A DNA stretch of 64,000 bases from Aliiglaciecola sp. LCG003 (GTDB taxonomy: Bacteria > Pseudomonadota > Gammaproteobacteria > Enterobacterales > Alteromonadaceae). Every line of letters begins with the position of its first letter. The first letter of the stretch is position 1. Location of the stretch: positions 434,001-498,000 of the forward strand of contig NZ_CP128185.1 in the NCBI RefSeq assembly GCF_030316135.1, written 5' to 3'. Below, piece after piece: positions 1 to 64,000 of the stretch. The position numbers were made by a program, and so were the translations under genes. The notes under the pieces were generated by a model that saw only the letters and a list, made by a program, of their open reading frames with translations, was not told where the DNA came from and ran no database searches.

Positions 1-245
1 ACGATAACGTAAGCTGATGCACCACGCAGGTACCTAGCTTGAAACCCACAGTATCTGTCTATGCCTTCTAAATCCCAGACCATAAGCTGCACTTGCTCGA
101 TGGCAAGGTCAATTAGCTTTTTATCAATTTTAACGCCAATAGTCGTCAGGTATTTATCCGAGAAAATACCTTCTACGAACTGTCTGACTAAACTGGTTTT
201 GCCTACTCCTGATGGGCCAAGTAAGCAAATTTTCTTTTGGATCAT
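1..245 (-). CDS. Rab/Ras-like small GTPase (partial, runs off window start)
   Basis: Only the first 81 residues are inside the window. They begin MIQKKICLLGPSGVGKTS: a beta strand followed by a P-loop (GPSGVGKTS, residues 10-18). A switch-I-like YLTTIGVKI segment follows, then a G3 motif WDLEG. This is the order of a Ras-superfamily G domain. The position equivalent to Ras Gln61, right after DxxG, is Ile, so intrinsic hydrolysis may be weak or need a partner. The gene starts 21 bp after the stop of the OmpA/roadblock-like gene, so it is the last visible gene of that operon. The family assignment is clear; the cellular role is not known from the sequence. Confidence 0.85.
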   Translation of the reverse strand, partial: MIQKKICLLGPSGVGKTSLVRQFVEGIFSDKYLTTIGVKIDKKLIDLAIEQVQLMVWDLEGIDRYCGFQARYLRGASAYVI

Positions 246-266
246 GGTTTCTATACTGCCATAACT

Positions 267-2036
267 TTACTGTTCAGTTGAAAAATTGACGACTTTAAAT
301 ATCACCTTCCGCACGTCGGAACGGCTTGCTTCAATTTCCACCACTCCTAATCCAATGGCACTTAAATATCCTGCTTCAATGCCTTGCTCGATTAAAAATG
401 CTTGTGCACTTAGGGCTCTTTTTCGACTTAGCGCCTGATTATACTGAGGAGAACCGGAAGAATCGCTAGCTCCCATAATAATCAATCCCACGTTTAACTC
501 CAGCTTTTTAGCTAAATCCATGGCACGCCTCAAATAACTCGCCACGGTGCGTAAGTTTTCTTTACCCAAAGCATCCAAATCACTTTTACCTTGCTCAAAT
601 TCAACTTGAGTGCGCTCGATTCTAGCCATGTTAATGTCGAATAGGGTTCGCAGGATCTCGGGGTTATCTTCTGAAACTGTATTAAGCTCGGAGATTTCAA
701 TCTTTTCGACTAGCTCTGATGGGTTAGCTAGACCGCTTAGTGCAGCCAATTTCGCCGCTAACCTCTGACGATCAGCAATAGCTAATTTTCCTTGGAGCTG
801 AGGTACCGAGCCTTGCCATGTTAAGCTGATATCGGGGTACTGTTCTATTAGTGAACCCAGTCGCTTAGCCAGCATACTATGTTCAAGGGATAGATAATGC
901 TTTTCAGTGACCAACACCCTTTGTGTGGCAATGTTTTGCTGTTGTAACCAATCTTGAATACTGATGGTTTCTGGGTCTCGTAACACCGCCAATTGAATAT
1001 TAAACCATCCTGAAGGATTGATGCGGGTGACAATAATTCCTGGTTCTTTGTCTAACCTGTGAACCTTATCTAATAACTTACTTTGTTGGTAACTTAGCCA
1101 GCCTAGATAACCACACGCAATGAGAATCAGGCTAACCAGTGTTATTGCCAGCCACGGCTTTTTGCGTTTCTTGTCCATGCCGGGGCGCATCTCAACTAAT
1201 AAACATTCTTGCAGTTGTTGCTCAGTTGACTCGAAGGGCAAGGTATCACCATCGAATTCGGCGATTTCTCGGGCATAGAGTTTATGAATGTTTTCGTTGG
1301 TCTTTTGGAACTTGGTTGAAATGTCTTGCGGGATGTTGCCTGCCACTGCAGCGACTAATAGTAACCTTGGGCCGCGTTTTATCACTAACGAAAAATCATC
1401 GGTTTTAATGACCTGTAAATTCTGCTCATGCTCAATTTTTTGAGGCGAGAAGGAGTCAGCAACAAAGTCATTGATAGCGGTAAGCATGCTGGAAACTAAA
1501 TCTGCGTCGCTAGATTCTTGCTTTGAGCGGGCAACCGAATGAAGCAAAATGCCAGTTTTCCTATGGATCAATAAAACCTGTTCAACCCGAAATATAAAGG
1601 TTTGAGTGGCTACATATTGTGAAAAACTCACCCCGGCCTGCCAAGCTTTTAGTCTCCACAATAAACCCTTTGGGGTTAAACTGTTTTCTATAAGCTCATT
1701 GGTTTTGGCTAAAAACTCGCCGAGAAATGCCGTTACCGATTTGCGTACTAAGCGCCCCACCAGAGGGTATAAATAGCCAACAAATTGCTCACTGTGGGTA
1801 TTAACTGAATGCTGCACCGACTTTTCTACGATAGGCGTTAGTACCTGACTTAGACCGTCATCCTGTTTTTGCCGATCACGCAAGGCTTCAATGACAACCT
1901 CCGACACCATTTCACGGGCATTGTCATTCAATACCTGTTTGATGTGCTCATGGTCTTCGCCAAGAATAATGCTACGCAACTTAATCAAATCTGCGCTATC
2001 TGTTCCTGCTGCCATGCTGTGAGGTTCATCTGGCAT
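267..2036 (-). CDS. membrane protein: roadblock-like N-terminal region, one TM helix, C-terminal OmpA domain
   Basis: 589 aa. Residues 1-145 are helical. Residues about 148-245 (from VEQVLLIHRKTGILLH to the AAVAGNI segment) look like a Roadblock/LC7-type sensor fold, with an MLTAINDFV helix after the first strands. One transmembrane helix lies near 293-312, preceded by KKRKK, which puts the N-terminal half in the cytoplasm. Residues about 470-585 are an OmpA-like peptidoglycan-binding domain, with NxxLSRKRA and a GASDSSGS turn. The roadblock call rests on pattern only (inference). Roadblock domains are known partners of small GTPases, and a Rab-like GTPase follows 21 bp downstream, so this protein could couple a cytoplasmic GTPase to the cell wall. 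The gap to the upstream coiled-coil gene is 11 bp. Confidence 0.75.
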   Translation of the reverse strand: MPDEPHSMAAGTDSADLIKLRSIILGEDHEHIKQVLNDNAREMVSEVVIEALRDRQKQDDGLSQVLTPIVEKSVQHSVNTHSEQFVGYLYPLVGRLVRKSVTAFLGEFLAKTNELIENSLTPKGLLWRLKAWQAGVSFSQYVATQTFIFRVEQVLLIHRKTGILLHSVARSKQESSDADLVSSMLTAINDFVADSFSPQKIEHEQNLQVIKTDDFSLVIKRGPRLLLVAAVAGNIPQDISTKFQKTNENIHKLYAREIAEFDGDTLPFESTEQQLQECLLVEMRPGMDKKRKKPWLAITLVSLILIACGYLGWLSYQQSKLLDKVHRLDKEPGIIVTRINPSGWFNIQLAVLRDPETISIQDWLQQQNIATQRVLVTEKHYLSLEHSMLAKRLGSLIEQYPDISLTWQGSVPQLQGKLAIADRQRLAAKLAALSGLANPSELVEKIEISELNTVSEDNPEILRTLFDINMARIERTQVEFEQGKSDLDALGKENLRTVASYLRRAMDLAKKLELNVGLIIMGASDSSGSPQYNQALSRKRALSAQAFLIEQGIEAGYLSAIGLGVVEIEASRSDVRKVIFKVVNFSTEQ

Positions 2037-2047
2037 AAAAAATCGAG

Positions 2048-2599
2048 CTACTCTTCGTCAGTTTCTAGATTGATAGCCATAGTGGCCAGCAGCTTAGCTA
2101 GGGTTTTCCGATCTGTTTTAGTGGAACTTAGTTCTTTGGTGACTTGATCTAATCGAGCTAAGGCTTCGGTGAACCGGGCATCATACTTGGCGGTTAACAT
2201 AGCGACTTCTTTATCTAGCCGAGTATGGAGTTCATCGGTTTCTTGGCGACCATTGGTATCAGACATCTCTAACTCGGATGACAACTTTTCAGTACTGGAT
2301 TGCAGCTCTGCGGTTTTGTCTTCAAAATGTTTATCCACACTGCTGATGTGAGTGGTTAAGCGATCGAAGCTTTCCGACAAGGAGGTTTGCAACTCTTTTA
2401 CGTTTTCTAGCATGGCTTGTTCGACTTGCTGGAAGTTTGCTTGCATATGCTGTTCAATCAGCGTCAAACGATGTTCCAAGTCGGCTTTTGCAGCACCAAA
2501 TACAATCTGGCGAAGGGTATCCAACTCCGAGCTAGCGCCTTGTTGATCTGAGGCTTGAGCCGTGTCGTTTGTCTGCGGTTGTGATTTTTTTGTCGCCAT
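2048..2599 (-). CDS. coiled-coil protein, first gene of the GTPase/OmpA operon
   Basis: 183 aa, soluble and strongly charged. A long heptad-rich helix covers about residues 35-165 with no signal peptide or membrane segment. Residues 1-25 are low complexity (Q, T, S). A short segment, LDTLRQIVFG, followed by a helix, resembles LIKLRSIILG near the N-terminus of the neighbouring OmpA-domain protein. The two may share a docking motif. It lies 11 bp upstream of that gene and in the same direction, so it is cotranscribed. No enzymatic motif is visible. A scaffold or adaptor role is inference; no named family is recognised. Confidence 0.7.
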   Translation of the reverse strand: MATKKSQPQTNDTAQASDQQGASSELDTLRQIVFGAAKADLEHRLTLIEQHMQANFQQVEQAMLENVKELQTSLSESFDRLTTHISSVDKHFEDKTAELQSSTEKLSSELEMSDTNGRQETDELHTRLDKEVAMLTAKYDARFTEALARLDQVTKELSSTKTDRKTLAKLLATMAINLETDEE

Positions 2600-2868
2600 A
2601 TCGTCATCCCTATAATGATGCTTTATTCATCAAGCATAACTCAAAAAAACTAAATGTGGCATAGGAAAGGCTTGAAATCTAAAACGTTTTCAATTTAATC
2701 TAGCTTAGAGAGGTTAATTTATCGGGCTTTCTTATCTAGTGACAGCACAATATTGCCTTCAACGTACAAAAAATTACAAATTTTAAACACTTAATCTAAT
2801 CCCTTTTATGAAACTTCATTTTCGCTTTTGCTATGATAGCCACAGTCGTATTTTTGTAGGTCACGGAT

Positions 2869-3711
2869 TTGATTCGCACTATCCTTCAGTTTTTGTTTTT
2901 AGCTATTGCACCCAGTAGCATTATTATGGCCCCAGCTATGGCTGATGAGCCCAATAATGGTCTAAGTTGGAATGTCACCGTTGAAATGGGTCTGGTCAGC
3001 GACCCAACTTTGATTAAAGGTGGCGAGCAACATGAATTTGCCGATTTTACTACCGTCGATATTTGGCTTGATTTGTATTACAAAGGTTTCTTTATTCAGT
3101 CGAATCGCTATCGCTCATCCGGTTATATCGGGGCAACGGAGCTAGGTTATGAACTGCATTTAGATGAGGACTATGAAGTCGCCCTGATCAACAAAAATTA
3201 TGTGGCGGGATACAATCAAACAAGCGTGGGATTGATAGATAATCAGTTTAATCAGCAGTTAGCCGGAATTAATACACGCAAGTATTCACCTAGCCAAGGC
3301 ATTCGCTACCTAAGATATTTGGATAATGCGGTGGCTTGGGTCGACTTATCAGCTGACTTACTAACCCGGCGCCATAAAGGCTGGGTGATAGACACTTTTT
3401 ATAGTCATGTGATTGAGAATCGGAATTGGGATATTTCTGTCGGCGCAGGACTAACTTTGTTTTCACAAAATATGACTGATTACTACTTTGGAGTCGACGC
3501 CGCTGAAGTTGCAGTTAATCGCCCCTACTATCAACCCAGTAGAGGCCTTCGCGCAGAAGTAGAAGCCATAGCACGGTACCCCTTGTCCGCAAGTTGGCTA
3601 TTTACCGTCGGCACCACCGTCAGTCATTACTCGAACACTATTAAGAATAGTCCCTTAGTAGCGCGACAAAATGTTGTGCGATTCAAGATGAGTGTCAGCT
3701 ATGTATTCTAA
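2869..3711 (+). CDS. MipA/OmpV family outer-membrane protein
   Basis: 280 aa with a TTG start preceded by an AGGTCACGGA ribosome-binding region. The N-terminus is a signal peptide cleaved near AMADEP. The mature part begins with a strand-rich SWNVTVEMGL segment and consists of alternating beta strands ending in KMSVSYVF, an aromatic C-terminus typical of outer-membrane barrels. Length and pattern match the MipA/OmpV family (MltA-interacting or scaffold proteins). The next gene (DUF3019) overlaps its end and a two-component system follows, so the barrel is probably regulated by, or reports to, that system. An ATG further downstream would remove the signal peptide and is less likely. Confidence 0.8.
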   Translation: MIRTILQFLFLAIAPSSIIMAPAMADEPNNGLSWNVTVEMGLVSDPTLIKGGEQHEFADFTTVDIWLDLYYKGFFIQSNRYRSSGYIGATELGYELHLDEDYEVALINKNYVAGYNQTSVGLIDNQFNQQLAGINTRKYSPSQGIRYLRYLDNAVAWVDLSADLLTRRHKGWVIDTFYSHVIENRNWDISVGAGLTLFSQNMTDYYFGVDAAEVAVNRPYYQPSRGLRAEVEAIARYPLSASWLFTVGTTVSHYSNTIKNSPLVARQNVVRFKMSVSYVF

Positions 3712-4120
3712 CTGCAAAGGGATTGCGGTAGCGTGTTTAATGATTCTATTTCATCAAGGTTTGTACGCACAAACCTTAGGCGATGCGCAGGTCAAAATGG
3801 TCGCTCAGCCTAATCAATGTGTAGCCTTAACCCAAGGCCGAGTCTGTTATGCTCAAGTAAGAATCAACTGGACAGCGAACGCATCGCAATCCTTGTGCCT
3901 AGCGGATAGTCAGTCCAGCAGAATTTTACAGTGTTGGAAAGGGCAGGTTAAAGGGGAATTTATCTATGAGATGGAATCCAAAGAAGATGTCTTATTACAT
4001 TTGGTCGTCCCTCCCCAAGAGACGAGTAACGGTAAACCAGAACCCCTTGCTAGGACAGTCATAAAAGTGAGTTGGTTATACGAGTCTAACGCTAGAAAGC
4101 GCCGTTGGCGTTTATTTTAA
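3701..4120 (+). CDS. DUF3019 family exported protein
   Basis: 139 aa from the ATG at 3701; a GTG at 3692 would add three residues. The start lies inside the end of the MipA gene, which implies translational coupling. A signal peptide ends near GLYAQ. The mature protein has four cysteines (in QCVAL, RVCYAQV, SLCLADS and LQCWKG) that could form two disulfides in the periplasm, then a basic C-terminus ending in KRRWRLF. The arrangement matches DUF3019 proteins, which sit between a MipA-like barrel and an OmpR/EnvZ-type pair in several marine gammaproteobacteria. The function is not established. A periplasmic sensor accessory role is inference from context. Confidence 0.75.
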   Translation: MYSNCKGIAVACLMILFHQGLYAQTLGDAQVKMVAQPNQCVALTQGRVCYAQVRINWTANASQSLCLADSQSSRILQCWKGQVKGEFIYEMESKEDVLLHLVVPPQETSNGKPEPLARTVIKVSWLYESNARKRRWRLF

Positions 4121-4189
4121 AGGGAAGGGGCAGCGCATGTTCTCATTGCGCTGACCTGAAGGATACATTTACTAATAAGAGCAAGAGTG

Positions 4190-4894
4190 ATGATCGAATA
4201 CGCCAACATATTATTAGTTGAAGATGATGCATCATTGGCCCAATGGGTGCGTGAATATCTTCAAGAACATGGATTTAATGTTGCCCATATTGCCCGCGGC
4301 GATGAAGTCGTTGAACACATCAAACAGCATGAAGCCGATCTTGTGTTACTCGACATTATGTTGCCTGGAATGGACGGAATTGATGTCTGCAAAGCGTTAC
4401 GAAAAATATCAAATGTACCTATCATCATGATGACCGCACGAGCCGATGAATTCGATGAAGTGGTTGGTTTAGAAGTTGGTGCCAACGACTATGTGATTAA
4501 ACCGGTCAGGCCCAGAGCTTTACTTGCGCGCATCAAGGCAATTTTGCGGATGCAAGAGACCAATCCGGTGCGCAACCTTAACGAATTAATGTTTGGCAAG
4601 TTACACATCAACGGAGACTCAAAACGGGTTACTTATCAGGGACAAAATATTGAATTATCAACCAGCCTTTTCTCTTTGTTGTGGTTGCTGGCAAGCAATG
4701 CAGGAACAGTCTTGGACCGAGATGCGGTTTTCAAAGCTCTGATTGGCCGGGAGTACGATGGACTTGATCGGCGCATGGATGTACTCGTGTCTAACTTACG
4801 CAAAAAATTCAATGATAATCCTCAGGAGCCTAAAAAATTTAAAACCATATGGGGAAAGGGCTACCTATTTATCGCAGATGCCTGGGATGAATAA
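4190..4894 (+). CDS. OmpR-family response regulator (RstA-like)
   Basis: About 234 aa; a GTG three bases upstream is an alternative start. The receiver domain spans residues 1-120: acidic pair EDD, phosphoacceptor Asp in LVLLDIMLPG, conserved Thr in MTARAD, Lys in YVIKPVRP. The DNA-binding winged helix spans residues 135-230 and ends TIWGKGYLF, the standard OmpR C-terminus. The VIKPVRPRALLARI linker resembles RstA rather than PhoB. The cognate kinase begins 30 bp downstream, and the MipA and DUF3019 genes lie just upstream, so these are the likely targets. Confidence 0.9.
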   Translation: MIEYANILLVEDDASLAQWVREYLQEHGFNVAHIARGDEVVEHIKQHEADLVLLDIMLPGMDGIDVCKALRKISNVPIIMMTARADEFDEVVGLEVGANDYVIKPVRPRALLARIKAILRMQETNPVRNLNELMFGKLHINGDSKRVTYQGQNIELSTSLFSLLWLLASNAGTVLDRDAVFKALIGREYDGLDRRMDVLVSNLRKKFNDNPQEPKKFKTIWGKGYLFIADAWDE

Positions 4895-4924
4895 AATATC
4901 TTTCAGCGACCCCCGTAGGCTCTC

Positions 4925-6223
4925 ATGAAACGAATTTACCTAAGCGTTCTATTCACTGTAGTGGGAAGCCTGATTTTGATCGGCTGGATTTTAGACCTCA
5001 TCGCAGACAAGAGCTATAATGCCCAGCCACTAATAGAACTCGAGCTTTATGAAAAGATAGTGCGCGGCGCGGCGTCCCAATTGGCTAGTGTGGATGAGCC
5101 AGAATTGTCCTTATCGGTGGCGACTTTGGCCGATCAATTTGCTTTACAGTTTCGTTTAGAACCACTGGCGAATTTGGCCTTACCCCAAGAGCTTGATAAA
5201 GAGTTAACACAATCAGGTAAACTGATGCTGCAATCGAATGACAGCTCCTTCCTATTCGTTAGTATTCCAAAACATCCCCGTTATTTACTTCGATTGACGG
5301 TTGAGCAACTTGGTGCCGAAAGGCAAAACTTGGATTTTATGCTCACCTTGGCACTCTACGTGGGGGTTGGGATATCTCTTGCACTTTGGTTAGTGCCGCT
5401 GACATCTAGGCTGTCATTATTAACCAATACCGCGGCAAAATTTGGTGAAGGTCGGTTGGAAGAGCGGATCTCTCCAAGTAAATGGTCTTATATTCGAGAC
5501 TTGGAGCTGAATTTTAATCGTATGGCGGCACAGATAGAAACCCTAGTAGCCGATAATAAATTACTAGCGGAGAGTCTATCCCATGATTTACGAACTCCCG
5601 TTGCCTGCTTGCGATTTGGCATTGAGGCCGCCTTGGATACCAATGATCAAAGCAAGCGAGAGCAATATATCCTGCGTGTTGAGGATGAACTAACCAGGCT
5701 TGAATCTATGCTTGAGGCTTTTTTGTCCTATGCCAGCATGGAACGAAAAGCCCAGAACTTACAATTAGAAGAAGTCGAAATAGGCCAACTGGTTCGTCAA
5801 AGTGTCAATGAAATCGCACCATTAGCACTGCAAAAAAGCATTCAGTTAGAATACGATATTGAATTTAAGACTAAAAAATTAAAACTCGATGGTCACTGGG
5901 TACATCGTGCAGTGACCAACCTGCTTAGTAATGCTTTGAGTTATGCAGAAGATCAGATTTTGGTACATTGTAATTGCACCAATCAGCAACTCGCGATAGC
6001 CATACATGATAATGGTCCTGGGGTGCCTTTTGATAAATGGGACACTATTTTTACTCCTTTTGTCACTGTTGAGTCCAGTCGCAATCGGCAAACTAATAGC
6101 TTTGGATTAGGATTGGCTATTGTCAGTCGCGTTATGCATTGGCACCAAGGCCATGTCACTATCACTAGGTCAAATAAGTTAGGCGGAGCCTGCTTCACGC
6201 TGATTTTTCCTATCCAGCAATAG
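4925..6223 (+). CDS. sensor histidine kinase (RstB-like)
   Basis: 432 aa. TM1 is at residues 5-25, followed by a periplasmic region of about 110 residues. TM2 is near 138-157 and leads into a HAMP linker. The dimerisation helix carries the phosphoacceptor in ESLSHDLRTP (His near residue 220). The ATPase part shows the N box (HRAVTNLLSNAL), a DNGPG G1 box and a GLGLAIV G2 box. The protein is full length for an EnvZ/RstB-type kinase and autophosphorylates to feed the upstream regulator. The periplasmic part is a candidate contact for the DUF3019 protein (inference). Confidence 0.9.
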   Translation: MKRIYLSVLFTVVGSLILIGWILDLIADKSYNAQPLIELELYEKIVRGAASQLASVDEPELSLSVATLADQFALQFRLEPLANLALPQELDKELTQSGKLMLQSNDSSFLFVSIPKHPRYLLRLTVEQLGAERQNLDFMLTLALYVGVGISLALWLVPLTSRLSLLTNTAAKFGEGRLEERISPSKWSYIRDLELNFNRMAAQIETLVADNKLLAESLSHDLRTPVACLRFGIEAALDTNDQSKREQYILRVEDELTRLESMLEAFLSYASMERKAQNLQLEEVEIGQLVRQSVNEIAPLALQKSIQLEYDIEFKTKKLKLDGHWVHRAVTNLLSNALSYAEDQILVHCNCTNQQLAIAIHDNGPGVPFDKWDTIFTPFVTVESSRNRQTNSFGLGLAIVSRVMHWHQGHVTITRSNKLGGACFTLIFPIQQ

Positions 6224-6339
6224 CGTCTCCAAAAATGCTGACGTTAAGCTGCTCTATGCATGAGTGTCGAGGTGTAATGATTTCGCTGGGTTTTTCCTTA
6301 CTATTTTCACCCTTTGCTGCCCATTGATGAGTAAATTCG

Positions 6340-6367
6340 GTATCATACAAAAAAATAATAATGATAC
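6340..6367. promoter_or_regulatory. inverted repeat upstream of the AbgT transporter gene
   Basis: GTATCAT (6340-6346) and ATGATAC (6361-6367) form a perfect 7-bp inverted repeat separated by an A/T-rich 14 bp. They end just before the AGAGGA ribosome-binding site. It could be an operator, but no regulator gene is adjacent. Confidence 0.3.
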
Positions 6368-6382
6368 GACAGAGGATCCGTT

Positions 6383-7978
6383 TTGGTGGTAAATCAAACA
6401 GGCAAGCAGCCGTCAGGGAATAACAGCTCCGGATGGTTTAACCGTTTTCTAGCAACGGTAGAATGGCTAGGTAATCTACTTCCCCATCCCGTCACACTTT
6501 TCGCAATTTTAGCCCTTTTTATTGTGCTGCTAAGTGGCATTTTAGGCTATTTCGATATTGCCGTTGCCGACCCTAGGCCATTAGGTGCCAAAGGTCGTGA
6601 TCCTGATGGCATGATTGAAGTTATTTCCCTATTTAATGCAGAGGGCTTGCAACGAATCGTCACTGGGCTCGTTACCAACTTTACCGGCTTTGCGCCTTTG
6701 GGCACGGTGCTGGTGGCATTGTTAGGTGTTTCAGTTGCAGAGCACTCGGGTTTGCTATCGACCGCCATGCGCGCCATGGTGATGAATGCATCTAAGCGTA
6801 TGGTCACAGTGACCATAGTGCTAGCGGGGATTTTGTCTAATACAGCGTCTGAACTGGGTTATGTTGTACTTATTCCCTTAGCTGCGATGATTTTCCATTC
6901 ATTGGGCCGTCACCCCCTAGCCGGATTAGCTGCCGCTTTTGCCGGGGTGTCCGGCGGTTACAGTGCCAACCTGTTACTTGGCACAGTTGACCCCTTATTA
7001 TCGGGCATTACTGAAGCAGCGGCTCATATGATTGAACCCGAATATGTCGTCGGGCCCGAAGTAAATTGGTACTTTATGTTTGTCAGTACCTTCTTAGTTG
7101 CGGCTATGGGGGCGTTTGTCACTGAGAAGATAGTTGAACCTAGACTAGGGGTTTATGATGAATCAGAAGCCTCAGTTGAACTAGAACATCAAACGATGAG
7201 CGCACCCAGTGCACAAGAGAAAAAGGCACTCAAAATGGCTGGTTTAGCATTCTTGGCTGTATGTGTCTTATTGGCGCTAACGATAGTACCAGAGAACGGT
7301 ATTTTACGTCATCCTGAGACTGGCGCGGTAGCCGGTTCGCCATTTTTAAAAGGTATCGTAGCTTTCATTTTTATTACCTTTGCAATACCTGGTTTTGTCT
7401 ACGGTCGCGTAGCTGGGACCATGAAAAATGATAAAGACATCATCAGTGCGATGACAAAAAGTATGGGCTCTATGGGCCTTTACATTACCTTGGTCTTTTT
7501 TGCTGCGCAATTTGTCGCCTTTTTTAAATGGACTAACCTAGGCACTGTACTGGCGGTAAAAGGTGCTTCTATGCTGACCTCTATGGGATTAGATGGTCCT
7601 GAAGTCTTTATTCTGTTTATCCTGATGTGTGGAGTGGTGAATTTGTCGCTCGGCAGTGCCTCAGCCCAATGGGCTGTGACTGCGCCAATATTCGTTCCAA
7701 TGTTAATGCTTGTGGGCTTTGCGCCTGAAGTGATTCAGGCAGCTTATAGAATTGGCGATTCGGTGACTAACGTCATATCTCCAATGATGAGTTATTTTGG
7801 TTTGATTTTAGCGATGGCGGTGAAATACAAAAAAGATTTAGGAATGGGGACGCTCATAGCGACTATGCTACCTTACTCCCTCACCTTTATCGTCGGTTGG
7901 ACGCTGTTATTTTATGTTTGGGTCTTTTTGTTTGGCTTCCCCGTTGGCCCCGGCGCTGCGACTATGTATACGCCATAG
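6383..7978 (+). CDS. AbgT family transporter (p-aminobenzoyl-glutamate / antimetabolite)
   Basis: 531 aa integral membrane protein with about 11-13 hydrophobic segments. The start is TTG, with GTG next in frame, behind AGAGGA. Family signatures are visible: the N-terminal WFNRFLATVEWLGNLLPHP, the G-rich hairpin NASKRMVT followed by NTASELGYVVLIPLAA, and the repeat-two motif SASAQWAVTAPIFVPML followed by RIGDSVTNVISPMMSYF. Members import p-aminobenzoyl-glutamate (AbgT) or export sulfonamide-like compounds (MtrF). The sequence alone does not decide between these. It stands alone between the kinase and ferrochelatase genes. Confidence 0.9.
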   Translation: MVVNQTGKQPSGNNSSGWFNRFLATVEWLGNLLPHPVTLFAILALFIVLLSGILGYFDIAVADPRPLGAKGRDPDGMIEVISLFNAEGLQRIVTGLVTNFTGFAPLGTVLVALLGVSVAEHSGLLSTAMRAMVMNASKRMVTVTIVLAGILSNTASELGYVVLIPLAAMIFHSLGRHPLAGLAAAFAGVSGGYSANLLLGTVDPLLSGITEAAAHMIEPEYVVGPEVNWYFMFVSTFLVAAMGAFVTEKIVEPRLGVYDESEASVELEHQTMSAPSAQEKKALKMAGLAFLAVCVLLALTIVPENGILRHPETGAVAGSPFLKGIVAFIFITFAIPGFVYGRVAGTMKNDKDIISAMTKSMGSMGLYITLVFFAAQFVAFFKWTNLGTVLAVKGASMLTSMGLDGPEVFILFILMCGVVNLSLGSASAQWAVTAPIFVPMLMLVGFAPEVIQAAYRIGDSVTNVISPMMSYFGLILAMAVKYKKDLGMGTLIATMLPYSLTFIVGWTLLFYVWVFLFGFPVGPGAATMYTP

Positions 7979-8001
7979 TCAAAGGTAAAATAAGCTAACC
8001 C

Positions 8002-8040
8002 TGTCAACGGTGATTTGCCACTATTGAATCATCGTTGACA
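8002..8040. other. long stem-loop between abgT-type gene and hemH
   Basis: TGTCAACGGTGATT (8002-8015) pairs with AATCATCGTTGACA (8027-8040) over 14 positions with one G:T pair and an 11-nt loop. There is no T-run after it, so it may be a transcript-end stabiliser or an operator for hemH rather than a classic terminator. Confidence 0.45.
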
Positions 8041-8107
8041 TCCAAAAAGCAGTTTAGACCGTAACCATCCGAGTAACCTAATTCGTTCACAAGCAGACTA
8101 AACACAT

Positions 8108-9187
8108 ATGAAATATACCGGCAGTCCTGATTTTACTCACAAACAAGCTGATAAAGTTGGCGTTATCATTACTAATCTTGGAACGCCAGAAGCTCCAACA
8201 AAACAAGCGTTAAAACCGTATTTGAAGGAGTTTTTATCCGACCCTAGAGTGGTCGAAATCCCGCGCCTGTTGTGGTGGTTAATTCTGAATCTGGTGATAT
8301 TAAATATTCGTCCTAAACGCTCCGCCAAAGCTTATAAAACTGTTTGGGGAGAGGATGGATCACCTTTGATGGTGCACACAGTGAATCAAGCGAACGCCTT
8401 GCGCAATAAGCTCCAAGTTCAGTGGGGCGAAGGAGTTGTGGTAGAGCATGCCATGCGCTATGGCAACCCGGCAATTGCGACCACTGTAGACAAAATGCTC
8501 AAGCAGGGCGTACGCAAGCTTTTGGTGCTGCCGCTCTATCCTCAATATAGTGGTTCGACTTCAGGCTCTACATTTGATGCCATCGCCGCAGATTTTAAGG
8601 CTAGACGATGGCTGCCGGATTTTCGCTTTGTTTCTCAATATTGTGATGATCCTAGGTACATAAAAGCAGTTGCGGATAAAATACGTGCTCACTGGCAGCA
8701 ACATGATAAAGCTGCTAAATTAATTTTTTCTTATCATGGTATACCCAAGCGTTATTTGGACAACGGTGATCCGTACCACTGTCAATGTTATAAGACCTCG
8801 CGATTAATTGCAGAGAACTTGGGCTTGTCGAGCACGGAATATATGACTACCTTTCAGTCGAGGTTTGGTCGCGAAGAGTGGCTCAAACCCTATACTGATC
8901 ATACCCTTCAAGGGTTGCCGGCTCAGGGAGTTGAATCGGTCCAAATTGTCTGTCCTGGCTTCTCTTCAGATTGTTTAGAAACCATAGAGGAAATTGGCAT
9001 CGAAAATCGTGATTATTTTCTCGAAGCTGGAGGCAAGCGATATGAGTATATCCCATCACTAAACAGTGATGAGGCTCATATTGAATTCTTACAAGCATTG
9101 ATTAACGACAATTTGCAGGGCTGGGATGTTCATTTAGACAATGATACTCGTCAGCAGCGTGCAATGGCGATAGGAGCTTTGAAATGA
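8108..9187 (+). CDS. hemH: ferrochelatase
   Basis: 359 aa, usual length for proteobacterial HemH. It inserts Fe2+ into protoporphyrin IX in the last step of protoheme synthesis, in the cytoplasm at the inner membrane. Family marks: GVIITNLGTPEAP at the N-terminus, LPLYPQYSGSTSGS, the catalytic His in IFSYHGIPKRY, FQSRFGREEWL, and the CPGFSSDCLETIEEI block with the conserved acidic helix. Cysteines in YHCQCYKTS are also seen in related ferrochelatases. The stop overlaps the next start by 4 bp, so it is translated together with the DUF4112 gene. Confidence 0.97.
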   Translation: MKYTGSPDFTHKQADKVGVIITNLGTPEAPTKQALKPYLKEFLSDPRVVEIPRLLWWLILNLVILNIRPKRSAKAYKTVWGEDGSPLMVHTVNQANALRNKLQVQWGEGVVVEHAMRYGNPAIATTVDKMLKQGVRKLLVLPLYPQYSGSTSGSTFDAIAADFKARRWLPDFRFVSQYCDDPRYIKAVADKIRAHWQQHDKAAKLIFSYHGIPKRYLDNGDPYHCQCYKTSRLIAENLGLSSTEYMTTFQSRFGREEWLKPYTDHTLQGLPAQGVESVQIVCPGFSSDCLETIEEIGIENRDYFLEAGGKRYEYIPSLNSDEAHIEFLQALINDNLQGWDVHLDNDTRQQRAMAIGALK

Positions 9188-9612
9188 GTACTGATAAACC
9201 ACTAACCGGGCTGAATGTTCCTAAGTCGCTGTTGATGGCGCAAAAAATTGCCAACCTTTCTGATACAGCGATTAAAATCCCTTTTACACGGATAACCCTA
9301 GGGCTGGATTTCATCATTGGTTTAATCCCGGTCGTCGGCGATTTTATCATGTTGTGTGTGGCCGCCACTTTGATCATTATGGGTAAAGCTATGGGTATGC
9401 CAAAACGGCTGTTGTTTGCCATGATGCGTAATACCTTTATTGACTTTCTGATAGGTTTAATCCCATTCTTGGGTGATATTGCCGATATCTTTTATAAGTC
9501 TAATCGAGCCAATGTGCGATTAATGGAGCGTTGGTGGTTGGATCAAAATAAACAGCAGTTGGATCAGCAGACCCAGCTACATCTAGATAGCTGGCAACTG
9601 GACCCTGAATAA
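9184..9612 (+). CDS. DUF4112 family small membrane protein
   Basis: 142 aa, starting inside the hemH stop region (ATGA overlap). Two hydrophobic hairpins contain the repeated pattern GLIPVVGDF and GLIPFLGDI, typical of DUF4112. An amphipathic stretch with basic residues lies between them. The C-terminus is Gln-rich and soluble. Function is unknown. Its coupling to ferrochelatase suggests a membrane-linked role near heme synthesis, but that is inference only. Confidence 0.85.
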   Translation: MSTDKPLTGLNVPKSLLMAQKIANLSDTAIKIPFTRITLGLDFIIGLIPVVGDFIMLCVAATLIIMGKAMGMPKRLLFAMMRNTFIDFLIGLIPFLGDIADIFYKSNRANVRLMERWWLDQNKQQLDQQTQLHLDSWQLDPE

Positions 9613-9637
9613 TTCCGTTATGAGATTAACCCCAAGT

Positions 9638-9994
9638 TCACTTAGCATTTTGTTGTAAGTCAGAAAGTTTTACTACACTCAAACATGCTTTATTGGTGGC
9701 TTCTAAAATTACCTTAGGGGCGAAACCAGCAAGCCTTGCTTGCTCCCACCTAATTGCGCATAAACACCATCTGTCTCCTGGTTTCAAACCTGCAAAGGCG
9801 AACTCTGGCACAGGAGTGGATAAATCATTGCCGACCTGCTTGGAAAACACTAAAAACTCTTCTGATGCAATGACGCAAACGCTATGGTTACCTGCATCAC
9901 TTGCAGGCACATAGCAAAATCCTTCGCGGGTATACCCGCCGTTACCGCAGCAAAGTTGTAGTGGTTTATCCAACACGTTAAGTGCATTTGCCAT
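9638..9994 (-). CDS. DUF2237 family protein
   Basis: 118 aa, close to the family's usual length. It starts NVLDKPLQLCCGNGGYTREGF and contains the diagnostic block NDLSTPVPEFAFAGLKPGDR followed by WCLCAIRW and VILEATN. Conserved cysteines (CC near residue 16, WCLC near 78) suggest metal or redox chemistry, but the function is not established. The ATG is preceded by AGGAG at good spacing. It is monocistronic and convergent with the DUF4112 gene. Confidence 0.88.
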   Translation of the reverse strand: MANALNVLDKPLQLCCGNGGYTREGFCYVPASDAGNHSVCVIASEEFLVFSKQVGNDLSTPVPEFAFAGLKPGDRWCLCAIRWEQARLAGFAPKVILEATNKACLSVVKLSDLQQNAK

Positions 9995-10160
9995 TGTTAT
10001 TGCTCCTCATGGGAATATCTAATCATTATTGTCTATGCACTAGCCTTGAGCAATATATAAACTCAGCTGATACTTCTTTAACGGTAAAGATGATTTGCCG
10101 AATATAGCTGGGCAGCGCTATGCTCAATTGTATCCTAGTCAAACTGATAAAGTTGCCGCC

Positions 10161-10769
10161 ATGAAAATATACGACACTCATACCGCACCAACTCCTCGTC
10201 GAGTAAGAATATTCCTTGCCGAAAAAAATATACCGATGGAATATGTGCAGTTAGATCTGCAAAAAGGCGAAAATATAACCGCCGAAATGCGCCTAAAAAA
10301 TCCGATTGGTAAAGTGCCGGTATTAGAGCTTGATGATGGTACTTGCATCAGTGAATCGGTGGCAATATGTCGCTATTTTGAAGCCTTACAACCTGAGCCT
10401 AGACTAATGGGCACGACGCCTTTGGAGCAGGCTCAAATCGAAATGTGGCAGCGCCAAGTTGAATTTAGTTTATTTATGCAAATTGGCATGTGCTTTCAAC
10501 ATTCCACCGGTTATTTTAAAGACCGAATGACTCCTGTTGCTGAATACGGAGCCGTTGCTGGAGACATTGCTAATCGATATTTGAAAGTGCTAGAAAGACG
10601 ATTAGGGGAGTCTGAATTTGTCGCTGGCAAAACCTTTTCAATTGCCGACATTACCACCTTATGTGCGATTGATTTTGGTCGCGTGGTGAAGGTTAAAATC
10701 AAACAAGATCAAATAAATTTAGCCCGCTGGTATCAACAAATCAGCCAACGCCCGAGCGCTTCAGCTTAA
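10161..10769 (+). CDS. glutathione S-transferase family protein
   Basis: 202 aa from the ATG at 10161 (MKIYDTHTAPTPRRVRIFLAE). An upstream TTG at 10095 would add a non-conserved leader. The thioredoxin-like N-terminal domain spans residues 1-80, with the cis-Pro segment KVPVLELDDGT and the glutathione-binding SESVAICRY. The helical C-terminal domain includes SEFVAGKTFSIADITTLCAIDF. It would conjugate or reduce substrates with glutathione; the class and substrate cannot be read. A stem-loop follows at 10785. Confidence 0.9.
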   Translation: MKIYDTHTAPTPRRVRIFLAEKNIPMEYVQLDLQKGENITAEMRLKNPIGKVPVLELDDGTCISESVAICRYFEALQPEPRLMGTTPLEQAQIEMWQRQVEFSLFMQIGMCFQHSTGYFKDRMTPVAEYGAVAGDIANRYLKVLERRLGESEFVAGKTFSIADITTLCAIDFGRVVKVKIKQDQINLARWYQQISQRPSASA

Positions 10770-10784
10770 AATAAGGTTATTATT

Positions 10785-10809
10785 AGTGACTAGTAAAATA
10801 CTAGTCACT
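10785..10809. terminator. stem-loop between convergent genes
   Basis: AGTGACTAGTA and TACTAGTCACT pair perfectly over 11 bp around an AAA loop. It lies between two convergent stops, so it can serve both strands. The T-tract is weak. Confidence 0.55.
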
Positions 10810-10817
10810 GGCTTAAT

Positions 10818-11675
10818 TTATGAATCTAGCGGCATCCACAGACCTTTCTCATCTGTCGGCGTACCTTCTGGCATAAAGGGATTATCGATGCGGTAAATCT
10901 CACGGTCTTTTAGCGGGATCTCTTCTAATGCCCTTTTGTGACCAGGAAAGGATAAAAATAACTTATCAAAAGAGCCATCTTCAACGGCTTGACGCAACCC
11001 AAATTCAATGCGCTCGGCTAACACTTTGTTTTCACGTTGAGTAAAAAAATAAATTGCACTGGGATACACAATTAGGTGGTAGGGATCTATCACTAGAGTT
11101 TTATCTTTAGCCCGGTCTAGTTCTTCAAGTACTTCTAAAACTGAACGAGGAAAGTAATCTACTATGTCGCCACTAACAAGCTTGTACATAGAGGCATGCC
11201 ATACAACGCGCTCTATTTGAAGACCTGCCTGTTCCAAAATTAACGTATCTGGCCAATCGTGGCCCTGCACCCCAGTTAGCTTGGCAAGCTGCGGTAAGGT
11301 TTTTATTTTCTCAAAGGTTGAGAGTTTATTTTCATCTATCACTAACACTCGATAACCAATCAGACCTTTCAACAAAGGTATGCGGATCGGTAAGGCGTTC
11401 TGCTCCCTTTCCTTGGTCGTCACCGTCCACATTAAATCTATTACGTCGGTATTCAAACTTTTAAACTGGCGTTCCTGACGCATTAAGACTTTGACAGGGA
11501 TCAATTCATAATCACCGTACTTGATTCTTGACTTCTCTAAGGCAAGCTCCAGCAACTCAACGAAATAACCACCATGTTTGTCAACAGTATCTGTGTTATT
11601 CAGATATCTAATCGGTTGAGCCATTACCAAATGACTCAGGCATACTAGTGCGAATGTTAATGTTCTAATAAACAC
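10818..11675 (-). CDS. periplasmic solute-binding-like protein (PBPb superfamily)
   Basis: 285 aa with a GTG start. An N-terminal signal peptide (FIRTLTFALVCLSHLVMAQ) is followed by a two-lobed binding-protein pattern: an early GGYFVELLELALEKS segment, a DLMWTVTTKERE segment and a C-terminal VEDGSFDKLF segment, as in amino-acid-type solute-binding proteins used as sensors or orphan proteins. No transporter genes adjoin it, so it is not an obvious ABC component. The remnant at 40962-41495 has a similar fold and IRIP-like end, suggesting a paralogous family in this genome. The ligand is unknown. Confidence 0.7.
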   Translation of the reverse strand: MFIRTLTFALVCLSHLVMAQPIRYLNNTDTVDKHGGYFVELLELALEKSRIKYGDYELIPVKVLMRQERQFKSLNTDVIDLMWTVTTKEREQNALPIRIPLLKGLIGYRVLVIDENKLSTFEKIKTLPQLAKLTGVQGHDWPDTLILEQAGLQIERVVWHASMYKLVSGDIVDYFPRSVLEVLEELDRAKDKTLVIDPYHLIVYPSAIYFFTQRENKVLAERIEFGLRQAVEDGSFDKLFLSFPGHKRALEEIPLKDREIYRIDNPFMPEGTPTDEKGLWMPLDS

Positions 11676-11774
11676 TATTATTTGGTCAACTTTATCAAAT
11701 TAATTACCATCTCTATGTGGATTGCTCAATTGCAAGCAATAAGCATAGCGCAATTTAAAGGATTGCATAGCTTA

Positions 11775-12668
11775 TTAATCACGCCAGCGTTTAGTCAGGT
11801 CTTGATAATCATCGATTCGGCGATCTCGAAAATACGGCCAGATGCGCTTGACTTGCTCTGTGCGGGTTAAATCCAATGTAACCGCTAAGGTTTCCTCTTT
11901 ATCACTCGAGGCTTGAGCCAGAACTTCACCTTGCGGGCCGGTAATGAAACTTTGTCCCCAAAACTCAATGCCACTGTCTCCTCTAACCGGAGAGGGTTCA
12001 AACCCCGTTCGATTTGCCACTATCACCGGAACAGAATTTGCTACAGCATGAGAGCGCTGAATAGTTTGCCATGCGTTAAATTGGCGAGATTGCTCTTCTA
12101 GCGTATCGTTCTTATCCCAACCAATAGCGGTTGGATAAAACAGCATATCTGCGCCTGCCATAGCCATCAATCTAGCCGCCTCCGGGTACCATTGGTCCCA
12201 ACAAACTAACACACCTAGACGGCCCACACTGGTATCAATTGGATTGAAACCTAAATCACCTGGAGTGAAATAAAACTTCTCGTAGAAACCTGGGTCATCC
12301 GGGATATGCATTTTTCTATATTTGCCGACCATGCCTTGTTTTCGGTCAAATACCACAGCAGTATTGTGATATAAACCCGAACCGCGTTTTTCGAACAACG
12401 AGGTAATCAGCACTATATTGTGTTTAGCGGCCAGCTCACTGAAAAAATCCGTTGCTGGGCCAGGAATGGTTTCAGCCAAGTCAAAGTAATCGGTATTTTC
12501 TTGTTGGCAAAAATACAAAGTGCTGTGCAGTTCTTGCAACATAATCAGCTCACAACCATCTGCGGCTAACTTGGCTACTTGACTAGCACTTTTTTGCCAA
12601 TTTTGTGTTTTATCATTGCTGGAGACGGATTGTTGCACCAGTCCCACTTTAAGTGTTTTAGCTTTCAT
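11775..12668 (-). CDS. aguB: N-carbamoylputrescine amidase
   Basis: 297 aa, nitrilase superfamily. The catalytic triad is visible: Glu in ELIMLQELHST, Lys in GKYRKMHIPDD, Cys in LGVLVCWDQWYPEAAR. The product of agmatine deiminase, encoded 9 bp upstream, is its substrate, giving putrescine, CO2 and ammonia. Length and motifs match AguB. It is the second gene of a two-gene polyamine operon. Confidence 0.95.
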   Translation of the reverse strand: MKAKTLKVGLVQQSVSSNDKTQNWQKSASQVAKLAADGCELIMLQELHSTLYFCQQENTDYFDLAETIPGPATDFFSELAAKHNIVLITSLFEKRGSGLYHNTAVVFDRKQGMVGKYRKMHIPDDPGFYEKFYFTPGDLGFNPIDTSVGRLGVLVCWDQWYPEAARLMAMAGADMLFYPTAIGWDKNDTLEEQSRQFNAWQTIQRSHAVANSVPVIVANRTGFEPSPVRGDSGIEFWGQSFITGPQGEVLAQASSDKEETLAVTLDLTRTEQVKRIWPYFRDRRIDDYQDLTKRWRD

Positions 12669-12677
12669 ATTTTCCCT

Positions 12678-13733
12678 TTAGGCAAAAATAACTGGATGTT
12701 GAGCAACTTGGCTTAAGACTTCAGGCAACAAAGTTCCTTTTGGTACTTGCATACTGATGCAATGAACACTGCCGAACTGTTGAACCAAAGGGAGGCTATC
12801 GATGGCTACAATAGTATAGTCTGGATAGGCCTGCTGTATAATGGTCAATGCCAAATCGTCTTCTGGTTGCTGGTAAATAGGGCACAGTATCTGTTGGTTA
12901 TTAATTAAATAGTTAGCGTAGGATGCAGGTAGCCGCTCACCGTCTTCGCTGACTATATGCGGCAAGGGTAACTCAAAAATGGTGTGATTCGGTAGTGCGT
13001 GACGACACTCAGCCACTAAATCAGACAGTCCGACGAAATGGCTATCATCTGGTCGATTAAAGCATGATTGGATCACCAAACCTTGTGTAGGAGTGTAACG
13101 TGCCAAGGTATCAATGTGTCCATCGGTGTCATCACCTTCAAGGTGGCCCTTGCCCAAGATACTTACCTGAGTTGCTCCCAGAATTTGTTTAAACTGCTCT
13201 TCATAACCGGAGAGGCTTAAGGTTCCGTTTCTAAGTGGATTAGTCAGGCACAGTTCAGTGGACAATAAATGTCCGTTTTGGTCGATTTCTAATGCGCCGC
13301 CTTCTGCTACCAACGAAAATGATGTTAACGGATTTCGGCATAAAGGCGCTAGAACGGTTTGATTGACTTGGTTATCAGTGTTGGCATCAAATTTTTGACC
13401 CCATCCATTGAACTGAAATTCAATTGGATGCAGCCCATCTTCCCCATTGCAAGTTAGAAATGCGTAGTCGCGACACCAAGTGTCGTTATAATCTGCTCTG
13501 ATCAAAAGTACTTTAGCTATGCCCGCTAATAACTGTTTGGCAGATTCGATTTGGCCGTCGCGGATTAATAATATTACGGCTGTGTTATTGGCGCTGATGG
13601 CGCTAATTAATTGCTTATAAGTTTGGCGAACAGAGGCTAGCCAAGGCTTCCAGTCAGTTCTATCATCTGGCCAAGCCAATATAATAGCTTCTTGTTCTGC
13701 CCATTCTGGTAGCAGAGTATGTGTTTGTTTCAT
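12678..13733 (-). CDS. aguA: agmatine deiminase
   Basis: 351 aa, guanidino-group-modifying fold. Visible landmarks: WPEx-like ILAWPDDRTDW near the N-terminus, DYNDTWCRDYAF, EGGALEIDQNGHLL, the catalytic His/Asp region LEGDDTDGHIDTLARY, and the nucleophilic Cys in GSVHCISMQVP close to the C-terminus. It converts agmatine to N-carbamoylputrescine, passed to AguB encoded 9 bp downstream. The usual GGNIHC motif is FGSVHC here, a mild variation. Confidence 0.95.
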   Translation of the reverse strand: MKQTHTLLPEWAEQEAIILAWPDDRTDWKPWLASVRQTYKQLISAISANNTAVILLIRDGQIESAKQLLAGIAKVLLIRADYNDTWCRDYAFLTCNGEDGLHPIEFQFNGWGQKFDANTDNQVNQTVLAPLCRNPLTSFSLVAEGGALEIDQNGHLLSTELCLTNPLRNGTLSLSGYEEQFKQILGATQVSILGKGHLEGDDTDGHIDTLARYTPTQGLVIQSCFNRPDDSHFVGLSDLVAECRHALPNHTIFELPLPHIVSEDGERLPASYANYLINNQQILCPIYQQPEDDLALTIIQQAYPDYTIVAIDSLPLVQQFGSVHCISMQVPKGTLLPEVLSQVAQHPVIFA

Positions 13734-13796
13734 AGATATTGGACTGCCTTTAATAATGCATCAAATTATATGCGCTAATTGAAGATAAATCGTCAT

Positions 13797-15830
13797 TTAT
13801 TCCATCAATAAATTGATATTCAAATATACACTTCTGGGCTCACCTACGAAATATCGGTAATTACCAAAAGCAAAATCTGCCCGTTCAGCATAATCAGTGT
13901 TGGTCAGGTTTATCACCCGTAAACTGATGTTGATTTGCTCTGAGAGACGAACAGAGCTGCGCAAACTTAATAAATTATGTCCTGAGTAGGAAGCGCTATT
14001 CTCTGGATTTAGAAAATAGTTACCTGTATGCGCCCAATCAAGCTCAACACTATGACCGCTTGCATTTTTCCAGCCTATTTGAGCGCTGGCGAGATGCTCA
14101 GGGGCAGTATCAATTTCGTTATCTAAGATAGATATGCTGCTGATGTTTAAATCATTTTCATAGCGGTGTTTCGCCAAACTCCCGCTAAATCTAGCATACC
14201 AATGTTCTGTCAGTTGTGCGTTAACTTGAAGCTCGATTCCTTGATGAGAGGTGCGGCCATTACTGATATTTTGCCTATTAGTATCCTGAAAAATAAAATG
14301 GTCTTTTTGCATCTTAAAAAGACTAATATCATAGGAAAGTATGTTTGTGGCGCCGCGCAAGCCCAATTCTATGCCTACCATGGTTTCTGGGCTTAATTCA
14401 GCGCTTTGCTGACCCGCTTGTAGTCGGAACAACTCTGTGGTCTGGGGGGCACGATAACCGTTCGACCATTGCCCATAAAAATGCTGTTGTGCAGCTACAG
14501 CATAGTTAAAACCAAGTTGCATGGACCACTCTGCAAAGCTTACAACTTGATCAACTGGACGGGTAAAACGACAGCCACTGACGTCGCTTTCACAGGCGTC
14601 ACCGTCCCCTAAGCGATTATCGTATTTATAGCGAGTGTCTTCAAAACGAATTCCACTGCTGAGACGCAGTTGTTCATTTGCTTGCCACCTCAAGATCGCA
14701 AAAGGCGAAAGGACTTGGGCATCAACTTGATAATCATAGTGCTGTCCAGCCGGTATGGCCGGCGAAAAGCTTTGGGCTTGGTATTCCTGTAATTCGCCGC
14801 GAGTAAAGTCAACATCGACCCCAGTTAGCAACGCTAGTTGGGCTAAATTTTGGCTATATTGTGCCTGCACACCAATACTGCGTTGGCTATTATTCTCATT
14901 CGGTTGCCAAGGAACAAAGTGCTGTAAAAATTCCATCTGTGCCCAGCGTACATAGGGCGTTAGGGTTAGGGTATTACCCTGTTCGGTGCGCAATTTTATC
15001 TTGCTGTAAGCTCGAGCACTTTTGCTATCTCTAAACGCCTCTGGGTTAGGATTTTGCCGCTTCAGGGCCGGATCTCTATAGGCCTGAAACCCTTGAATAA
15101 AGCCAGCTGTTTCTTGATTAAGGTTGCTAGCGGAAAATACATTTTTGATCTTTAAGGTATCATGCTGATACTGATGAATTAAGGTTAACTTTTGTTGTTC
15201 ATAGCCACTGTCGTCAAGGTAGCCGCCATCGTGAGTGCCATTGAATTGCAGCGCATACCCATGGAATTGATATTGCTTAGCCGTACTGATTTTAGTCCGC
15301 AAATAATCGTGAGGTCCACTTTCTAGTGCAACTGAAAAAGGCGCTAGTTGTTCGATCTCTGGTGTAACAAGATTAACCACGCCATGTACGGCATTGCTAC
15401 CAAATAATACACTGGCGGGGCCTCTGAGGACCTCAATGCTGGCTGCTTGTTCCGAGTTGAGGTCAAATAGTTGATTGGTGTTGCAAAATCCGCTCGCTCG
15501 AGCTGAAATCCCATCTTGAGCGATAAAAAAAGCGCCGCAGCCGCCCGCGCCGGTCAAAACAGGAGAGCGGATGGCGGTGAGATGTTCTTGTCCATTGCCT
15601 CGACTGATCCATGCACCGGGCACACGCGCCATGACTTGATTGATATGTTCAGCCTGAATGCCGTCTATTTGTTGGCTGCCTATAACACTTAAGTTAGAGC
15701 TTAATTGAGATAAGGAAGAATCATCTCTGCTGGCCGTAACAGTAATTTTTTCGATACTATCAGCCCTTGAAAATTGACTCAGTATACAAAGCAAAATGGT
15801 CAGAAACACGCTTAGGTGACGAGGTATCAA
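13797..15830 (-). CDS. TonB-dependent outer-membrane receptor
   Basis: About 677 aa from a TTG at 15830, which has GGAG at good spacing; a GTG at 15848 would add six residues. The signal peptide ends near SRADS. A TonB-box-like IEKITVTA follows, then the plug domain with VMARVPGAWISR and VLRGPASVLFGSNAVHGVVNLVT. A beta barrel runs to the C-terminus with the usual late block YAERADFAFGNYRYFVGEPR. The plug carries two cysteines in the segment from GAGGCGAFF to SGFCNTNQ, likely a disulfide. No siderophore or vitamin genes are adjacent, so the substrate is open. Confidence 0.9.
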   Translation of the reverse strand: MIPRHLSVFLTILLCILSQFSRADSIEKITVTASRDDSSLSQLSSNLSVIGSQQIDGIQAEHINQVMARVPGAWISRGNGQEHLTAIRSPVLTGAGGCGAFFIAQDGISARASGFCNTNQLFDLNSEQAASIEVLRGPASVLFGSNAVHGVVNLVTPEIEQLAPFSVALESGPHDYLRTKISTAKQYQFHGYALQFNGTHDGGYLDDSGYEQQKLTLIHQYQHDTLKIKNVFSASNLNQETAGFIQGFQAYRDPALKRQNPNPEAFRDSKSARAYSKIKLRTEQGNTLTLTPYVRWAQMEFLQHFVPWQPNENNSQRSIGVQAQYSQNLAQLALLTGVDVDFTRGELQEYQAQSFSPAIPAGQHYDYQVDAQVLSPFAILRWQANEQLRLSSGIRFEDTRYKYDNRLGDGDACESDVSGCRFTRPVDQVVSFAEWSMQLGFNYAVAAQQHFYGQWSNGYRAPQTTELFRLQAGQQSAELSPETMVGIELGLRGATNILSYDISLFKMQKDHFIFQDTNRQNISNGRTSHQGIELQVNAQLTEHWYARFSGSLAKHRYENDLNISSISILDNEIDTAPEHLASAQIGWKNASGHSVELDWAHTGNYFLNPENSASYSGHNLLSLRSSVRLSEQINISLRVINLTNTDYAERADFAFGNYRYFVGEPRSVYLNINLLME

Positions 15831-15903
15831 AAGGCACTCCAATAGCACAAAAAAATCAATGGAAGATTATACGGATAAAATGCTAAACCGGAACACTTCT
15901 ACT

Positions 15904-15926
15904 TCGCACTATTGATAATAGTGCGA
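15904..15926. other. stem-loop downstream of folM
   Basis: TCGCACTATT and AATAGTGCGA pair perfectly around a GAT loop, between folM and the TonB receptor gene, both on the minus strand. No T-run follows on that strand. It could be a terminator-like or processing element. Confidence 0.4.
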
Positions 15927-15937
15927 TATTTTAATGG

Positions 15938-16645
15938 TTATTTTAAATGACGGCCACCATCTAGATGCATAGTTCGGCCAGTGACAAAGTCACTATTTAG
16001 CAAATAACTTATTGTTTTTACTACCTCTTGTGCGCCCGGACTAGTCTGTAATAACGACTTTTTCAGTGCTTGCTGTTTGTATTCTTGGCTATCATTTTGA
16101 TTGAATAGTACAAGTGCTGGCGCAATAGAGTTAACTTTAACATGGGGCGCAAGTGAAGCTGCAAATGACAAGGTTAGATTATGCAATGCCGCTTTACTGG
16201 CAGCATAGGCAATATGCTTTTTGCTACCTTTGTCCTGCACATAATCGGTCATGTGGATAATGTCAGTGGTGGTACCCTGTTGTATGAGTTTGTCTTGTAA
16301 AGCCAAATTGATTTGATAGGGTGTGCTGGCGTGTATTTGCATCATACGCGAGAATAATTCAGCACTATCCAACTGCGGACTTTCCGCTGCCCAATCTGAA
16401 GCGTTATGAATAATGGCTCTGATGGTTGTGTATTCTTGACGAATAAATTGAATAAAGGCTGCGGTGCCACCAGTTGTGCTAAAATCAGCTTGTATGGTTC
16501 TAATTCCCTTGTCACGAAGCTCGGCTAAGTTTGCTCGTTCAGTACGGTAGGTAATTACTACCGCGTGTCCTAGCGTCAACAATTCTTCCGCAACAGCCAA
16601 ACCTATTCGTTGGGCTCCGCCGGTAATAATGATGGGGTTGTCCAT
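15938..16645 (-). CDS. folM: dihydromonapterin reductase, short-chain dehydrogenase
   Basis: 235 aa SDR. The cofactor motif TGGAQRIG is at residues 8-15, followed by an R-rich strand end (ITYRTER) that favours NADPH. NAS-type HNASDW is at about 86, and the catalytic pair is in YAASKAAL. Ser is displaced by Asp/Thr in the HMTDYVQDKGSKKH segment, as in FolM. It reduces dihydromonapterin to tetrahydromonapterin, with weak dihydrofolate reductase activity. The ATG has AGGA upstream. Confidence 0.85.
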   Translation of the reverse strand: MDNPIIITGGAQRIGLAVAEELLTLGHAVVITYRTERANLAELRDKGIRTIQADFSTTGGTAAFIQFIRQEYTTIRAIIHNASDWAAESPQLDSAELFSRMMQIHASTPYQINLALQDKLIQQGTTTDIIHMTDYVQDKGSKKHIAYAASKAALHNLTLSFAASLAPHVKVNSIAPALVLFNQNDSQEYKQQALKKSLLQTSPGAQEVVKTISYLLNSDFVTGRTMHLDGGRHLK

Positions 16646-16802
16646 AGTAACGTCCTCGCTCTGAACTCATTTCGGTGGAGAATACTAACCTTCCCATTAA
16701 CCGCTCACAAATAATAAGCTAGATTTTATTGGATAATTTGTCAGCTATTACACTTTTTAAACAGACATGATAGCGTAGGGGAAATAAGTAAGAGGGCATA
16801 TA

Positions 16803-17552
16803 ATGGCAAAGTGGCATGATGCGAAAGTAGTTGAACGAATTGATTGGAATGATCATTTGTTTAGTTTACGGTTTAGCTGTGAGCAATTTCCTAAATTCAC
16901 CGCCGGGCAGTTCACCAAAATAGGCATTGAGCAGGCAGATGGTAAGGTGTTGTCTCGGCCCTATTCATTGGTTAATGGCCCAGATGAAAGTTGCCTTGAA
17001 ATTATAGCTGTACCTGTGGCTGAAGGAAGTTTGTCACCCCGTTTGCATGAAGTCCAAGTTGGCGACAGGCTAAAGGTAATGTCTCCTCCTACTGGATTCT
17101 TGGTTCTCGATGAGGTTCCTCCTAGTGAAACGCTGTTCTTGCTTGCTACTGGTACTGGCGTGGGACCATTTCTATCGATTTTGGCTAGCTCGCAACCTTG
17201 GGATACCTACAACAATATCGTGCTGGTGTATGGGGTTCGCCAATTTGAAGATTTAGCCTATTTGACCAAAATAGAAAAATGGCTGTCAGAACACCCACTG
17301 CAATTTAAGTTCGTGCCAATTGTCAGTCGCCAAACAGTAGCTGATACATTGCAGGGACGCATCCCTCAACTCATCAATGACGATGCCATTTCTACACTCT
17401 GTGGGCAGGAATTTGACCCGAGCAACTGTCAGGTGATGTTATGTGGTAACCCTGACATGATCCAACAAACCATTAGTGAGTTGGAAGCGCGAGGGTTCAA
17501 AAAGCACCTGCGCCGCTCGCCAGGCCAAATTAGTATGGAAAGATACTGGTAG
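16803..17552 (+). CDS. fpr: ferredoxin--NADP+ reductase
   Basis: 249 aa, full length for the bacterial subclass. FAD-binding motif RPYSLVN is at residues 52-58. The NADP-binding segment is LLATGTGVGPFLSIL near 110-125, with VYGVRQFEDLAY and LCGNPDMIQQT after it. The C-terminus SPGQISMERYW ends in the aromatic pair Y-W typical of Fpr. It moves electrons between NADPH and ferredoxin or flavodoxin and usually takes part in oxidative-stress repair. The ATG is behind AGAGGG. Confidence 0.93.
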   Translation: MAKWHDAKVVERIDWNDHLFSLRFSCEQFPKFTAGQFTKIGIEQADGKVLSRPYSLVNGPDESCLEIIAVPVAEGSLSPRLHEVQVGDRLKVMSPPTGFLVLDEVPPSETLFLLATGTGVGPFLSILASSQPWDTYNNIVLVYGVRQFEDLAYLTKIEKWLSEHPLQFKFVPIVSRQTVADTLQGRIPQLINDDAISTLCGQEFDPSNCQVMLCGNPDMIQQTISELEARGFKKHLRRSPGQISMERYW

Positions 17553-17587
17553 GGAATTGCCTGCAATAAGTATTATAGTACTTGAGC

Positions 17588-17944
17588 TTAATTGAGCTGT
17601 TTTTTGTGCAGGCTTCCAAGTTGCTCAATTATATCAACTAATGGAATGAAGCCTGCCGGGGTAGATAAACTCACAAAACCATTGGCTTTTTCAACCAATA
17701 CATCTCCAAACTGAGACGCTCTTTGAGGTAGAGGAGCACAATCTACCGCCATGTTATCTGTGTTGACCCATTGACTTGGACCACCGCTTGCTGCAAAGGC
17801 TATATCTAACTCAGAATGTTTAACTTGGGTAGCAAAATAATATGAATCTATATGTTTAATCACGGTTGAAACTAACAAACGTTCATTTTCAACTGCTTGC
17901 AATTTTTGCTGTAATTTAGGTGTAGCATGAAAAACATATATCAT
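17588..17944 (-). CDS. hypothetical protein
   Basis: 118 aa, no recognised family. It is mixed alpha/beta without a signal peptide or TM segment. Notable parts are a central FAASGGPSQWVNTDNMAVDC stretch and a C-terminal helix. It is preceded by a small zinc-ribbon-like ORF 18 bp upstream in the same direction, so the two are probably cotranscribed. The reading frame is open with good codon use. Function unknown. Confidence 0.55.
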   Translation of the reverse strand: MIYVFHATPKLQQKLQAVENERLLVSTVIKHIDSYYFATQVKHSELDIAFAASGGPSQWVNTDNMAVDCAPLPQRASQFGDVLVEKANGFVSLSTPAGFIPLVDIIEQLGSLHKKQLN

Positions 17945-17962
17945 TGGCTGCTCTACTGGTTC

Positions 17963-18157
17963 TTAATCGTCACCTAGCACAATTACATTTTTGCTCCCAT
18001 CGACCCCATTGGCAAGTATTATTTCAATTGCTAATAGGCAATGTTGGCAGCGTATAGATTCCGGTTTGTTGAGCTGATGGCATAGTTCTTTGGGCAGAGT
18101 ATTCGCTGACTTACAGTGTGGGCAAAGGCACTCTAAACGCTTCCGACGGTCTTGCAT
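17963..18157 (-). CDS. small zinc-ribbon-like protein
   Basis: 64 aa. Two CxxC pairs (CPHC and CQHC) about 25 residues apart form a probable zinc ribbon. A further Cys precedes (ECLCPHC). The N-terminus is basic (MQDRRKRLE) and the C-terminus is acidic. It is too small for a catalytic role; it may be a binding partner or regulator of the adjacent 118-aa protein. No named family is recognised. Confidence 0.5.
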   Translation of the reverse strand: MQDRRKRLECLCPHCKSANTLPKELCHQLNKPESIRCQHCLLAIEIILANGVDGSKNVIVLGDD

Positions 18158-18380
18158 GAAATATCCTTATCTCTTTGGTGTTTGACATCCTACTCTAAAC
18201 CCAATTATATTTTAGAGTTGAAGGTTATTTTGTATTGATGGGAAATTGATGCAAGCTTTTGTATGCAATAATACCTAAAAACATAATACACGGTAAATTT
18301 AGTTACCTCCAGAGAAATGAATTATAGTTTTCCCACACTAGGGCTTACAATCGAAGTCTGGTAAATCAAAGAGCGGAATT

Positions 18381-19028
18381 ATGATTGTTAGCTTAGAAAC
18401 GATATTTACATTTTCCTTAGCAGCTGCGTTGCTGAGTTTGTCTCCTGGCCCATCAAATTTATATATTATGGCGCGTACTTTCTCTTGCGGGCATTTATCA
18501 GGGGTTGCAGCAGCTAGTGGGATGGCCTTGGGTTCTCTCGCCTATGTGGCTGCAACAGCACTGGGCTTGGCGGTAGTTTTTAAGTACTCGCCAGATGCGT
18601 TTACGGCACTAAAACTAGTCGGCGCAGGCTACCTGATTTACCTCGCTTATAAGACGTTTCGCCAAGCCAGTCCCAGCAAAATGACAGAACAAAAAGTAAA
18701 GGTCGTCTCAGTTACTAAAGTATTCAAGCAAAGTATAGTGGTGGAACTGACCAACCCAAAAACGGCGTTATTCTTCTTGGCTTTTTTACCCCAATTTGTC
18801 GATCACCAGCAAGGTTCAGTCGCCCTACAACTGACTATATTGGGTTGTATTTACGCAGTAATTGCATTTTGCAGTGATCTTTTTGTAGTCGCATTGTCGA
18901 ATCAATTAGGCAAGTGGATTGCAGGCCATCCGATGTTTGTAGAATGGCAAGATCGCCTGTCGGCTTCTATTTTACTGGGTCTTGGCTGTTTTATTGGGAT
19001 TGATGAACTGACAAGCAAATGGTCATAA
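18381..19028 (+). CDS. LysE/RhtB family exporter
   Basis: 215 aa with six hydrophobic segments. Family signature SPGPSNLYIMARTFSCG is at residues 21-37; the usual form is PGP followed by a helix. The segment VVELTNPKTALFFLAFLPQFV at about 120-140 is diagnostic of RhtB-type amino-acid exporters. The family exports amino acids such as homoserine, threonine or leucine; the substrate is not determinable. Monocistronic. Confidence 0.9.
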   Translation: MIVSLETIFTFSLAAALLSLSPGPSNLYIMARTFSCGHLSGVAAASGMALGSLAYVAATALGLAVVFKYSPDAFTALKLVGAGYLIYLAYKTFRQASPSKMTEQKVKVVSVTKVFKQSIVVELTNPKTALFFLAFLPQFVDHQQGSVALQLTILGCIYAVIAFCSDLFVVALSNQLGKWIAGHPMFVEWQDRLSASILLGLGCFIGIDELTSKWS

Positions 19029-19058
19029 ACTTTAAACAGTGACGCTAGTAAGTAGGAA

Positions 19059-19086
19059 AAGTGCTCACTAATAGGGCTGAGCACTT
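19059..19086 (+). terminator. stem-loop after the LysE-type gene
   Basis: AAGTGCTCA pairs with TGAGCACTT over 9 bp with a 10-nt loop, downstream of the exporter stop and upstream of the convergent ndh stop. There is no strong T-run. Confidence 0.45.
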
Positions 19087-19131
19087 GTTAACTAATCATG
19101 CAGCGCTGAGACCCGGCAGTTGAATATTTTA

Positions 19132-20424
19132 CTAGTGCAACTTAAGTTTACTGCCAACAATATTGCTAACCTTCCTACTCAGTAGCACTAAAAACCCTTT
19201 AAACCAGCCATGCACACTAAATTGGTGCATATTATATAAAGACACATAAACTAGCCTAGCTAATCGGCCTTCAATAAACATACTGCTATTCATTAAGCTG
19301 CCCATTAGGCTGCCGACAGTACTGTATTTACTCAAATGCACTAAGGAACCGTAATCTACATAGTGATAGCCTTTCAAAGGCTTGTTTTTAAATGAGTTGA
19401 TGAGGTTGTTGGCCGCGGTACTTGCCATTTGGTGGGCGGATTGAGCTCTTGGAGGAACCCAACTGCCGTCTGCTTGCTTGAAGCCGCAACAATCACCAAT
19501 TACATAAATATCTGGGCTCAATGTACTTTGCAGGAACTCATTAACCAAAACCTGTTGTGCTCTATTGGTTTCGAAAATCCCCATTTTTTGAATGAAATCA
19601 GGCGCTTTTACGCCTGCCGCCCAAACGAGTAGGTCTGCTTCAATTCGTTTTTGCTCGGTTGTGATAAACACCCCTTTTTCTGCACTAGATACTCGGGTGT
19701 TCTCCAAAACTTCAACCCCTAGTTTGGCTAAAGCGCTGCGGGCTGAATGTGCTATACGCTGCGGCAAGGCGGGCAAGATTGAAGGGCCAGCCTCTAAAAT
19801 AGATATACTAAGGCGCGCGGATGACATGTCGGGCATTCCATAACTCTTTGCAAGGTTTGCCACGTGATGAAGCTCCGCAGCCAGCTCGGTTCCAGTGGCG
19901 CCCCCTCCTACAATTGCAATTTTCAGTTGCGAGCTGTTGTCTGCTTGCTGATTCAGTTTTAATAATTGATTTAACAATGATTTATGGAAGCGTTCAGCTT
20001 GAAGTAACGAATCTAAGAAATAACTATGCTGGGCAATGCCCGGTGTGCCAAAGTCGTTGCTCACGCTGCCTACCGCTAGGACTAAATAATCATACTTTAA
20101 TGTGCGCTCTTTTAAGAGCACTTCATTGTCGTCATCAAGAATGGCATCTAGATGAATGGTTTTTTGTAGATGATCAATATGGTTCATGGTGCCTAACTGA
20201 AATTGATAACCTAGTCGAACAGCATGGATCCCGTAGTCGACCCCATCAGAATTCTTGTCAATGACGCCAGCAGCCACTTCGTGCAGAAGGGGCTTCCAGA
20301 CATGGGTGCGACTAAGATCTACCAGGGTGATCCTAGCCTCACCGGCCTTACCCAAGGTTCTACTTAATTTACTGACGAGTTCTAAGCCGCCCGCTCCGCC
20401 ACCTACAACGATGATCTCTTGCAT
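19132..20424 (-). CDS. ndh: type II NADH dehydrogenase
   Basis: 430 aa from the ATG at 20424 (MQEIIVVGGGAGGLELV). An upstream in-frame start at 20460 is less likely because TTAGGAAATATC sits just before 20424 as ribosome-binding site. FAD-binding GGGAGG is at residues 8-13, and the second dinucleotide fold IAIVGGGATGTELAAEL lies near 165-180. FAD-contact VYVIGDCCGF-like and the QMAST quinone-site helix follow. A hydrophobic/amphipathic C-terminal tail suggests peripheral membrane binding. It oxidises NADH and reduces quinone without proton pumping. Confidence 0.93.
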   Translation of the reverse strand: MQEIIVVGGGAGGLELVSKLSRTLGKAGEARITLVDLSRTHVWKPLLHEVAAGVIDKNSDGVDYGIHAVRLGYQFQLGTMNHIDHLQKTIHLDAILDDDNEVLLKERTLKYDYLVLAVGSVSNDFGTPGIAQHSYFLDSLLQAERFHKSLLNQLLKLNQQADNSSQLKIAIVGGGATGTELAAELHHVANLAKSYGMPDMSSARLSISILEAGPSILPALPQRIAHSARSALAKLGVEVLENTRVSSAEKGVFITTEQKRIEADLLVWAAGVKAPDFIQKMGIFETNRAQQVLVNEFLQSTLSPDIYVIGDCCGFKQADGSWVPPRAQSAHQMASTAANNLINSFKNKPLKGYHYVDYGSLVHLSKYSTVGSLMGSLMNSSMFIEGRLARLVYVSLYNMHQFSVHGWFKGFLVLLSRKVSNIVGSKLKLH

Positions 20425-20720
20425 GATATTTCCTAAACGTAATTTGAGAAGTGGCGGCACAATAGGCTGAAGAATATATTTGACTGCAATTTAGTTTGAA
20501 GCTATCCATGAAGCGACAATACGCCAGTAAAAGTGCCATAGCATGGATCATGCATAACGCCGGTCTAGCTGTCTACGCATATATTATGCTAAGCAGTATT
20601 TGACATTTTTTACTGTGAGCACAGATTCTCTGCCCAGCACGGGCGATACTCCCATGGTAACTGCTCCAAAGATGACAGCCATGCTGAGCATTGGGCTGTC
20701 CCATAGTTACAGGTATAGCC

Positions 20721-22649
20721 TTATCCCTGCACTAGCCACAAGACTTGGTAGCCACCGAGCGTAATATTTTTTTGTCCTGCACAATATGCCTGTCCTGATA
20801 TAAGGTCTCGAGCGTTGAGACTGCCCAAATGCTCTATAATTTTACTATCTAGGGTTTGCGGGTGTTCGCTAAAGTTAACGATGGCCAATAACACCTCACC
20901 CTCATCGCTGTGCCTAGCATAAGTGAAGAGGTGGTGGTTATTTGACTCTAATATTTGACTATCAGATTGGCCAAAAATGGGATGTTGTTGACGGATACTA
21001 ATAAGTTGAACAAGCCCATCTAAAATTTTCTGTTGGGGATTGCCAGCTTGTTGTGCGAGTTGAATTTTCTCATCAGTGATTGCGATGCGGTGAACCCAAC
21101 GCTCATCATGCTGTTTGCTGACATCGTTCTTGTAGCTGTAGTCGTTGAGTAAACCCAATTCATCGCCTGAGTACAGCAGTGGAATGCCGCCAATACTCAA
21201 AATAATACTGTGTACCATTAAGATGCGTTTTATCGCATTGTCAATCAGTTGAGGATTGTTCTGCTGTAAACCTTGTTCTAATCCAGCAAGGGATGCTAAA
21301 GATCCGCATACTCGGCAGTCTCCATTGCTGGGATTTTCACCAAATGCGACCCCTGTTGCAAATGATCCTTCAAAACGTCCGGTATAAAATTGATTTAGGA
21401 ATCGGCGATGATCATTACCATCTATGCCCAGATTCCTAGCGACGTCATCATCAAATGTCCAGCCTATATCGTCGTGGCAGCGAACATAGTTGACCCAAGA
21501 ACAATCGCTAGAAATATTGAAGCTTTTGCGCAGTGAATCCGTTAGTAACCTTGTCTTTCGAGTAGCCAAACTGTTCCAGATGAGTGCCATGAGTAAAGGG
21601 TTGTAGGAAAGCTGACATTCATCTTTGTCAATGTATTTTACCACTTCGTCTGGATGGACTATCGCTTCGGACTTAAAGATTACAGCGGGTGCCGAAATTC
21701 TAAGACAGGCATTAAATGCTTTAATTAAAGTATGCGCCTTGGGTTGATTCTCACAATCCGTGCCCATGTCTTTCCAAATAAATGCTAATGCATCAAGACG
21801 TAAAGCTTCACAACCTAGATTGGCTAGAAACAACATTTCGCTGGTAATGGCATTAAACACTCCAGGGTTGGAATAATTCAGATCCCATTGAAAGTTGTTA
21901 AAGGTTGTCCAGACCCATTTTTTCGACTCTTCATTCCAACTAAAATTGCCTCTACGAACCTGCGGAAATATCTCCCTTAGATTGTGCTCGTACATATCAG
22001 GAATATTTTTGTCATCAAACATGTAATAGTATTCTTGAAATTCACTATCGCCCTGTTTAGCGGACATTGCCCACTGGTGTTCATCGGAAGTGTGGTTGAA
22101 TACAAAATCCAATACCAAACTAATATTCTCATCTGCCATGGCTTTGGCCAAACGCGCTAGATCTTTGACATTGCCTAAGGAAGGATTGACTTTGCGGTAA
22201 TCTGATACGGCATATCCGCCATCGCTGTCGCCATTGGGACAGTCGTATAAAGGCATGAGATGAACATAATTAATTCCTAGTGATTTTAAGTAAGGAATCC
22301 GTTGAATAAGGTTGGATAAGTCACCGGCAAATAAATCAACATAGCAGGCCATTCCAAGCATATTCTCTTGTATATACCAGTCCGGTTTGTTAACACGCTG
22401 TTTATCTTTTTGTTTGAGACTTGCAGAACGTTGCTCAAAACCTTGTAACAAGGTTTGGGCTAAAGATTGCAGATGAAAATAGAAATCATAGCGGTGACCG
22501 TAAATATCGAATAATAGCGCAAAAAGGTCTGGGAAGTGTGCTTCTAAACGTTGCACAAATAACGCCTTGTTAGCTTTTGAAAGGCCTGATAAATCAAGAC
22601 TTTTAATGATGCGCTTTAGTGAGCGCTGACTTTCTATTTGAAGGTTCAT
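20721..22649 (-). CDS. amylosucrase / sucrose hydrolase, GH13_4
   Basis: 642 aa. Alpha-amylase barrel with region I DFVFNHTSDEHQW near 183, region II EALRLDALAFIWK near 281 (nucleophile Asp), region III FKSEAI near 325 (acid Glu) and region IV RCHDDIGW near 391. The IWKDMGT continuation and the helical N-terminal domain are those of the amylosucrase subfamily, which either hydrolyses sucrose or builds alpha-glucan while releasing fructose. It is divergent from an MFS transporter and a fructokinase, which fits sucrose use: import, glucosyl transfer or hydrolysis, then fructose phosphorylation. No signal peptide, so it is cytoplasmic. Confidence 0.9.
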   Translation of the reverse strand: MNLQIESQRSLKRIIKSLDLSGLSKANKALFVQRLEAHFPDLFALLFDIYGHRYDFYFHLQSLAQTLLQGFEQRSASLKQKDKQRVNKPDWYIQENMLGMACYVDLFAGDLSNLIQRIPYLKSLGINYVHLMPLYDCPNGDSDGGYAVSDYRKVNPSLGNVKDLARLAKAMADENISLVLDFVFNHTSDEHQWAMSAKQGDSEFQEYYYMFDDKNIPDMYEHNLREIFPQVRRGNFSWNEESKKWVWTTFNNFQWDLNYSNPGVFNAITSEMLFLANLGCEALRLDALAFIWKDMGTDCENQPKAHTLIKAFNACLRISAPAVIFKSEAIVHPDEVVKYIDKDECQLSYNPLLMALIWNSLATRKTRLLTDSLRKSFNISSDCSWVNYVRCHDDIGWTFDDDVARNLGIDGNDHRRFLNQFYTGRFEGSFATGVAFGENPSNGDCRVCGSLASLAGLEQGLQQNNPQLIDNAIKRILMVHSIILSIGGIPLLYSGDELGLLNDYSYKNDVSKQHDERWVHRIAITDEKIQLAQQAGNPQQKILDGLVQLISIRQQHPIFGQSDSQILESNNHHLFTYARHSDEGEVLLAIVNFSEHPQTLDSKIIEHLGSLNARDLISGQAYCAGQKNITLGGYQVLWLVQG

Positions 22650-22742
22650 ATTGCTACTCTAAATAAACAAAATCTATCACGTTTAAGTTCATGACTGACT
22701 CGATATAAATCAGCTAAGCGATTTTAAATTATAATTAAATAT

Positions 22743-22771
22743 AACAATGTATTTACACAATTCACATTGTT
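22743..22771. promoter_or_regulatory. inverted repeat in the sucrose-locus intergenic region
   Basis: AACAATGT (22743-22750) and ACATTGTT (22764-22771) are a perfect inverted repeat with a 13-bp spacer. It lies next to the LacI-like palindrome in the divergent control region; it may be a second regulator site or mRNA hairpin. Confidence 0.35.
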
Positions 22772-22779
22772 TGATAACT

Positions 22780-22799
22780 TATCTTAAACGATTAAGATA
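22780..22799. promoter_or_regulatory. LacI-type operator candidate for the sucrose locus
   Basis: TATCTTAAACGATTAAGATA is a 20-bp palindrome with one mismatched pair and a central CG, the form bound by LacI/GalR repressors. It is in the 374-bp gap between the divergent amylosucrase and MFS genes. No LacI gene is in the window next to it, so the regulator would be encoded elsewhere. The rest of the gap is A/T-rich with no ORF that can be supported. Confidence 0.5.
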
Positions 22800-23023
22800 G
22801 TTTTTCAAACAACATTATCTAACTAAATTTTTTCACAGCGACCGAGTTGATTTTTTGTTTGCTGATGAATAATGAACAAGATTAACTATTTGGCATTACT
22901 GTCAGAGGTTTGATGTTGTAATAATACGCAGAGTTAAAGAAGTCGAATTTTGCCAAGCATTGGTCAGTGTGCTTCGCCAACTATTTTCAACAGTGAAATT
23001 TTAGGGTCTAGGTAGGAATAGCT

Positions 23024-24313
23024 ATGAGTAACCAAATTAGTCAGGGGACTTCAAACGTACATTTAATCCGTTGGTTAACCTACTTGATGTTTATGATGTT
23101 CGCTATGACCTCTGACTCTGTCGGTGAAATAATCAAAGAAGTTAAACGTGTATATGAAGTCAGTAATGCTGAAGCCAGTTTGATGCATTCTTTGTTTATG
23201 GTCGGTATTGCATTCTCAGGGTTATTTCTTGGCTTTTTGGCTGACAAATTCGGGCGAAAACGCACTATCATCATCGGTTTAAGCTTATTTGCAGCATCCT
23301 GCTATTTATTTTTAGTAGGAGAGACCTTTGAATTTATTCTTGGCTTGATAACCTTGTCAGGTTTAGCCGTAGGGGTCTTCAAAACCGCAGCATTAGCCCT
23401 GATTGGTGATATATCCAGGTCGACTAAGGAGCATACGGGTACCATGAATGGCGCGGAAGCATTTTTCGGTGTGGGTGCCATTATCGGCCCCTTAATTGTT
23501 GCGTGGATGATCCGTGAGGGGGTTGACTGGAAATTACTTTATGTGCTGGCTGGAGCTTTATGTACTGTCTTGATTGGCATGGCATGGTTTGCAAACTATC
23601 CTGATCACACTAAGCGGGCTGCTGCTGTTACTAAGCCTGTGAGTTTTACATCTAGTCTAAAATTATTGGGCAACCCTTATGCAATGGGGTTTTCCATTGG
23701 CGCATTTTTGTATGTTGCTGCAGAAAGCGCCATCTATGTGTGGATGCCCAGTTACTTGGTGTGTGGTGCTACCTCAATAGAAGAAAGTTTTAGTTGTTAT
23801 TCAAATGACTTTGATAAAACCTTGGCTATGTATGCGGTTTCTGTGTTTTTCTCCCTAAGAGCCCTTGGACGATTCTTCGGAATTTGGATGATGCAACATT
23901 TTAATTGGGCTCTTGTTTTGGTTCTGTTTAGCTTTGCTATCATGTTGTGCTTTATCGGTGGATTGATCGGTGGGAAAGATGTTGCACTTTATCTGTTTCC
24001 GCTAACCGGCATTTTCATGTCAGTTATATATCCGACCTTTAATTCCAAAGGAATCAGTTGTTTCCCTAAACAGGAACATGGCACCGTGGCTGGAGTAATT
24101 TTGTTTTTTACTGCCGCTGGCGCTGCCACTGGACCTTTACTTATGGGGCTAGTAAGTGATGCCTATGGTGGTGATGCCAAGTATGGTTTTATTGTGGCAA
24201 CAGGGTTTACTACGGTGTTGTTTGCGGGTCTATTTTTTAACTATTTGTTCAATCCAACAGAAAAGCGCTTGGCTGAGACTGAACTATCAGAATATGGTAT
24301 GAAAGAGAGCTAA
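23024..24313 (+). CDS. MFS sugar transporter (likely sucrose)
   Basis: 429 aa with 12 predicted TM segments. The MFS loop signature GFLADKFGRKRTIIIG is at residues 68-83. A cysteine-containing external loop (VCGATSIEESFSCYSND) sits between TM7 and TM8. It is not a PTS component, so sugar would enter unphosphorylated. It is followed 2 bp later by a ROK fructokinase and is divergent from an amylosucrase-type enzyme, making sucrose the best-supported substrate (inference from context). Confidence 0.85.
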   Translation: MSNQISQGTSNVHLIRWLTYLMFMMFAMTSDSVGEIIKEVKRVYEVSNAEASLMHSLFMVGIAFSGLFLGFLADKFGRKRTIIIGLSLFAASCYLFLVGETFEFILGLITLSGLAVGVFKTAALALIGDISRSTKEHTGTMNGAEAFFGVGAIIGPLIVAWMIREGVDWKLLYVLAGALCTVLIGMAWFANYPDHTKRAAAVTKPVSFTSSLKLLGNPYAMGFSIGAFLYVAAESAIYVWMPSYLVCGATSIEESFSCYSNDFDKTLAMYAVSVFFSLRALGRFFGIWMMQHFNWALVLVLFSFAIMLCFIGGLIGGKDVALYLFPLTGIFMSVIYPTFNSKGISCFPKQEHGTVAGVILFFTAAGAATGPLLMGLVSDAYGGDAKYGFIVATGFTTVLFAGLFFNYLFNPTEKRLAETELSEYGMKES

Positions 24314-24315
24314 TT

Positions 24316-25200
24316 ATGAATAATCCTATTTATTATGCAGTTGTAGAAGGCGGTGGGACCAAATTTAATTGTGCCATTGTCGATGAACAACGAAATATTC
24401 ATGTTAGCCACCGTATTTCAACAACCACGCCACAGGAAACTATTGCACTTGTATGTGATTTTTTTATCCAGCAACGTGATTTAGGCTTTACCTTTGAAAA
24501 ACTGGGTTTAGCCTGTTTTGGCCCTCTGGATCTGAATCGAGGATCAAAAACTTTTGGCTGCATAACAGCAACCCCAAAGCCTAATTGGTCTCATTATTTT
24601 ATAGTTGAACATATAAAAACCGAGTTGAACTGTCATGTTGAGCTGGAAACAGACGTAAACGCAGCTGCTTTGGCAGAATATCGCTGGGGCGCCTCACAAA
24701 ACACCAGTGTCAGCATTTATATTACGATTGGCACTGGTTTAGGTGGAGGTGTAATAATAAACGGCAAACCATTGCATGGGTTAATCCATCCCGAAATAGG
24801 ACACACACTAATACCGCCTCCAGAGGGAATTGAGGGGGTCTGCCCTTTTCATGGAAATTGTGTTGAAGGCCTAGCCTCGGGAACAGCGATGAGTAAAATC
24901 TGGCAGCAACCAGCTGAGACACTGGCAGATGATCACATAGCTTGGGATATTCAGGCTCAAGTGATCGCAAAGTTGTGCCACAACCTCTTCGTCAACTTCA
25001 GCCCCGAGCGTATTATCTTGGGCGGCGGAGTTATGAACAAGCCAAACTTATTAGAAAAAGTTAGAGACTACACAGAAGTTTCTTTGGCTGATTATCTGGC
25101 CTTGCCCGAAGGAGTTCGCCTTGAAGATCTGATGAGCATGCCAGGTTTGGGCGAAAACTCGGGGCTGTTTGGTGCGCTGGCTCTAGTGCTTCAGGAATAG
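24316..25200 (+). CDS. ROK-family fructokinase
   Basis: 294 aa. N-terminal VVEGGGTKFNCAIV is the phosphate-1 loop. DVNAAALAEYRWG holds the catalytic Asp. TIGTGLGGGVIINGK is the ROK glycine motif. The zinc site HPEIGH followed by CPFHGNCVEGLASG matches fructokinase/Mak members. It phosphorylates the fructose released by the amylosucrase-type enzyme. It is translationally close to the upstream transporter (2-bp gap). Confidence 0.92.
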   Translation: MNNPIYYAVVEGGGTKFNCAIVDEQRNIHVSHRISTTTPQETIALVCDFFIQQRDLGFTFEKLGLACFGPLDLNRGSKTFGCITATPKPNWSHYFIVEHIKTELNCHVELETDVNAAALAEYRWGASQNTSVSIYITIGTGLGGGVIINGKPLHGLIHPEIGHTLIPPPEGIEGVCPFHGNCVEGLASGTAMSKIWQQPAETLADDHIAWDIQAQVIAKLCHNLFVNFSPERIILGGGVMNKPNLLEKVRDYTEVSLADYLALPEGVRLEDLMSMPGLGENSGLFGALALVLQE

Positions 25201-25230
25201 TACTGTCATGACGAGGGCTGTTGCTGGGAT

Positions 25231-25611
25231 TTAATCACTATCAGTTCTTTGCTCTAATAAGACAGCGCCAGGAGCATCGTCAGCCAAGATATCTTCGGGA
25301 TTATAAATTGGACATTTATTCATTGATAAACAGCCGCATCCTATGCAGCCTGTCAGTGAGTCACGTAATTTTTGCAAGTAATGGATTTTGCTGTCAAGTC
25401 CGATCTTCCATGCATTCGATAAAGCAGCCAAGTCATCTTTGTCAGGTGTTTTAGCATTAGGTAGAGACATAAAGGCCTGTCTGATTGCATCTAAACTGAT
25501 ACCGATTTTTTGAGCTGCTTTTATAACAGACACATGTCTTAGCACTTCAGCTTTGTATTGCCTTTGGTTTCCAGCGTTTCGTTGGCTCTGAATTAAGCCT
25601 TTTCAATAATA
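25231..25611 (-). pseudogene. soxR: soxR remnant: DNA-binding N-terminus missing
   Basis: Reading from 25611 the frame gives KGLIQSQRNAGNQRQYKAEV and then LRHVSVIKAAQKIG, collinear with SoxR from about residue 35 onward. The [2Fe-2S] sensor motif CIGCGCLSMNKC (C-x2-C-x-C-x5-C) is intact and the C-terminus is complete. The first part of the MerR-type helix-turn-helix is absent and a TGA lies immediately before KGLI. A GTG at 25545 could at best make a 104-aa fragment without the HTH. The upstream DNA is an intact SoxR box rather than coding sequence, so the loss is a deletion rather than a frameshift. Confidence 0.85.
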
Positions 25612-25621
25612 GCAAAAACAC

Positions 25622-25652
25622 TTTACCTCAACCTAACTTGAGGTTTTATCCT
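25622..25652 (+). promoter_or_regulatory. SoxR-box promoter
   Basis: CCTCAACCTAACTTGAGG (25626-25643) closely matches the SoxR operator palindrome. On the plus strand a -35-like TTTACC (25622-25627) and a -10-like TATCCT (25647-25652) are 19 bp apart, the elongated spacer of MerR-family promoters. It points toward a broken gene region; the adjacent soxR gene has lost its HTH. Confidence 0.75.
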
Positions 25653-25682
25653 GCTGTTTGCTACACCAATCAGGAGAATGAA

Positions 25683-25763
25683 ATGAGAAACACAAAAAAT
25701 AAAAGCGCTATACCCCTTGCAAGCCAATTTAAACTGCCGCCATTTGTTCACAAGTTACATTAA
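25683..25763 (+). pseudogene. short ORF after the SoxR promoter, probably a gene remnant
   Basis: A 26-codon frame (MRNTKNKSAIPLASQFKLPP and six more residues, then TAA) has AGGAGA five bases before its ATG. It looks like the N-terminus of a longer SoxR-controlled gene that has been cut off. The product is not recognised. Confidence 0.4.
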
Positions 25764-25822
25764 GCAGAATAGCAGCACTTTTTCATTTTGTTTAATCAAG
25801 CTATGCAAAATAAGGGGCCGTT

Positions 25823-26245
25823 GTGATTAGATTAGAGCATTTTAATTTGGCCGTGAAAGATATTAAAACAAGCCTGAGGTTCTATCAGGCAGCTTTTCCT
25901 CACTGAACTGTGAGGCAGCGAGGTACAGCGTCTTGGTGTGGTATCTCAAGGGCTTGAATTCATTTGAGAGATGACTTCAACTTCTTGAACTTGAATGGTC
26001 AAGGCAGGGGACATAATCGCGAGTTAAGTAGCAATCAAATCGGTTTGGCACATTTTGCTTTCGAAGTTAAGGATTTAGCGGCTACGGTGGCGCGTTTAAA
26101 AAATGCGGGGGTTGCACCTCATCACGACGGGGCCAAAAAATAACACCGCCACAATTTTTATTATCGGGATCCAGATGAGTTTGAGGTTGAATTCGTAGAA
26201 TATACTTCTGATTTACCTAGCCAACGTAATAACGCCGACGACTAA
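25823..26245 (+). pseudogene. VOC (glyoxalase/bleomycin-resistance) family pseudogene
   Basis: The GTG at 25823 opens VIRLEHFNLAVKDIKTSLRF and continues to a stop after about 27 codons. In a different frame, from about 26000, the C-terminal half reads IGLAHFAFEVKDLAATVARL and, after an in-frame TAA, FYYRDPDEFEVEFVEY. These are the two halves of a VOC metalloenzyme. At least one frameshift and one stop separate them. It sits downstream of a SoxR-type promoter, so it was probably part of a SoxR-dependent unit. Confidence 0.8.
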
Positions 26246-26252
26246 ATCTCCT

Positions 26253-26320
26253 CGTTACTTGGACAGGCAGGCGTTAACTTGGACAGGCATCATAAACACT
26301 CGTTACTTGGACAGGCATCT
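26253..26320 (-). repeat. cluster of three inverted-orientation TGCCTGTCCAA repeats
   Basis: Three copies of TTGGACAGGCA (26259-26269, 26279-26290, 26307-26318), the minus-strand form of the dispersed core TGCCTGTCCAA. They lie between the VOC pseudogene and the transposase gene. Flanks repeat too (CGTTACTTGGACAGGCA twice). Confidence 0.85.
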
Positions 26321-26542
26321 TTAGATTGGCTGTAATAAAAGAGTCAAAAATAGCTGTCAATGCATATGTTTATTAAGTGCTAAGGGAAATTAAGACTAAG
26401 ACCTAGGATTTACATGTTGTTGAAAATAGATTTATGTGTTCAGGAATGTTCATCGTATTTGTCGATTGATTAAATCGATTAATGTTGCTCATTTAAATTT
26501 CAAATATCAATTATTATCTACGCCTACAAACAAGGAGAAACT

Positions 26543-26668
26543 ATGCAGATTTTAAAAAACTTACTAACAATTGTTCGTCAACACAAATATTGTCAAAATT
26601 TACATGAGTGTAACTACATGAATGACTATTATGGGGATCAGATTTGTCAAGTATCTCGAAGGTGCTGA
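26543..26668 (+). CDS. possible small protein, 41 aa
   Basis: ATG at 26543 is preceded by a strong AAGGAG at ideal spacing. It encodes 41 residues with five cysteines, the first in HKYCQNLHEC and the last at the C-terminus (CQVSRRC). A 10-bp inverted repeat follows at 26678. The region is otherwise degenerate (the transposase neighbourhood), so it may be a chance ORF or a remnant. No family is recognised. Confidence 0.3.
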   Translation: MQILKNLLTIVRQHKYCQNLHECNYMNDYYGDQICQVSRRC

Positions 26669-26677
26669 CCGTTAGGG

Positions 26678-26709
26678 TTGGCATAAGGATATAGTTAAGC
26701 TTATGCCAA
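26678..26709. other. 10-bp inverted repeat
   Basis: TTGGCATAAG (26678-26687) and CTTATGCCAA (26700-26709) with a 12-nt loop; no T-run follows. It is 10 bp after the small ORF and about 100 bp from the transposase 3' end; it could be a transcript-end hairpin or part of the mobile element. Confidence 0.4.
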
Positions 26710-26809
26710 TACCTAGATTTTAAATCAACAACTACATATTATAATAAGATAAAAGCATTCACACAGTTGCGGCATAGTTAGGATTCTAATTTTTTTAAAC
26801 CTATTTTTA

Positions 26810-27781
26810 TTAACCAAAATTGAATTTTGGTTGCCAGATTCGCTGTCGTTCTGTGTTGATTTTAAATTTTGATAGTGCCTTTTTGTGACCACCGGCTACA
26901 TATACATTTATTTCAAACTGGCAACTTAGGGATAGCCATGCGTCTTTATCTACTCCCCATTCCCTAAGGATGGAATTTTCATATACTTGAAATTTATCAC
27001 CTTGCTTCTGACTTATATATCGCGCAGTCATTTTGGCAAGCTCTATATAATCTAAAAGCTCTATATTGGGTACATGCGATTGGCTTGAATTTGATGTGTT
27101 ACGAAAAGGCAATAACGATTTGGGTTGTTCATTATAGTTCAAAGAACTAATTCTTTGTTTAATACTAGTATGATCAGATGTTTCTAAGGTGTTGGCAATT
27201 TTTGCTCTAATCGGGTTTAGGTCTACATATACCATGCAAGCAGTCAAGGCACGTTCATCTAGCAGTGCTTGAGATTTAAAACGACCCTCCCAAAAATGGC
27301 CAGTACACTCGTCTTCTAAATTTGCTCGTCTAGCAATAGGTTCGTTTAGTTCTTTCATAAACCAACTTATATCAAAAAGACGTTTCCGGTAGATATTTAT
27401 CGTAGATGCAAGTGAACGTTGTTCGATTTCCGTCAATTGAAGAGAGGTTTCCCAAATCGCCCGTTGGCATAGCAAGGTTCCTTTGTGAAGTTTAAGCCAA
27501 CGTATTGCAACCTCTTCATCTGTCCAATTCGTTGCTTTCTCAAGATCCACCCTAAGCACAACATGAGTATGGTTATGCATGATGGCATAAGCACAAACAT
27601 CAATTGAAAAAATGTCAGCTAGTAGCAATAGGCGATCCTCAACCCACTGCCTTCGATGATCAAATGATTTTCCACTAAGTTTGTCTTCTCCGCACAAAAA
27701 TGCGCGTCTTACACATCTTGATACACAGTGGTAATAGGGTGTGTCAGCTAAGCTTATCTGTCGTTTTCTGGCGATGGGCAT
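26810..27781 (-). CDS. Y1/HUH transposase, REP-associated (RAYT-like)
   Basis: 323 aa from the ATG at 27781 (MPIARKRQISLADTPYYHCV); an earlier in-frame start at 27886 adds an unconserved leader. The IS200-like Y1 fold shows the early YYHCVSRCVRR strand, the metal-binding HUH pair in AIMHNHTHVVLRV (H71, H73) and YVDLNPIRAK near 195. This length and motif set is that of single-copy REP-associated tyrosine transposases rather than IS200 (about 150 aa). Copies of a short repeat flank the gene in inverted orientation: three on the 3' side and one on the 5' side. This is how RAYT genes are normally arranged. Confidence 0.85.
   Translation of the reverse strand: MPIARKRQISLADTPYYHCVSRCVRRAFLCGEDKLSGKSFDHRRQWVEDRLLLLADIFSIDVCAYAIMHNHTHVVLRVDLEKATNWTDEEVAIRWLKLHKGTLLCQRAIWETSLQLTEIEQRSLASTINIYRKRLFDISWFMKELNEPIARRANLEDECTGHFWEGRFKSQALLDERALTACMVYVDLNPIRAKIANTLETSDHTSIKQRISSLNYNEQPKSLLPFRNTSNSSQSHVPNIELLDYIELAKMTARYISQKQGDKFQVYENSILREWGVDKDAWLSLSCQFEINVYVAGGHKKALSKFKINTERQRIWQPKFNFG
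26812..26832. other. perfect palindrome overlapping the transposase stop codon
   Basis: AACCAAAATT-G-AATTTTGGTT covers the last codons and the stop of the transposase gene. No T-run follows on the minus strand, so it is not a textbook terminator. IS200/IS605-type enzymes recognise subterminal hairpins, so this could be part of an element end (inference). Confidence 0.5.
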
Positions 27782-28114
27782 TGATTGTTCTTTAATATTG
27801 ACGTTATTACATATTAGCCGCTTATAAAAATTTAAGGGTCTAGTTTTAAAGTTCGCATGTCTGCCCGAAAAGATAGCTAAAGACAACTAGAAAGCATTTG
27901 TGTCTGTCCAAATAGTAATCCCAACTTTAAATAGGAAGCTAGTATTTTGAATTACAAAATTTTTTATTTAATTTGAAATTATATACATTTGTGTTTTTTA
28001 ATTATAATTTTTTTATAATTATTACAGTATCTTGCACTATTTATTTATAAAATGACTTTATTTATTTTTATTTTGGTGTGCAAGTGTGCTCTGAAATTTC
28101 AGTTGGTTGAGTAT
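27782..28114. other. AT-rich gap upstream of the transposase
   Basis: No gene is supported here. It contains one repeat copy at 27901 and then about 150 bp of very A/T-rich sequence that may hold promoters for the divergent transposase and oxidoreductase genes. Confidence 0.5.
27901..27915 (+). repeat. single TGTCTGTCCAAATAG repeat copy upstream of the transposase
   Basis: TGTCTGTCCAAATAG differs from the dispersed TGCCTGTCCAAATAG unit by one base. It is in the opposite orientation to the three copies at 26253-26320, so the transposase is bracketed by inverted copies about 1.6 kb apart. Confidence 0.75.
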
Positions 28115-28669
28115 ATGCGTGTAAAGAGTTTTAATTTGAATTCATTGTGGCAATATTTTTGTATGATGGTAGGTAATCAACCTAAGTTGGCGCAATACTT
28201 CGAGCCGATCATTAAAGTGATATCACCCTCTTACCATGGGGGATTAACAACCTGCAGAGTTATTTCCGTCACACCAAGCGGTAATCAAATGCTGACTTTA
28301 AATCTGAAAATGTCCTGTCGTTGGAAAGGATTTACACCGGGGCAATATGTTCAAGTCACATTGCAAAAAGACGGGCGGTATATTCGACGACCATTTAGTA
28401 TAAGTTCTGGTTTGCCGTTATGGACAAACAAGCGCCAGATTCAGATAAGTTGCAAAATTAATAGCGATGGGCAGCTCACTCCTCACTTAACCCATTTGCT
28501 CAAAGGGGACTTCTTGCATGTAAGCCAAGCGCGGGGTGAATTTTTAAGTAGAGTTGGGGATCTCTCGATTTTATTGGTGGCTGCGGGATCAGGTATTACC
28601 CCACTACGCTCTTATTTGCAAAGTAGATATTCCGAGGAATACCAAGACAGTCAGGATTCTTTTCCATAG
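28115..28669 (+). pseudogene. flavin/NAD(P) oxidoreductase truncated in the NAD domain
   Basis: 184 aa from the ATG at 28115. It has the FAD-binding barrel of the ferredoxin-reductase fold: FTPGQYVQVTL, the FAD motif RRPFSISSG and the first nucleotide-binding strand with LLVAAGSGITPLRSYL. It then ends after about 20 unrelated residues. Relatives continue for another 150 or more residues with the rest of the NAD domain and usually a C-terminal 2Fe-2S ferredoxin. The break is about 60 bp before a cluster of the dispersed repeat, so repeat-associated deletion is likely. The remaining fragment cannot bind NAD(P)H fully. Confidence 0.75.
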
Positions 28670-28725
28670 TATTGTTTTCCAATCTTCGTCCATAGATCTT
28701 TAGAAAGAAGAACGAGCTAGAGTTA

Positions 28726-28800
28726 TGCCTGTCCAAATTTGCGACCTCAGTATGATGCCTGTCCAAATTTGATATGATGCCTGATATGATACCTGTCCTT
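28726..28800 (+). repeat. TGCCTGTCCAAA repeat cluster
   Basis: Exact copies of TGCCTGTCCAAA at 28726-28737 and 28756-28767 (30 bp apart), both followed by TTTG, and a partial copy (ACCTGTCC) near 28791. They fill the gap between the truncated oxidoreductase and the convergent VOC gene. Confidence 0.8.
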
Positions 28801-28811
28801 GCTATAGAAGA

Positions 28812-29201
28812 CTACGCCTCATACACTTCTAAGGGGAGCCCATCAGGATCCGTAAAAAAGTTAAATGCCTTGCCAGTATATGCATCTATCCTAATCTTTT
28901 CGGTTGGCACTCCTTCTTGTTCTAGGAACTTACAGAAATCTTCCACCGACTCAACTTTAAACGCCAAATGACGCAGACCTCTAGCCTCTGGATTAGAAGG
29001 TCTCGGCGGAGGCGAAGGAAAAGAAAAAAGTTCAATTTGACTACCATCTGAAAGAGCCAAATCTAGCTTGTAAGACTCTCGCTCTTCTCGGTAGTGTTCT
29101 GCAAGCACTGAAAAACCCAGAATATCAACATAGAATGTTTTTGAACGCAGGTAATCTGAACAAATTATTGCCACATGATGAAAACCTTTAAGTTGGGACA
29201 T
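28812..29201 (-). CDS. VOC family protein (GloA2/YaeR-like)
   Basis: 129 aa, one vicinal-oxygen-chelate module pair. Metal ligand His is in GFHHVAIICSD. The central block LRHLAFKVESVEDFCKFL and Glu in DPDGLPLEVYEA complete the site. The pattern is that of the YaeR/GloA2 subgroup, whose substrate is uncertain, rather than glyoxalase I itself. The start has AAGGAG upstream. Its 3' end faces the repeat cluster. Confidence 0.85.
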   Translation of the reverse strand: MSQLKGFHHVAIICSDYLRSKTFYVDILGFSVLAEHYREERESYKLDLALSDGSQIELFSFPSPPPRPSNPEARGLRHLAFKVESVEDFCKFLEQEGVPTEKIRIDAYTGKAFNFFTDPDGLPLEVYEA

Positions 29202-29221
29202 GTCCGGACTCCTTGGATATA

Positions 29222-31339
29222 TTATGGATAACTTATATTTTTTTCATTTTGAACAGCTTGCTGATCTGTTGGCAGCACAAATTCAGTAGTCTTGGTGTTA
29301 CCCTGCGGATCTTCAAGGGTCACGCGAATAGATGGTGGACTATATAAATCAATTAATTCTTCTGTTACAACTGCGCTGTATGGAGGAGCAGAATCAGTTG
29401 CTACTAAATAATATTGACCTTTTTGATTCTTTATTTCGGTTCTTATTTCAAACAAAGGAATTATTAAACTACTGGCATCTGCTAGTGAGTAGTCAAAACG
29501 TATTCGTCCACTTTGACGCTCAAACCCTGAGAAAAGTATTGTTGAACTCTGACTTTGGCGCATTGCGGTTTTAGCTTTGTGAACTGAATAGCTCAGTGGA
29601 GGCAATGATATTGTTATCATTCCATCATGCACTCGTAACTTTTTGTCTCCGGCTAACCACTGATAATCATCAGCAGTTGCGCCTATTGTAAAAGTCTGTG
29701 TTTCTGGACTGGGGTTAAATGCAAGGAGATATTCAAAGGGAGCAGATTTATCTACCCGAGATATAGCGAAAGCATTGCTCGAAGAGTTAAAATAGCGATT
29801 GAAGGTAGTTCCGCGTCTTAGTGCCTTGTGTTGCATCCGAAGTTGCGCTAATTCACGTAATGCAATATAGATTGGATGGGTTTGATCGAAGTTGTTTTCA
29901 GCAGTGGTGCTATGTGTTCCAATCAGATTATTGTCGTTATATTCATCTACCTGGGATGGGAACATATCTTCCCGTGATGCTATATCACCTCCATCCCCTG
30001 TAAACCCTTGCTCGTCTCCGTAATAAATTACTGGTACGCCGCGGGAAAGGTACATAAAAGCATGGGATAAGATACTTCGTTTTAATTTTTCGCTATCGCT
30101 TTGCGCCAGACCAGCATCTTCAATGAAAAAACCAGCACGGCCCATATCGTGGTTGCCTAAGAAATTCATTAATAGGTTAGCGTGACTATCTTGATCGCTA
30201 TAGTAATCATCGTTTTCAAAAAGTTGTGCAATTACACTAGAAGACTTACCACGGTAAAATACATCAGCCGCGGCACTTTGAAAGCCAAAATCAAGTACCG
30301 AGGGCATTTTCCCCAATGTGGTGTAGCTGCTGAGAACTCGCGGGTCGCCACTGTACACTTCCCCAAAAATATGAAAATTAGGGATGCCTTGAGATTTGGC
30401 ATGCTCAACTATTGTTGGGCTAAATTGCGACCAAAAAATCATATCAACATGTTTGACGGTATCAATGCGAAACCCATCTGGTTTAAATTCAGTGATTAGG
30501 TTTTGATAAATCTCGGTCATCCCTGAGATAACTTCTGGGAGACGAGTGTTTAAATCATCAAGTCCAACAAAATCGCCATTTACAGCGCTTTCACCTTGCC
30601 AGAAGCTATCCCCTTGATTGTTATAAAATTTAGGGTCATTTAGCCAATTAGGGACTTTTAAATTTTTAGTGCCAACGGGTAGGAAAGGGGTGTACTTATT
30701 ATTATTGGCAACTTGTTGTTTTGTTTTATATGGGCAGGTATTTTCATTTTGAAAGTTGCCCTCTGGGTCATGACATTCCTCATATTTGATAACATCAGCG
30801 GTATGGTTGGTAATAATATCAAAAAAGACTTTTATCCCTTTTCTGTGTGCAGCATTAATTAAACTTTTTAAGTCATCATTGCTACCAAAATGCGGATCAA
30901 TTTGAGTGAAGTCTATTATCCAATATCCATGATGAGCATAGCCTCCAGCCTGAATAGCCTTATTACGCAGAATTGGGGTCATCCATATTGCACTGACACC
31001 TAAATTTTTCAGATAATCGAGCTTTTGCTCCAATCCTTGAATATCGCCACCGTGAAATCCGAACGGACTGTCAGCAATAAATCCACCTCGTGAAATTTCA
31101 ACTGAAGAGGAACCGTTGTCATTGGCGGGATTACCATTATTAAATCTATCTGGCATAACAAAATAAAAAATATCATCTTGTACATTACGATTGAGATAGT
31201 CGTCATATATCGGAGGAAATATTAATGCAGAAGTTTTTGGGGTTGTCTCCGGAACATCGTCAACAACGGGTTTATCTACACATCCTAACAACAATACGGA
31301 GGTCGAAAGCAGTAAGAAGAGCTTTATAAATTTTATCAT
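29222..31339 (-). CDS. GH13 alpha-amylase family lipoprotein
   Basis: 705 aa. Signal peptide with lipobox LLLGCVDK, so it is anchored in a membrane, facing the periplasm or outside. The GH13 barrel has region I DIITNHTADV, region II GFRIDTVKHVD (nucleophile Asp), region III FGEVYSGD (acid Glu) and region IV FLGNHDMGR. A C-terminal beta region (about 530-705) with an all-beta domain and SVHKAKT-type segment follows. It likely cleaves alpha-glucans outside the cytoplasm. It is separate from the amylosucrase at 20.7 kb. Downstream is the VOC gene, 20 bp away. Confidence 0.88.
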   Translation of the reverse strand: MIKFIKLFLLLSTSVLLLGCVDKPVVDDVPETTPKTSALIFPPIYDDYLNRNVQDDIFYFVMPDRFNNGNPANDNGSSSVEISRGGFIADSPFGFHGGDIQGLEQKLDYLKNLGVSAIWMTPILRNKAIQAGGYAHHGYWIIDFTQIDPHFGSNDDLKSLINAAHRKGIKVFFDIITNHTADVIKYEECHDPEGNFQNENTCPYKTKQQVANNNKYTPFLPVGTKNLKVPNWLNDPKFYNNQGDSFWQGESAVNGDFVGLDDLNTRLPEVISGMTEIYQNLITEFKPDGFRIDTVKHVDMIFWSQFSPTIVEHAKSQGIPNFHIFGEVYSGDPRVLSSYTTLGKMPSVLDFGFQSAAADVFYRGKSSSVIAQLFENDDYYSDQDSHANLLMNFLGNHDMGRAGFFIEDAGLAQSDSEKLKRSILSHAFMYLSRGVPVIYYGDEQGFTGDGGDIASREDMFPSQVDEYNDNNLIGTHSTTAENNFDQTHPIYIALRELAQLRMQHKALRRGTTFNRYFNSSSNAFAISRVDKSAPFEYLLAFNPSPETQTFTIGATADDYQWLAGDKKLRVHDGMITISLPPLSYSVHKAKTAMRQSQSSTILFSGFERQSGRIRFDYSLADASSLIIPLFEIRTEIKNQKGQYYLVATDSAPPYSAVVTEELIDLYSPPSIRVTLEDPQGNTKTTEFVLPTDQQAVQNEKNISYP

Positions 31340-31360
31340 CTAAAGTTTACCTTTTATGCC

Positions 31361-32332
31361 TTAGGGAAGCTCTTGGCCGCGAGCGGTAACATAAAGTGAA
31401 TACCAATGTTCGCGGGTAAGGTTTACATTCAACGCCTTAACACTATCGGCTATTCGCTGAATATTGGTGGAGCCTATAACAGGTTGAATTCCCGCCGGAT
31501 GGCGCATCAAGAAAGCCAACAGAATAGCTTCTCTGCTGGTTTGATATTCGGCTGCAAGTTTGCTCACTAAAACAGCGGTTTGTTTTACGAGCTCTGCTTG
31601 TCCGCTCAGTTGTCTACCTGAAAGCATTCCTTGGCATAAGCTACCCCAAGCCTGAATCTGTACGTTATTCATACGACAATATTCGACCGTTCCTGAACCA
31701 AAATTTAAATCCTTTCCTGATGAATTATTAACCAAAACAACATCATCTAAATAATTGAGGTGAGTTAAATGCATCTCAATTTGGTTAACCACAAGTGGCA
31801 TGTCCAGGTAGTGTTGTAAAAAGTGCATTTGTTGTTGATTGGTGTTTGACAAACCGAAATGCTTCACCTTGCCGCTGTCTTTTAGGCGTGAGAAGGCATC
31901 TGCAACTTCCTCAGGCTCCATTAACGGATCAGGCCGATGCAGTAACAATATATCGATAAAATCTGTATTTAAGCGCTGCAAAATATCGTCTACAGAGTTT
32001 AAAATATGCTGTTTAGAATGATCAAATCGTTTAGGCCCGAATTGATCTTCAAGTCTAATTCCACATTTCGACTGTAAAATAATTTGTTCTCTAAGTCCTT
32101 GTCTATCTTTTAATACTTGACCAAACACTTGTTCAGCCTTGCCCAAGGTATAGATATCAGCATGGTCGAAGAAGTTAATGCCAGCATCTAGTGCAGCATC
32201 TACAATATTGTGCGCCTGTGCTACATGTTCAGGTTGATATGGAGATTGATCCCATCCACCGCCAAGCCCCATGCATCCATAAGCGATGGGTCGAGCACCT
32301 GGAAAGTAGTTATGAAGTGGTAACTTTGTCAT
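31361..32332 (-). CDS. aldo/keto reductase (YdhF-like)
   Basis: 323 aa TIM barrel. Catalytic tetrad elements are visible: Asp/Tyr in NFFDHADIYTLGKAEQ, Lys in ILQSKCGI and His in LLLHRPDPLM. NADPH-binding residues lie in VIGSTNIQRI near the C-terminus. The QAWGSLCQGMLSG segment is typical of the YdhF group. The physiological substrate is unknown. It lies upstream of the GH13 lipoprotein gene in the same direction (21 bp gap), so the three genes may be one unit. Confidence 0.88.
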   Translation of the reverse strand: MTKLPLHNYFPGARPIAYGCMGLGGGWDQSPYQPEHVAQAHNIVDAALDAGINFFDHADIYTLGKAEQVFGQVLKDRQGLREQIILQSKCGIRLEDQFGPKRFDHSKQHILNSVDDILQRLNTDFIDILLLHRPDPLMEPEEVADAFSRLKDSGKVKHFGLSNTNQQQMHFLQHYLDMPLVVNQIEMHLTHLNYLDDVVLVNNSSGKDLNFGSGTVEYCRMNNVQIQAWGSLCQGMLSGRQLSGQAELVKQTAVLVSKLAAEYQTSREAILLAFLMRHPAGIQPVIGSTNIQRIADSVKALNVNLTREHWYSLYVTARGQELP

Positions 32333-32480
32333 TTTGATTCTTATTGAACAGCAAGATAATTTATTCTAGTGATTTTCAAAAAAGAATACAGTGAATACGT
32401 ATGCTAAAGGATTAATTAGTATTTGGAGCACGTATGTGAATTGATCGTAAGTGGCATGTACTTGTATGAGTATAAGAACA

Positions 32481-32680
32481 TACCTGTTCAAATTAACCAG
32501 GGTAAAAACATGCCTGTCCAAATTAGCCAGCGTAAAGGGGAGTGGATAACCTGAATGCAACATGAAAAAAGTGGATGTCCAAATAGGGGGAAAAGTTGGG
32601 TGTCCAATTAAACAGGTAAATGTGCCTGTCCAAATAAGGAGGTGCCTGTCCAAATAAGGAGGTGCCTGTCCAAATAAGGA
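32481..32680 (+). repeat. repeat cluster including a 20-bp tandem array
   Basis: Degenerate copies at 32481 (TACCTGTTCAAATTA), 32511 (TGCCTGTCCAAATTA) and 32573 (GGATGTCCAAATAG) lead into a tandem array. GTGCCTGTCCAAATAAGGA recurs at exact 20-bp period, with cores at 32623-32634, 32643-32654 and 32663-32674. It occupies the gap between the aldo/keto reductase start and cydB stop. Confidence 0.9.
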
Positions 32681-32703
32681 GGTGCGCCGATTATATTGAA
32701 AGC

Positions 32704-32750
32704 AAAAAACTGAATTTAGGCCAAGGGAGTTGGCCTGTATTCAGTTTTTA
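32704..32750. terminator. bidirectional terminator after cydB
   Basis: AAAAACTGAAT (32705-32715) pairs with ATTCAGTTTTT (32739-32749), and inside it AGGCCAA pairs with TTGGCCT around a GGGAG loop. A-run and T-run flank it, so it works on both strands. Confidence 0.8.
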
Positions 32751-32831
32751 AAATAATCGACTCTCTAAACTGCGCTTAAACCCATGGCGCAGTTAATATC
32801 ATAGGCAGCCAACAGGATTTTTTATTTGACA

Positions 32832-33830
32832 TCAATAGTATTCTAAATCGCGTACTTTGCCCCAAAAAACGCGATATGAAAAAAGCGTATATGCGAAAAT
32901 GCAGGGGATGACGATAATCGCACCGTAAAAAATCACCCGCAAGGATTCAGGTGCACTGGCTGCTTGCCATACCGTCATTTTGCCGGGCACTACATAGGGA
33001 TAAAAACTTAAGGCAAAGCCAGCAAAGCTGAACGTAAAAATACAAGCACACAAAACAAAGGGTAACCAACAGCCTTCATCATTTTTCATTGGTAAACGTT
33101 GCAATACTTGAAAGCCAATAGCAAAAAAACCAAAGCACAGTGCTGGGACCATGACAATTAAATAGGCCCATGGCAATTGTGTCCAACGCTGCAATACAAA
33201 ATCATTAATTAACGGATTGATAACGCACACTGCCAAAATACCCACAAAGGTTATGTAACCTGCCTTACGCGCCCAACCTATGGCTTTAAGCTGTAACTCA
33301 TCTTCAGTCTTCATGATTAACCAACATGCACCAATTAAGGCGTAAGCCATGGTAACGCCAACTGCACTGAGGACACTAAAAGCAATAGCACTAAAGGTAT
33401 TTTCAAAGCCCATCACGAACATGCCAAGCATATAGCCTTGAGACATTGCTGAGATAAGTGATCCAAGTTTGAAGGTTATATCCCATTTATCTTTATGCTG
33501 CTCTATAACTTTGGCGCGAAAATCGAAAGATACTCCACGCATAATGAGCCCAATTAGCAAAATCGCAGCAGGCATATATAGGGCCTTCAATATCACATTG
33601 TGGGCACTAGGAAACGCAACCAACAGTAACCCAATAGCGAGCACTAGCCAGGTTTCATTGGCATCCCAGAAAGGGCCAATCGAAGCAATCATTTTGTCTC
33701 GGTGAGTAGGGTTATCCATTGGCAATAACAAGCCAACACCCAAATCATACCCATCCAAAATTGCATATACCAAGACCGAGAAGGCCATTAAACCAGCGAA
33801 AATAATAGGTAGTTGACTGTCGATGATCAT
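32832..33830 (-). CDS. cydB: cytochrome bd ubiquinol oxidase subunit II
   Basis: 332 aa with eight or nine TM segments. N-terminal FSVLVYAILDGYDLGVGLL with its conserved Asp pair and the WDANETWLVLAIG motif are diagnostic of CydB. It pairs with CydA, encoded just upstream with a 4-bp overlap (ATGA). No CydX-type small ORF was seen after it. It is part of a quinol oxidase that reduces O2 without proton pumping; the subunit-I features place it in the CIO-like (short Q-loop) class. Confidence 0.95.
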   Translation of the reverse strand: MIIDSQLPIIFAGLMAFSVLVYAILDGYDLGVGLLLPMDNPTHRDKMIASIGPFWDANETWLVLAIGLLLVAFPSAHNVILKALYMPAAILLIGLIMRGVSFDFRAKVIEQHKDKWDITFKLGSLISAMSQGYMLGMFVMGFENTFSAIAFSVLSAVGVTMAYALIGACWLIMKTEDELQLKAIGWARKAGYITFVGILAVCVINPLINDFVLQRWTQLPWAYLIVMVPALCFGFFAIGFQVLQRLPMKNDEGCWLPFVLCACIFTFSFAGFALSFYPYVVPGKMTVWQAASAPESLRVIFYGAIIVIPCIFAYTLFSYRVFWGKVRDLEYY

Positions 33831-35188
33831 GCGGTTTTCTCCGGTTTTGAAGATGTTCTTGCAGATAGCTCAGACAAACTATACTCCTCAATAAGTACAG
33901 ACTTACGTGCCATAAAAAATAAGGTCTTGATATAAGCTACTAGCAATAAGCCATACACTAATAAATACATCGCGAGACTAGTGGCGACATTACCAGGTGC
34001 AATATCGGTGACTGCCTGACTGGTGGTTAGTATCCCGCTCACTAAGTAAGGTTGACGGCCTATTTCTGTAACGTACCATCCTGCCAAGGTAGCAACCCAA
34101 CCAGAAAAAGTCATACCAATTAGCAGTCTCAACATAAATTTGGGCAGCTTATTATTGCGCCACAACAAAAAGCTGGCTAACCAAGAGCTTGCTAACATCA
34201 GCATGCCAAGGCCCACCATTATCCGAAACGCGTAAAAAACCGGTTTTACAGGAGGATGATTTTGTTCAAACTCATTCAACCCTTTGATCGTGCCATTAGG
34301 ATCATGAGTCAGTATGAAGCTAGCTAAATTAGGTATCCCAATTTCATAATGATTGGTGCGCAAGTTTTCATCAGGAACAGCAAACAATAATAGAGGGGCA
34401 CCATCAGTTGTGTCCCAAACCCCTTCCATAGCGGCGACTTTTTGAGGTTGATGTTCGAAAGTATTTAAGCCGTGAAGATCCCCCATGAATATTTGCAACG
34501 GCATTAATATTGCTGCTAGAAATACCCCAGTTCGTAGCGCTACGTTCGGAGCCTTTTTATTGTCACCACGATGGATTCTATAGGCAGATAACCCTGCCAC
34601 CAAGAAACATGCTGTTAAACCTGAGGCGAGCAGCATATGTCCTAATCTGTATGGGAAAGACGGATTGAATACAATAGCGAACCAGTCAACAGCATGAGCA
34701 ACGCCATCGCGCATTTCAAAACCTGCAGGAGTGTGCATCCAAGAATTGAGTGACAATATCCAAAAGGCTGATAAGGAAGTACCTATAGCGACGATTAATG
34801 TAGCGAGGGTATGAACCCATGGCGGTACTCGATTGATACCAAACAGGACTATACCCAAAAAGGTCGCTTCTAGAAAAAATGCTGTCAGCACTTCATAGGC
34901 TAAAAGCGGGCCAGCTATATTGCCGACAGTTTTCATAAAACCTGGCCAATTTGTGCCAAATTGAAATGACATAGTAATGCCACTGACTACACCCAATGCG
35001 AAGGTCAGGGCAAATACTTTTACCCAGAAACGATAGATTCGCATCCAAACTGGATGCTTTGAAATATGGAAGCGGACTTTGAAATAGAATAACAACCAAC
35101 ACATTGCGATAGTAATGGTTGGAAATAAAATATGAAAACTGATATTCGCAGCAAATTGGATGCGTGAAAGTAACATTACGTCGGCCAT
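33827..35188 (-). CDS. cydA: cytochrome bd ubiquinol oxidase subunit I
   Basis: 453 aa. Heme-ligand His is in RIQFAANISFHILFPT, with GVVSGITMSFQFGTNWPGF and the GWYVTEIGRQPYLVSGIL motif. E. coli CydA has a much longer Q loop; here the Q loop is short, so this belongs with the cyanide-insensitive (CIO) type. The Trp after GRQP in many members is Tyr here. It is cotranscribed with cydB and preceded 50 bp upstream by a GbsR-family regulator gene in the same direction. Confidence 0.95.
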   Translation of the reverse strand: MADVMLLSRIQFAANISFHILFPTITIAMCWLLFYFKVRFHISKHPVWMRIYRFWVKVFALTFALGVVSGITMSFQFGTNWPGFMKTVGNIAGPLLAYEVLTAFFLEATFLGIVLFGINRVPPWVHTLATLIVAIGTSLSAFWILSLNSWMHTPAGFEMRDGVAHAVDWFAIVFNPSFPYRLGHMLLASGLTACFLVAGLSAYRIHRGDNKKAPNVALRTGVFLAAILMPLQIFMGDLHGLNTFEHQPQKVAAMEGVWDTTDGAPLLLFAVPDENLRTNHYEIGIPNLASFILTHDPNGTIKGLNEFEQNHPPVKPVFYAFRIMVGLGMLMLASSWLASFLLWRNNKLPKFMLRLLIGMTFSGWVATLAGWYVTEIGRQPYLVSGILTTSQAVTDIAPGNVATSLAMYLLVYGLLLVAYIKTLFFMARKSVLIEEYSLSELSARTSSKPEKTA

Positions 35189-35238
35189 GAGGTGCTCCGG
35201 ATGACGAGTGTGAACAACATTAATGACATAGGATTAAT

Positions 35239-35784
35239 TCAACTGTTTTTAAGAAATTTATCTTTCATGTCGAGTACTTTTCCAACTCCTGAACCAAGTT
35301 TCATCAGGGTGGTGAGCTTTTCAGGGCTCAACCTCTGCAGCTCTTCGCTCCATTTGGTCATGTTTTCCAGTAACTCATGTATTTCCTGCAATCGATGTTG
35401 GGCATATTCTTCCTGTTGATTCGCAGGTTGATCCAACAAAATGTCACGTAACACACTCAAAGTCGGATCCATTTCTCGTTTGCGTCGCTCTTCAAAGACT
35501 TTGTTTGCCATGTCCCAAATACTGCCTAAGGCTTTGAAATAGTCTTTTCTGTCACCTGCAACATGCTGTATTTGCACTAGACGCCAAGACTGCAATTCCT
35601 TTAATCCCATGCTCACGTTTCCGCGAGAAATACTTAAGGCTTCTGCTATGTCGTTAGCACTGAGCGGCTGTTCATTGACAACTAGCAATGCATACATTTG
35701 CCCTACGGTGCGATTGAAACCCCATCTACTACCCATTTCACCAAAATGCATAACAAAGGTTTCAATCATCGGAGTCATTTTCAT
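35239..35784 (-). CDS. GbsR/MarR-family transcriptional regulator
   Basis: 181 aa from the ATG at 35784; a TTG at 35787 is an alternative. The winged HTH spans about residues 30-90 (ANDIAEALSISRGNVSMGLKEL), with a long helical C-terminal part as in GbsR proteins. It lies immediately upstream of cydAB in the same orientation. Its own promoter contains CTGAA/TTCAG palindromes just downstream of the -10, so it probably represses itself and the oxidase genes (inference). The effector is unknown. Confidence 0.85.
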   Translation of the reverse strand: MKMTPMIETFVMHFGEMGSRWGFNRTVGQMYALLVVNEQPLSANDIAEALSISRGNVSMGLKELQSWRLVQIQHVAGDRKDYFKALGSIWDMANKVFEERRKREMDPTLSVLRDILLDQPANQQEEYAQHRLQEIHELLENMTKWSEELQRLSPEKLTTLMKLGSGVGKVLDMKDKFLKNS

Positions 35785-35796
35785 CAAAGCCTCTTT

Positions 35797-35848
35797 CTGA
35801 AGTTTCAGTAATTTCTGAAAATTATAAAGGTTTGCTTAAATAGATCAA
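35797..35848 (-). promoter_or_regulatory. promoter and palindromic operator of gbsR-cydAB
   Basis: On the minus strand TTGATC (35843-35848) and TATAAT (35821-35826) are 16 bp apart. Directly downstream, TTTCAGaaattaCTGAAA (35803-35820) is a perfect inverted repeat, and a second CTGAA-n2-TTCAG pair (35797-35808) overlaps it. Confidence 0.65.
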
Positions 35849-35925
35849 TATATTTGTTTGCCAGCCAGCTAAGAACCGATACAAATGTGCATTATTTGCG
35901 TATTGTATATATTAAGGAGATTGTT

Positions 35926-36444
35926 ATGCGTAAATTAGCTTTTTTACTAGTTGTTTTGATTTTACCTAGTTGTACTTCGCTTCCTGAAGGCATTAAACCA
36001 ATTGATAATTTCAATATGTCGAAATATTTGGGAACCTGGTACGAGCTCGCCCGACTGGATCACAGTTTTGAACGGGGCTTAGAACAAGTAACAGCAGAAT
36101 ACGTGTTGCGAGAAGATGGTGGGATAGATGTCATAAACCGAGGTTTTGACCCCGAGTCTGGAAAATGGGATGAGGCTAATGGTAAAGCCTATTTCGTCGG
36201 TGAGCCGTCAATAGGCCACCTTAAAGTTTCTTTTTTTGGGCCTTTTTATGCCAGCTATGTCATCTTTGAGATGGATCAACAAGATTATCAATATGCTTTG
36301 GTAACAGGTCCCGACAGAGACTACTTTTGGCTACTTAGTCGGCAGAAATCACTCCCTGACCCTATCATGCAACAACTTATCAAAACGGCAAAAGACTCTG
36401 GTTTTCCTACAGAGCAGTTAATTTATCTGCAACATCCCCATTGA
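35926..36444 (+). CDS. blc: lipocalin family outer-membrane lipoprotein
   Basis: 172 aa from the ATG at 35926, with AAGGAG seven bases before it. Longer frames upstream are unconserved. Lipoprotein signal with lipobox ILPSCTS. The lipocalin signature KYLGTWYELARLDHSFERGL is followed by the beta barrel and YFWLLSRQKSLPDPIMQQL near the end, matching Blc-type bacterial lipocalins. It carries fatty acids or lysophospholipids in the envelope. Not obviously cotranscribed with its neighbours. Confidence 0.93.
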   Translation: MRKLAFLLVVLILPSCTSLPEGIKPIDNFNMSKYLGTWYELARLDHSFERGLEQVTAEYVLREDGGIDVINRGFDPESGKWDEANGKAYFVGEPSIGHLKVSFFGPFYASYVIFEMDQQDYQYALVTGPDRDYFWLLSRQKSLPDPIMQQLIKTAKDSGFPTEQLIYLQHPH

Positions 36445-36628
36445 TGTGCCTAGATAGTGAAATAATCGGATTGTTATAAAGGTCTTAAGTTTCTGAGCAC
36501 TATAATTATTTGCATGCTGAATTCGAACGCTGTTTTTTTGTCATAATGATAACTAATCTCTAGATATTTAGATTTTGAAGCTCAACATATTCTGTGCTCA
36601 GTTGCCAAAATAACAACAAAGGTAAGTC

Positions 36629-37132
36629 ATGCTCGATAGCCAACTTGAAATTGTCCAACAAGCCAAACAGTTTTTGCAGGACGTTACACAACACGATTAT
36701 ATTTGTACTTCCAATCCACATTCATCGGGCAGTGCGGGTGCCCACATGCGCCACATCATCGACCATTATACGGCCTTAATAAGCGGGGTTGAATCTGGCA
36801 TTATTGATTACAACAAACGTGACAGATTATCTAACCTCGAAACCTGCCCAGTTCTGGCTAAAACGAAATGGGATGATATAGAACACTGGTTTTTACAGCA
36901 TAGTGAGGTGTCGTTGCAGCATGAGCTCCAAGTGATTAGCGAAATCAGTATAACTCAAGCCAAGAGTGTCCAAGTGACCTCAACCTTGGGCAGAGAACTG
37001 GTATTTGTTGCTAACCATGCAATTCACCACTTCTTTTTGCTGGCTGTACTGCGCTCATTGCAGGGTAAAAGCTCCCCTAATTCATTCGGTATTGCTCCTG
37101 CAACAGCAACATTTGACCGCAAGCTTGCCTAG
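36629..37132 (+). CDS. DinB-like four-helix protein
   Basis: 167 aa. Helical protein with His residues in GAHMRHIIDHY and in NHAIHHFFLLAVL placed as in the DinB/YfiT metal-binding bundle. No signal peptide. DinB-family members include damage-induced proteins and thiol transferases; the function here is not determined. Confidence 0.7.
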   Translation: MLDSQLEIVQQAKQFLQDVTQHDYICTSNPHSSGSAGAHMRHIIDHYTALISGVESGIIDYNKRDRLSNLETCPVLAKTKWDDIEHWFLQHSEVSLQHELQVISEISITQAKSVQVTSTLGRELVFVANHAIHHFFLLAVLRSLQGKSSPNSFGIAPATATFDRKLA

Positions 37133-37211
37133 AAATACGTATTAACCATAGAAAAAGTATGGATTTTATGCATAATAGCGGCGCTTAAATCCAACTTGCA
37201 GGCCACACGCT

Positions 37212-37775
37212 ATGTCTATCCAACAATCTCTTCTTTCTCGCAGTAATCAAACCTGTGAATTGTGCACATCTTCTGATTCACTCAGTGTTTATGACGTCCC
37301 GCCTGCTGAGGCACACGCTGACAAATGCATTATGGTTTGTGCAACCTGCGCCGCTCAGCTAAATGGGGAGGCTGATATTGATATGAATCATTGGCGATGC
37401 CTAAATGACAGTATGTGGAGCACAGTACCAGCGGTTCAAGTTGTCGCGTGGCGAATGCTAAAAAAACTATCTTCTGAGGGATGGGCACAAGATCTTTTGG
37501 ACATGATGTATTTAGATGAAGAGATGCTCAAATGGGCTGAAGCTGGCCTTGTTGAGCACAGCGACGAACCAACACTTGATTGTAATGGCACAATATTGCA
37601 GGCAGGTGATACGGTAACATTGGTAAAAGATCTGAATGTGAAAGGTGCTAATTTTACAGCCAAAAGAGGTACTGCTGTTCGAGGGATAGGTTTAAACAGT
37701 AATCCAGAACATATTGAAGGTAAAATCAACGGGCAGCGAATCGTCATTATTAGCGCGTTTACCAAAAAGTCATAA
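37212..37775 (+). CDS. yjdM: PhnA family zinc-ribbon protein
   Basis: 187 aa. N-terminal zinc ribbon CELCTSSDSL and CATCAAQLN (CxxC pairs). Middle region WRMLKKLSSEGWAQDLLDMM. The C-terminal SH3-like PhnA domain is DCNGTILQAGDTVTLVKDL and ends with KINGQRIVIISAFTKKS. The PhnA name comes from E. coli phosphonate-growth studies, but the domain itself is not a phosphonate enzyme. It sits next to a putative ornithine-lipid synthase gene on the opposite strand. Confidence 0.9.
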   Translation: MSIQQSLLSRSNQTCELCTSSDSLSVYDVPPAEAHADKCIMVCATCAAQLNGEADIDMNHWRCLNDSMWSTVPAVQVVAWRMLKKLSSEGWAQDLLDMMYLDEEMLKWAEAGLVEHSDEPTLDCNGTILQAGDTVTLVKDLNVKGANFTAKRGTAVRGIGLNSNPEHIEGKINGQRIVIISAFTKKS

Positions 37776-37872
37776 TAATCAATGTGTCTCAAGCCTGGTT
37801 CTAATTGGAACCGGGCAATAGCAATTCTTGCCAGCCGTTGAATCTATATCGAACATAGAGAAATTAGCCCGG

Positions 37873-39612
37873 TTACAATGGGCCGTTCCTATAAGCTTGC
37901 CAACCCTTTCCCATGTACAATTTCAATAGCTTTTCTGGTGCCTTTGCCAAATCAACACTTAACAGTAGTCCGGGTGTATCATTGAAGTTTTTGTCTATGC
38001 CAAGGGAATGAAACTGGGCGCCTAATTTTTGATAGTGTTTGGCTAACACAGGAATGTCCTTTCCATCCTCTTCTATACAGGCAAGCAGTGCGGCTAAATC
38101 ATCTTTAAGACTGTAAGTATTAGCGTAGTCGTGCAACTCTGGATGCAATGGAAATTCAAATTCTACCTGGGCACTTACTTTGTCTGTTGGCGTAACCAAT
38201 GCGTGCTTCATTATTGCTACACTTCGGGTGTCGTATAGTTTGCTTAGGGATACAGTTCCGTATAATGTCCGATAGTGAGGAAATTTACATACAAAGGTAC
38301 CTATTCCGCGCCATAGCAGCAATAAGCCCTGAAAACTGCGTTGGTATTCGGGAATTAAGAAAGAACGTCCCAGCTCCAAACAAGGAGCTCGTCGATTGAC
38401 AAACTCACTGGAAAAATTAAACATTCGGGCTAAATATAACTGCGTTAAATCATTATCTTGCAGTAAAACATCAGTTCTGCCCATTCTATAAGCTCCCACA
38501 ACATGCTGTTTGCTGTGGTTTACCACAAACAAATGTGTGTAGGTCTGATCAAAATCGTCGCTCTCTATCGGTTCTCCTGAGCCCTCGTTGTGCAATCTAA
38601 ACACCAGTTCAAGAAGACGGGCAATTTCATTTAACGTCGCTGGAATTTGCCCATGCATAGCATAATAAACACTGAAGTCATTATGAGTCAGCAGGCATTG
38701 TTCTGGTGGCAGCACTTCTAGTTCATGTTGTATTTTTCGCCATTCCACAGGTTGGCCAATAGTCTGCTGCTTCAATATGTGATTGGCTGGCCAATCAAGT
38801 CGCCAATTCGGATCTTGGCAATAGCTTTGTACGCGGCACAAGGCCGCGTGGTGAATGGTATTTTGAGGTGAATATACCGATGACTTTACTGGGTTTCCGC
38901 AGCTAATGTTAACCACTGAATTTTGTTTGTTTAGAAACTCTCGAGCTAACATAAGCATCCGTACCCGAAAATACACTCTTCCTAAACGGTAAAACCAAGG
39001 GCTGTTTTGACCTTCTATGAAAATGGGCAGATATTGGGCATTGCTTGCGCTAACAAGTTTGCCAACAACCCGATTCCAATCGTGCTCACTGATCCGCTTC
39101 TTTGCTGCTTGATAATACGAAACCCGTCCGGCGGGAAATATGAGTAGCGCACCTCCTTGCTGCACATGCGTTAAGCTTGTTCTGATTGAAGGCGTATTTT
39201 TAGGATCTTTTTCAGATAAAGGATTGGTGAATATAAAATAGTCTTTGAGCTCCGCAAACAACTTTAAACCTAGATTGGCAAGCACCTTAAGGTCGGGTCT
39301 TATTTCTCCTATTAATAAGCACAATATCACTCCTTCAATACCGCCAAATGGGTGATTACTGGCGATCACTAGAGGTCCCGTTTTTGGGATAGACTGTTGC
39401 AGTTTTAGCCCACCTTGAACGGATATATCCATTACATCAAGCAGTTTTCGGGCAAAATCCTCTTTGCTCATGTTCTGCATTTGATGCTGCTTATAGATAC
39501 GGTCCATCTTTTTTATGCCGATGATGCGATCCAATAAGCTAAGTGCGACACGTAGAGATAAGCTGGACTTTTCTGCCGGCAATAAATTGCTAAGACTAAT
39601 AGATGCTGACAT
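37873..39612 (-). CDS. olsF: two-domain acyltransferase, OlsF-like ornithine lipid synthase
   Basis: 579 aa from the ATG at 39612 (MSASISLSNLLP). The frame can extend to 39636 via TTG. N-terminal half: PlsC-type acyltransferase with ASNHPFGGIEGVIL (NHxxxxE-like) and LLIFPAGRVSY. C-terminal half: GNAT fold of the OlsB/hemolysin type, with YTHLFVVNHSKQHVVGAYRM, CLELGRSFLIPEYQRS and LYGTVSLSKLYD. This order, OlsA-like then OlsB-like, is that of OlsF, which makes ornithine lipids alone. No Pho box is seen upstream. An alternative is a general lysophospholipid acyltransferase fusion. Confidence 0.7.
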   Translation of the reverse strand: MSASISLSNLLPAEKSSLSLRVALSLLDRIIGIKKMDRIYKQHQMQNMSKEDFARKLLDVMDISVQGGLKLQQSIPKTGPLVIASNHPFGGIEGVILCLLIGEIRPDLKVLANLGLKLFAELKDYFIFTNPLSEKDPKNTPSIRTSLTHVQQGGALLIFPAGRVSYYQAAKKRISEHDWNRVVGKLVSASNAQYLPIFIEGQNSPWFYRLGRVYFRVRMLMLAREFLNKQNSVVNISCGNPVKSSVYSPQNTIHHAALCRVQSYCQDPNWRLDWPANHILKQQTIGQPVEWRKIQHELEVLPPEQCLLTHNDFSVYYAMHGQIPATLNEIARLLELVFRLHNEGSGEPIESDDFDQTYTHLFVVNHSKQHVVGAYRMGRTDVLLQDNDLTQLYLARMFNFSSEFVNRRAPCLELGRSFLIPEYQRSFQGLLLLWRGIGTFVCKFPHYRTLYGTVSLSKLYDTRSVAIMKHALVTPTDKVSAQVEFEFPLHPELHDYANTYSLKDDLAALLACIEEDGKDIPVLAKHYQKLGAQFHSLGIDKNFNDTPGLLLSVDLAKAPEKLLKLYMGKGWQAYRNGPL

Positions 39613-39778
39613 GGATAGGGCCCAGTAATAATTCAATAGATGTAAACAATGATTACTTCAACACTTATATCAAATGCTATTATTGTAACGCAAAAGATTC
39701 TTCCAACCGTTTTTCGGGCATAATAGAGTTAGACCGTGAATGAATCGTTTTAATTACCAAAATAGTTGAAGGTAAAAA

Positions 39779-40813
39779 ATGGAAAAAATAACCATAATTG
39801 CTCCTGATGATTGGCATTTGCATTTCCGCGACGGGGATATGCTCACTGAGACGGTAGCGGCCACCGCCCGTTGCTTTAGCCGCGCGATTGTCATGCCAAA
39901 CTTGATGCCACCTATCACCAGCGCCGAAATGGCCTTAGACTATAAAGTTAGAATTCTCGCTGCCAAACCTGATAACAGTGACTTTGAGCCATTGATGGTT
40001 TTATATCTGACTAATAACACCACCAAACAAGATATTTTAGATGCAAAAGCGGCAGGGCTGGTGGCCGCTAAGTTGTATCCCGCTGGGGCTACCACCAATT
40101 CTGCAGCAGCCGTAGAAGGTATCCAAGCACTGTTTCCCATTTTCGAGGAAATGGAAAAGCAGGGGTTACTATTGTTAGTACATGGTGAAGTTACTGAGTC
40201 TCACGTAGATATATTCGACCGAGAAAAGGCCTTCATCGATAGGTACTTGCGTAACATCGTTAGTACATACCCAAATCTAAAAGTTGTGTTTGAACATATC
40301 ACAACAGCCGATGCTGTCGAATTCGTCAACTATAGCTCGGACAATGTGGCAGCAACCATTACCCCTCAGCACTTGCTGATGAACCGTAATGATTTATTAG
40401 TTGGCGGTATCCGCCCCCATAATTTTTGCTTGCCAGTCCTAAAACGCAGTACCCATCAACAGGCGCTACAACAAGCAGTTGCGTCAGGTTCAAGTAAGTT
40501 TTTCCTAGGTACAGATTCGGCTCCCCATGAAAAGCATCGAAAAGAGTCTGCCTGTGGTTGCGCCGGTTGTTATAGTGCTTGGAGTGCGTTAGAGCTATAC
40601 GCACAGGTATTTGAGCAAATTGGAGCCTTGGACAAATTGGAAGGATTTGCTAGCTTCCACGGTGCCGATTTTTATGGTTTGCCAAGAAATACCAAAACGA
40701 TCACGCTAGCGAAGCAAAGCTGGCATGTGCCAGAGCAAATTATTTTACCTAACGGAAATCCGATAGTGCCCTTCTTTGCGGGTCAGCAGTTGGATTGGAA
40801 GTTGATTGGTTGA
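39779..40813 (+). CDS. pyrC: dihydroorotase
   Basis: 344 aa, full length for the short (type II) form. Metal ligands are visible in [13 protein letters not shown]. The carbamylated Lys is in [28 protein letters not shown] and the late [10 protein letters not shown] with GCAGCYSA follow in the PyrC order. It cyclises N-carbamoyl-aspartate to dihydroorotate in pyrimidine synthesis. It stands alone; the upstream gene is on the other strand. Confidence 0.96.
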
Positions 40814-40961
40814 TTGCATTCAGTCGGCGGACGCCCTCTTGCATTTCGCTGTGGCAAGCTGGGCTGTTTAGGTACAGTTTGTCGCTATGCTAAAAAGCGG
40901 CTAACATAGATTGGACCCGATAGCTTCTAATTGCTATTTTTAGATAGAAAAATGTAGATAA

Positions 40962-41495
40962 CGAGGGCAATACCAGTCTTACAGTCAAGATGAATTCACT
41001 GATAGTACTGTATTTGCAGTGTTTTCTGCACAGGGTGATAAGAACCAGTACACTGAGGTTGAGCAGTTATCTGCATTATCCTCTATTGCGGTATTAAAAG
41101 ACGACTTTCGACACAAAATATTAAGCCATAAAGGTCTCAACAATATCCATGAGTATGCCAATTGGCAGCTTGCGATAGACGCTGTTTTAGATGGCTCTAA
41201 TGCGGCTATTTTTTTCTCTGACCCAGGAATGCAATATTTCTGTGCTACTAAAGGAAATGATTGCAATGCATTAACTCGCGTGTTTATGTACCAAACAATG
41301 CGTAGCTACTTGGTTTTGTCTAAAGTGGAGAGCAACAAAAAATTGGTGCAGAAACTCATGATTGCTGCGGAGCAATATAAAAATACAACCGAATTTGCTG
41401 AGCTAAGTCAGCAGTGGTTAAAACAATATGAATCTCAACCTATACGCATTCCTATGCACATAGAAAATGGTGTGTTGAATCTATGGGATCAATAA
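40962..41495 (+). pseudogene. C-terminal remnant of a solute-binding-like protein
   Basis: The frame is open from 40962 but has no good start: GTG at 41019 lacks a ribosome-binding site and a signal peptide. The encoded 158 residues from 41019 look like the second lobe of a periplasmic binding-like fold (AIDAVLDGSNAAIFFSDPGM, YLVLSKVESNKKLVQKLM) and end IRIPMHIENGVLNLW. That end resembles the C-terminal IPLK...LWMPL region of the intact protein at 10818-11675. The signal peptide and first lobe are absent, so this is a 5'-truncated paralogue. Confidence 0.6.
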
Positions 41496-41507
41496 GCGGA
41501 ACCAAAA

Positions 41508-42197
41508 ATGACAAAACTTGTTAACTACGAAAAACACGATAATTTTGCTCTTATTGCTATAGATAACGGCAAAGCGAATGCCATTTCACATGATGTTATT
41601 GAACAACTGAATGCTAGCTTGGATAAAGCCGAACAACATAATCTAGTGGTTGTGTTAACGGGTAAAGAAGGCATGTTTTCAGCGGGTTATGATTTGAGTG
41701 TAATGAAAGAAAGCATGGAGTCGGCTATGTCTTTAGTCGAAAAAGGCTCAACATTATCTAAACGCTTATTGTCGTTCCCAACTCCAGTAATTGTGGCTTG
41801 TTCTGGTCATGCGGTGGCTAAAGGTGCTTTTTTACTGCTGTCTGCGGATTATCGAATCGGCGTCGATGGTGATTTTAAAATAGGATTAAACGAAGTTGCT
41901 ATAGGTATGACTATGCATTATACCGGTATAGAACTTGCTCGTGAGCGCCTCAACCCAGTGTATTTTAGTCGTTCGGTTTTGAACGCAGAAATATTTAATC
42001 CAGAGTATGCTCTCGATGCTGGTTTCTTAGACTTAGTGGTTAAGCCTAAAAAGTTCGCGAAAACAATTCGCAAAGTTGCTGCTGCTATGAGCTCATTAGA
42101 CATGAAAGCCCATCGCCAAACGAAATTAAAAGCCCGTGCTGACTTTTTAGCGCTATTGGACCAGTGTATCGAAAAAGACCGCTCAGGTTCACTGTAA
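41508..42197 (+). CDS. crotonase/enoyl-CoA hydratase family protein
   Basis: 229 aa, shorter than a typical 260-aa hydratase. Oxyanion-hole segments are GMFSAGYDLSVM and GHAVAKGAFLLLSADYRIG. A glutamate is present in IGLNEVAIGMTM, at the position of one catalytic Glu. There are no adjacent beta-oxidation genes. It could be a hydratase or isomerase of acyl-CoA; the substrate is unresolved. Confidence 0.85.
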   Translation: MTKLVNYEKHDNFALIAIDNGKANAISHDVIEQLNASLDKAEQHNLVVVLTGKEGMFSAGYDLSVMKESMESAMSLVEKGSTLSKRLLSFPTPVIVACSGHAVAKGAFLLLSADYRIGVDGDFKIGLNEVAIGMTMHYTGIELARERLNPVYFSRSVLNAEIFNPEYALDAGFLDLVVKPKKFAKTIRKVAAAMSSLDMKAHRQTKLKARADFLALLDQCIEKDRSGSL

Positions 42198-42237
42198 GTT
42201 CGAATGATAATATCCCTTAACTAAGCAAGAGAATAAT

Positions 42238-43617
42238 GTGACAACACAGTTTAATACCCTACCGCTCAAAGCAGAATTATTGGCCAACCTTGAAACCCTT
42301 GGCTTTACACAAATGACTGAAATTCAAGCGCAAAGTCTACCAAAGATTCTGGCAGGTAAAGATGTTGTCGCAAAAGCTAAAACGGGCAGCGGTAAAACCG
42401 TGGCTTTTGCTTTGGGGTTGCTAAATAGCTTGGAAGTTGAACGCTTTCGTATTCAGGCATTGGTTATGTGCCCAACTCGAGAGCTGGCTGAACAAGTGGC
42501 AGAAGAGATCCGTCGCGTTGGCCGTATGATCGAAAATATGAAAGTCCTGACATTGTGTGGTGGGACGCCTATGGGACCGCAAATCGGTTCCCTGTCCCAT
42601 GGCGCTCATATCATTGTTGGTACGCCAGGTCGCATCATGGATCATTTATCTAAGCGACGCTTAAAGCTACATGACGTTAAAACCTTGATCTTGGATGAAG
42701 CGGATCGGATGTTAGACATGGGTTTTGAAGATGAAATGGAAGCTGTAATCAAGGCCTCTCCAAATGATCGTCAAACCCTGCTTTTTTCTGCAACATATCC
42801 CGATCAGATTAAACAAATCAGCCTCAAGGTTCAGCGTAACCCAATTGAAGTCACGGTAGAGTCAACCCACGATACAAATAAAATCAAACAGTTGTTTTTC
42901 GAAGTTGATGAAAACCATCGGGTCAAAGCAACGGCTGCACTGTTAAGCGAATATCAGCCTGAATCGGCAATTATATTTTGCAATACGAAAATTGCCTGTC
43001 AAACATTAGATGATGAGTTGACTGCTTTGGGCTTCTCTGTAATGGCATTGCATGGAGACTTAGAACAAAGAGACCGTAATCAAGTCTTGGTTAGATTTGC
43101 GAATAGAAGTGTTTCAGTGCTCATTGCCACAGATGTAGCCTCCAGGGGGCTCGATGTCAAAGGGGTGGGCGCAGTTATAAATTATCAAATCACGCCGGAT
43201 CCAGAAGTTCACGTGCATAGAATTGGCCGGACGGGGCGGGCAGATGCAGAAGGTCTAGCCTTAACGCTGTGCAACCCCAATGAGATTGGCAGAGCCAATG
43301 CTGTTGAAGATTATCAACAACAGAAATTAGAATGGAAAGGTATTCAAGCAATGCGTTTTCATGCTAATCGAATTGTCCAACCTGAATTCCAGACAATTTG
43401 TATAGACGGCGGTAAAAAAGCCAAGCTTCGACCAGGCGATATCCTTGGCGCTCTAACCAAAGATGCGGAAGTGCCGAGCGAGGATGTGGGTAAAATCAAT
43501 GTAACAGCAACCCATAGCTATGTGGCCGTTAAACTGAGAAGCGTAAAACGTAGTCTTAAACAATTTAATGAAGGCTCAATGAAAGGGCGTAAATTTAGGG
43601 CCCGTAAATTAGCCTGA
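42238..43617 (+). CDS. dbpA: ATP-dependent RNA helicase DbpA
   Basis: 459 aa with a GTG start. DEAD-box core: Q motif FTQMTEIQAQSLP, AKTGSGKT, PTRELAEQ, LDEADRML (DEAD), SAT, and IGRTGRAD in domain 2. The C-terminal RNA-binding domain KLRPGDILGALTKDA and INVTATHSYVAVKLRS is that of DbpA, which binds a 23S rRNA hairpin and acts in 50S subunit assembly. Normal length. Confidence 0.93.
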   Translation: MTTQFNTLPLKAELLANLETLGFTQMTEIQAQSLPKILAGKDVVAKAKTGSGKTVAFALGLLNSLEVERFRIQALVMCPTRELAEQVAEEIRRVGRMIENMKVLTLCGGTPMGPQIGSLSHGAHIIVGTPGRIMDHLSKRRLKLHDVKTLILDEADRMLDMGFEDEMEAVIKASPNDRQTLLFSATYPDQIKQISLKVQRNPIEVTVESTHDTNKIKQLFFEVDENHRVKATAALLSEYQPESAIIFCNTKIACQTLDDELTALGFSVMALHGDLEQRDRNQVLVRFANRSVSVLIATDVASRGLDVKGVGAVINYQITPDPEVHVHRIGRTGRADAEGLALTLCNPNEIGRANAVEDYQQQKLEWKGIQAMRFHANRIVQPEFQTICIDGGKKAKLRPGDILGALTKDAEVPSEDVGKINVTATHSYVAVKLRSVKRSLKQFNEGSMKGRKFRARKLA

Positions 43618-43751
43618 TTCAATACTACTTCCTCCCTCTAGCCGCAAGTTACCTTTGCGGCCGTAAACTTAATACCTCAATCGAAAGTCCCCTAGTGCAC
43701 TTTATTGTTGCGAATAAACTATCAATTAGTTGCAGCTCTGCAAAGTATATC

Positions 43752-43973
43752 CACAGTCAAGAAAGCGCGGGTGAAGGATTTTGACTGTCCAAATAGTGCT
43801 AAATACACAGTCAATAATCACAATAATCATGCCTGTCCAAATAGTGGCACAATAATCATGCCTGTCCAAATAGTGGCACAGTCAAGAAAGCGCGGGTGAA
43901 GGATTTTGACTGTCCAAATAGTGCTAAATACACAGTCAATAATCACAATAATCATGCCTGTCCAAATAGTGGG
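43752..43973 (+). repeat. nested direct repeats built on the TGCCTGTCCAAA core
   Basis: A 96-bp block (43752-43847) is duplicated exactly at 43877-43972 with a 125-bp period. A 29-bp unit ending in TGCCTGTCCAAATAGTGG is tandemly repeated inside (43819-43876). There are five cores: TGACTGTCCAAA at 43782 and 43907, TGCCTGTCCAAA at 43830, 43859 and 43955. It lies between the convergent dbpA and M13 peptidase genes. Confidence 0.93.
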
Positions 43974-43994
43974 ATGCTAAAAATAGAGGTAAAA

Positions 43995-44016
43995 AAAGAG
44001 CGCCTTAGCGCTCTTT
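43995..44016. terminator. bidirectional terminator between dbpA and the M13 peptidase gene
   Basis: AAAGAGCGC (43995-44003) and GCGCTCTTT (44008-44016) pair with a 4-nt CTTA loop, with A-run before and T-rich sequence after. It separates convergent stops. Confidence 0.8.
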
Positions 44017-44034
44017 AGTTTTGATAATGTGCGA

Positions 44035-46131
44035 TTACCAAATTTTCACACGTTGTTCTGGTTCCAAATACAAAGCGTCAGTTTGCTTAATATCGAAGGC
44101 ATCATAGAATTCAGGAACATTGCGAACTGCGCCATTGGCTCTGAACTCACTAGGAGAATGTGGATCGGTATCAATCTGATTTCTTAGGGTTTCTGGACGA
44201 TATTTGTTAGCCCATATTTGCCCAAAACCTAAGAAAACTCGTTGAGTACCAGTGAAACCATCTATAACGGGTGATTCTTCACCTGCTAGAGACATCTGAT
44301 AAGCCTTAAGTGCAATAGATATACCGCCCAAGTCACCAATATTTTCGCCGAGGGTAAATTCACCATTTACGTGAACACCTTCGAGTGCTTCGAACTCGTT
44401 ATACTGGCTAATGAGTTGTTTAGTACGGGTGGTAAACTCAGTTTTATCATTTTCAGACCACCAATTACGCAGCACTCCGTCGCCATCGAAGGTACTTCCT
44501 GCATCATCAAATCCGTGACCAATTTCATGACCAATTACCGCACCAATTCCACCGTAGTTAACGGCGTCTTCAGCTTCCATATTAAAAAACGGAGGTTGCA
44601 ATATAGCCGCTGGGAACACGATTTCATTCATAGGGGGGTTGTAGTAGGCATTAACCGTTTGTGGATTCATCGCCCACTCATGTTTTTGCACAGGGCCTTT
44701 CTGTTTTTCTAACATTTGTGCGTATTGTACTTCGTTAGAGCGTTTTACATTGCCCAACAGATCATTCTCTGCAATGGTTAATGCACTATAGTCTTTCCAT
44801 TTATCAGGGTAACCAATCTTGGGAGTGAACTTGGACAATTTATCTAAGGCTTCAGCTTTGGTATCTTCCGACATCCAATCTAATTCTTTGATACTGACTT
44901 CGTATGCTTTTAAGAGATTGCTAACTAGGCCCATCATGTGTTCTTTTGCCTCAGGTGAAAAGTGCTCTTTCACATAGACTTTACCGACCACTTCGCCAAG
45001 ATGTTGGTTAACTAAGTTAACTCCACGACGCCACATTGGGCGCGGCTCTTGAACACCATAAAGAGTCTTATTATAAAATTCGAAATTAGCTTGATCGAAC
45101 TCGCTGGTGAGGTAAGTAGCGGTATTGTTTATCACTCCCCACTTTAAAAACACTTTCCAGGTTTCCAAATCCGTATCGGCAATAATGTTGTCCATACTGC
45201 GCATGAAATCTAATTGAGTGACGACGAGGTAATCAACATCACTCAACTCAGCAGCGTCCAACATAGTTGGCCACGGGAACTTTGGCATCAATTCAGCAAG
45301 TTCAGCCACGGGGACTTTATTGTAAAGCCCAACCATATCACGGGTCTGTTCTTTTTTCATATGCTGCTCGGCGATGCGAGTTTCTAGCGCCATAATCACT
45401 TTAGCGCGCTCTTTACCATTTTCTAAACCAGCTAGTTCAAACATGCGAGCAATATGATCTATGTACTGTGCACGGATACTCGCAGAAGTCTCGTCTTCCT
45501 TGAAATAGTATTCCCGCTCAGGCAAGCCAATTCCACTTTGCCAGGTTAGAATCATGTATGCATTTGGATCTTTGAAATCAACATATTGACCCACCGAAAA
45601 AGGCGCACCAAAACTGTGCTTGTTTGCGTATGCAAAATACTGAGCTAGTTGTTGGTAATCTCCAATCGCATCTATTTTGGCAAATTCAGGTTTGAGCGGT
45701 GCGATACCGATTTCATCACGTTGTTCCATATTCAAGAAAGAATTGTACAAGCCGCCGACTTTCTGCTCATCTGATCCTGCGCTAAAATCACCATCTGCAG
45801 ATGTTTTGATTATAGTCATTACATCTTCTTGGGCTTCGTCTCTGAGGATTTGAAATGATCCGTAACTGGCTTTATCTTCTGGAATTTCTACGCTATCTAA
45901 CCACTTGCCATTGGCGTATTTGAAAAAGTTATCGCCAGGTTTGATGCTATTGTCTATTTGTTCAAGGGAAATGCCAGATGCCATGCTAGCACGGTCAATC
46001 TTTTGACTAACTTTAGTAACGGATTGTTCAGTCTGCTCTGCGCCTGTTTTGGACTGAATCTGGGAGTTTTCTGATTTCGAACAACCGCCAAGGGCAACGG
46101 CTACAGCGATAGATAGTAAGTATTTTTTCAT
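44035..46131 (-). CDS. M13-family metallopeptidase lipoprotein (PepO-like)
   Basis: 698 aa. Lipoprotein signal MKKYLLSIAVAVALGGCSKS. The N-terminal domain starts GDNFFKYANGKWLDS. The catalytic domain has VNAYYNPPMNEIVFPAAI, zinc ligands in VIGHEIGHGFDDAGSTF (HExxH) and the third ligand in ENIGDLGG. The C-terminus ends VKIW. It is a neprilysin-like endopeptidase that cleaves peptides in the periplasm or at the surface. Monocistronic. Confidence 0.95.
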   Translation of the reverse strand: MKKYLLSIAVAVALGGCSKSENSQIQSKTGAEQTEQSVTKVSQKIDRASMASGISLEQIDNSIKPGDNFFKYANGKWLDSVEIPEDKASYGSFQILRDEAQEDVMTIIKTSADGDFSAGSDEQKVGGLYNSFLNMEQRDEIGIAPLKPEFAKIDAIGDYQQLAQYFAYANKHSFGAPFSVGQYVDFKDPNAYMILTWQSGIGLPEREYYFKEDETSASIRAQYIDHIARMFELAGLENGKERAKVIMALETRIAEQHMKKEQTRDMVGLYNKVPVAELAELMPKFPWPTMLDAAELSDVDYLVVTQLDFMRSMDNIIADTDLETWKVFLKWGVINNTATYLTSEFDQANFEFYNKTLYGVQEPRPMWRRGVNLVNQHLGEVVGKVYVKEHFSPEAKEHMMGLVSNLLKAYEVSIKELDWMSEDTKAEALDKLSKFTPKIGYPDKWKDYSALTIAENDLLGNVKRSNEVQYAQMLEKQKGPVQKHEWAMNPQTVNAYYNPPMNEIVFPAAILQPPFFNMEAEDAVNYGGIGAVIGHEIGHGFDDAGSTFDGDGVLRNWWSENDKTEFTTRTKQLISQYNEFEALEGVHVNGEFTLGENIGDLGGISIALKAYQMSLAGEESPVIDGFTGTQRVFLGFGQIWANKYRPETLRNQIDTDPHSPSEFRANGAVRNVPEFYDAFDIKQTDALYLEPEQRVKIW

Positions 46132-46202
46132 TAATACACCTCATTAGTTATGGTCTTGCTTCCATGCGCAAGTACGGATGACATCAAACAGGTAAGCAAA
46201 AA

Positions 46203-47018
46203 TTACTTACCGAACTTAAATATAAATCTGTCGGTATTGCCCCGAATGGACGGGTCAAACACAGAATTTTGATGGGTATCATTTTTGTTACGCAGGTAAT
46301 AGGCCTCTTCGCGTAATGTAAACCCGGCCTCAGTAAAATGCGCTTTAACAATTTCGGGGTCGATACGATGCAACTGATTAGCTGCTTCATAACCCGATCC
46401 CGTGCTAGCAGCATGATCGATTATAATAACGATACCATCGGGCTTGAGCTTCAGTTTTAACAGAGCCAGTACACTCTTGTGGTCGACGTATTCTTGCCGT
46501 AGTTGGATCAGTTTACCGTTTTGGGTCATCTCGGTAAAAAATAAATCATGGTAATTGAGCGCCATAAAGGCGATATCAACAGAATCATCTGGAATAGTGA
46601 TTTTATCAATAGCGATGTTGTCCAAACGGACGACGTTGGGCAGACGGTTATCTTTGGTTCTTTGCTTTATACCTTGTTCTGCAAATCGCCAAATCACTTC
46701 ATCGTTTTGAGCATATACTTTTCCATCAGGACCAACCGCCATAGAGAACAATTCGGTATACCAGCCATCTCCACTGAACAAATCTAATACGGTGTCACCG
46801 GATGCCACACCGCTAAAACCTAGTATTTGTGCCGGTTTTCGGGCTTTATCTCTTTGGCTATCTTCGTTGGGACGGGTTGGTGATGCCAGCAATGCAGTTA
46901 ATTGTTGCGCAGATAATATAGAACGACTCGGGACTATTGTATTGGCTTGATCAGCATTTACTATTTGGCTTGCCAAAATTAAAGGCAACAAGGCCTTGAA
47001 ATATGTAGATAGTTTCAT
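46203..47018 (-). CDS. exported class I SAM-dependent methyltransferase-like protein
   Basis: 271 aa. The N-terminus is a clear signal peptide (KALLPLILASQIVNADQ). The Rossmann methyltransferase core follows: motif I VLDLFSGDGWYTELFS, an acidic residue ending strand 2 (VYAQND), DIAFMALNYHDLF as motif IV and GIVIIIDHAAS after it. SAM is not known to be available in the periplasm, so the secretion signal is an oddity shared by a recognisable family of such proteins. The substrate is unknown. Confidence 0.75.
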   Translation of the reverse strand: MKLSTYFKALLPLILASQIVNADQANTIVPSRSILSAQQLTALLASPTRPNEDSQRDKARKPAQILGFSGVASGDTVLDLFSGDGWYTELFSMAVGPDGKVYAQNDEVIWRFAEQGIKQRTKDNRLPNVVRLDNIAIDKITIPDDSVDIAFMALNYHDLFFTEMTQNGKLIQLRQEYVDHKSVLALLKLKLKPDGIVIIIDHAASTGSGYEAANQLHRIDPEIVKAHFTEAGFTLREEAYYLRNKNDTHQNSVFDPSIRGNTDRFIFKFGK

Positions 47019-47153
47019 GGTACAGCGACTGTGAATTTAATTACAATGCCTAGCATAACGTTAACTCCAGCAAATTTGCATTAAAAACTGTAACAGAACA
47101 ATTCGGGTTTCTTTTTAATCTCTATTTAAGGTACTTTATTTGCTATTCATAAC

Positions 47154-47585
47154 ATGGAGAAAATTATTTTGAATGCCACAATTATTGCGTTGATAGGTTA
47201 TATCAGTTGGACGCTTCTTTTATTGATTGCAATTGGCGTTTATCGGACCAAATTGGTACTTAGCAAAGAGCACTTAGCGAACGAGTTTAGCCCGGATGGG
47301 GCAAGCTCACCTATTTTCGGACGTCGACTCACTCGAGCCCAAACTAACTGTGCTGAAAGTTTTGTTTTTACAGGGGGGGTGTTGCTGTTGGCGTTGGCTA
47401 CATCATCAACGATTATTACCGATGGCTTGGCTTATTTTCTCTTGGCTGCAAGGCTTAGCCAATCTATTACCCACTTGATATCTACATCAGTGTTAGCTGT
47501 CCTGTTACGTTTTATATTCTTTTTGATCCAAGTCGCGATAAGTGCCTATTGGTTGTTTATGCTGTTTACTAAATTCACAGGTTAG
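47154..47585 (+). CDS. MAPEG family membrane protein
   Basis: 143 aa with four hydrophobic segments. The family-type pattern RLTRAQTNCAESFVFTGGVLLL is in the middle, and RLSQSITHLIS before the last helix. MAPEG proteins act on glutathione or lipid hydroperoxides; activity here is unknown. Its stop (47585) is only 7 bp before the next start, suggesting co-translation with the RraA-like gene. Confidence 0.8.
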   Translation: MEKIILNATIIALIGYISWTLLLLIAIGVYRTKLVLSKEHLANEFSPDGASSPIFGRRLTRAQTNCAESFVFTGGVLLLALATSSTIITDGLAYFLLAARLSQSITHLISTSVLAVLLRFIFFLIQVAISAYWLFMLFTKFTG

Positions 47586-47592
47586 CTTTTTT

Positions 47593-48204
47593 ATGACAGA
47601 TTTCGATAAATACAAACAGATTTCACCTTGCGAGTACGCAGACGGATTGCCAAGAGAGCAATTTGTCGACTACCAAATTCACAGCTTATGGCCTCAACCC
47701 CCGCGGATCGCAGGACCCGCTTTCACGGTTTTGTGTGAACCTGGAGATCATCTAATGTTGCACGCAGCAATCTATCAGGCCAATGCAGGTGACATAATAG
47801 TTGTACAAGCCGATCCGAACTTTGCTGTGGCCGGGGGCAATGTATGTGCTATTGCGCAAAGTCGAGGCATTGCCGGATTTGTGATTGATGGCGTGATCCG
47901 AGACCTTGCCGAAGTACGGGATTTACAATTTCCTGTTTTTGCTAGAGGGGTGATCCCCAAGCCTGGAGCAAAAAAGAAATATTCGGCCCTGAATCAACCC
48001 ATTGTTTGTGGTGGGGTATCTGTCAATCCTGGCGATCTAGTTATAGCTGATGAAGAAGGCATAGCCGTGGTACCTCAAGATCAAATCCCGTCAGTATACC
48101 AAGTTGCCAAAGCGCGCACGGACAAAGATGCTGCTACGACGTTACAGCAATGGCAAGACAGTCATAAACACAATATCGAAAAATTAATCTCTGATTTAAA
48201 ATAA
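47593..48204 (+). CDS. RraA-like / 4-hydroxy-4-methyl-2-oxoglutarate aldolase family
   Basis: 203 aa from the ATG at 47593; a longer frame exists but is unconserved. RraA fold: GPAFTVLCEPGDHLMLHAAI, AVAGGNVCAIAQSRGIAGFV, DGVIRDLAEVRDLQFPVFARG and VCGGVSVNPGDLVIADEEGI. The G-x-RD motif (DGVIRD) is the metal/substrate site of the class II pyruvate aldolases HMG/CHA. It could be an aldolase or an RNase E regulator paralogue; the aldolase is favoured by the intact RD. Confidence 0.82.
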   Translation: MTDFDKYKQISPCEYADGLPREQFVDYQIHSLWPQPPRIAGPAFTVLCEPGDHLMLHAAIYQANAGDIIVVQADPNFAVAGGNVCAIAQSRGIAGFVIDGVIRDLAEVRDLQFPVFARGVIPKPGAKKKYSALNQPIVCGGVSVNPGDLVIADEEGIAVVPQDQIPSVYQVAKARTDKDAATTLQQWQDSHKHNIEKLISDLK

Positions 48205-48222
48205 ACTCACAATGGAATTTTC

Positions 48223-50064
48223 ATGTTTAAGTTTTTTGAACGGTTAGTCGCACCGTTCCCAGTTGAGCATCCGACTCAGCCTCCAAAGTCTATCGTTGCA
48301 TTTTGCCGCTATTATACAAAAGGCATGTGGCCAGCCATATTTACCGTGTCAGTCCTTGCCGCATTGGTTGCAGCACTAGAAGTGTCACTTTTTGGCTATG
48401 TTGGCCAATTGGTCGATTGGATGTCTCAGAAAGACCGACAAACCTTCCTCGCCGAGGAAACTAATAGCCTATTTTGGATGGCTGCGGTAATACTGATTAT
48501 TTTGCCGTGTTTGGTTATTTTACAATCGTTACTGACTCACCAAACGTTACTGGGTAATTACCCAATGAAAATTCGCTGGCAGGCACACCGTTATTTAATC
48601 GGCCAAAGTATCGGTTTTTTTCAAAACGAATTTGCGGGTCGGGTCGCCACTAAAGTCATGCAAACCGCTTTAGCTGTGCGCGAAGCGGTAATGAAGCTAT
48701 TAGATATTCTGGTGTATGTCAGCGTCTACTTTGTCAGTATCGTGGTGATGGTCTTTTCCATTGATTGGCGCTTAAGTGTGCCCTTGCTGATTTGGCTGTG
48801 CGTGTATTTCATTATCCTCAGATCAGTTGTACCAAGGTTGAAAAAAGCATCTCAGAAACAAGCAGATGCACGTTCAATAATGACCGGACGCATCGTGGAT
48901 AGTTACACCAATATCATGACGGTGAAGTTGTTCTCTCATAGCAGCCGAGAGTCGGAATACGCTAAAGAAGGTATGTCCGGCTTCTTAAATACGGTTTACC
49001 CGCAAATGCGTCTGGTAACACTGTTGTACGGTTGTGTGTGGTTTTCCAACGCCCTGTTAGTTTTTAGTATGAGCGCACTGTCTATTTATCTTTGGTTGCA
49101 TAATATTGTTAGTCCTGGCGACTTGGCCGTTGCTATCACATTGTGTTTACGACTAAACGGCATGTCACAGTGGATCATGTGGGAAGTATCCTCACTATTT
49201 GAAAATATCGGCACTGTTCAAGATGGCATCAATACCTTATCTAATGAAGTTTCCGTTCAGGACCAATCGCAAGCACCAGCTTTAGACGTCAAGGGCGGCG
49301 CGATAGAGTTTCAACACGTAGACTTTGGTTATGCCGGTCCAGAAGGAGTGCCAATTGAGGTGTTCAACAAGTTAAATCTATCGATAAAACCTGGCGAAAA
49401 GGTGGGCTTGGTTGGGCGATCCGGTGCCGGTAAGTCAACTTTGGTTAACTTACTATTGCGTTTTTACGACATTCAAAGCGGTAAAATTCTGATTGATGGC
49501 AAAGACATCAAAGAGGTAGCGCAGGAAAGTTTGCGGGCCAATATCAGCATGGTGACGCAAGATACCTCTTTGTTACATCGTTCAGTACGAGAGAATATTG
49601 TCTACGGCAAACTAGATGCCACTGAAGAACAGATGATTCAGGCGGCCAAACAGGCTGAAGCCGATGAGTTTATTCATAACTTGTCTGATCTAAATGGCAA
49701 TGTTGGCTACGATGCTCAGGTGGGAGAACGGGGAGTGAAATTGTCAGGTGGTCAACGACAACGAATCGCAATTGCTCGGGTAATGCTTAAAGATGCTCCA
49801 ATACTTATCTTGGATGAAGCAACCTCAGCATTAGATTCTGAAGTAGAAGTGGCTATCCAGCAATGTTTGAACAAAGTGATGGAAAACAAGACTGTATTGG
49901 CAATTGCCCATCGTCTATCCACTATCGCGCAAATGGATAGGTTATTGGTACTCGACGAAGGCCGAATCGTTGAGTCGGGTAGCCATGCTGAATTACTTGC
50001 CTTGAATGGTATTTATGCCAAGTTATGGGCCCACCAAACTGGTGGATTCATAGGCGTAGAATAG
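48223..50064 (+). CDS. ABC transporter, fused permease and ATPase
   Basis: 613 aa half-transporter. N-terminal six-helix exporter domain (about 30-330). ATPase: Walker A GRSGAGKST, signature LSGGQRQRIA, Walker B LILDEATSALD, H-loop AIAHRLST. It is of the MsbA/exporter type and probably acts as a homodimer. It is close behind the RraA-like gene (18 bp), so cotranscription is possible; the substrate is unknown. Confidence 0.9.
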   Translation: MFKFFERLVAPFPVEHPTQPPKSIVAFCRYYTKGMWPAIFTVSVLAALVAALEVSLFGYVGQLVDWMSQKDRQTFLAEETNSLFWMAAVILIILPCLVILQSLLTHQTLLGNYPMKIRWQAHRYLIGQSIGFFQNEFAGRVATKVMQTALAVREAVMKLLDILVYVSVYFVSIVVMVFSIDWRLSVPLLIWLCVYFIILRSVVPRLKKASQKQADARSIMTGRIVDSYTNIMTVKLFSHSSRESEYAKEGMSGFLNTVYPQMRLVTLLYGCVWFSNALLVFSMSALSIYLWLHNIVSPGDLAVAITLCLRLNGMSQWIMWEVSSLFENIGTVQDGINTLSNEVSVQDQSQAPALDVKGGAIEFQHVDFGYAGPEGVPIEVFNKLNLSIKPGEKVGLVGRSGAGKSTLVNLLLRFYDIQSGKILIDGKDIKEVAQESLRANISMVTQDTSLLHRSVRENIVYGKLDATEEQMIQAAKQAEADEFIHNLSDLNGNVGYDAQVGERGVKLSGGQRQRIAIARVMLKDAPILILDEATSALDSEVEVAIQQCLNKVMENKTVLAIAHRLSTIAQMDRLLVLDEGRIVESGSHAELLALNGIYAKLWAHQTGGFIGVE

Positions 50065-50401
50065 TTTTAAGATTCGTTAGCACTAGGGCGGGTGCCCCAT
50101 GCAGGTTAAGTGCAGCAGGAGTAATCCGCCTCTTTATGTAATGGCTGTTAAGCTCTGAAATCTAGGTGTATATTTTTTAGCTTTGCTAACTCCCAAGGGT
50201 AATAATTTGGTTTGGCTGAGACTCCGAATGTGCTTTTGTGCACAAAATAGCAAATCAGCCTTTTGTTTTTCTTGTATAGACCCCATCAATGAGTATAATA
50301 CGCGTCCCTCCTTGTGTGACTCAATGTTTCTCTGTAAAGAATCTCTCGAATTCACAAGGTTGGTGTAACTATAAGACGATCAGCTTTTGATGGTATGCGT
50401 T
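50065..50401 (+). promoter_or_regulatory. gap upstream of tRNA-Trp, with a tRNA-operon promoter
   Basis: No gene is supported. TTGTAT (50272-50277) and TATAAT (50294-50299), 16 bp apart, form a good promoter followed by a GC-rich GCGTCCC stretch, the usual discriminator of stringently controlled stable-RNA promoters. It would drive trnW-secE-nusG. Confidence 0.6.
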
Positions 50402-50478
50402 AGGGGTGTAGTTCCAATTGGTAGAACAGCGGTCTCCAAAACCGATGGTTGGGGGTTCGAATCCCTCCACCCCTGCCA
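50402..50478 (+). tRNA. trnW: tRNA-Trp (anticodon CCA)
   Basis: 77 nt including encoded CCA. The 7-bp acceptor stem AGGGGTG/CACCCCT is perfect, the anticodon loop is CTCCAAA with anticodon CCA, and the T loop is GGTTCGAATCC. It is followed by secE, as in many gammaproteobacteria (tRNA-Trp-secE-nusG). Confidence 0.97.
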
Positions 50479-50560
50479 AACAACATGTAGTAACGATAAT
50501 TTGAATTAGAACATGTCGGTTATGTCATGCAATACCGGCATTCAATACGGAAGTAAAAGT

Positions 50561-50938
50561 ATGAGCGAAAAAGTAGAAAACCCATCCAATTCACTGGATA
50601 TGCTCAAGTGGTTAGTAGTCGTAGTACTACTTGGTGGCGTGATTGCCGCAAACACCTATTATCAAGAAGTTTCCGTTCTTTACCGTGCATTGGGCGCTGT
50701 TTTGTTAGTAGTGATTGCTGGCTTTATTGCAAGCAGCACAGTGAAAGGCAGTACGTTTTTGACCTTTGCAAAAGAATCTAGAATGGAAGTCCGTAAAGTT
50801 GTTTGGCCTACTAGACAGGAAACTACAACGACTACCATGATTGTGTTAGCTGCAACCGCTGTGATGTCATTATTATTGTGGGGACTTGATGGCATTATCG
50901 TTAAGTTGGTTTCATTCATCACTGGATTAGGAGTGTAA
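50561..50938 (+). CDS. secE: preprotein translocase subunit SecE
   Basis: 125 aa from the ATG at 50561 (MSEKVENPSNSLDMLK). The frame can extend to 50513 but that part has no conserved residues. Three TM helices (about 15-35, 40-60, 90-115) are present, the gammaproteobacterial form. The conserved FAKESRMEVRKVVWPTRQET lies before the last helix. Together with SecY and SecG it forms the protein-conducting channel. The nusG start is 3 bp after its stop. Confidence 0.95.
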   Translation: MSEKVENPSNSLDMLKWLVVVVLLGGVIAANTYYQEVSVLYRALGAVLLVVIAGFIASSTVKGSTFLTFAKESRMEVRKVVWPTRQETTTTTMIVLAATAVMSLLLWGLDGIIVKLVSFITGLGV

Positions 50939-50941
50939 AAC

Positions 50942-51478
50942 ATGTCTGCTAAAAATTGGTACGTGGTACAAGCATTCTCTGGTTATGAAGGCCGTGTACA
51001 AAAAACCTTGCTTGAGCATATCAAGATGCACCAGATGGAAGAATTCTTTGGTGAAATCTTAGTTCCTACTGAAGAAGTGGTAGAGATGCGAGCGGGTCAA
51101 AAGCGCAAGAGTGAACGTAAATTTTTCCCAGGCTATGTGCTGGTTGAAATGGAAATGAACGAAGACTCTTGGCACCTAGTGAAGAGTGTTCCGCGGGTAT
51201 TAGGCTTCATTGGTGGTACCTCTGATCGCCCTATGCCAATCAGCAAAAAAGAAGCGGAAGCAATTCTTAATCGTCTTGAAGAGTCAGTTGATAAGCCAAA
51301 ACCAAAAACTTTGTTCGAGCCAGGCGAAGTGGTACGTGTTACCGATGGTCCTTTTGCAGACTTCAACGGTGTTGTCGAAGAAGTGGATTACGAGAAAAGT
51401 CGCTTAAAGGTTTCAGTATTGATATTCGGTCGTTCAACTCCAGTAGAGTTGGAATTCGGTCAGGTCGAAAAAGGTTAA
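50942..51478 (+). CDS. nusG: transcription termination/antitermination factor NusG
   Basis: 178 aa. NGN domain from [15 protein letters not shown] through [13 protein letters not shown] and [13 protein letters not shown] domain [22 protein letters not shown] with [12 protein letters not shown] after it. It binds RNA polymerase and Rho or S10. It is followed by a strong intrinsic terminator instead of running on into rplK. Confidence 0.97.
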
Positions 51479-51520
51479 TCTTTCTACGTAAACGTAGATT
51501 TTGCAAAGCAACAGATTACA

Positions 51521-51550
51521 AAAAAGACGTCATAATTGACGTCTTTTTTT
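51521..51550 (+). terminator. intrinsic terminator after nusG
   Basis: AAAAAGACGTCA and TGACGTCTTTTT pair over 12 bp with a TAAT loop, ending in a seven-T run (51544-51550). Strong. It ends the trnW-secE-nusG transcript. Confidence 0.9.
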
Positions 51551-51593
51551 ATGCCTAGAACACATTAAGATTTGCTGGATTATATCTCGACAT

Positions 51594-52400
51594 TTACCAG
51601 TGTGGGGCAAAATCCGGGTCGATTAAGCGCTTATTGGTATCTAGTTTAGTAATTTTGTCCATTTGCTCAGCGGTTAGGCGGATGCCTTTAGCCTCGAAAT
51701 TACTATGAATATGCTCTTTGCTTGTGGAAGCTGGGATGGGAATAATGCCATGTTGTATCTGCCATGCAATGGCTATTGAAGCCGGACTAACATCATGCTC
51801 TTTGGCAATTTTCTGCAAAATTTTATCTTGCATTACATTGCCATTCCCTAACGGCATATAACCGACAACTTCGATTCCTTTACTGCGGCAAAAGTTAACC
51901 ATATCGGAATTCTGGAACTGTGGGTGAATTTCGATTTGGTTACAGGTTACGTTTTCCTGGCCGATGACTGCGAACGCTTGCTCCAGCAAAGGTGCAGTAA
52001 AATTAGACACACCAATTGCTCGGGTATAACCTTTATGCATGGCTGAGACTAATTCACTCAAATATTCTTCCATTGGTACTTTACCCTCTGGGGAAGGCCA
52101 ATGTATCAATAAGAGATCAACATAATCAGTTTGTAAGTCTTCAAGACTTTGCTCGACACTGGGTAAAAACTTATCTTTGCTAAAGTTGTCTGTCCACACT
52201 TTGGTGGTTAGAAATATATCACTTCTACTTACATCTGAATCTGCTATGGCTTGCCCGACATCTTTCTCATTCCCGTATACTTGTGCAGTATCAATATGGC
52301 GAAATCCAGCTTCTAGGGCGTGTTGTATTGCTTGTTGGAGACTTGTACCTTTAAATCGAAAGGTTCCAAATCCGGGGCTGGGTATAGAGACGTTGTACAT
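51594..52400 (-). CDS. dkgB: aldo/keto reductase, 2,5-diketo-D-gluconate reductase B type
   Basis: 268 aa. TIM barrel with tetrad residues: Asp/Tyr in RHIDTAQVYGNE, Lys in LTTKVW, His in LLIHWPSP. C-terminal cofactor segment IPIPASTSKEHIHSNF. Length and the MYNVSIPSPGFGTFRF start match DkgB. It reduces small ketones or aldehydes such as methylglyoxal. AAGGAG is at good spacing. It lies on the opposite strand between nusG and rplK. Confidence 0.9.
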   Translation of the reverse strand: MYNVSIPSPGFGTFRFKGTSLQQAIQHALEAGFRHIDTAQVYGNEKDVGQAIADSDVSRSDIFLTTKVWTDNFSKDKFLPSVEQSLEDLQTDYVDLLLIHWPSPEGKVPMEEYLSELVSAMHKGYTRAIGVSNFTAPLLEQAFAVIGQENVTCNQIEIHPQFQNSDMVNFCRSKGIEVVGYMPLGNGNVMQDKILQKIAKEHDVSPASIAIAWQIQHGIIPIPASTSKEHIHSNFEAKGIRLTAEQMDKITKLDTNKRLIDPDFAPHW

Positions 52401-53016
52401 GCTTTCACTCCTTATTTTCTAACAACATTGCGAATTGGATAGTGAAATAGAAACTATGGAAGAATGATGCCAAAACTTAACTATTTGATTATTATAGTTA
52501 TAATTCGAATGTGAAAATCTATATTGTAAACTTTGCAAGACCGAAGGGTAGTTCTTCCATTATATTTGAATAGGGCCTTGTTGCACGAGAATGGGATTAG
52601 CTATTTACCACAGGAATTTTCTTCTGAACGCTAAACTAGACTTTCATATTATAAAGAATTGGCTAATATTTTGGTCTAAGTGTTTAAGGTGTAGTGCTTG
52701 AAGGAAGCAAGTTTAATATATCTTTTGCAGTGTATTTAATTGTGAAATCCTAGCTATTAAACATCCATCATATTTCAAAATATTTCACTGTTAACATATT
52801 TGAGTTTTATTTAACAGATTGATTAATATAAGGAATGTGTTATTTAAAATAACTATTTTGATGATTGTTGAGCGCTGTAGACGCAATGTAAAGTTTCGTT
52901 ACGATTGGTGAATTGCGGTTGTAACTGCTTGAAACTATCATTGCCCATCATGTTGACCTTAGAGCTATGCGACACAGATGTTAGGTTAATTATCAACTAT
53001 TCTAAAGGACAGAAAA
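52401..53016. other. 616-bp gap without a supported gene
   Basis: A/T-rich. No ORF of convincing codon use, tRNA or repeat of the dispersed family was seen. AAAGGACAG (53004-53012) is the ribosome-binding region of the next gene. Confidence 0.5.
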
Positions 53017-53535
53017 ATGGATTCTCTAAGACATATTTTAAGAAAAACTTCACTACTAGTAATTTTGGTTGGCATTTCAGTCGGGCATCTCCAAGCCAAA
53101 GAAGATAATCAAAGCGATAGTATCGAGAGAGTAGAAGTGGTCGGAGAAAAAACTTTGGCATTTTACCGTACCCAAATGGAAGCGGCAGAGGTTGAGTTTT
53201 ATGATGAGTTCAATAAACATGTGAAAAATTCTAGATACAAGGTTGTTTGCAAAGACGAACCTAGAGACAATTCTTATCGAATCACTCAAAAAGCCTGTTA
53301 TCCCATGTATTTTTTGGAGAAAAAAACGGACATGATTAATCGAGCTCGTCAAAGCCGCAGCGCTATTCCATCCAACAAAGACGTTGAAGCATCCCTAAGA
53401 AGTGAAAAGGCTAAGGCAATGAAGCATGCTGAAAAGCTAGTGCAAAAAAAACCAGAATTAAAGACTAAATTGGTTGAAATGTACAAGACTAAGCAGTTAT
53501 TTCTAAAAGCAGAGCAACAAGCAAATAACAACTAG
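53017..53535 (+). CDS. secreted protein of unknown function
   Basis: 172 aa. Signal peptide RHILRKTSLLVILVGISVGHLQAKED. The mature N-terminus SIERVEVVGEKTLAFYR is a TonB-box-like ExVxVxG segment, followed by EAAEVEFYDEFNKHVKNSRY and two Cys (VVCKDE, KACYPMYF). A charged helix rich in K and E ends the protein. Proteins with an E-V-V-G segment, then FY-x-x-FN and two cysteines are common and uncharacterised in Alteromonadales (memory, not searched). It lies between dkgB and rplK and is unrelated to translation. Confidence 0.7.
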   Translation: MDSLRHILRKTSLLVILVGISVGHLQAKEDNQSDSIERVEVVGEKTLAFYRTQMEAAEVEFYDEFNKHVKNSRYKVVCKDEPRDNSYRITQKACYPMYFLEKKTDMINRARQSRSAIPSNKDVEASLRSEKAKAMKHAEKLVQKKPELKTKLVEMYKTKQLFLKAEQQANNN

Positions 53536-53598
53536 TCTAGTGTGACAATTCAATTTAATAGCGTTGGGTTTAAGTAACTAGAATTATGAATATAATTC

Positions 53599-53620
53599 AA
53601 GGCCCTTAAATGCGGGCCTT
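53599..53620 (+). terminator. terminator-like hairpin after the secreted protein gene
   Basis: AAGGCCC (53599-53605) and GGGCCTT (53614-53620) pair over 7 bp with an 8-nt loop, followed by AATTGTT. It is the only end signal before the rplK promoter. Confidence 0.6.
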
Positions 53621-53842
53621 AATTGTTAAACAAATAGAAAATCTTACATTTTAGATAAGCAGCAAACAGGCGATAACGATATTGCTCTGCTAACTTAATT
53701 AGTCGCTGATTTTGCTGCCTTCTGAAAAATCCTACAGCGCAGTTCCTCAAATGCAGTTCCTCACATAATGGTATGTGCCGTTGGATGACTGAGAACATTT
53801 AGTTGCCTCTCAAATTAAAGTACATATTATCGACATTAAGGC

Positions 53843-53871
53843 TTGCGTAGGTTAAATATATAATCTATAAT
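53843..53871 (+). promoter_or_regulatory. promoter of the rplK operon
   Basis: TTGCGT (53843-53848) and TATAAT (53866-53871) are exactly 17 bp apart, about 90 bp upstream of the rplK start. It is followed by CGCGGCCC, a GC-rich discriminator as expected for ribosomal-protein promoters. Confidence 0.8.
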
Positions 53872-53960
53872 TCGCGGCCCTTTTTATTGAATGGGAAGCC
53901 GATCGAGCAATCATACTCAGTGTTTTGCGAGGCGCTAGACCCAAATTTGAGAGAATTATA

Positions 53961-54389
53961 ATGGCTAAAAAAGTTACTGGCTTAATCAAGCTACAGGTTG
54001 CGGCTGGCGCTGCTAACCCAAGTCCACCAGTTGGTCCTGCTCTAGGTCAACACGGTGTAAATATCATGGAATTCTGTAAAGCGTTTAACGCAAAAACAGA
54101 AAGCTTAGAAAAAGGCGCTCCTGTACCTGTAGAAATTACAGTATATGAAGATCGCTCTTTCACCTTCGAAACTAAAACTCCACCTGCTTCATTCTTATTG
54201 AAAAAAGCTGCTGGAATCAAGAGCGGTTCTGGTCGTCCTAACACTGAAAAAGTGGGTAAGGTGACACGCGCGCAATTAGAAGAAATTGCAAAAGCAAAAG
54301 AACCAGACCTTACTGCAGCTGATTTAGAAGCTGCTGTTCGTACCATCGCTGGCTCTGCACGCAGCATGGGCTTGGTAGTTGAGGGGTAA
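53961..54389 (+). CDS. rplK: 50S ribosomal protein L11
   Basis: 142 aa from the ATG at 53961 ([20 protein letters not shown]); the frame extends to 53925 but without conserved residues. Typical L11: [22 protein letters not shown] and [17 protein letters not shown], ending [14 protein letters not shown]-like. It binds 23S rRNA and forms the stalk base where translation factors dock. Overproduced L11/L1 represses this operon in enterics. First gene of the rplKA unit, with GAGAATTATA before the start. Confidence 0.98.
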
Positions 54390-54392
54390 GAC

Positions 54393-55091
54393 ATGGCTAA
54401 ATTAACAAAACGTTTGCGCGCCGCTCGTGAAAAAGTTGACGCAACGAAAGAATATGAAATCAATGAAGCTGTTGCTTTGTTGAAAGAATTAGCAACAGCT
54501 AAATTCTCTGAAAGCGTAGATGTAGCCATTAACTTGGGCATCGATGCACGTAAATCTGACCAAAACGTTCGTGGCGCTACTGTGTTACCAAACGGTACAG
54601 GTAAAGACGTTCGTGTTGCAGTATTTACCCAAGGTGCAAATGCTGAAGCGGCTAAAGAAGCCGGTGCTGATATCGTTGGTATGGAAGACTTAGCTGAATT
54701 AGTTAAGAAAGGCGAAATGAACTTTGACGTAGTTGTTGCTTCTCCAGATGCAATGCGGGTTGTTGGTCAACTTGGTCAGATTCTTGGTCCACGTGGTCTT
54801 ATGCCTAACCCTAAAACGGGTACGGTTACTCCGGACGTTGCCACTGCAGTTAAAAATGCAAAAGCGGGTCAAGTTCGTTACAGAAACGACAAGAACGGTA
54901 TCATCCACGCAAGCATTGGTAAAATTGCTTTTGAAGCAAACCAAATTCAAGAAAACCTTGATGCATTGTTGGATGCCCTGAAGAAAGCTAAGCCTTCTTC
55001 AGCTAAAGGTACTTATTTCAAGAAAGTTAGCTTAAGCACCACTATGGGCGCAGGCGTAGCACTTGATCAAGTAAGCCTTGGCTTGAAATAA
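54393..55091 (+). CDS. rplA: 50S ribosomal protein L1
   Basis: 232 aa. Starts [20 protein letters not shown] and contains [14 protein letters not shown], the [19 protein letters not shown] motif and [18 protein letters not shown]. It binds 23S rRNA at the L1 stalk and helps E-site tRNA release. Its mRNA leader is also its own translational operator in enterics. Starts 3 bp after rplK. Confidence 0.98.
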
Positions 55092-55432
55092 ATTTTCACC
55101 TAAGACATGTAATTGTCTAACGTGAACTTATGAGCGTTGCTCATCTCTCTATTGGTTATGGGTTGGAGCTTTTTTTCAACATTGTTGAAAACAAAGCTCC
55201 CGTCCAAGACCGCAGGTGTGAAACGGTGAATGAAGTAAGAGAGCATTTACACTAAACGTTTTACTTAATACTAACATGCCTGCGCAGACGGTGGTTTCGA
55301 CTCAGACTCTCTGGGAAAACGAACACCGTAGAGCGGTAAAGTACTTTTGCTTAAACAAAGGCGCTTTATCAATCTGGAACTCTGAAATGCTATTCGAGAG
55401 AATAAATTTTCAGTTAATAAGAGGTGAACTCA
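55092..55432 (+). ncRNA. L10 (rplJ) leader
   Basis: 341-nt untranslated region between rplA and rplJ. It contains the kinked-stem core typical of the L10-binding leader, from about 55180 to 55430, including GCCTGCGCAGACGGTGG and downstream AACACCGTAGAGCGGTAAAG. L10-L12 complex binding here represses rplJL translation. No ORF in it is supported. Confidence 0.8.
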
Positions 55433-55951
55433 GTGGCACTAGGCTTAGCAGCAAAAAAAGAGATCGTAGCGGAAGTTAACGAAGTTGCGTCTCGAGCTCT
55501 ATCCGTTGCCGTCGCTGAATACCGTGGGATGGAAGTTTCAGAACTGACTGACCTGCGTATTAAAGCGCGTGAGCAAGGCGTATACCTTAAAGTTGTACGT
55601 AATACTCTTGCAAAACGTGGTTTAGCAGACAGTAAGTTTTCTGATTTAGAAGAAGCTTTAACTGGTCCTTTGATTTATGGTTTTTCAATAGACGCACCTG
55701 GCGGTGCAGCACGTCTGTTCAAAGATTTCAGCAAAACAAATGACAAGCTTAAAGTAACAGCGCTTTCAATTGGTAGTGGTTTATTGGGTCCAGAAAAATT
55801 GGATGCAGTAGCTTCACTTCCTACTCGCGACGAAGCATTGGCAAGACTTCTTGCTACCTTCAAAGCACCTGTCGAGAAGTTCGTTCGTACAATCAACGAA
55901 GTTCCAGGCAAGTTTGTGCGTGTATTGGCGGCGATCAAAGACGAAAAATAA
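55433..55951 (+). CDS. rplJ: 50S ribosomal protein L10
   Basis: 172 aa from the GTG at 55433 ([15 protein letters not shown]). AGAGGTG lies nine bases before it, so this start is preferred over the GTG at 55424. Contains [20 protein letters not shown] and [10 protein letters not shown], with the C-terminal helix that carries L7/L12 dimers. It forms the stalk with L12 and binds its own mRNA leader just upstream. Confidence 0.97.
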
Positions 55952-56005
55952 TTTTCGTCTTTGGCATTAAAATTTTTAACAACTAACCCCAGGAGTTTAG
56001 AGAAA

Positions 56006-56377
56006 ATGGCTCTAACTAAAGAAGATATCTTAAACGCGATTGCTGAAATGCCAGTTATGGAATTGGTAGAGTTAATCGAAGCAGCTGAAGAAAAATTTAA
56101 CGTTTCTGCTGCAGCAGCTGTTGCTGTTGCCGGCCCTGCTGTAGCTGCTGAAGCTGCAGAAGAGCAAACAGAATTTGACGTTGTAATGACTTCATTCGGC
56201 GCTAACAAAGTTGCTGTTATCAAAGCAGTACGTAGCGCTACTGGACTTGGTCTTAAAGAAGCTAAAGAAGTTGTTGAATCAGCTCCTAAAGCTATCAAAG
56301 AAGGCGTGTCTAAAGACGAAGCTGAAGCACTTAAAGCTGAACTTGAAGCAGCTGGCGCAGAAGTGGAACTTAAGTAA
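56006..56377 (+). CDS. rplL: 50S ribosomal protein L7/L12
   Basis: 123 aa from the ATG at 56006 ([15 protein letters not shown]). The frame can be opened to 55961 but the leader is not conserved. N-terminal dimerisation helix, Ala-rich hinge ([18 protein letters not shown]), and C-terminal domain [20 protein letters not shown], which contacts translation GTPases. It ends just before the rplL-rpoB attenuator. Confidence 0.98.
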
Positions 56378-56414
56378 TTTGTTAACTAACAGATTACTTG
56401 CCTGAAAAGGCTTG

Positions 56415-56446
56415 GGCTGGTGATTATTTAATCACCAGCCTTTTTG
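56415..56446 (+). terminator. rplL-rpoB attenuator
   Basis: GGCTGGTGATT (56415-56425) and AATCACCAGCC (56430-56440) pair over 11 bp and are followed by TTTTTG. It partly terminates ribosomal transcripts before rpoBC, as in enterics. The remaining 226 bp to rpoB hold no gene. Confidence 0.85.
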
Positions 56447-56672
56447 CGCTGTAGGATAGGGCATTTATACCCTTTAAAACTATCCTTCGGATTAGCGCAT
56501 AAGCGGAATGGAAAAGTAAAATAAAACCAATGGGTTAAGTATTATTTTAGTTAATACTATTTAAAAAATTGGTGTATGCTTAGAAATTGCGTCCAAAAGG
56601 GTGCTTGAAGTTTGTTTGGTAAAAGCGCTTTACCGAGCAAGTTGGGTCAAAAATCAGAATGCTGAGGAACCC

Positions 56673-59600
56673 ATGGTTTACTCCAATAGCGAAAAGAAAC
56701 GTATCCGTAAGGATTTTGGCAAACGCCCACAGGTATTAGAGATACCTTATCTTCTTTCAATCCAGCTCGATTCTTTTAAGAAGTTTATCGATTGCGATGT
56801 TGATGGTCAGTATGGACTAGAAGCTGCATTTCGATCTGTCTTTCCAATTAAAAGTTATTCGGGGAACTCTGAATTACAGTACGTGAGCTACCGTTTAGGT
56901 GAGCCAGTATTTGACGTTAAAGAATGTCAAATTCGTGGTGTGACTTATTCTGCTCCGCTAAGAGTTAAACTGCGTTTGGTGTTGTTTGATAAAGAAGCCG
57001 CACCTGGCACTGTTAAAGATATAAAAGAACAAGAAGTTTACATGGGCGAAATTCCGCTCATGACGGAAAATGGTACTTTTGTGATCAACGGAACTGAGCG
57101 TGTAATCGTTTCTCAGTTACACCGTTCACCTGGTGTGTTCTTTGATCATGACAAAGGTAAGACCCACTCCTCCGGTAAAGTATTGTATAACGCGCGAGTT
57201 ATCCCTTACCGTGGTTCTTGGTTAGACTTCGAATTTGACCCCAAAGACAATTTATATGTTCGTATAGACCGTCGTCGTAAATTGCCAGCAACAATCATCT
57301 TACGTGCTTTAGAAATGAGCACTGAAGAGGTTTTGGAATTGTTCTTTGAAAAAGACCAAATCCGTATGGTTGATGGTAAATTCATGATGGACATCGTACC
57401 AGAGCGTCTACGTGGTGAAACTGCGCAATTTGACATTTTGGATGGCGAAGGCAATGTTGTAGTTGAAACCAACCGTCGTATTTCAGCACGTCATACTCGT
57501 GCACTTGAAAAAGCTAATGTTACTCAGTTAGAAGTTCCTGCAGATTTCCTAGTTGGTCGTGTAATTGCGAAAACCTATGTGAATGAAGAGACTGGTGAAG
57601 TAATTCTTAACGCCAACGACGAGTTGACTCTTGAAACGTTAGAAGCGTTATTGAACTCAGAATTAACTGCGTTTGATACTCTTTATATTAACGAACTTGA
57701 TCATGGTGCTTATATTTCTTCGACTTTGCGTATAGACAGTTCAACCAACCGTCTTGAAGCTTTGGTTGAGATTTACCGTATGATGCGTCCTGGTGAGCCA
57801 CCAACTAAAGATGCTGCAGAAACATTGTTCAATAACTTGTTCTTCTCAGAAGACCGTTATGACTTGTCTGCTGTTGGACGCATGAAGTTCAACCGTCGTT
57901 TAGGCCGTGAAGAGCTTACAGGTTCTGGCACGCTAGATAAAGCCGACATTGTTTCTGTTATGAAACAGCTAATCACTATTCGTGATGGCAAAGATGAAGT
58001 GGATGATATCGATCACTTAGGTAACCGTCGTATTCGTTCTGTAGGCGAAATGGCAGAAAACCAATTCCGTGTAGGTCTAGTTCGTGTAGAACGTGCTGTT
58101 AAAGAGCGCTTAAGCCTTGGGGATCTTGATGCGATTATGCCGCAAGATTTGATTAACGCTAAGCCTATTTCAGCAGCGGTTAAAGAGTTCTTCGGTTCAA
58201 GCCAATTATCTCAGTTTATGGATCAAAACAACCCATTGTCAGAGGTGACGCACAAACGTCGTATCTCAGCATTAGGCCCAGGTGGTTTGACCCGTGAACG
58301 TGCAGGCTTTGAAGTTCGAGACGTACACCCGACTCACTATGGTCGTGTTTGTCCTATCGAGACTCCTGAAGGTCCAAACATTGGATTGATTAACTCGTTA
58401 TCGAGCTTTGCCCGTACTAACGATTTTGGATTCCTAGAAACACCGTACCGCAAGATTATTGACGGTACAGTAACAGACGAAATCGATTACTTGTCAGCAA
58501 TAGAAGAAGGCCAGTTCGCAATCGCACAGGCTAACGTAATATTGGATGATAATGGTAAATTGACAGAGGACTTGATCCCTTGTCGTTACCGTGGTGAAAC
58601 TACTTTGATGCAAATTGAAGACATCAAATATATGGATGTTTCTCCACAACAAATCGTTTCTGTTGCAGCAAGTATTATTCCATTCCTAGAACACGATGAT
58701 GCTAACCGGGCTTTGATGGGTGCAAACATGCAACGTCAAGCTGTTCCGACGCTAAGAGCTGATAAGCCTTTAGTTGGAACTGGTATGGAGAAAACCGTTG
58801 CGGTTGACTCTGGTGTTACCATTATCGCTAAACGTGGTGGTACAGTTGATTATGTTGATGCGAGTCGTATCGTTATCAAGGTAAATGAAGAAGAGATGAC
58901 AGCTGGTGAAGCTGGTATTGATATCTACAACCTAACTAAGTACACCCGTTCTAACCAAAATACCTGTATCAATCAGAAGCCTACATGTAATGTTGGTGAT
59001 CCGATTGTAACCGGTGATGTGCTAGCCGATGGTCCTTCAACAGACCTAGGTGAATTGGCATTAGGTCAGAACATGCGTATCGCATTTATGCCGTGGAATG
59101 GTTACAACTTTGAGGATTCAATCCTTATTTCTGAGCGTGTTGCTCAAGAAGACCGTTTCACTACAATCCATATTCAAGAACTAAGCTGTATCGCTCGTGA
59201 TACTAAGCTTGGTCCAGAAGAAATCAGCGCCGATATTCCTAATGTAGGTGAATCTGCTCTGGGTAAACTGGATGAATCTGGTGTTGTTTATATCGGTGCT
59301 GAAGTTAAAGGTGGAGACATCTTAGTTGGTAAAGTTACGCCTAAAGGTGAAACTCAACTTACTCCAGAAGAAAAACTTTTACGAGCTATCTTCGGTGAAA
59401 AAGCATCTGATGTTAAAGATACATCGTTACGTGTTCCTAACAGTGTTCACGGTACAGTTATTGATGTTCAAGTCTTTACCCGTGATGGTGTAGAAAAAGA
59501 TAAACGTGCACTAGAAATCGAAGACATGCAGTTACGTCAAGTCAAAAAAGACTTGGGTGATGAATTCGGTATCTTGGCTGACGGTATCTTTGCTCGTGCC

Positions 59601-60707
59601 ACAAACATGCTTCTTCGTAACGGCATCGAGCAAGCGAAGCTTGACAGCATGCCTCGTGAAAAGTGGTTTGATCTAACGTTGCAAGACGACGATGCACAAA
59701 CCGAGCTTGACCAGATTGCTGAACAGCACAGCGAGATTAAACTGGATTTCGATAATAAATTTGAAATCAAACGTCGTAAGATTACTCAAGGTGATGATTT
59801 AGCACCTGGTGTTCTTAAGATTGTTAAAGTTTATCTAGCAGTTAAGCGTCATATCCAACCTGGTGATAAAATGGCTGGTCGTCATGGTAACAAAGGTGTT
59901 ATCTCGACTATCCAACCAGTAGAAGATATGCCTTACGATGGCAACGGTAACCCTGTTGATATCGTACTTAACCCTCTTGGTGTACCTTCGCGGATGAACA
60001 TCGGTCAGATCCTTGAAACTCACTTGGGTATGGCTGCACATGGATTAGGCGTGAAAATTGATCGCATGATCAAAGAACACGAAGAGATGGCTAAGCTGCG
60101 TAGCTTCATTCAAGAAGTTTACAATTCGGGCAAATCTCACCAGGTAGTAGATCTTGACACTTTCACTGACGCTGAAGTTACGCGTTTAGCTGAAAACTTA
60201 CGTAAAGGTGTACCTATCGCGACTCCGGTCTTCGATGGTGCAACTGAAGCGGAAATCAAAGCGCTACTAACACTGGCTGACATTCCTGAAAGCGGTCAAA
60301 TTCCATTGTATGATGGTCGTACCGGTCGTGCCTTCGAGCGTCCAGTAACAGTAGGTTATATGTACATGTTGAAACTTAACCACTTGGTTGATGACAAGAT
60401 GCACGCCCGTTCTACTGGTTCTTATAGCTTGGTTACTCAGCAACCGTTGGGTGGTAAAGCACAGTTCGGTGGTCAGCGCTTCGGTGAGATGGAAGTATGG
60501 GCACTTGAAGCTTACGGTGCTGCTTATACCTTGCAAGAAATGCTTACTGTTAAGTCTGATGACGTTAATGGTCGTACGAAAATGTACAAAAACATTGTCG
60601 ACGGCGATCATCGTATGGAACCTGGCATGCCAGAATCTTTCAATGTATTGCTCAAAGAGATTCGCTCGCTAGGTATCAACATCGAACTAGAAGAGCAGAA
60701 CGACTAA
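56673..60707 (+). CDS. rpoB: RNA polymerase subunit beta
   Basis: 1344 aa from the ATG at 56673 ([20 protein letters not shown]), preceded by GAGGAA. The longer frame from 56601 is not conserved. The rifampicin region [20 protein letters not shown] with [19 protein letters not shown] is wild type. The 3' domain has [20 protein letters not shown] and ends EEQND. With alpha and beta' it forms the catalytic core. It is 91 bp upstream of rpoC. Confidence 0.99.
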
Positions 60708-60798
60708 GCTGCTCTTTGTGAGCTATTGACAGGAGAGCCTGATTGCTGTTCAACGCGGCAATCAGGTTTGCGTAATACCACTCCGTTGGGAGAAAGAA

Positions 60799-63700
60799 GT
60801 GAAAGACTTATTAAAGTTTCTTAAGCAACAGAACAAAACCGAAGAATTCGATAATATTCGTATCGGTCTTGCTTCTCCGGACATGGTCCGATCGTGGTCT
60901 TTTGGTGAGGTGAAAAAACCTGAAACCATCAACTACCGTACATTTAAACCAGAGCGTGACGGACTTTTCTGTGCCCGTATCTTTGGTCCGGTAAAAGACT
61001 ACGAATGCTTGTGCGGTAAGTACAAGCGCCTTAAGCATCGTGGCGTAATTTGTGAAAAGTGTGGCGTAGAAGTTACCTTAACCAAAGTTCGTCGTGAGCG
61101 TATGGGGCACATTGAACTGGCTAGCCCAGTTGCACACATTTGGTTCCTGAAATCTTTACCGTCTCGTATTGGCTTAATGCTAGATATGACATTACGTGAC
61201 ATCGAGCGTGTATTGTACTTTGAATCTTATGTTGTTACCGAACCTGGAATGACAACATTAGAGCGTTCACAGTTGCTTACGGAAGAAGAATATTTAGATT
61301 CTTTGGAAGAGCACGGTGACGAATTCGAAGCCAAAATGGGTGCCGAAGCAGTATTCGAATTATTGAAAGTACTCGACGTAGACGCCGATGTGGTATCTAT
61401 GCGCGAAGAGTTGCCTTCAATCAATTCTGAAACTAAACGTAAAAAAATCACTAAGCGTTTGAAGTTACTTGAGTCATTCCAGCAATCTGGTAATAAGCCA
61501 GAGTGGATGATTATGACAGTTCTGCCAGTATTACCACCTGACTTACGTCCTTTGGTACCGCTAGATGGTGGCCGTTTTGCTACTTCAGATTTGAACGATT
61601 TATACCGTCGCGTTATCAACCGTAACAACCGCTTGAAGCGTCTTCTTGATCTTGCTGCACCTGATATCATCGTGCGCAACGAAAAACGTATGTTACAAGA
61701 AGCTGTTGATGCGTTGTTAGATAATGGTCGTCGTGGTCGCGCTATTACTGGTTCTAACAAACGTCCTCTTAAATCTTTGGCTGATATGATCAAAGGTAAG
61801 CAAGGTCGTTTCCGTCAGAACTTACTTGGTAAGCGTGTTGATTACTCTGGTCGTTCTGTAATCACTGTTGGTCCTACACTACGCCTTCATCAATGTGGTT
61901 TACCGAAGAAAATGGCACTTGAATTATTCAAACCATTTATCTATGGAAAATTGGAAGCACGTGGTTTAGCAACAACTATCAAAGCTGCGAAGAAATTGGT
62001 AGAGCGAGAAGCTCCGGAAGTATGGGATGTTTTGGATGAAGTTATCCGCGAACACCCTGTATTACTAAACCGAGCACCAACACTTCACAGATTAGGTATT
62101 CAAGCTTTTGAACCTATTCTTATCGAAGGTAAAGCGATTCAGTTGCACCCATTAGTATGTGCGGCATACAACGCCGACTTCGATGGTGACCAAATGGCTG
62201 TTCACGTACCTTTGACTATTGAAGCTCAGCTTGAAGCACGTGCTTTGATGATGTCTACCAACAACATTTTGTCACCCGCAAACGGTGAGCCTATCATCGT
62301 TCCTTCACAGGACGTTGTATTAGGTTTGTACTATCTTACTCGTGACCGTGTAAATGGTTTGGGTGAAGGTATGGTATTTACCAGCCCGCACGAAGCTGAA
62401 AAAGCATACCGTACTGGTAATGCTGAATTGCACGCCCGTGTGAAAGTACGTATCACTGAATATGATGTTGATGAAAGCGGAAACAAGAAAGAAAAAGTAA
62501 CATTGACAGATACTACTGTTGGTCGCGCGATTTTCTCTTTGATCCTGCCTAAAGGTTTGCCGTTTGAAATTATCAACCAAGCCATGGGCAAAAAGCAGAT
62601 CTCTCGTCTACTCAACACCTGTTACCGTGTACTAGGTTTGAAAGACACCGTTATCGCTGCCGACCAAATCATGTATACCGGTTTCCATTACGCGATGATC
62701 GCGGGTGCGTCTGTTGGTATCGATGACATGGTTATCCCAGATGCCAAGAAAGATATTATCGAAGCCGCTGAAGAAGAAGTTTTCGAAATTCAGGAGCAGT
62801 TCCAGTCAGGTCTTGTTACTGCTGGTGAGCGATACAACAAAGTTATCGATATTTGGTCTCGTGCAAACGAAGATGTAGCTAAGGCGATGATGTCCAACTT
62901 GTCTAAAGAACAAGTGTTAAATCGCGATGGCGTAATGGAAGAGCAAGATTCTTTCAACTCTGTGTTTATGATGGCCGACTCTGGTGCTCGTGGTAGTGCC
63001 GCTCAGATTCGTCAGTTGGCGGGTATGCGTGGTCTGATGGCGAAACCAGATGGTTCAATCATCGAAACGCCAATTACTGCAAACTTCCGTGAAGGTTTGA
63101 ACGTACTTCAGTACTTTATTTCTACTCACGGAGCTCGTAAAGGTTTGGCCGATACGGCATTGAAAACAGCTAACTCTGGTTACTTAACCCGTCGTTTGGT
63201 TGATGTGGCGCAAGATTTGGTTATCAACAATACAGATTGCGGCACATTCGAAGGTGTGAAAATGACACCGCTAATCGAAGGTGGTGACGTTGTAGAGCCA
63301 TTGCGCGAGCGCGTATTGGGTCGTGTTGTAGCCGAAGATGTAGTTAAGCCAGGTTCAAACGATATTCTAGTCGAGCGTAATGTTTTACTAGACGAAGAAT
63401 TGGTTGATATGTTGGAAGCCAATTCTGTTGACCAAATCTTAGTACGTTCAGTTATCACTTGTGACAACGATTTTGGTGTGTGTGCAAGATGTTACGGTCG
63501 TGATCTAGCCCGTGGACATATGGTTGGTTACGGTGAGTCTGTTGGTGTTATCGCTGCACAGTCAATCGGTGAGCCTGGTACACAGCTTACCATGCGTACC
63601 TTCCACATCGGTGGTGCGGCATCAAGAGCTTCTGCAGAAAATAGTGTACAAGTTAAAACTAACGGTACATTGAAACTGCATAACGCCAAGTATGTTCGCA

Positions 63701-64000
63701 ACGCAGACGACAAAGTAGTTATAGTTTCACGTTCAACTGAAATCACCATTATTGATGATCAAGGTCGTGAGAAAGAACGTTATAAGGTTCCTTACGGTGC
63801 CATCTTAACGGTAGATGACAATGCAACAATTGCAGCTGGTGACGTTGTCGCTAACTGGGACCCGCATTCTCATCCTATTATCACTGAACGTGCTTCGAAG
63901 ATCACTTTTGCCGATATCGATGACTCAAATACTGAGATGCAGCAAGACGAGTTAACTGGTCTTACCCGTATCGTCGTTAAAGATTTGACTAAAGCGAACG
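60799..64000 (+). CDS. rpoC: RNA polymerase subunit beta' (3' end beyond window)
   Basis: GTG start at 60799 ([20 protein letters not shown]); open to the window end at 1067 codons of about 1400. Zn1 finger [20 protein letters not shown] near residue 70. Catalytic loop with [15 protein letters not shown] near residue 460. Second zinc region around DCGTFEG and [17 protein letters not shown]. It provides the Mg2+-binding aspartates. Confidence 0.99.

Follow-up and report, generated by a model that had tools for sequence, protein, structure and literature searches.

The 64,000-nucleotide stretch of the Aliiglaciecola sp. LCG003 genome analysed here (the window) probably carries a single diverged member of a multicopy family of HUH/Y1 transposons (TnpAY1 subclass 2.3) with linear, self-iterating ends, and this is the best explanation of the observations taken together (Table 1). 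The transposase family and the ends of the element are well supported; the nick site, the cause of array growth and the use of outlying cores are what we infer from them.

Table 1. Features of the element and of the repeat arrays, with positions in the window.
Feature	Position	Strand	Remarks
Y1/HUH transposase gene	26813..27781	-	323 aa from ATG at 27781
Left-end core of window element, GTGTCTGTCCAAATAG	27900..27915	+	Faces outward
Right-end array of window element	26247..26320	-	Three cores TGCCTGTCCAAG then TAACG or TTAACG; faces outward
Truncated FAD/NAD reductase gene	28052..28669	+	205 aa; ends close to solo array at 28.73 kb
Solo array	28725..28800	+	Two exact cores and degraded copies; left-end orientation; shortly after truncated reductase gene
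Solo array	32479..32682	+	Six cores, three in 20-bp tandem; left-end orientation; intergenic
Solo array	43779..43970	+	Five cores, 29-bp and 125-bp tandem spacing; left-end orientation; between convergent genes

The transposase gene is as an earlier note on this DNA had described it, in length and in its H71-x-H73 motif, and its open frame extends to a TTG at 27886 (358 aa); the start codons of the transposase loci are putative. In an alignment of 35 sequences (the window protein and 34 relatives), H71, H73, W164, E165 and Y185 are invariant, as are N70, V186, L188, N189 and P190, and D187 is nearly so. The middle residue of the HUH motif is variable, being T in the window protein and Y, L, I, N, F, C, V or S in others, and the spacing from H73 to Y185 is 112 residues. 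Extra helices, some separating the HuH half from the Y half and some following the Y helix, can be read off the alignment and a structure model of the window protein (mean pLDDT 87.7), whose best solved structural match is 4ER8 (Z 11.7, 3.0 A, 159 residues). NCBIfam REP_Tyr_transpos matches the protein with a score under its cut-off, Pfam Y1_Tnp likewise falls under its cut-off, and neither PHROGs, PADLOC nor the PDB searched by sequence gave a match. The transposase is an HUH/Y1 protein of the RAYT fold.

The features of the protein agree with those of TnpAY1 subclass 2.3 (Quentin et al. 2018), as judged by setting the printed table of that paper beside length, motifs, HuH-Y distance and copy number. 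The subclass is multicopy and occurs in Alteromonadales and Chromatiales. Its proteins, of median length 325 aa, are extended at the C terminus, carry an insertion that separates the HuH half from the Y half, and have the motifs NHYH, WE and YVDLNP and a median HuH-Y distance of 110 (PMC6006769). The family described here shares the length of about 325 aa, the insertion and extension (domains being compared by description), the W-E and YVDLNP motifs, the HuH-Y distance (112 here), a multicopy state in Alteromonadales, and the lack of a hairpin REP. It departs from the subclass as published, for which the survey reports no associated REP and moderate identity between copies (PMC6006769), in having a linear core at either end, and copies of up to 99.6% identity that delimit a mobile unit. 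Within the terms used, a literature text search found no published repeat for the subclass, and the matches listed in a search by the letters of the core look, judged by title, like chance or primer matches.

A genome search recovered 17 loci of the transposase family in the window genome, several of them near-identical at unrelated sites, and no transposase remnant in the window besides the gene itself. Copy pairs are 96–99.6% identical over 1182–1321 bp at unrelated loci, and such near-identical copies delimit a mobile unit of about 1.2–1.3 kb. In the family as a whole an element is one transposase gene in about 1.2–1.7 kb. Matches are also present in 36 of 60 related genomes, although 6 of the 36 are weak (best E 6e-14 or worse), and the named relatives, 80 of 129 being covered, belong mainly to Alteromonas, Pseudoalteromonas, Marinomonas and Aliiglaciecola. 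These 80 and the 17 own loci gave 97 oriented loci, of which 90 have enough flank for the analysis of ends; a fragment at 3495297 (L149) was left out. The earlier note had proposed a RAYT-like transposase with its own repeat family. For the classic form of this reading, a single-copy domesticated enzyme maintaining dispersed palindromes (REPs), speak the fold, the REP_Tyr_transpos similarity and the repeats beside the gene. It is nevertheless very improbable, being contradicted by the 17 loci with near-identical copies, by the lack of a hairpin, and by the repeat marking the limits of the mobile unit.

The ends of the element are marked by a terminal core with the consensus RTGN[CG]TGTC[CT]NNNTWR, facing outward on both sides. 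The motif [AG]TG..TGTC is present in the right sense at the right end of 73 of the 90 loci (16 on the wrong strand) and inverted at the left end of 76 (6 on the wrong strand), compared with 13/80 and 7/80 in control stretches 1.5–2 kb away (right and left, respectively), and the inverted core is found at both ends in 64/90 loci. Counted by 71 sequence clusters, the core is at the right end in 55, at the left in 60 and at both in 49. The core thus flanks the transposase in most loci and fails to do so at 17/90 right ends and 14/90 left ends, including those of four Glaciecola loci. When no prior motif is supplied, TGCCTGTC is the most strand-biased 8-mer (45 loci versus 8), and the TWR triplet lies at one fixed offset in 28/55 right ends and 31/60 left ends, with at most 15 at nine other offsets. 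The variable core bases of the left and right ends of a locus agree at 142/196 positions (shuffles, 92.8; 0/10000 as high), and this covariation, together with the family-wide presence of the inverted core, bears out the suggestion that the repeat belongs to the transposase. No excess folding of the ends was found (mean z -0.49 for 55 right ends, -0.34 for 60 left ends and -0.34 for 64 control stretches), in keeping with the earlier remark that the unit is not a clear hairpin. What had been called a candidate RAYT/repeat pair stands as to the tie between repeat and transposase, but the repeat is the terminal core of a transposon, not a separate REP population. The core is the DNA site on which subclass 2.3 enzymes most likely act, where the published survey found no substrate, and it makes the enzyme testable at once for binding, nicking and excision; if true, this is a Y1 transposon with linear rather than hairpin ends.

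In the window itself, TGCCTGTCCAAA with up to 2 mismatches has 25 matches, as against a mean of 6.59 and a maximum of 15 in dinucleotide shuffles (n=100). Seventeen lie in the five clusters named previously, at 26258, 26278 and 26306 (-), 27901 (+), 28726 and 28756 (+), 32481–32674 (+, six) and 43782–43966 (+, five); 15 of these have 0 or 1 mismatch. The other 8 window matches, all with 2 mismatches, lie dispersed and are about as many as chance would give. The clusters are all outside intact genes, as had been noted, with two adjoining genes that look damaged, and the transposase is indeed bracketed by opposite-facing copies, the + core at 27901 and the - cores at 26258–26317. The right-end core of the window element reads CCAAG and the solo cores CCAAA. 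Across the 4.41 Mb genome the exact 12-mer TGCCTGTCCAAA occurs 11 times (9 in the window and 2 at 402 kb; reversed control, 0), and all 11 copies lie in one 76 kb stretch (402–478 kb) around the window gene, pointing away from it. The repeat family first defined by this 12-mer is real, but the 12-mer is the version of the core that belongs to the element in the window and occurs only near it; TGCCTGTCCA is present in 81 copies versus 0 in the control, and the wider consensus at 183 sites versus 42.

Among genomes, the core site ratio rises with the number of transposase matches (Spearman 0.86 in 9 congeners, 0.54 in 60 genomes and 0.41 in the 51 outside the genus), where the counts include weak matches and fragments. 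The 24 genomes with no transposase match have no core excess (345 sites versus 681 in the reversed control), which speaks against the core being equally common in genomes lacking the enzyme. It is the genus that accounts for the excess over the reversed control. Among genomes outside the genus, those with at least 5 transposase matches have 344 sites versus 382 in the control, those with none have 316 versus 640, and G057, with 34 transposase matches, has yet only 16 core sites versus 22. Repeats that have nothing to do with the transposase, such as regulator binding sites or transcription signals, could account for the intergenic position and for the clusters between convergent genes. This is hardly credible in view of the enrichment at both ends in 71 sequence clusters from many genera, the covariation of left and right cores, and the lack of excess where the transposase has no match.

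The cores are iterated in tandem at the element ends, in array units of many lengths (16–149 bp), and single units are gained and lost between close genomes. Fifteen of 20 indels of at least 5 bp between close genomes lie no more than 50 bp from a core, and such zones make up 7% of the sequence (p 6e-14, assuming independent indels), so that the arrays turn over rapidly. From 64 core pairs we set aside 45 that are not clear tandem units, and 12 of the remaining 19 end 8–14 nt outside TGTC; the median is 12 nt for the inner as for the outer edges of these duplications, and growth of the arrays could for that reason be plain slippage. We consider it possible, if somewhat improbable, that our description of the transposon and its ends holds but the arrays are passive, made and eroded by replication slippage on short AT-rich tandem repeats with no part played by the transposase, and that the solo arrays are remains of dead elements. 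The range of unit lengths, the gain and loss of single units, the shared median of the edges, and arrays far from any transposase found speak for this. Against it, unrelated elements form arrays at the same core, and do so at either end; slippage can only set in once a unit has been duplicated; and the genome search gave no transposase remnant in the window other than the gene. The arrays change fast and can serve in marine Gammaproteobacteria as strain markers and as a natural archive of end-joining events.

Solo cores all face outward from the gene in the window and at 402 kb, and their orientation was also looked at by eye in G001 and G008, among the sites listed. We compared the first 100 of 183 consensus sites of the window genome (G000) and the first 100 of 169 of G006 with the transposases listed: outward and inward clusters number 8/3 (G000) and 9/5 (G006) at 0.6–20 kb from the nearest listed transposase, 11/12 and 5/2 at 20–50 kb, and 16/6 and 15/14 beyond 50 kb; within 10 kb, and again among the first 100 sites, 8 of 9 are outward and the next cluster, at 10.06 kb, is inward. 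Taking the complete sets of TGCCTGTCCA sites (81) and transposase loci (17) in G000, the figures are 9/3 at 0.6–20 kb (two of the three inward ones in rRNA-linked DNA), 5/7 at 20–50 kb and 14/5 beyond 50 kb. The outward bias is weak, is not confined to short distances and was chosen after the fact, and it is suggestive only; some arrays are mixed in orientation (e.g. G000 at 1303 kb and G006 at 1590 kb). In 37 stretches away from transposase loci, 27/29 consensus sites are outside ORFs of at least 120 aa, compared with 14/30 non-consensus sites. This last figure, the rise of core number with transposase number, and the few arrays with both orientations would suit solo cores that are independent non-autonomous units moved in trans, as analogues of REPs or REPINs without a hairpin. 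We think this unlikely, since the window arrays have only a core of about 13 bp in common, with differing flanks and one orientation each, the exact variant of the window is confined to 76 kb around its gene, and the sole longer unit observed to be multiplied moves together with rRNA-operon DNA. A miniature element was considered for paired copies that lie 300 bp apart and was rejected, as these copies lie in duplicated DNA that reads by eye as a post-rRNA-operon region.

For the transposon with self-iterating ends, a mechanism can be proposed in which the transposase would recognise the core without a hairpin and, a few bases beyond the core in the region of the TWR triplet, nick a single strand. 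The freed end would then be joined to other DNA: to a distant site, giving transposition; back inside the element, giving tandem arrays; or just outside it, giving adjacent deletions. Self-iterating ends may thereby serve as alternative ends, and with an outlying core used as an end the element would carry or lose neighbouring genes. That all this amounts to a new HUH/Y1 mode, with linear-core recognition, end duplication by nick-and-rejoin and nested alternative ends, such that one gene deletes, captures and moves its neighbours over tens of kb, we put forward only tentatively, as more doubtful than the transposon itself. Counted against the transposon reading are the difference between CCAAG and CCAAA cores and the T at the middle HUH position of the window protein, and also the failure to obtain a base-precise insertion site at the sites read, the shared median of the array-unit edges, the core-less loci, the genus-carried excess, the arrays of mixed orientation and the weak orientation of solo cores.

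Several known systems share parts of this organisation. In TIRtrons, as in the present element, terminal inverted repeats that are not related to GTAG REPs flank a Y1 transposase, and some TIRtrons have small dispersed families; the TIRtrons and their TIRYT genes (Di Nocera and colleagues 2013) have the shared motif GGGGWSAS (PMC3733652) and fall in TnpAY1 subclasses 2.1, 2.2 and 2.5 (PMC6006769), whereas here we find RTGN[CG]TGTC[CT], subclass 2.3, a high copy number and tandem-iterated ends. REPtrons with their RAYTs (e.g. E. coli TnpAREP, 4ER8) have the HUH/Y1 fold and dispersed intergenic repeats beside the gene, but their REPs are GTRG-footed hairpins and their genes low-copy, and neither holds here. 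The IS200/IS605 elements (e.g. IS608 and ISDra2) are multicopy with an HUH/Y1 enzyme, but end in hairpins with guide sequences and have Y---Q, in contrast to the linear inverted cores and invariant Y---NP of this family. One-ended or alternative-end mobilisation is familiar from IS91/ISCR and ISEcp1-like elements, whose enzymes differ from the Y1 transposase here; as in these, an outlying end-like sequence could carry neighbouring genes, the candidate ends here being the element's own core copies.

Filled and empty sites of the element are both observed. At L138 the flanks are 1634 bp apart, as against 30–105 bp in 5 of 6 congeners fetched; G004 carries about 2.6 kb of other DNA there, and in G002 the flanks are about 9 kb apart. 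A base-precise insertion site was not obtained at L138 (six congeners), L136 (two), L144 (one) or the Pseudoalteromonas plasmids (three sites), because the intergenic DNA is too diverged. Apparent empty sites in a comparison of G006 with G008, where 7 G006 loci lack an orthologue among the G008 loci fetched, were rejected as assembly breaks: 12/14 flanks were found in G008 (both L192 flanks were not), but the flanks of each site are on different contigs and 7/12 are within 1.5 kb of a contig end. At L225 a stretch of 58–61 bp by alignment (perhaps 100 by eye) flanks the element to the left and right, occurs once in the relative L228, and is either a long duplication or a dispersed repeat. L222 and L226 are 98–99% identical up to the left end, and the orthologous right flank is absent. 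Two further observations favour the transposon reading. In the Pseudoalteromonas pair L121/L126 the full copy is preceded by a repeat of the left 618 bp of the element, and 1.34 kb are missing up to the outer limit of the left end. At L084, two left-end cores enclose a gene for an alpha-L-fucosidase (Pfam E 9.6e-98); by alignment this gene is also present in L086 and absent in L087, L089 and L090. In the window, the truncated reductase gene is a candidate adjacent deletion: its 205 aa fall short of the open frames that hold its two best matches, 400 aa long in G005 (50% identity) and 378 aa long in G036 (32%). Before 26.25 kb there is also a VOC-like reading frame that, by eye, looks broken.

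The transposase gene of the window belongs to a mobile multicopy element. The window covers bases 434001–498000 of the source genome (4.41 Mb, one contig), in which a transposase search returns 19 matches, representing 17 loci and one small fragment; the alignment exceeds 300 residues at 16 of the 17 loci, and at the remaining one (L147) about 2.6 kb of other DNA interrupts the transposase copy. Copies at unrelated loci share 99.6% identity across 1268 bp (L137 and L138), 98.0% across 1321 bp (L133 and L134) and 98.1% across 1182 bp (L135 and L136), and L141–L144 share 92.6–96.4% among themselves across 1247–1390 bp, with identity ending at or near short outward-facing end sequences, the cores. 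The earlier note's description of a single-copy RAYT therefore does not hold. The blocks flanking the L138 site are 1634 bp apart in the source genome compared to 30–105 bp in five congeners (G001, G003, G006, G007 and G008), and in a sixth congener, G004, the place is taken by about 2.6 kb of other DNA; in a Pseudoalteromonas pair the filled site spans 1570 bp and the empty site, in strain CF6-2, 126 bp. A transposase match is present in 36 of 60 related genomes, although in six of the 36 it is only weak. At the left end of the L134 copy there is a stretch with 15 occurrences genome-wide, apparently another insertion sequence. At L225 one stretch is present on each side of the element and occurs once in an element-less relative (L228); it is either a dispersed repeat or a long duplication of the target.

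Coordinates of features in the window, in the source genome (G000) and in related sequences
Sequence	Position	Feature
Window	26813–27781 (−)	Transposase gene
Window	25826–26244	VOC/glyoxalase-like reading frame adjoining right-end array
Window	28812–29201	Intact glyoxalase-family gene
Window	from 32622	Three 20-bp tandem units
G000:C1	2684349–2687900	Split transposase locus L147
G000:C1	3331908–3332207	300-bp stretch, left flank of L134
G000:C1	1303189–1304501	Mixed-orientation consensus-core array
G006:C1	1589843–1590421	Mixed-orientation consensus-core array
G006:C1	389635–390394	Satellite-like array of 17 consensus cores, one orientation
G000	38, 912, 2718, 3812 kb	L150, L157, L174, L181: cores in multiplied DNA
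L084	1441–2793	Alpha-L-fucosidase gene between two left-end cores
L225	2740–2796; 4231–4291	Stretch recurring on both sides of element
L228	2224–2283	Single occurrence in element-less relative

The repeat that the earlier note placed in five clusters is confirmed, with 25 matches to TGCCTGTCCAAA in the window at up to two mismatches, compared to 6.6 in shuffled sequence; those clusters account for 17 of the 25. The transposase, 323 codons long when counted from its ATG, is indeed bracketed by oppositely oriented cores. The genome-wide count that the note called for gives 11 copies of the exact 12-mer, all between 402 and 478 kb, and 81 of the shorter TGCCTGTCCA, with none of either in the reversed control. 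The CCAAA variant is probably the window element's private core and has spread across 76 kb around the gene.

The core marks both ends of the element family-wide, though not in all members. We oriented 80 of 129 named relatives and the 17 own loci, 90 of which have enough flank. With no prior motif, the most strand-biased downstream 8-mer is TGCCTGTC (45 loci, 8 on the opposite strand), and it occurs upstream in inverted form at 33 loci. The relaxed motif [AG]TG..TGTC lies downstream of the gene in 73 of 90 loci (against 16 on the wrong strand) and upstream, in inverted form, in 76 (against 6), as compared to 13/80 and 7/80 in stretches 1.5–2 kb off. On the note's question whether the transposase gene is always flanked by the core, the motif is missing on the right in 17 of 90 loci and on the left in 14. 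Counted by 71 sequence clusters, the motif is present on the right in 55, on the left in 60 and at both ends in 49, mostly 170–240 bp past the stop codon and 40–130 bp ahead of the aligned start; it was found on neither side of four Glaciecola cluster representatives (L101, L102, L104 and L105). Base frequencies give the consensus RTGN[CG]TGTC[CT]NNNTWR, whose TWR triplet stands at one offset in 28/55 right and 31/60 left ends, and in 15 or fewer at nine other offsets. Across 49 clusters, the variable bases of left and right cores match at 142 of 196 positions (shuffles 92.8, with 0 of 10000 as high), although this may partly be phylogeny because the shuffle leaves relatedness in.

As the earlier note proposed, the unit is not a hairpin: DNA folding of the 75-nt ends gives a mean z of −0.49 for 55 right ends and −0.34 for 60 left ends, and the 64 control stretches average −0.34. 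In this the family differs from IS200/IS605 elements and REPs as these are described in PMC6006769 and PMC8266576. A Y1 transposase flanked by terminal inverted repeats is an existing idea (TIRtrons, PMC3733652), with another motif and in other subclasses. The window protein matches Pfam Y1_Tnp and NCBIfam REP_Tyr_transpos below both cut-offs, and agrees in length, motifs and HuH-Y distance with TnpAY1 subclass 2.3 as printed in PMC6006769. Across the 35 aligned sequences, the two histidines, W-E and Y-V-x-L-N-P do not vary. An AlphaFold model built from 33 sequences (mean pLDDT 87.7) has its best match in 4ER8, the REP transposase of E. coli (Z 11.7, 3.0 Å over 159 residues; Foldseek E 5e-3), the next structural matches being at Z 6.1. 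For subclass 2.3, the literature searched yielded no report of a cognate DNA sequence.

Core numbers were counted over the same 60 genomes, as consensus against reversed control. The 24 genomes in which no transposase was found show no excess (345 sites, 681 control); 20 genomes with 1–4 hits have 494 sites (728 control) and 16 with at least five have 1049 (608 control). The Spearman correlation between site/control ratio and hits is 0.86 for nine congeners, 0.54 for all 60 and 0.41 when the genus is left out (51 genomes). It is the genus that accounts for the true excess: in other genera, genomes with at least five hits fall below their own control (344 sites, 382 control), and those with no hits have a lower ratio still (316, 640). 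G057, of the same order, has 34 transposase hits yet 16 core sites (22 control), and perhaps uses a different end sequence; because the consensus came mainly from close relatives, other cores may exist outside the genus.

Away from transposase loci, 37 fetched stretches contain 59 TGCCTGTCCA sites, 29 of them with an outer T[AT][AG]. Because 27 of the 29 fall outside any open frame of at least 120 codons, and 16 of the 30 others fall inside one, consensus solo sites are largely intergenic and many others background-like. In the window, as at 402 kb, every core cluster points away from the gene, as would nested alternative ends. Within 0.6–20 kb of a transposase, 17 of 25 clusters in two genomes are outward among the matches listed; the full set of TGCCTGTCCA sites in the source genome gives 9 outward clusters out of 12. 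The bias does not fall off beyond 50 kb, and the outward orientation elsewhere is only suggestive. We note that the satellite-like array has a higher-order spacing of about 90 bp and lies about 37 kb from the nearest transposase among the matches listed, that two other arrays are of mixed orientation, unlike those of the window, and that at L150, L157, L174 and L181 the cores are about 300 bp apart in DNA that, by its sequence, reads as the region after rRNA operons.

Element ends are repeated in tandem, and the window arrays are similar. Clear tandem units, 16–149 bp long, make up 19 of the 64 neighbouring core pairs in which both cores are identical; in 12 of the 19 the outer end lies 8–14 nt beyond TGTC and the inner edge ranges from 4 to 139 nt, a weak contrast because both medians are 12. 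In five orthologous element-locus pairs of the close genomes G006 and G008 (27 to 184 mismatches per 6.8–6.9 kb aligned), 20 indels reach 5 bp or more, and 15 of them are no farther than 50 bp from a core, positions that make up 7% of the sequence (p 6e-14, assuming independent indels). Alongside the observed mobile unit, its covarying ends, site polymorphism and array turnover, we propose that the HUH/tyrosine enzyme would cut one strand just beyond the core and join the freed end elsewhere: back within the element, giving arrays; just outside it, giving deletions; or far off, giving transposition. A distant core serving as an end would move the intervening genes. The strongest rival, in which arrays are products of passive slippage, alters only the array step of this proposed cut-and-join mechanism.

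In Pseudoalteromonas L121, a repeat of the element's left 618 bp (about 90% identical) directly precedes the full copy, and the L121 relative L126 is missing 1.34 kb of flank, as far as the left end's outer edge. The alpha-L-fucosidase gene of Pseudoalteromonas shioyasakiensis L084 (Pfam E 9.6e-98) is upstream of the transposase; by alignment this stretch is present in L086 and missing from L087, L089 and L090, with the junction of the fucosidase-less form read at a core in L087, and the difference could be either a gain or a loss. In the window, a short reductase gene adjoins the 28.73 kb array; the gene's best match, in G005, has an open frame of 400 aa. By eye, the VOC/glyoxalase-like frame next to the right-end array looks broken.
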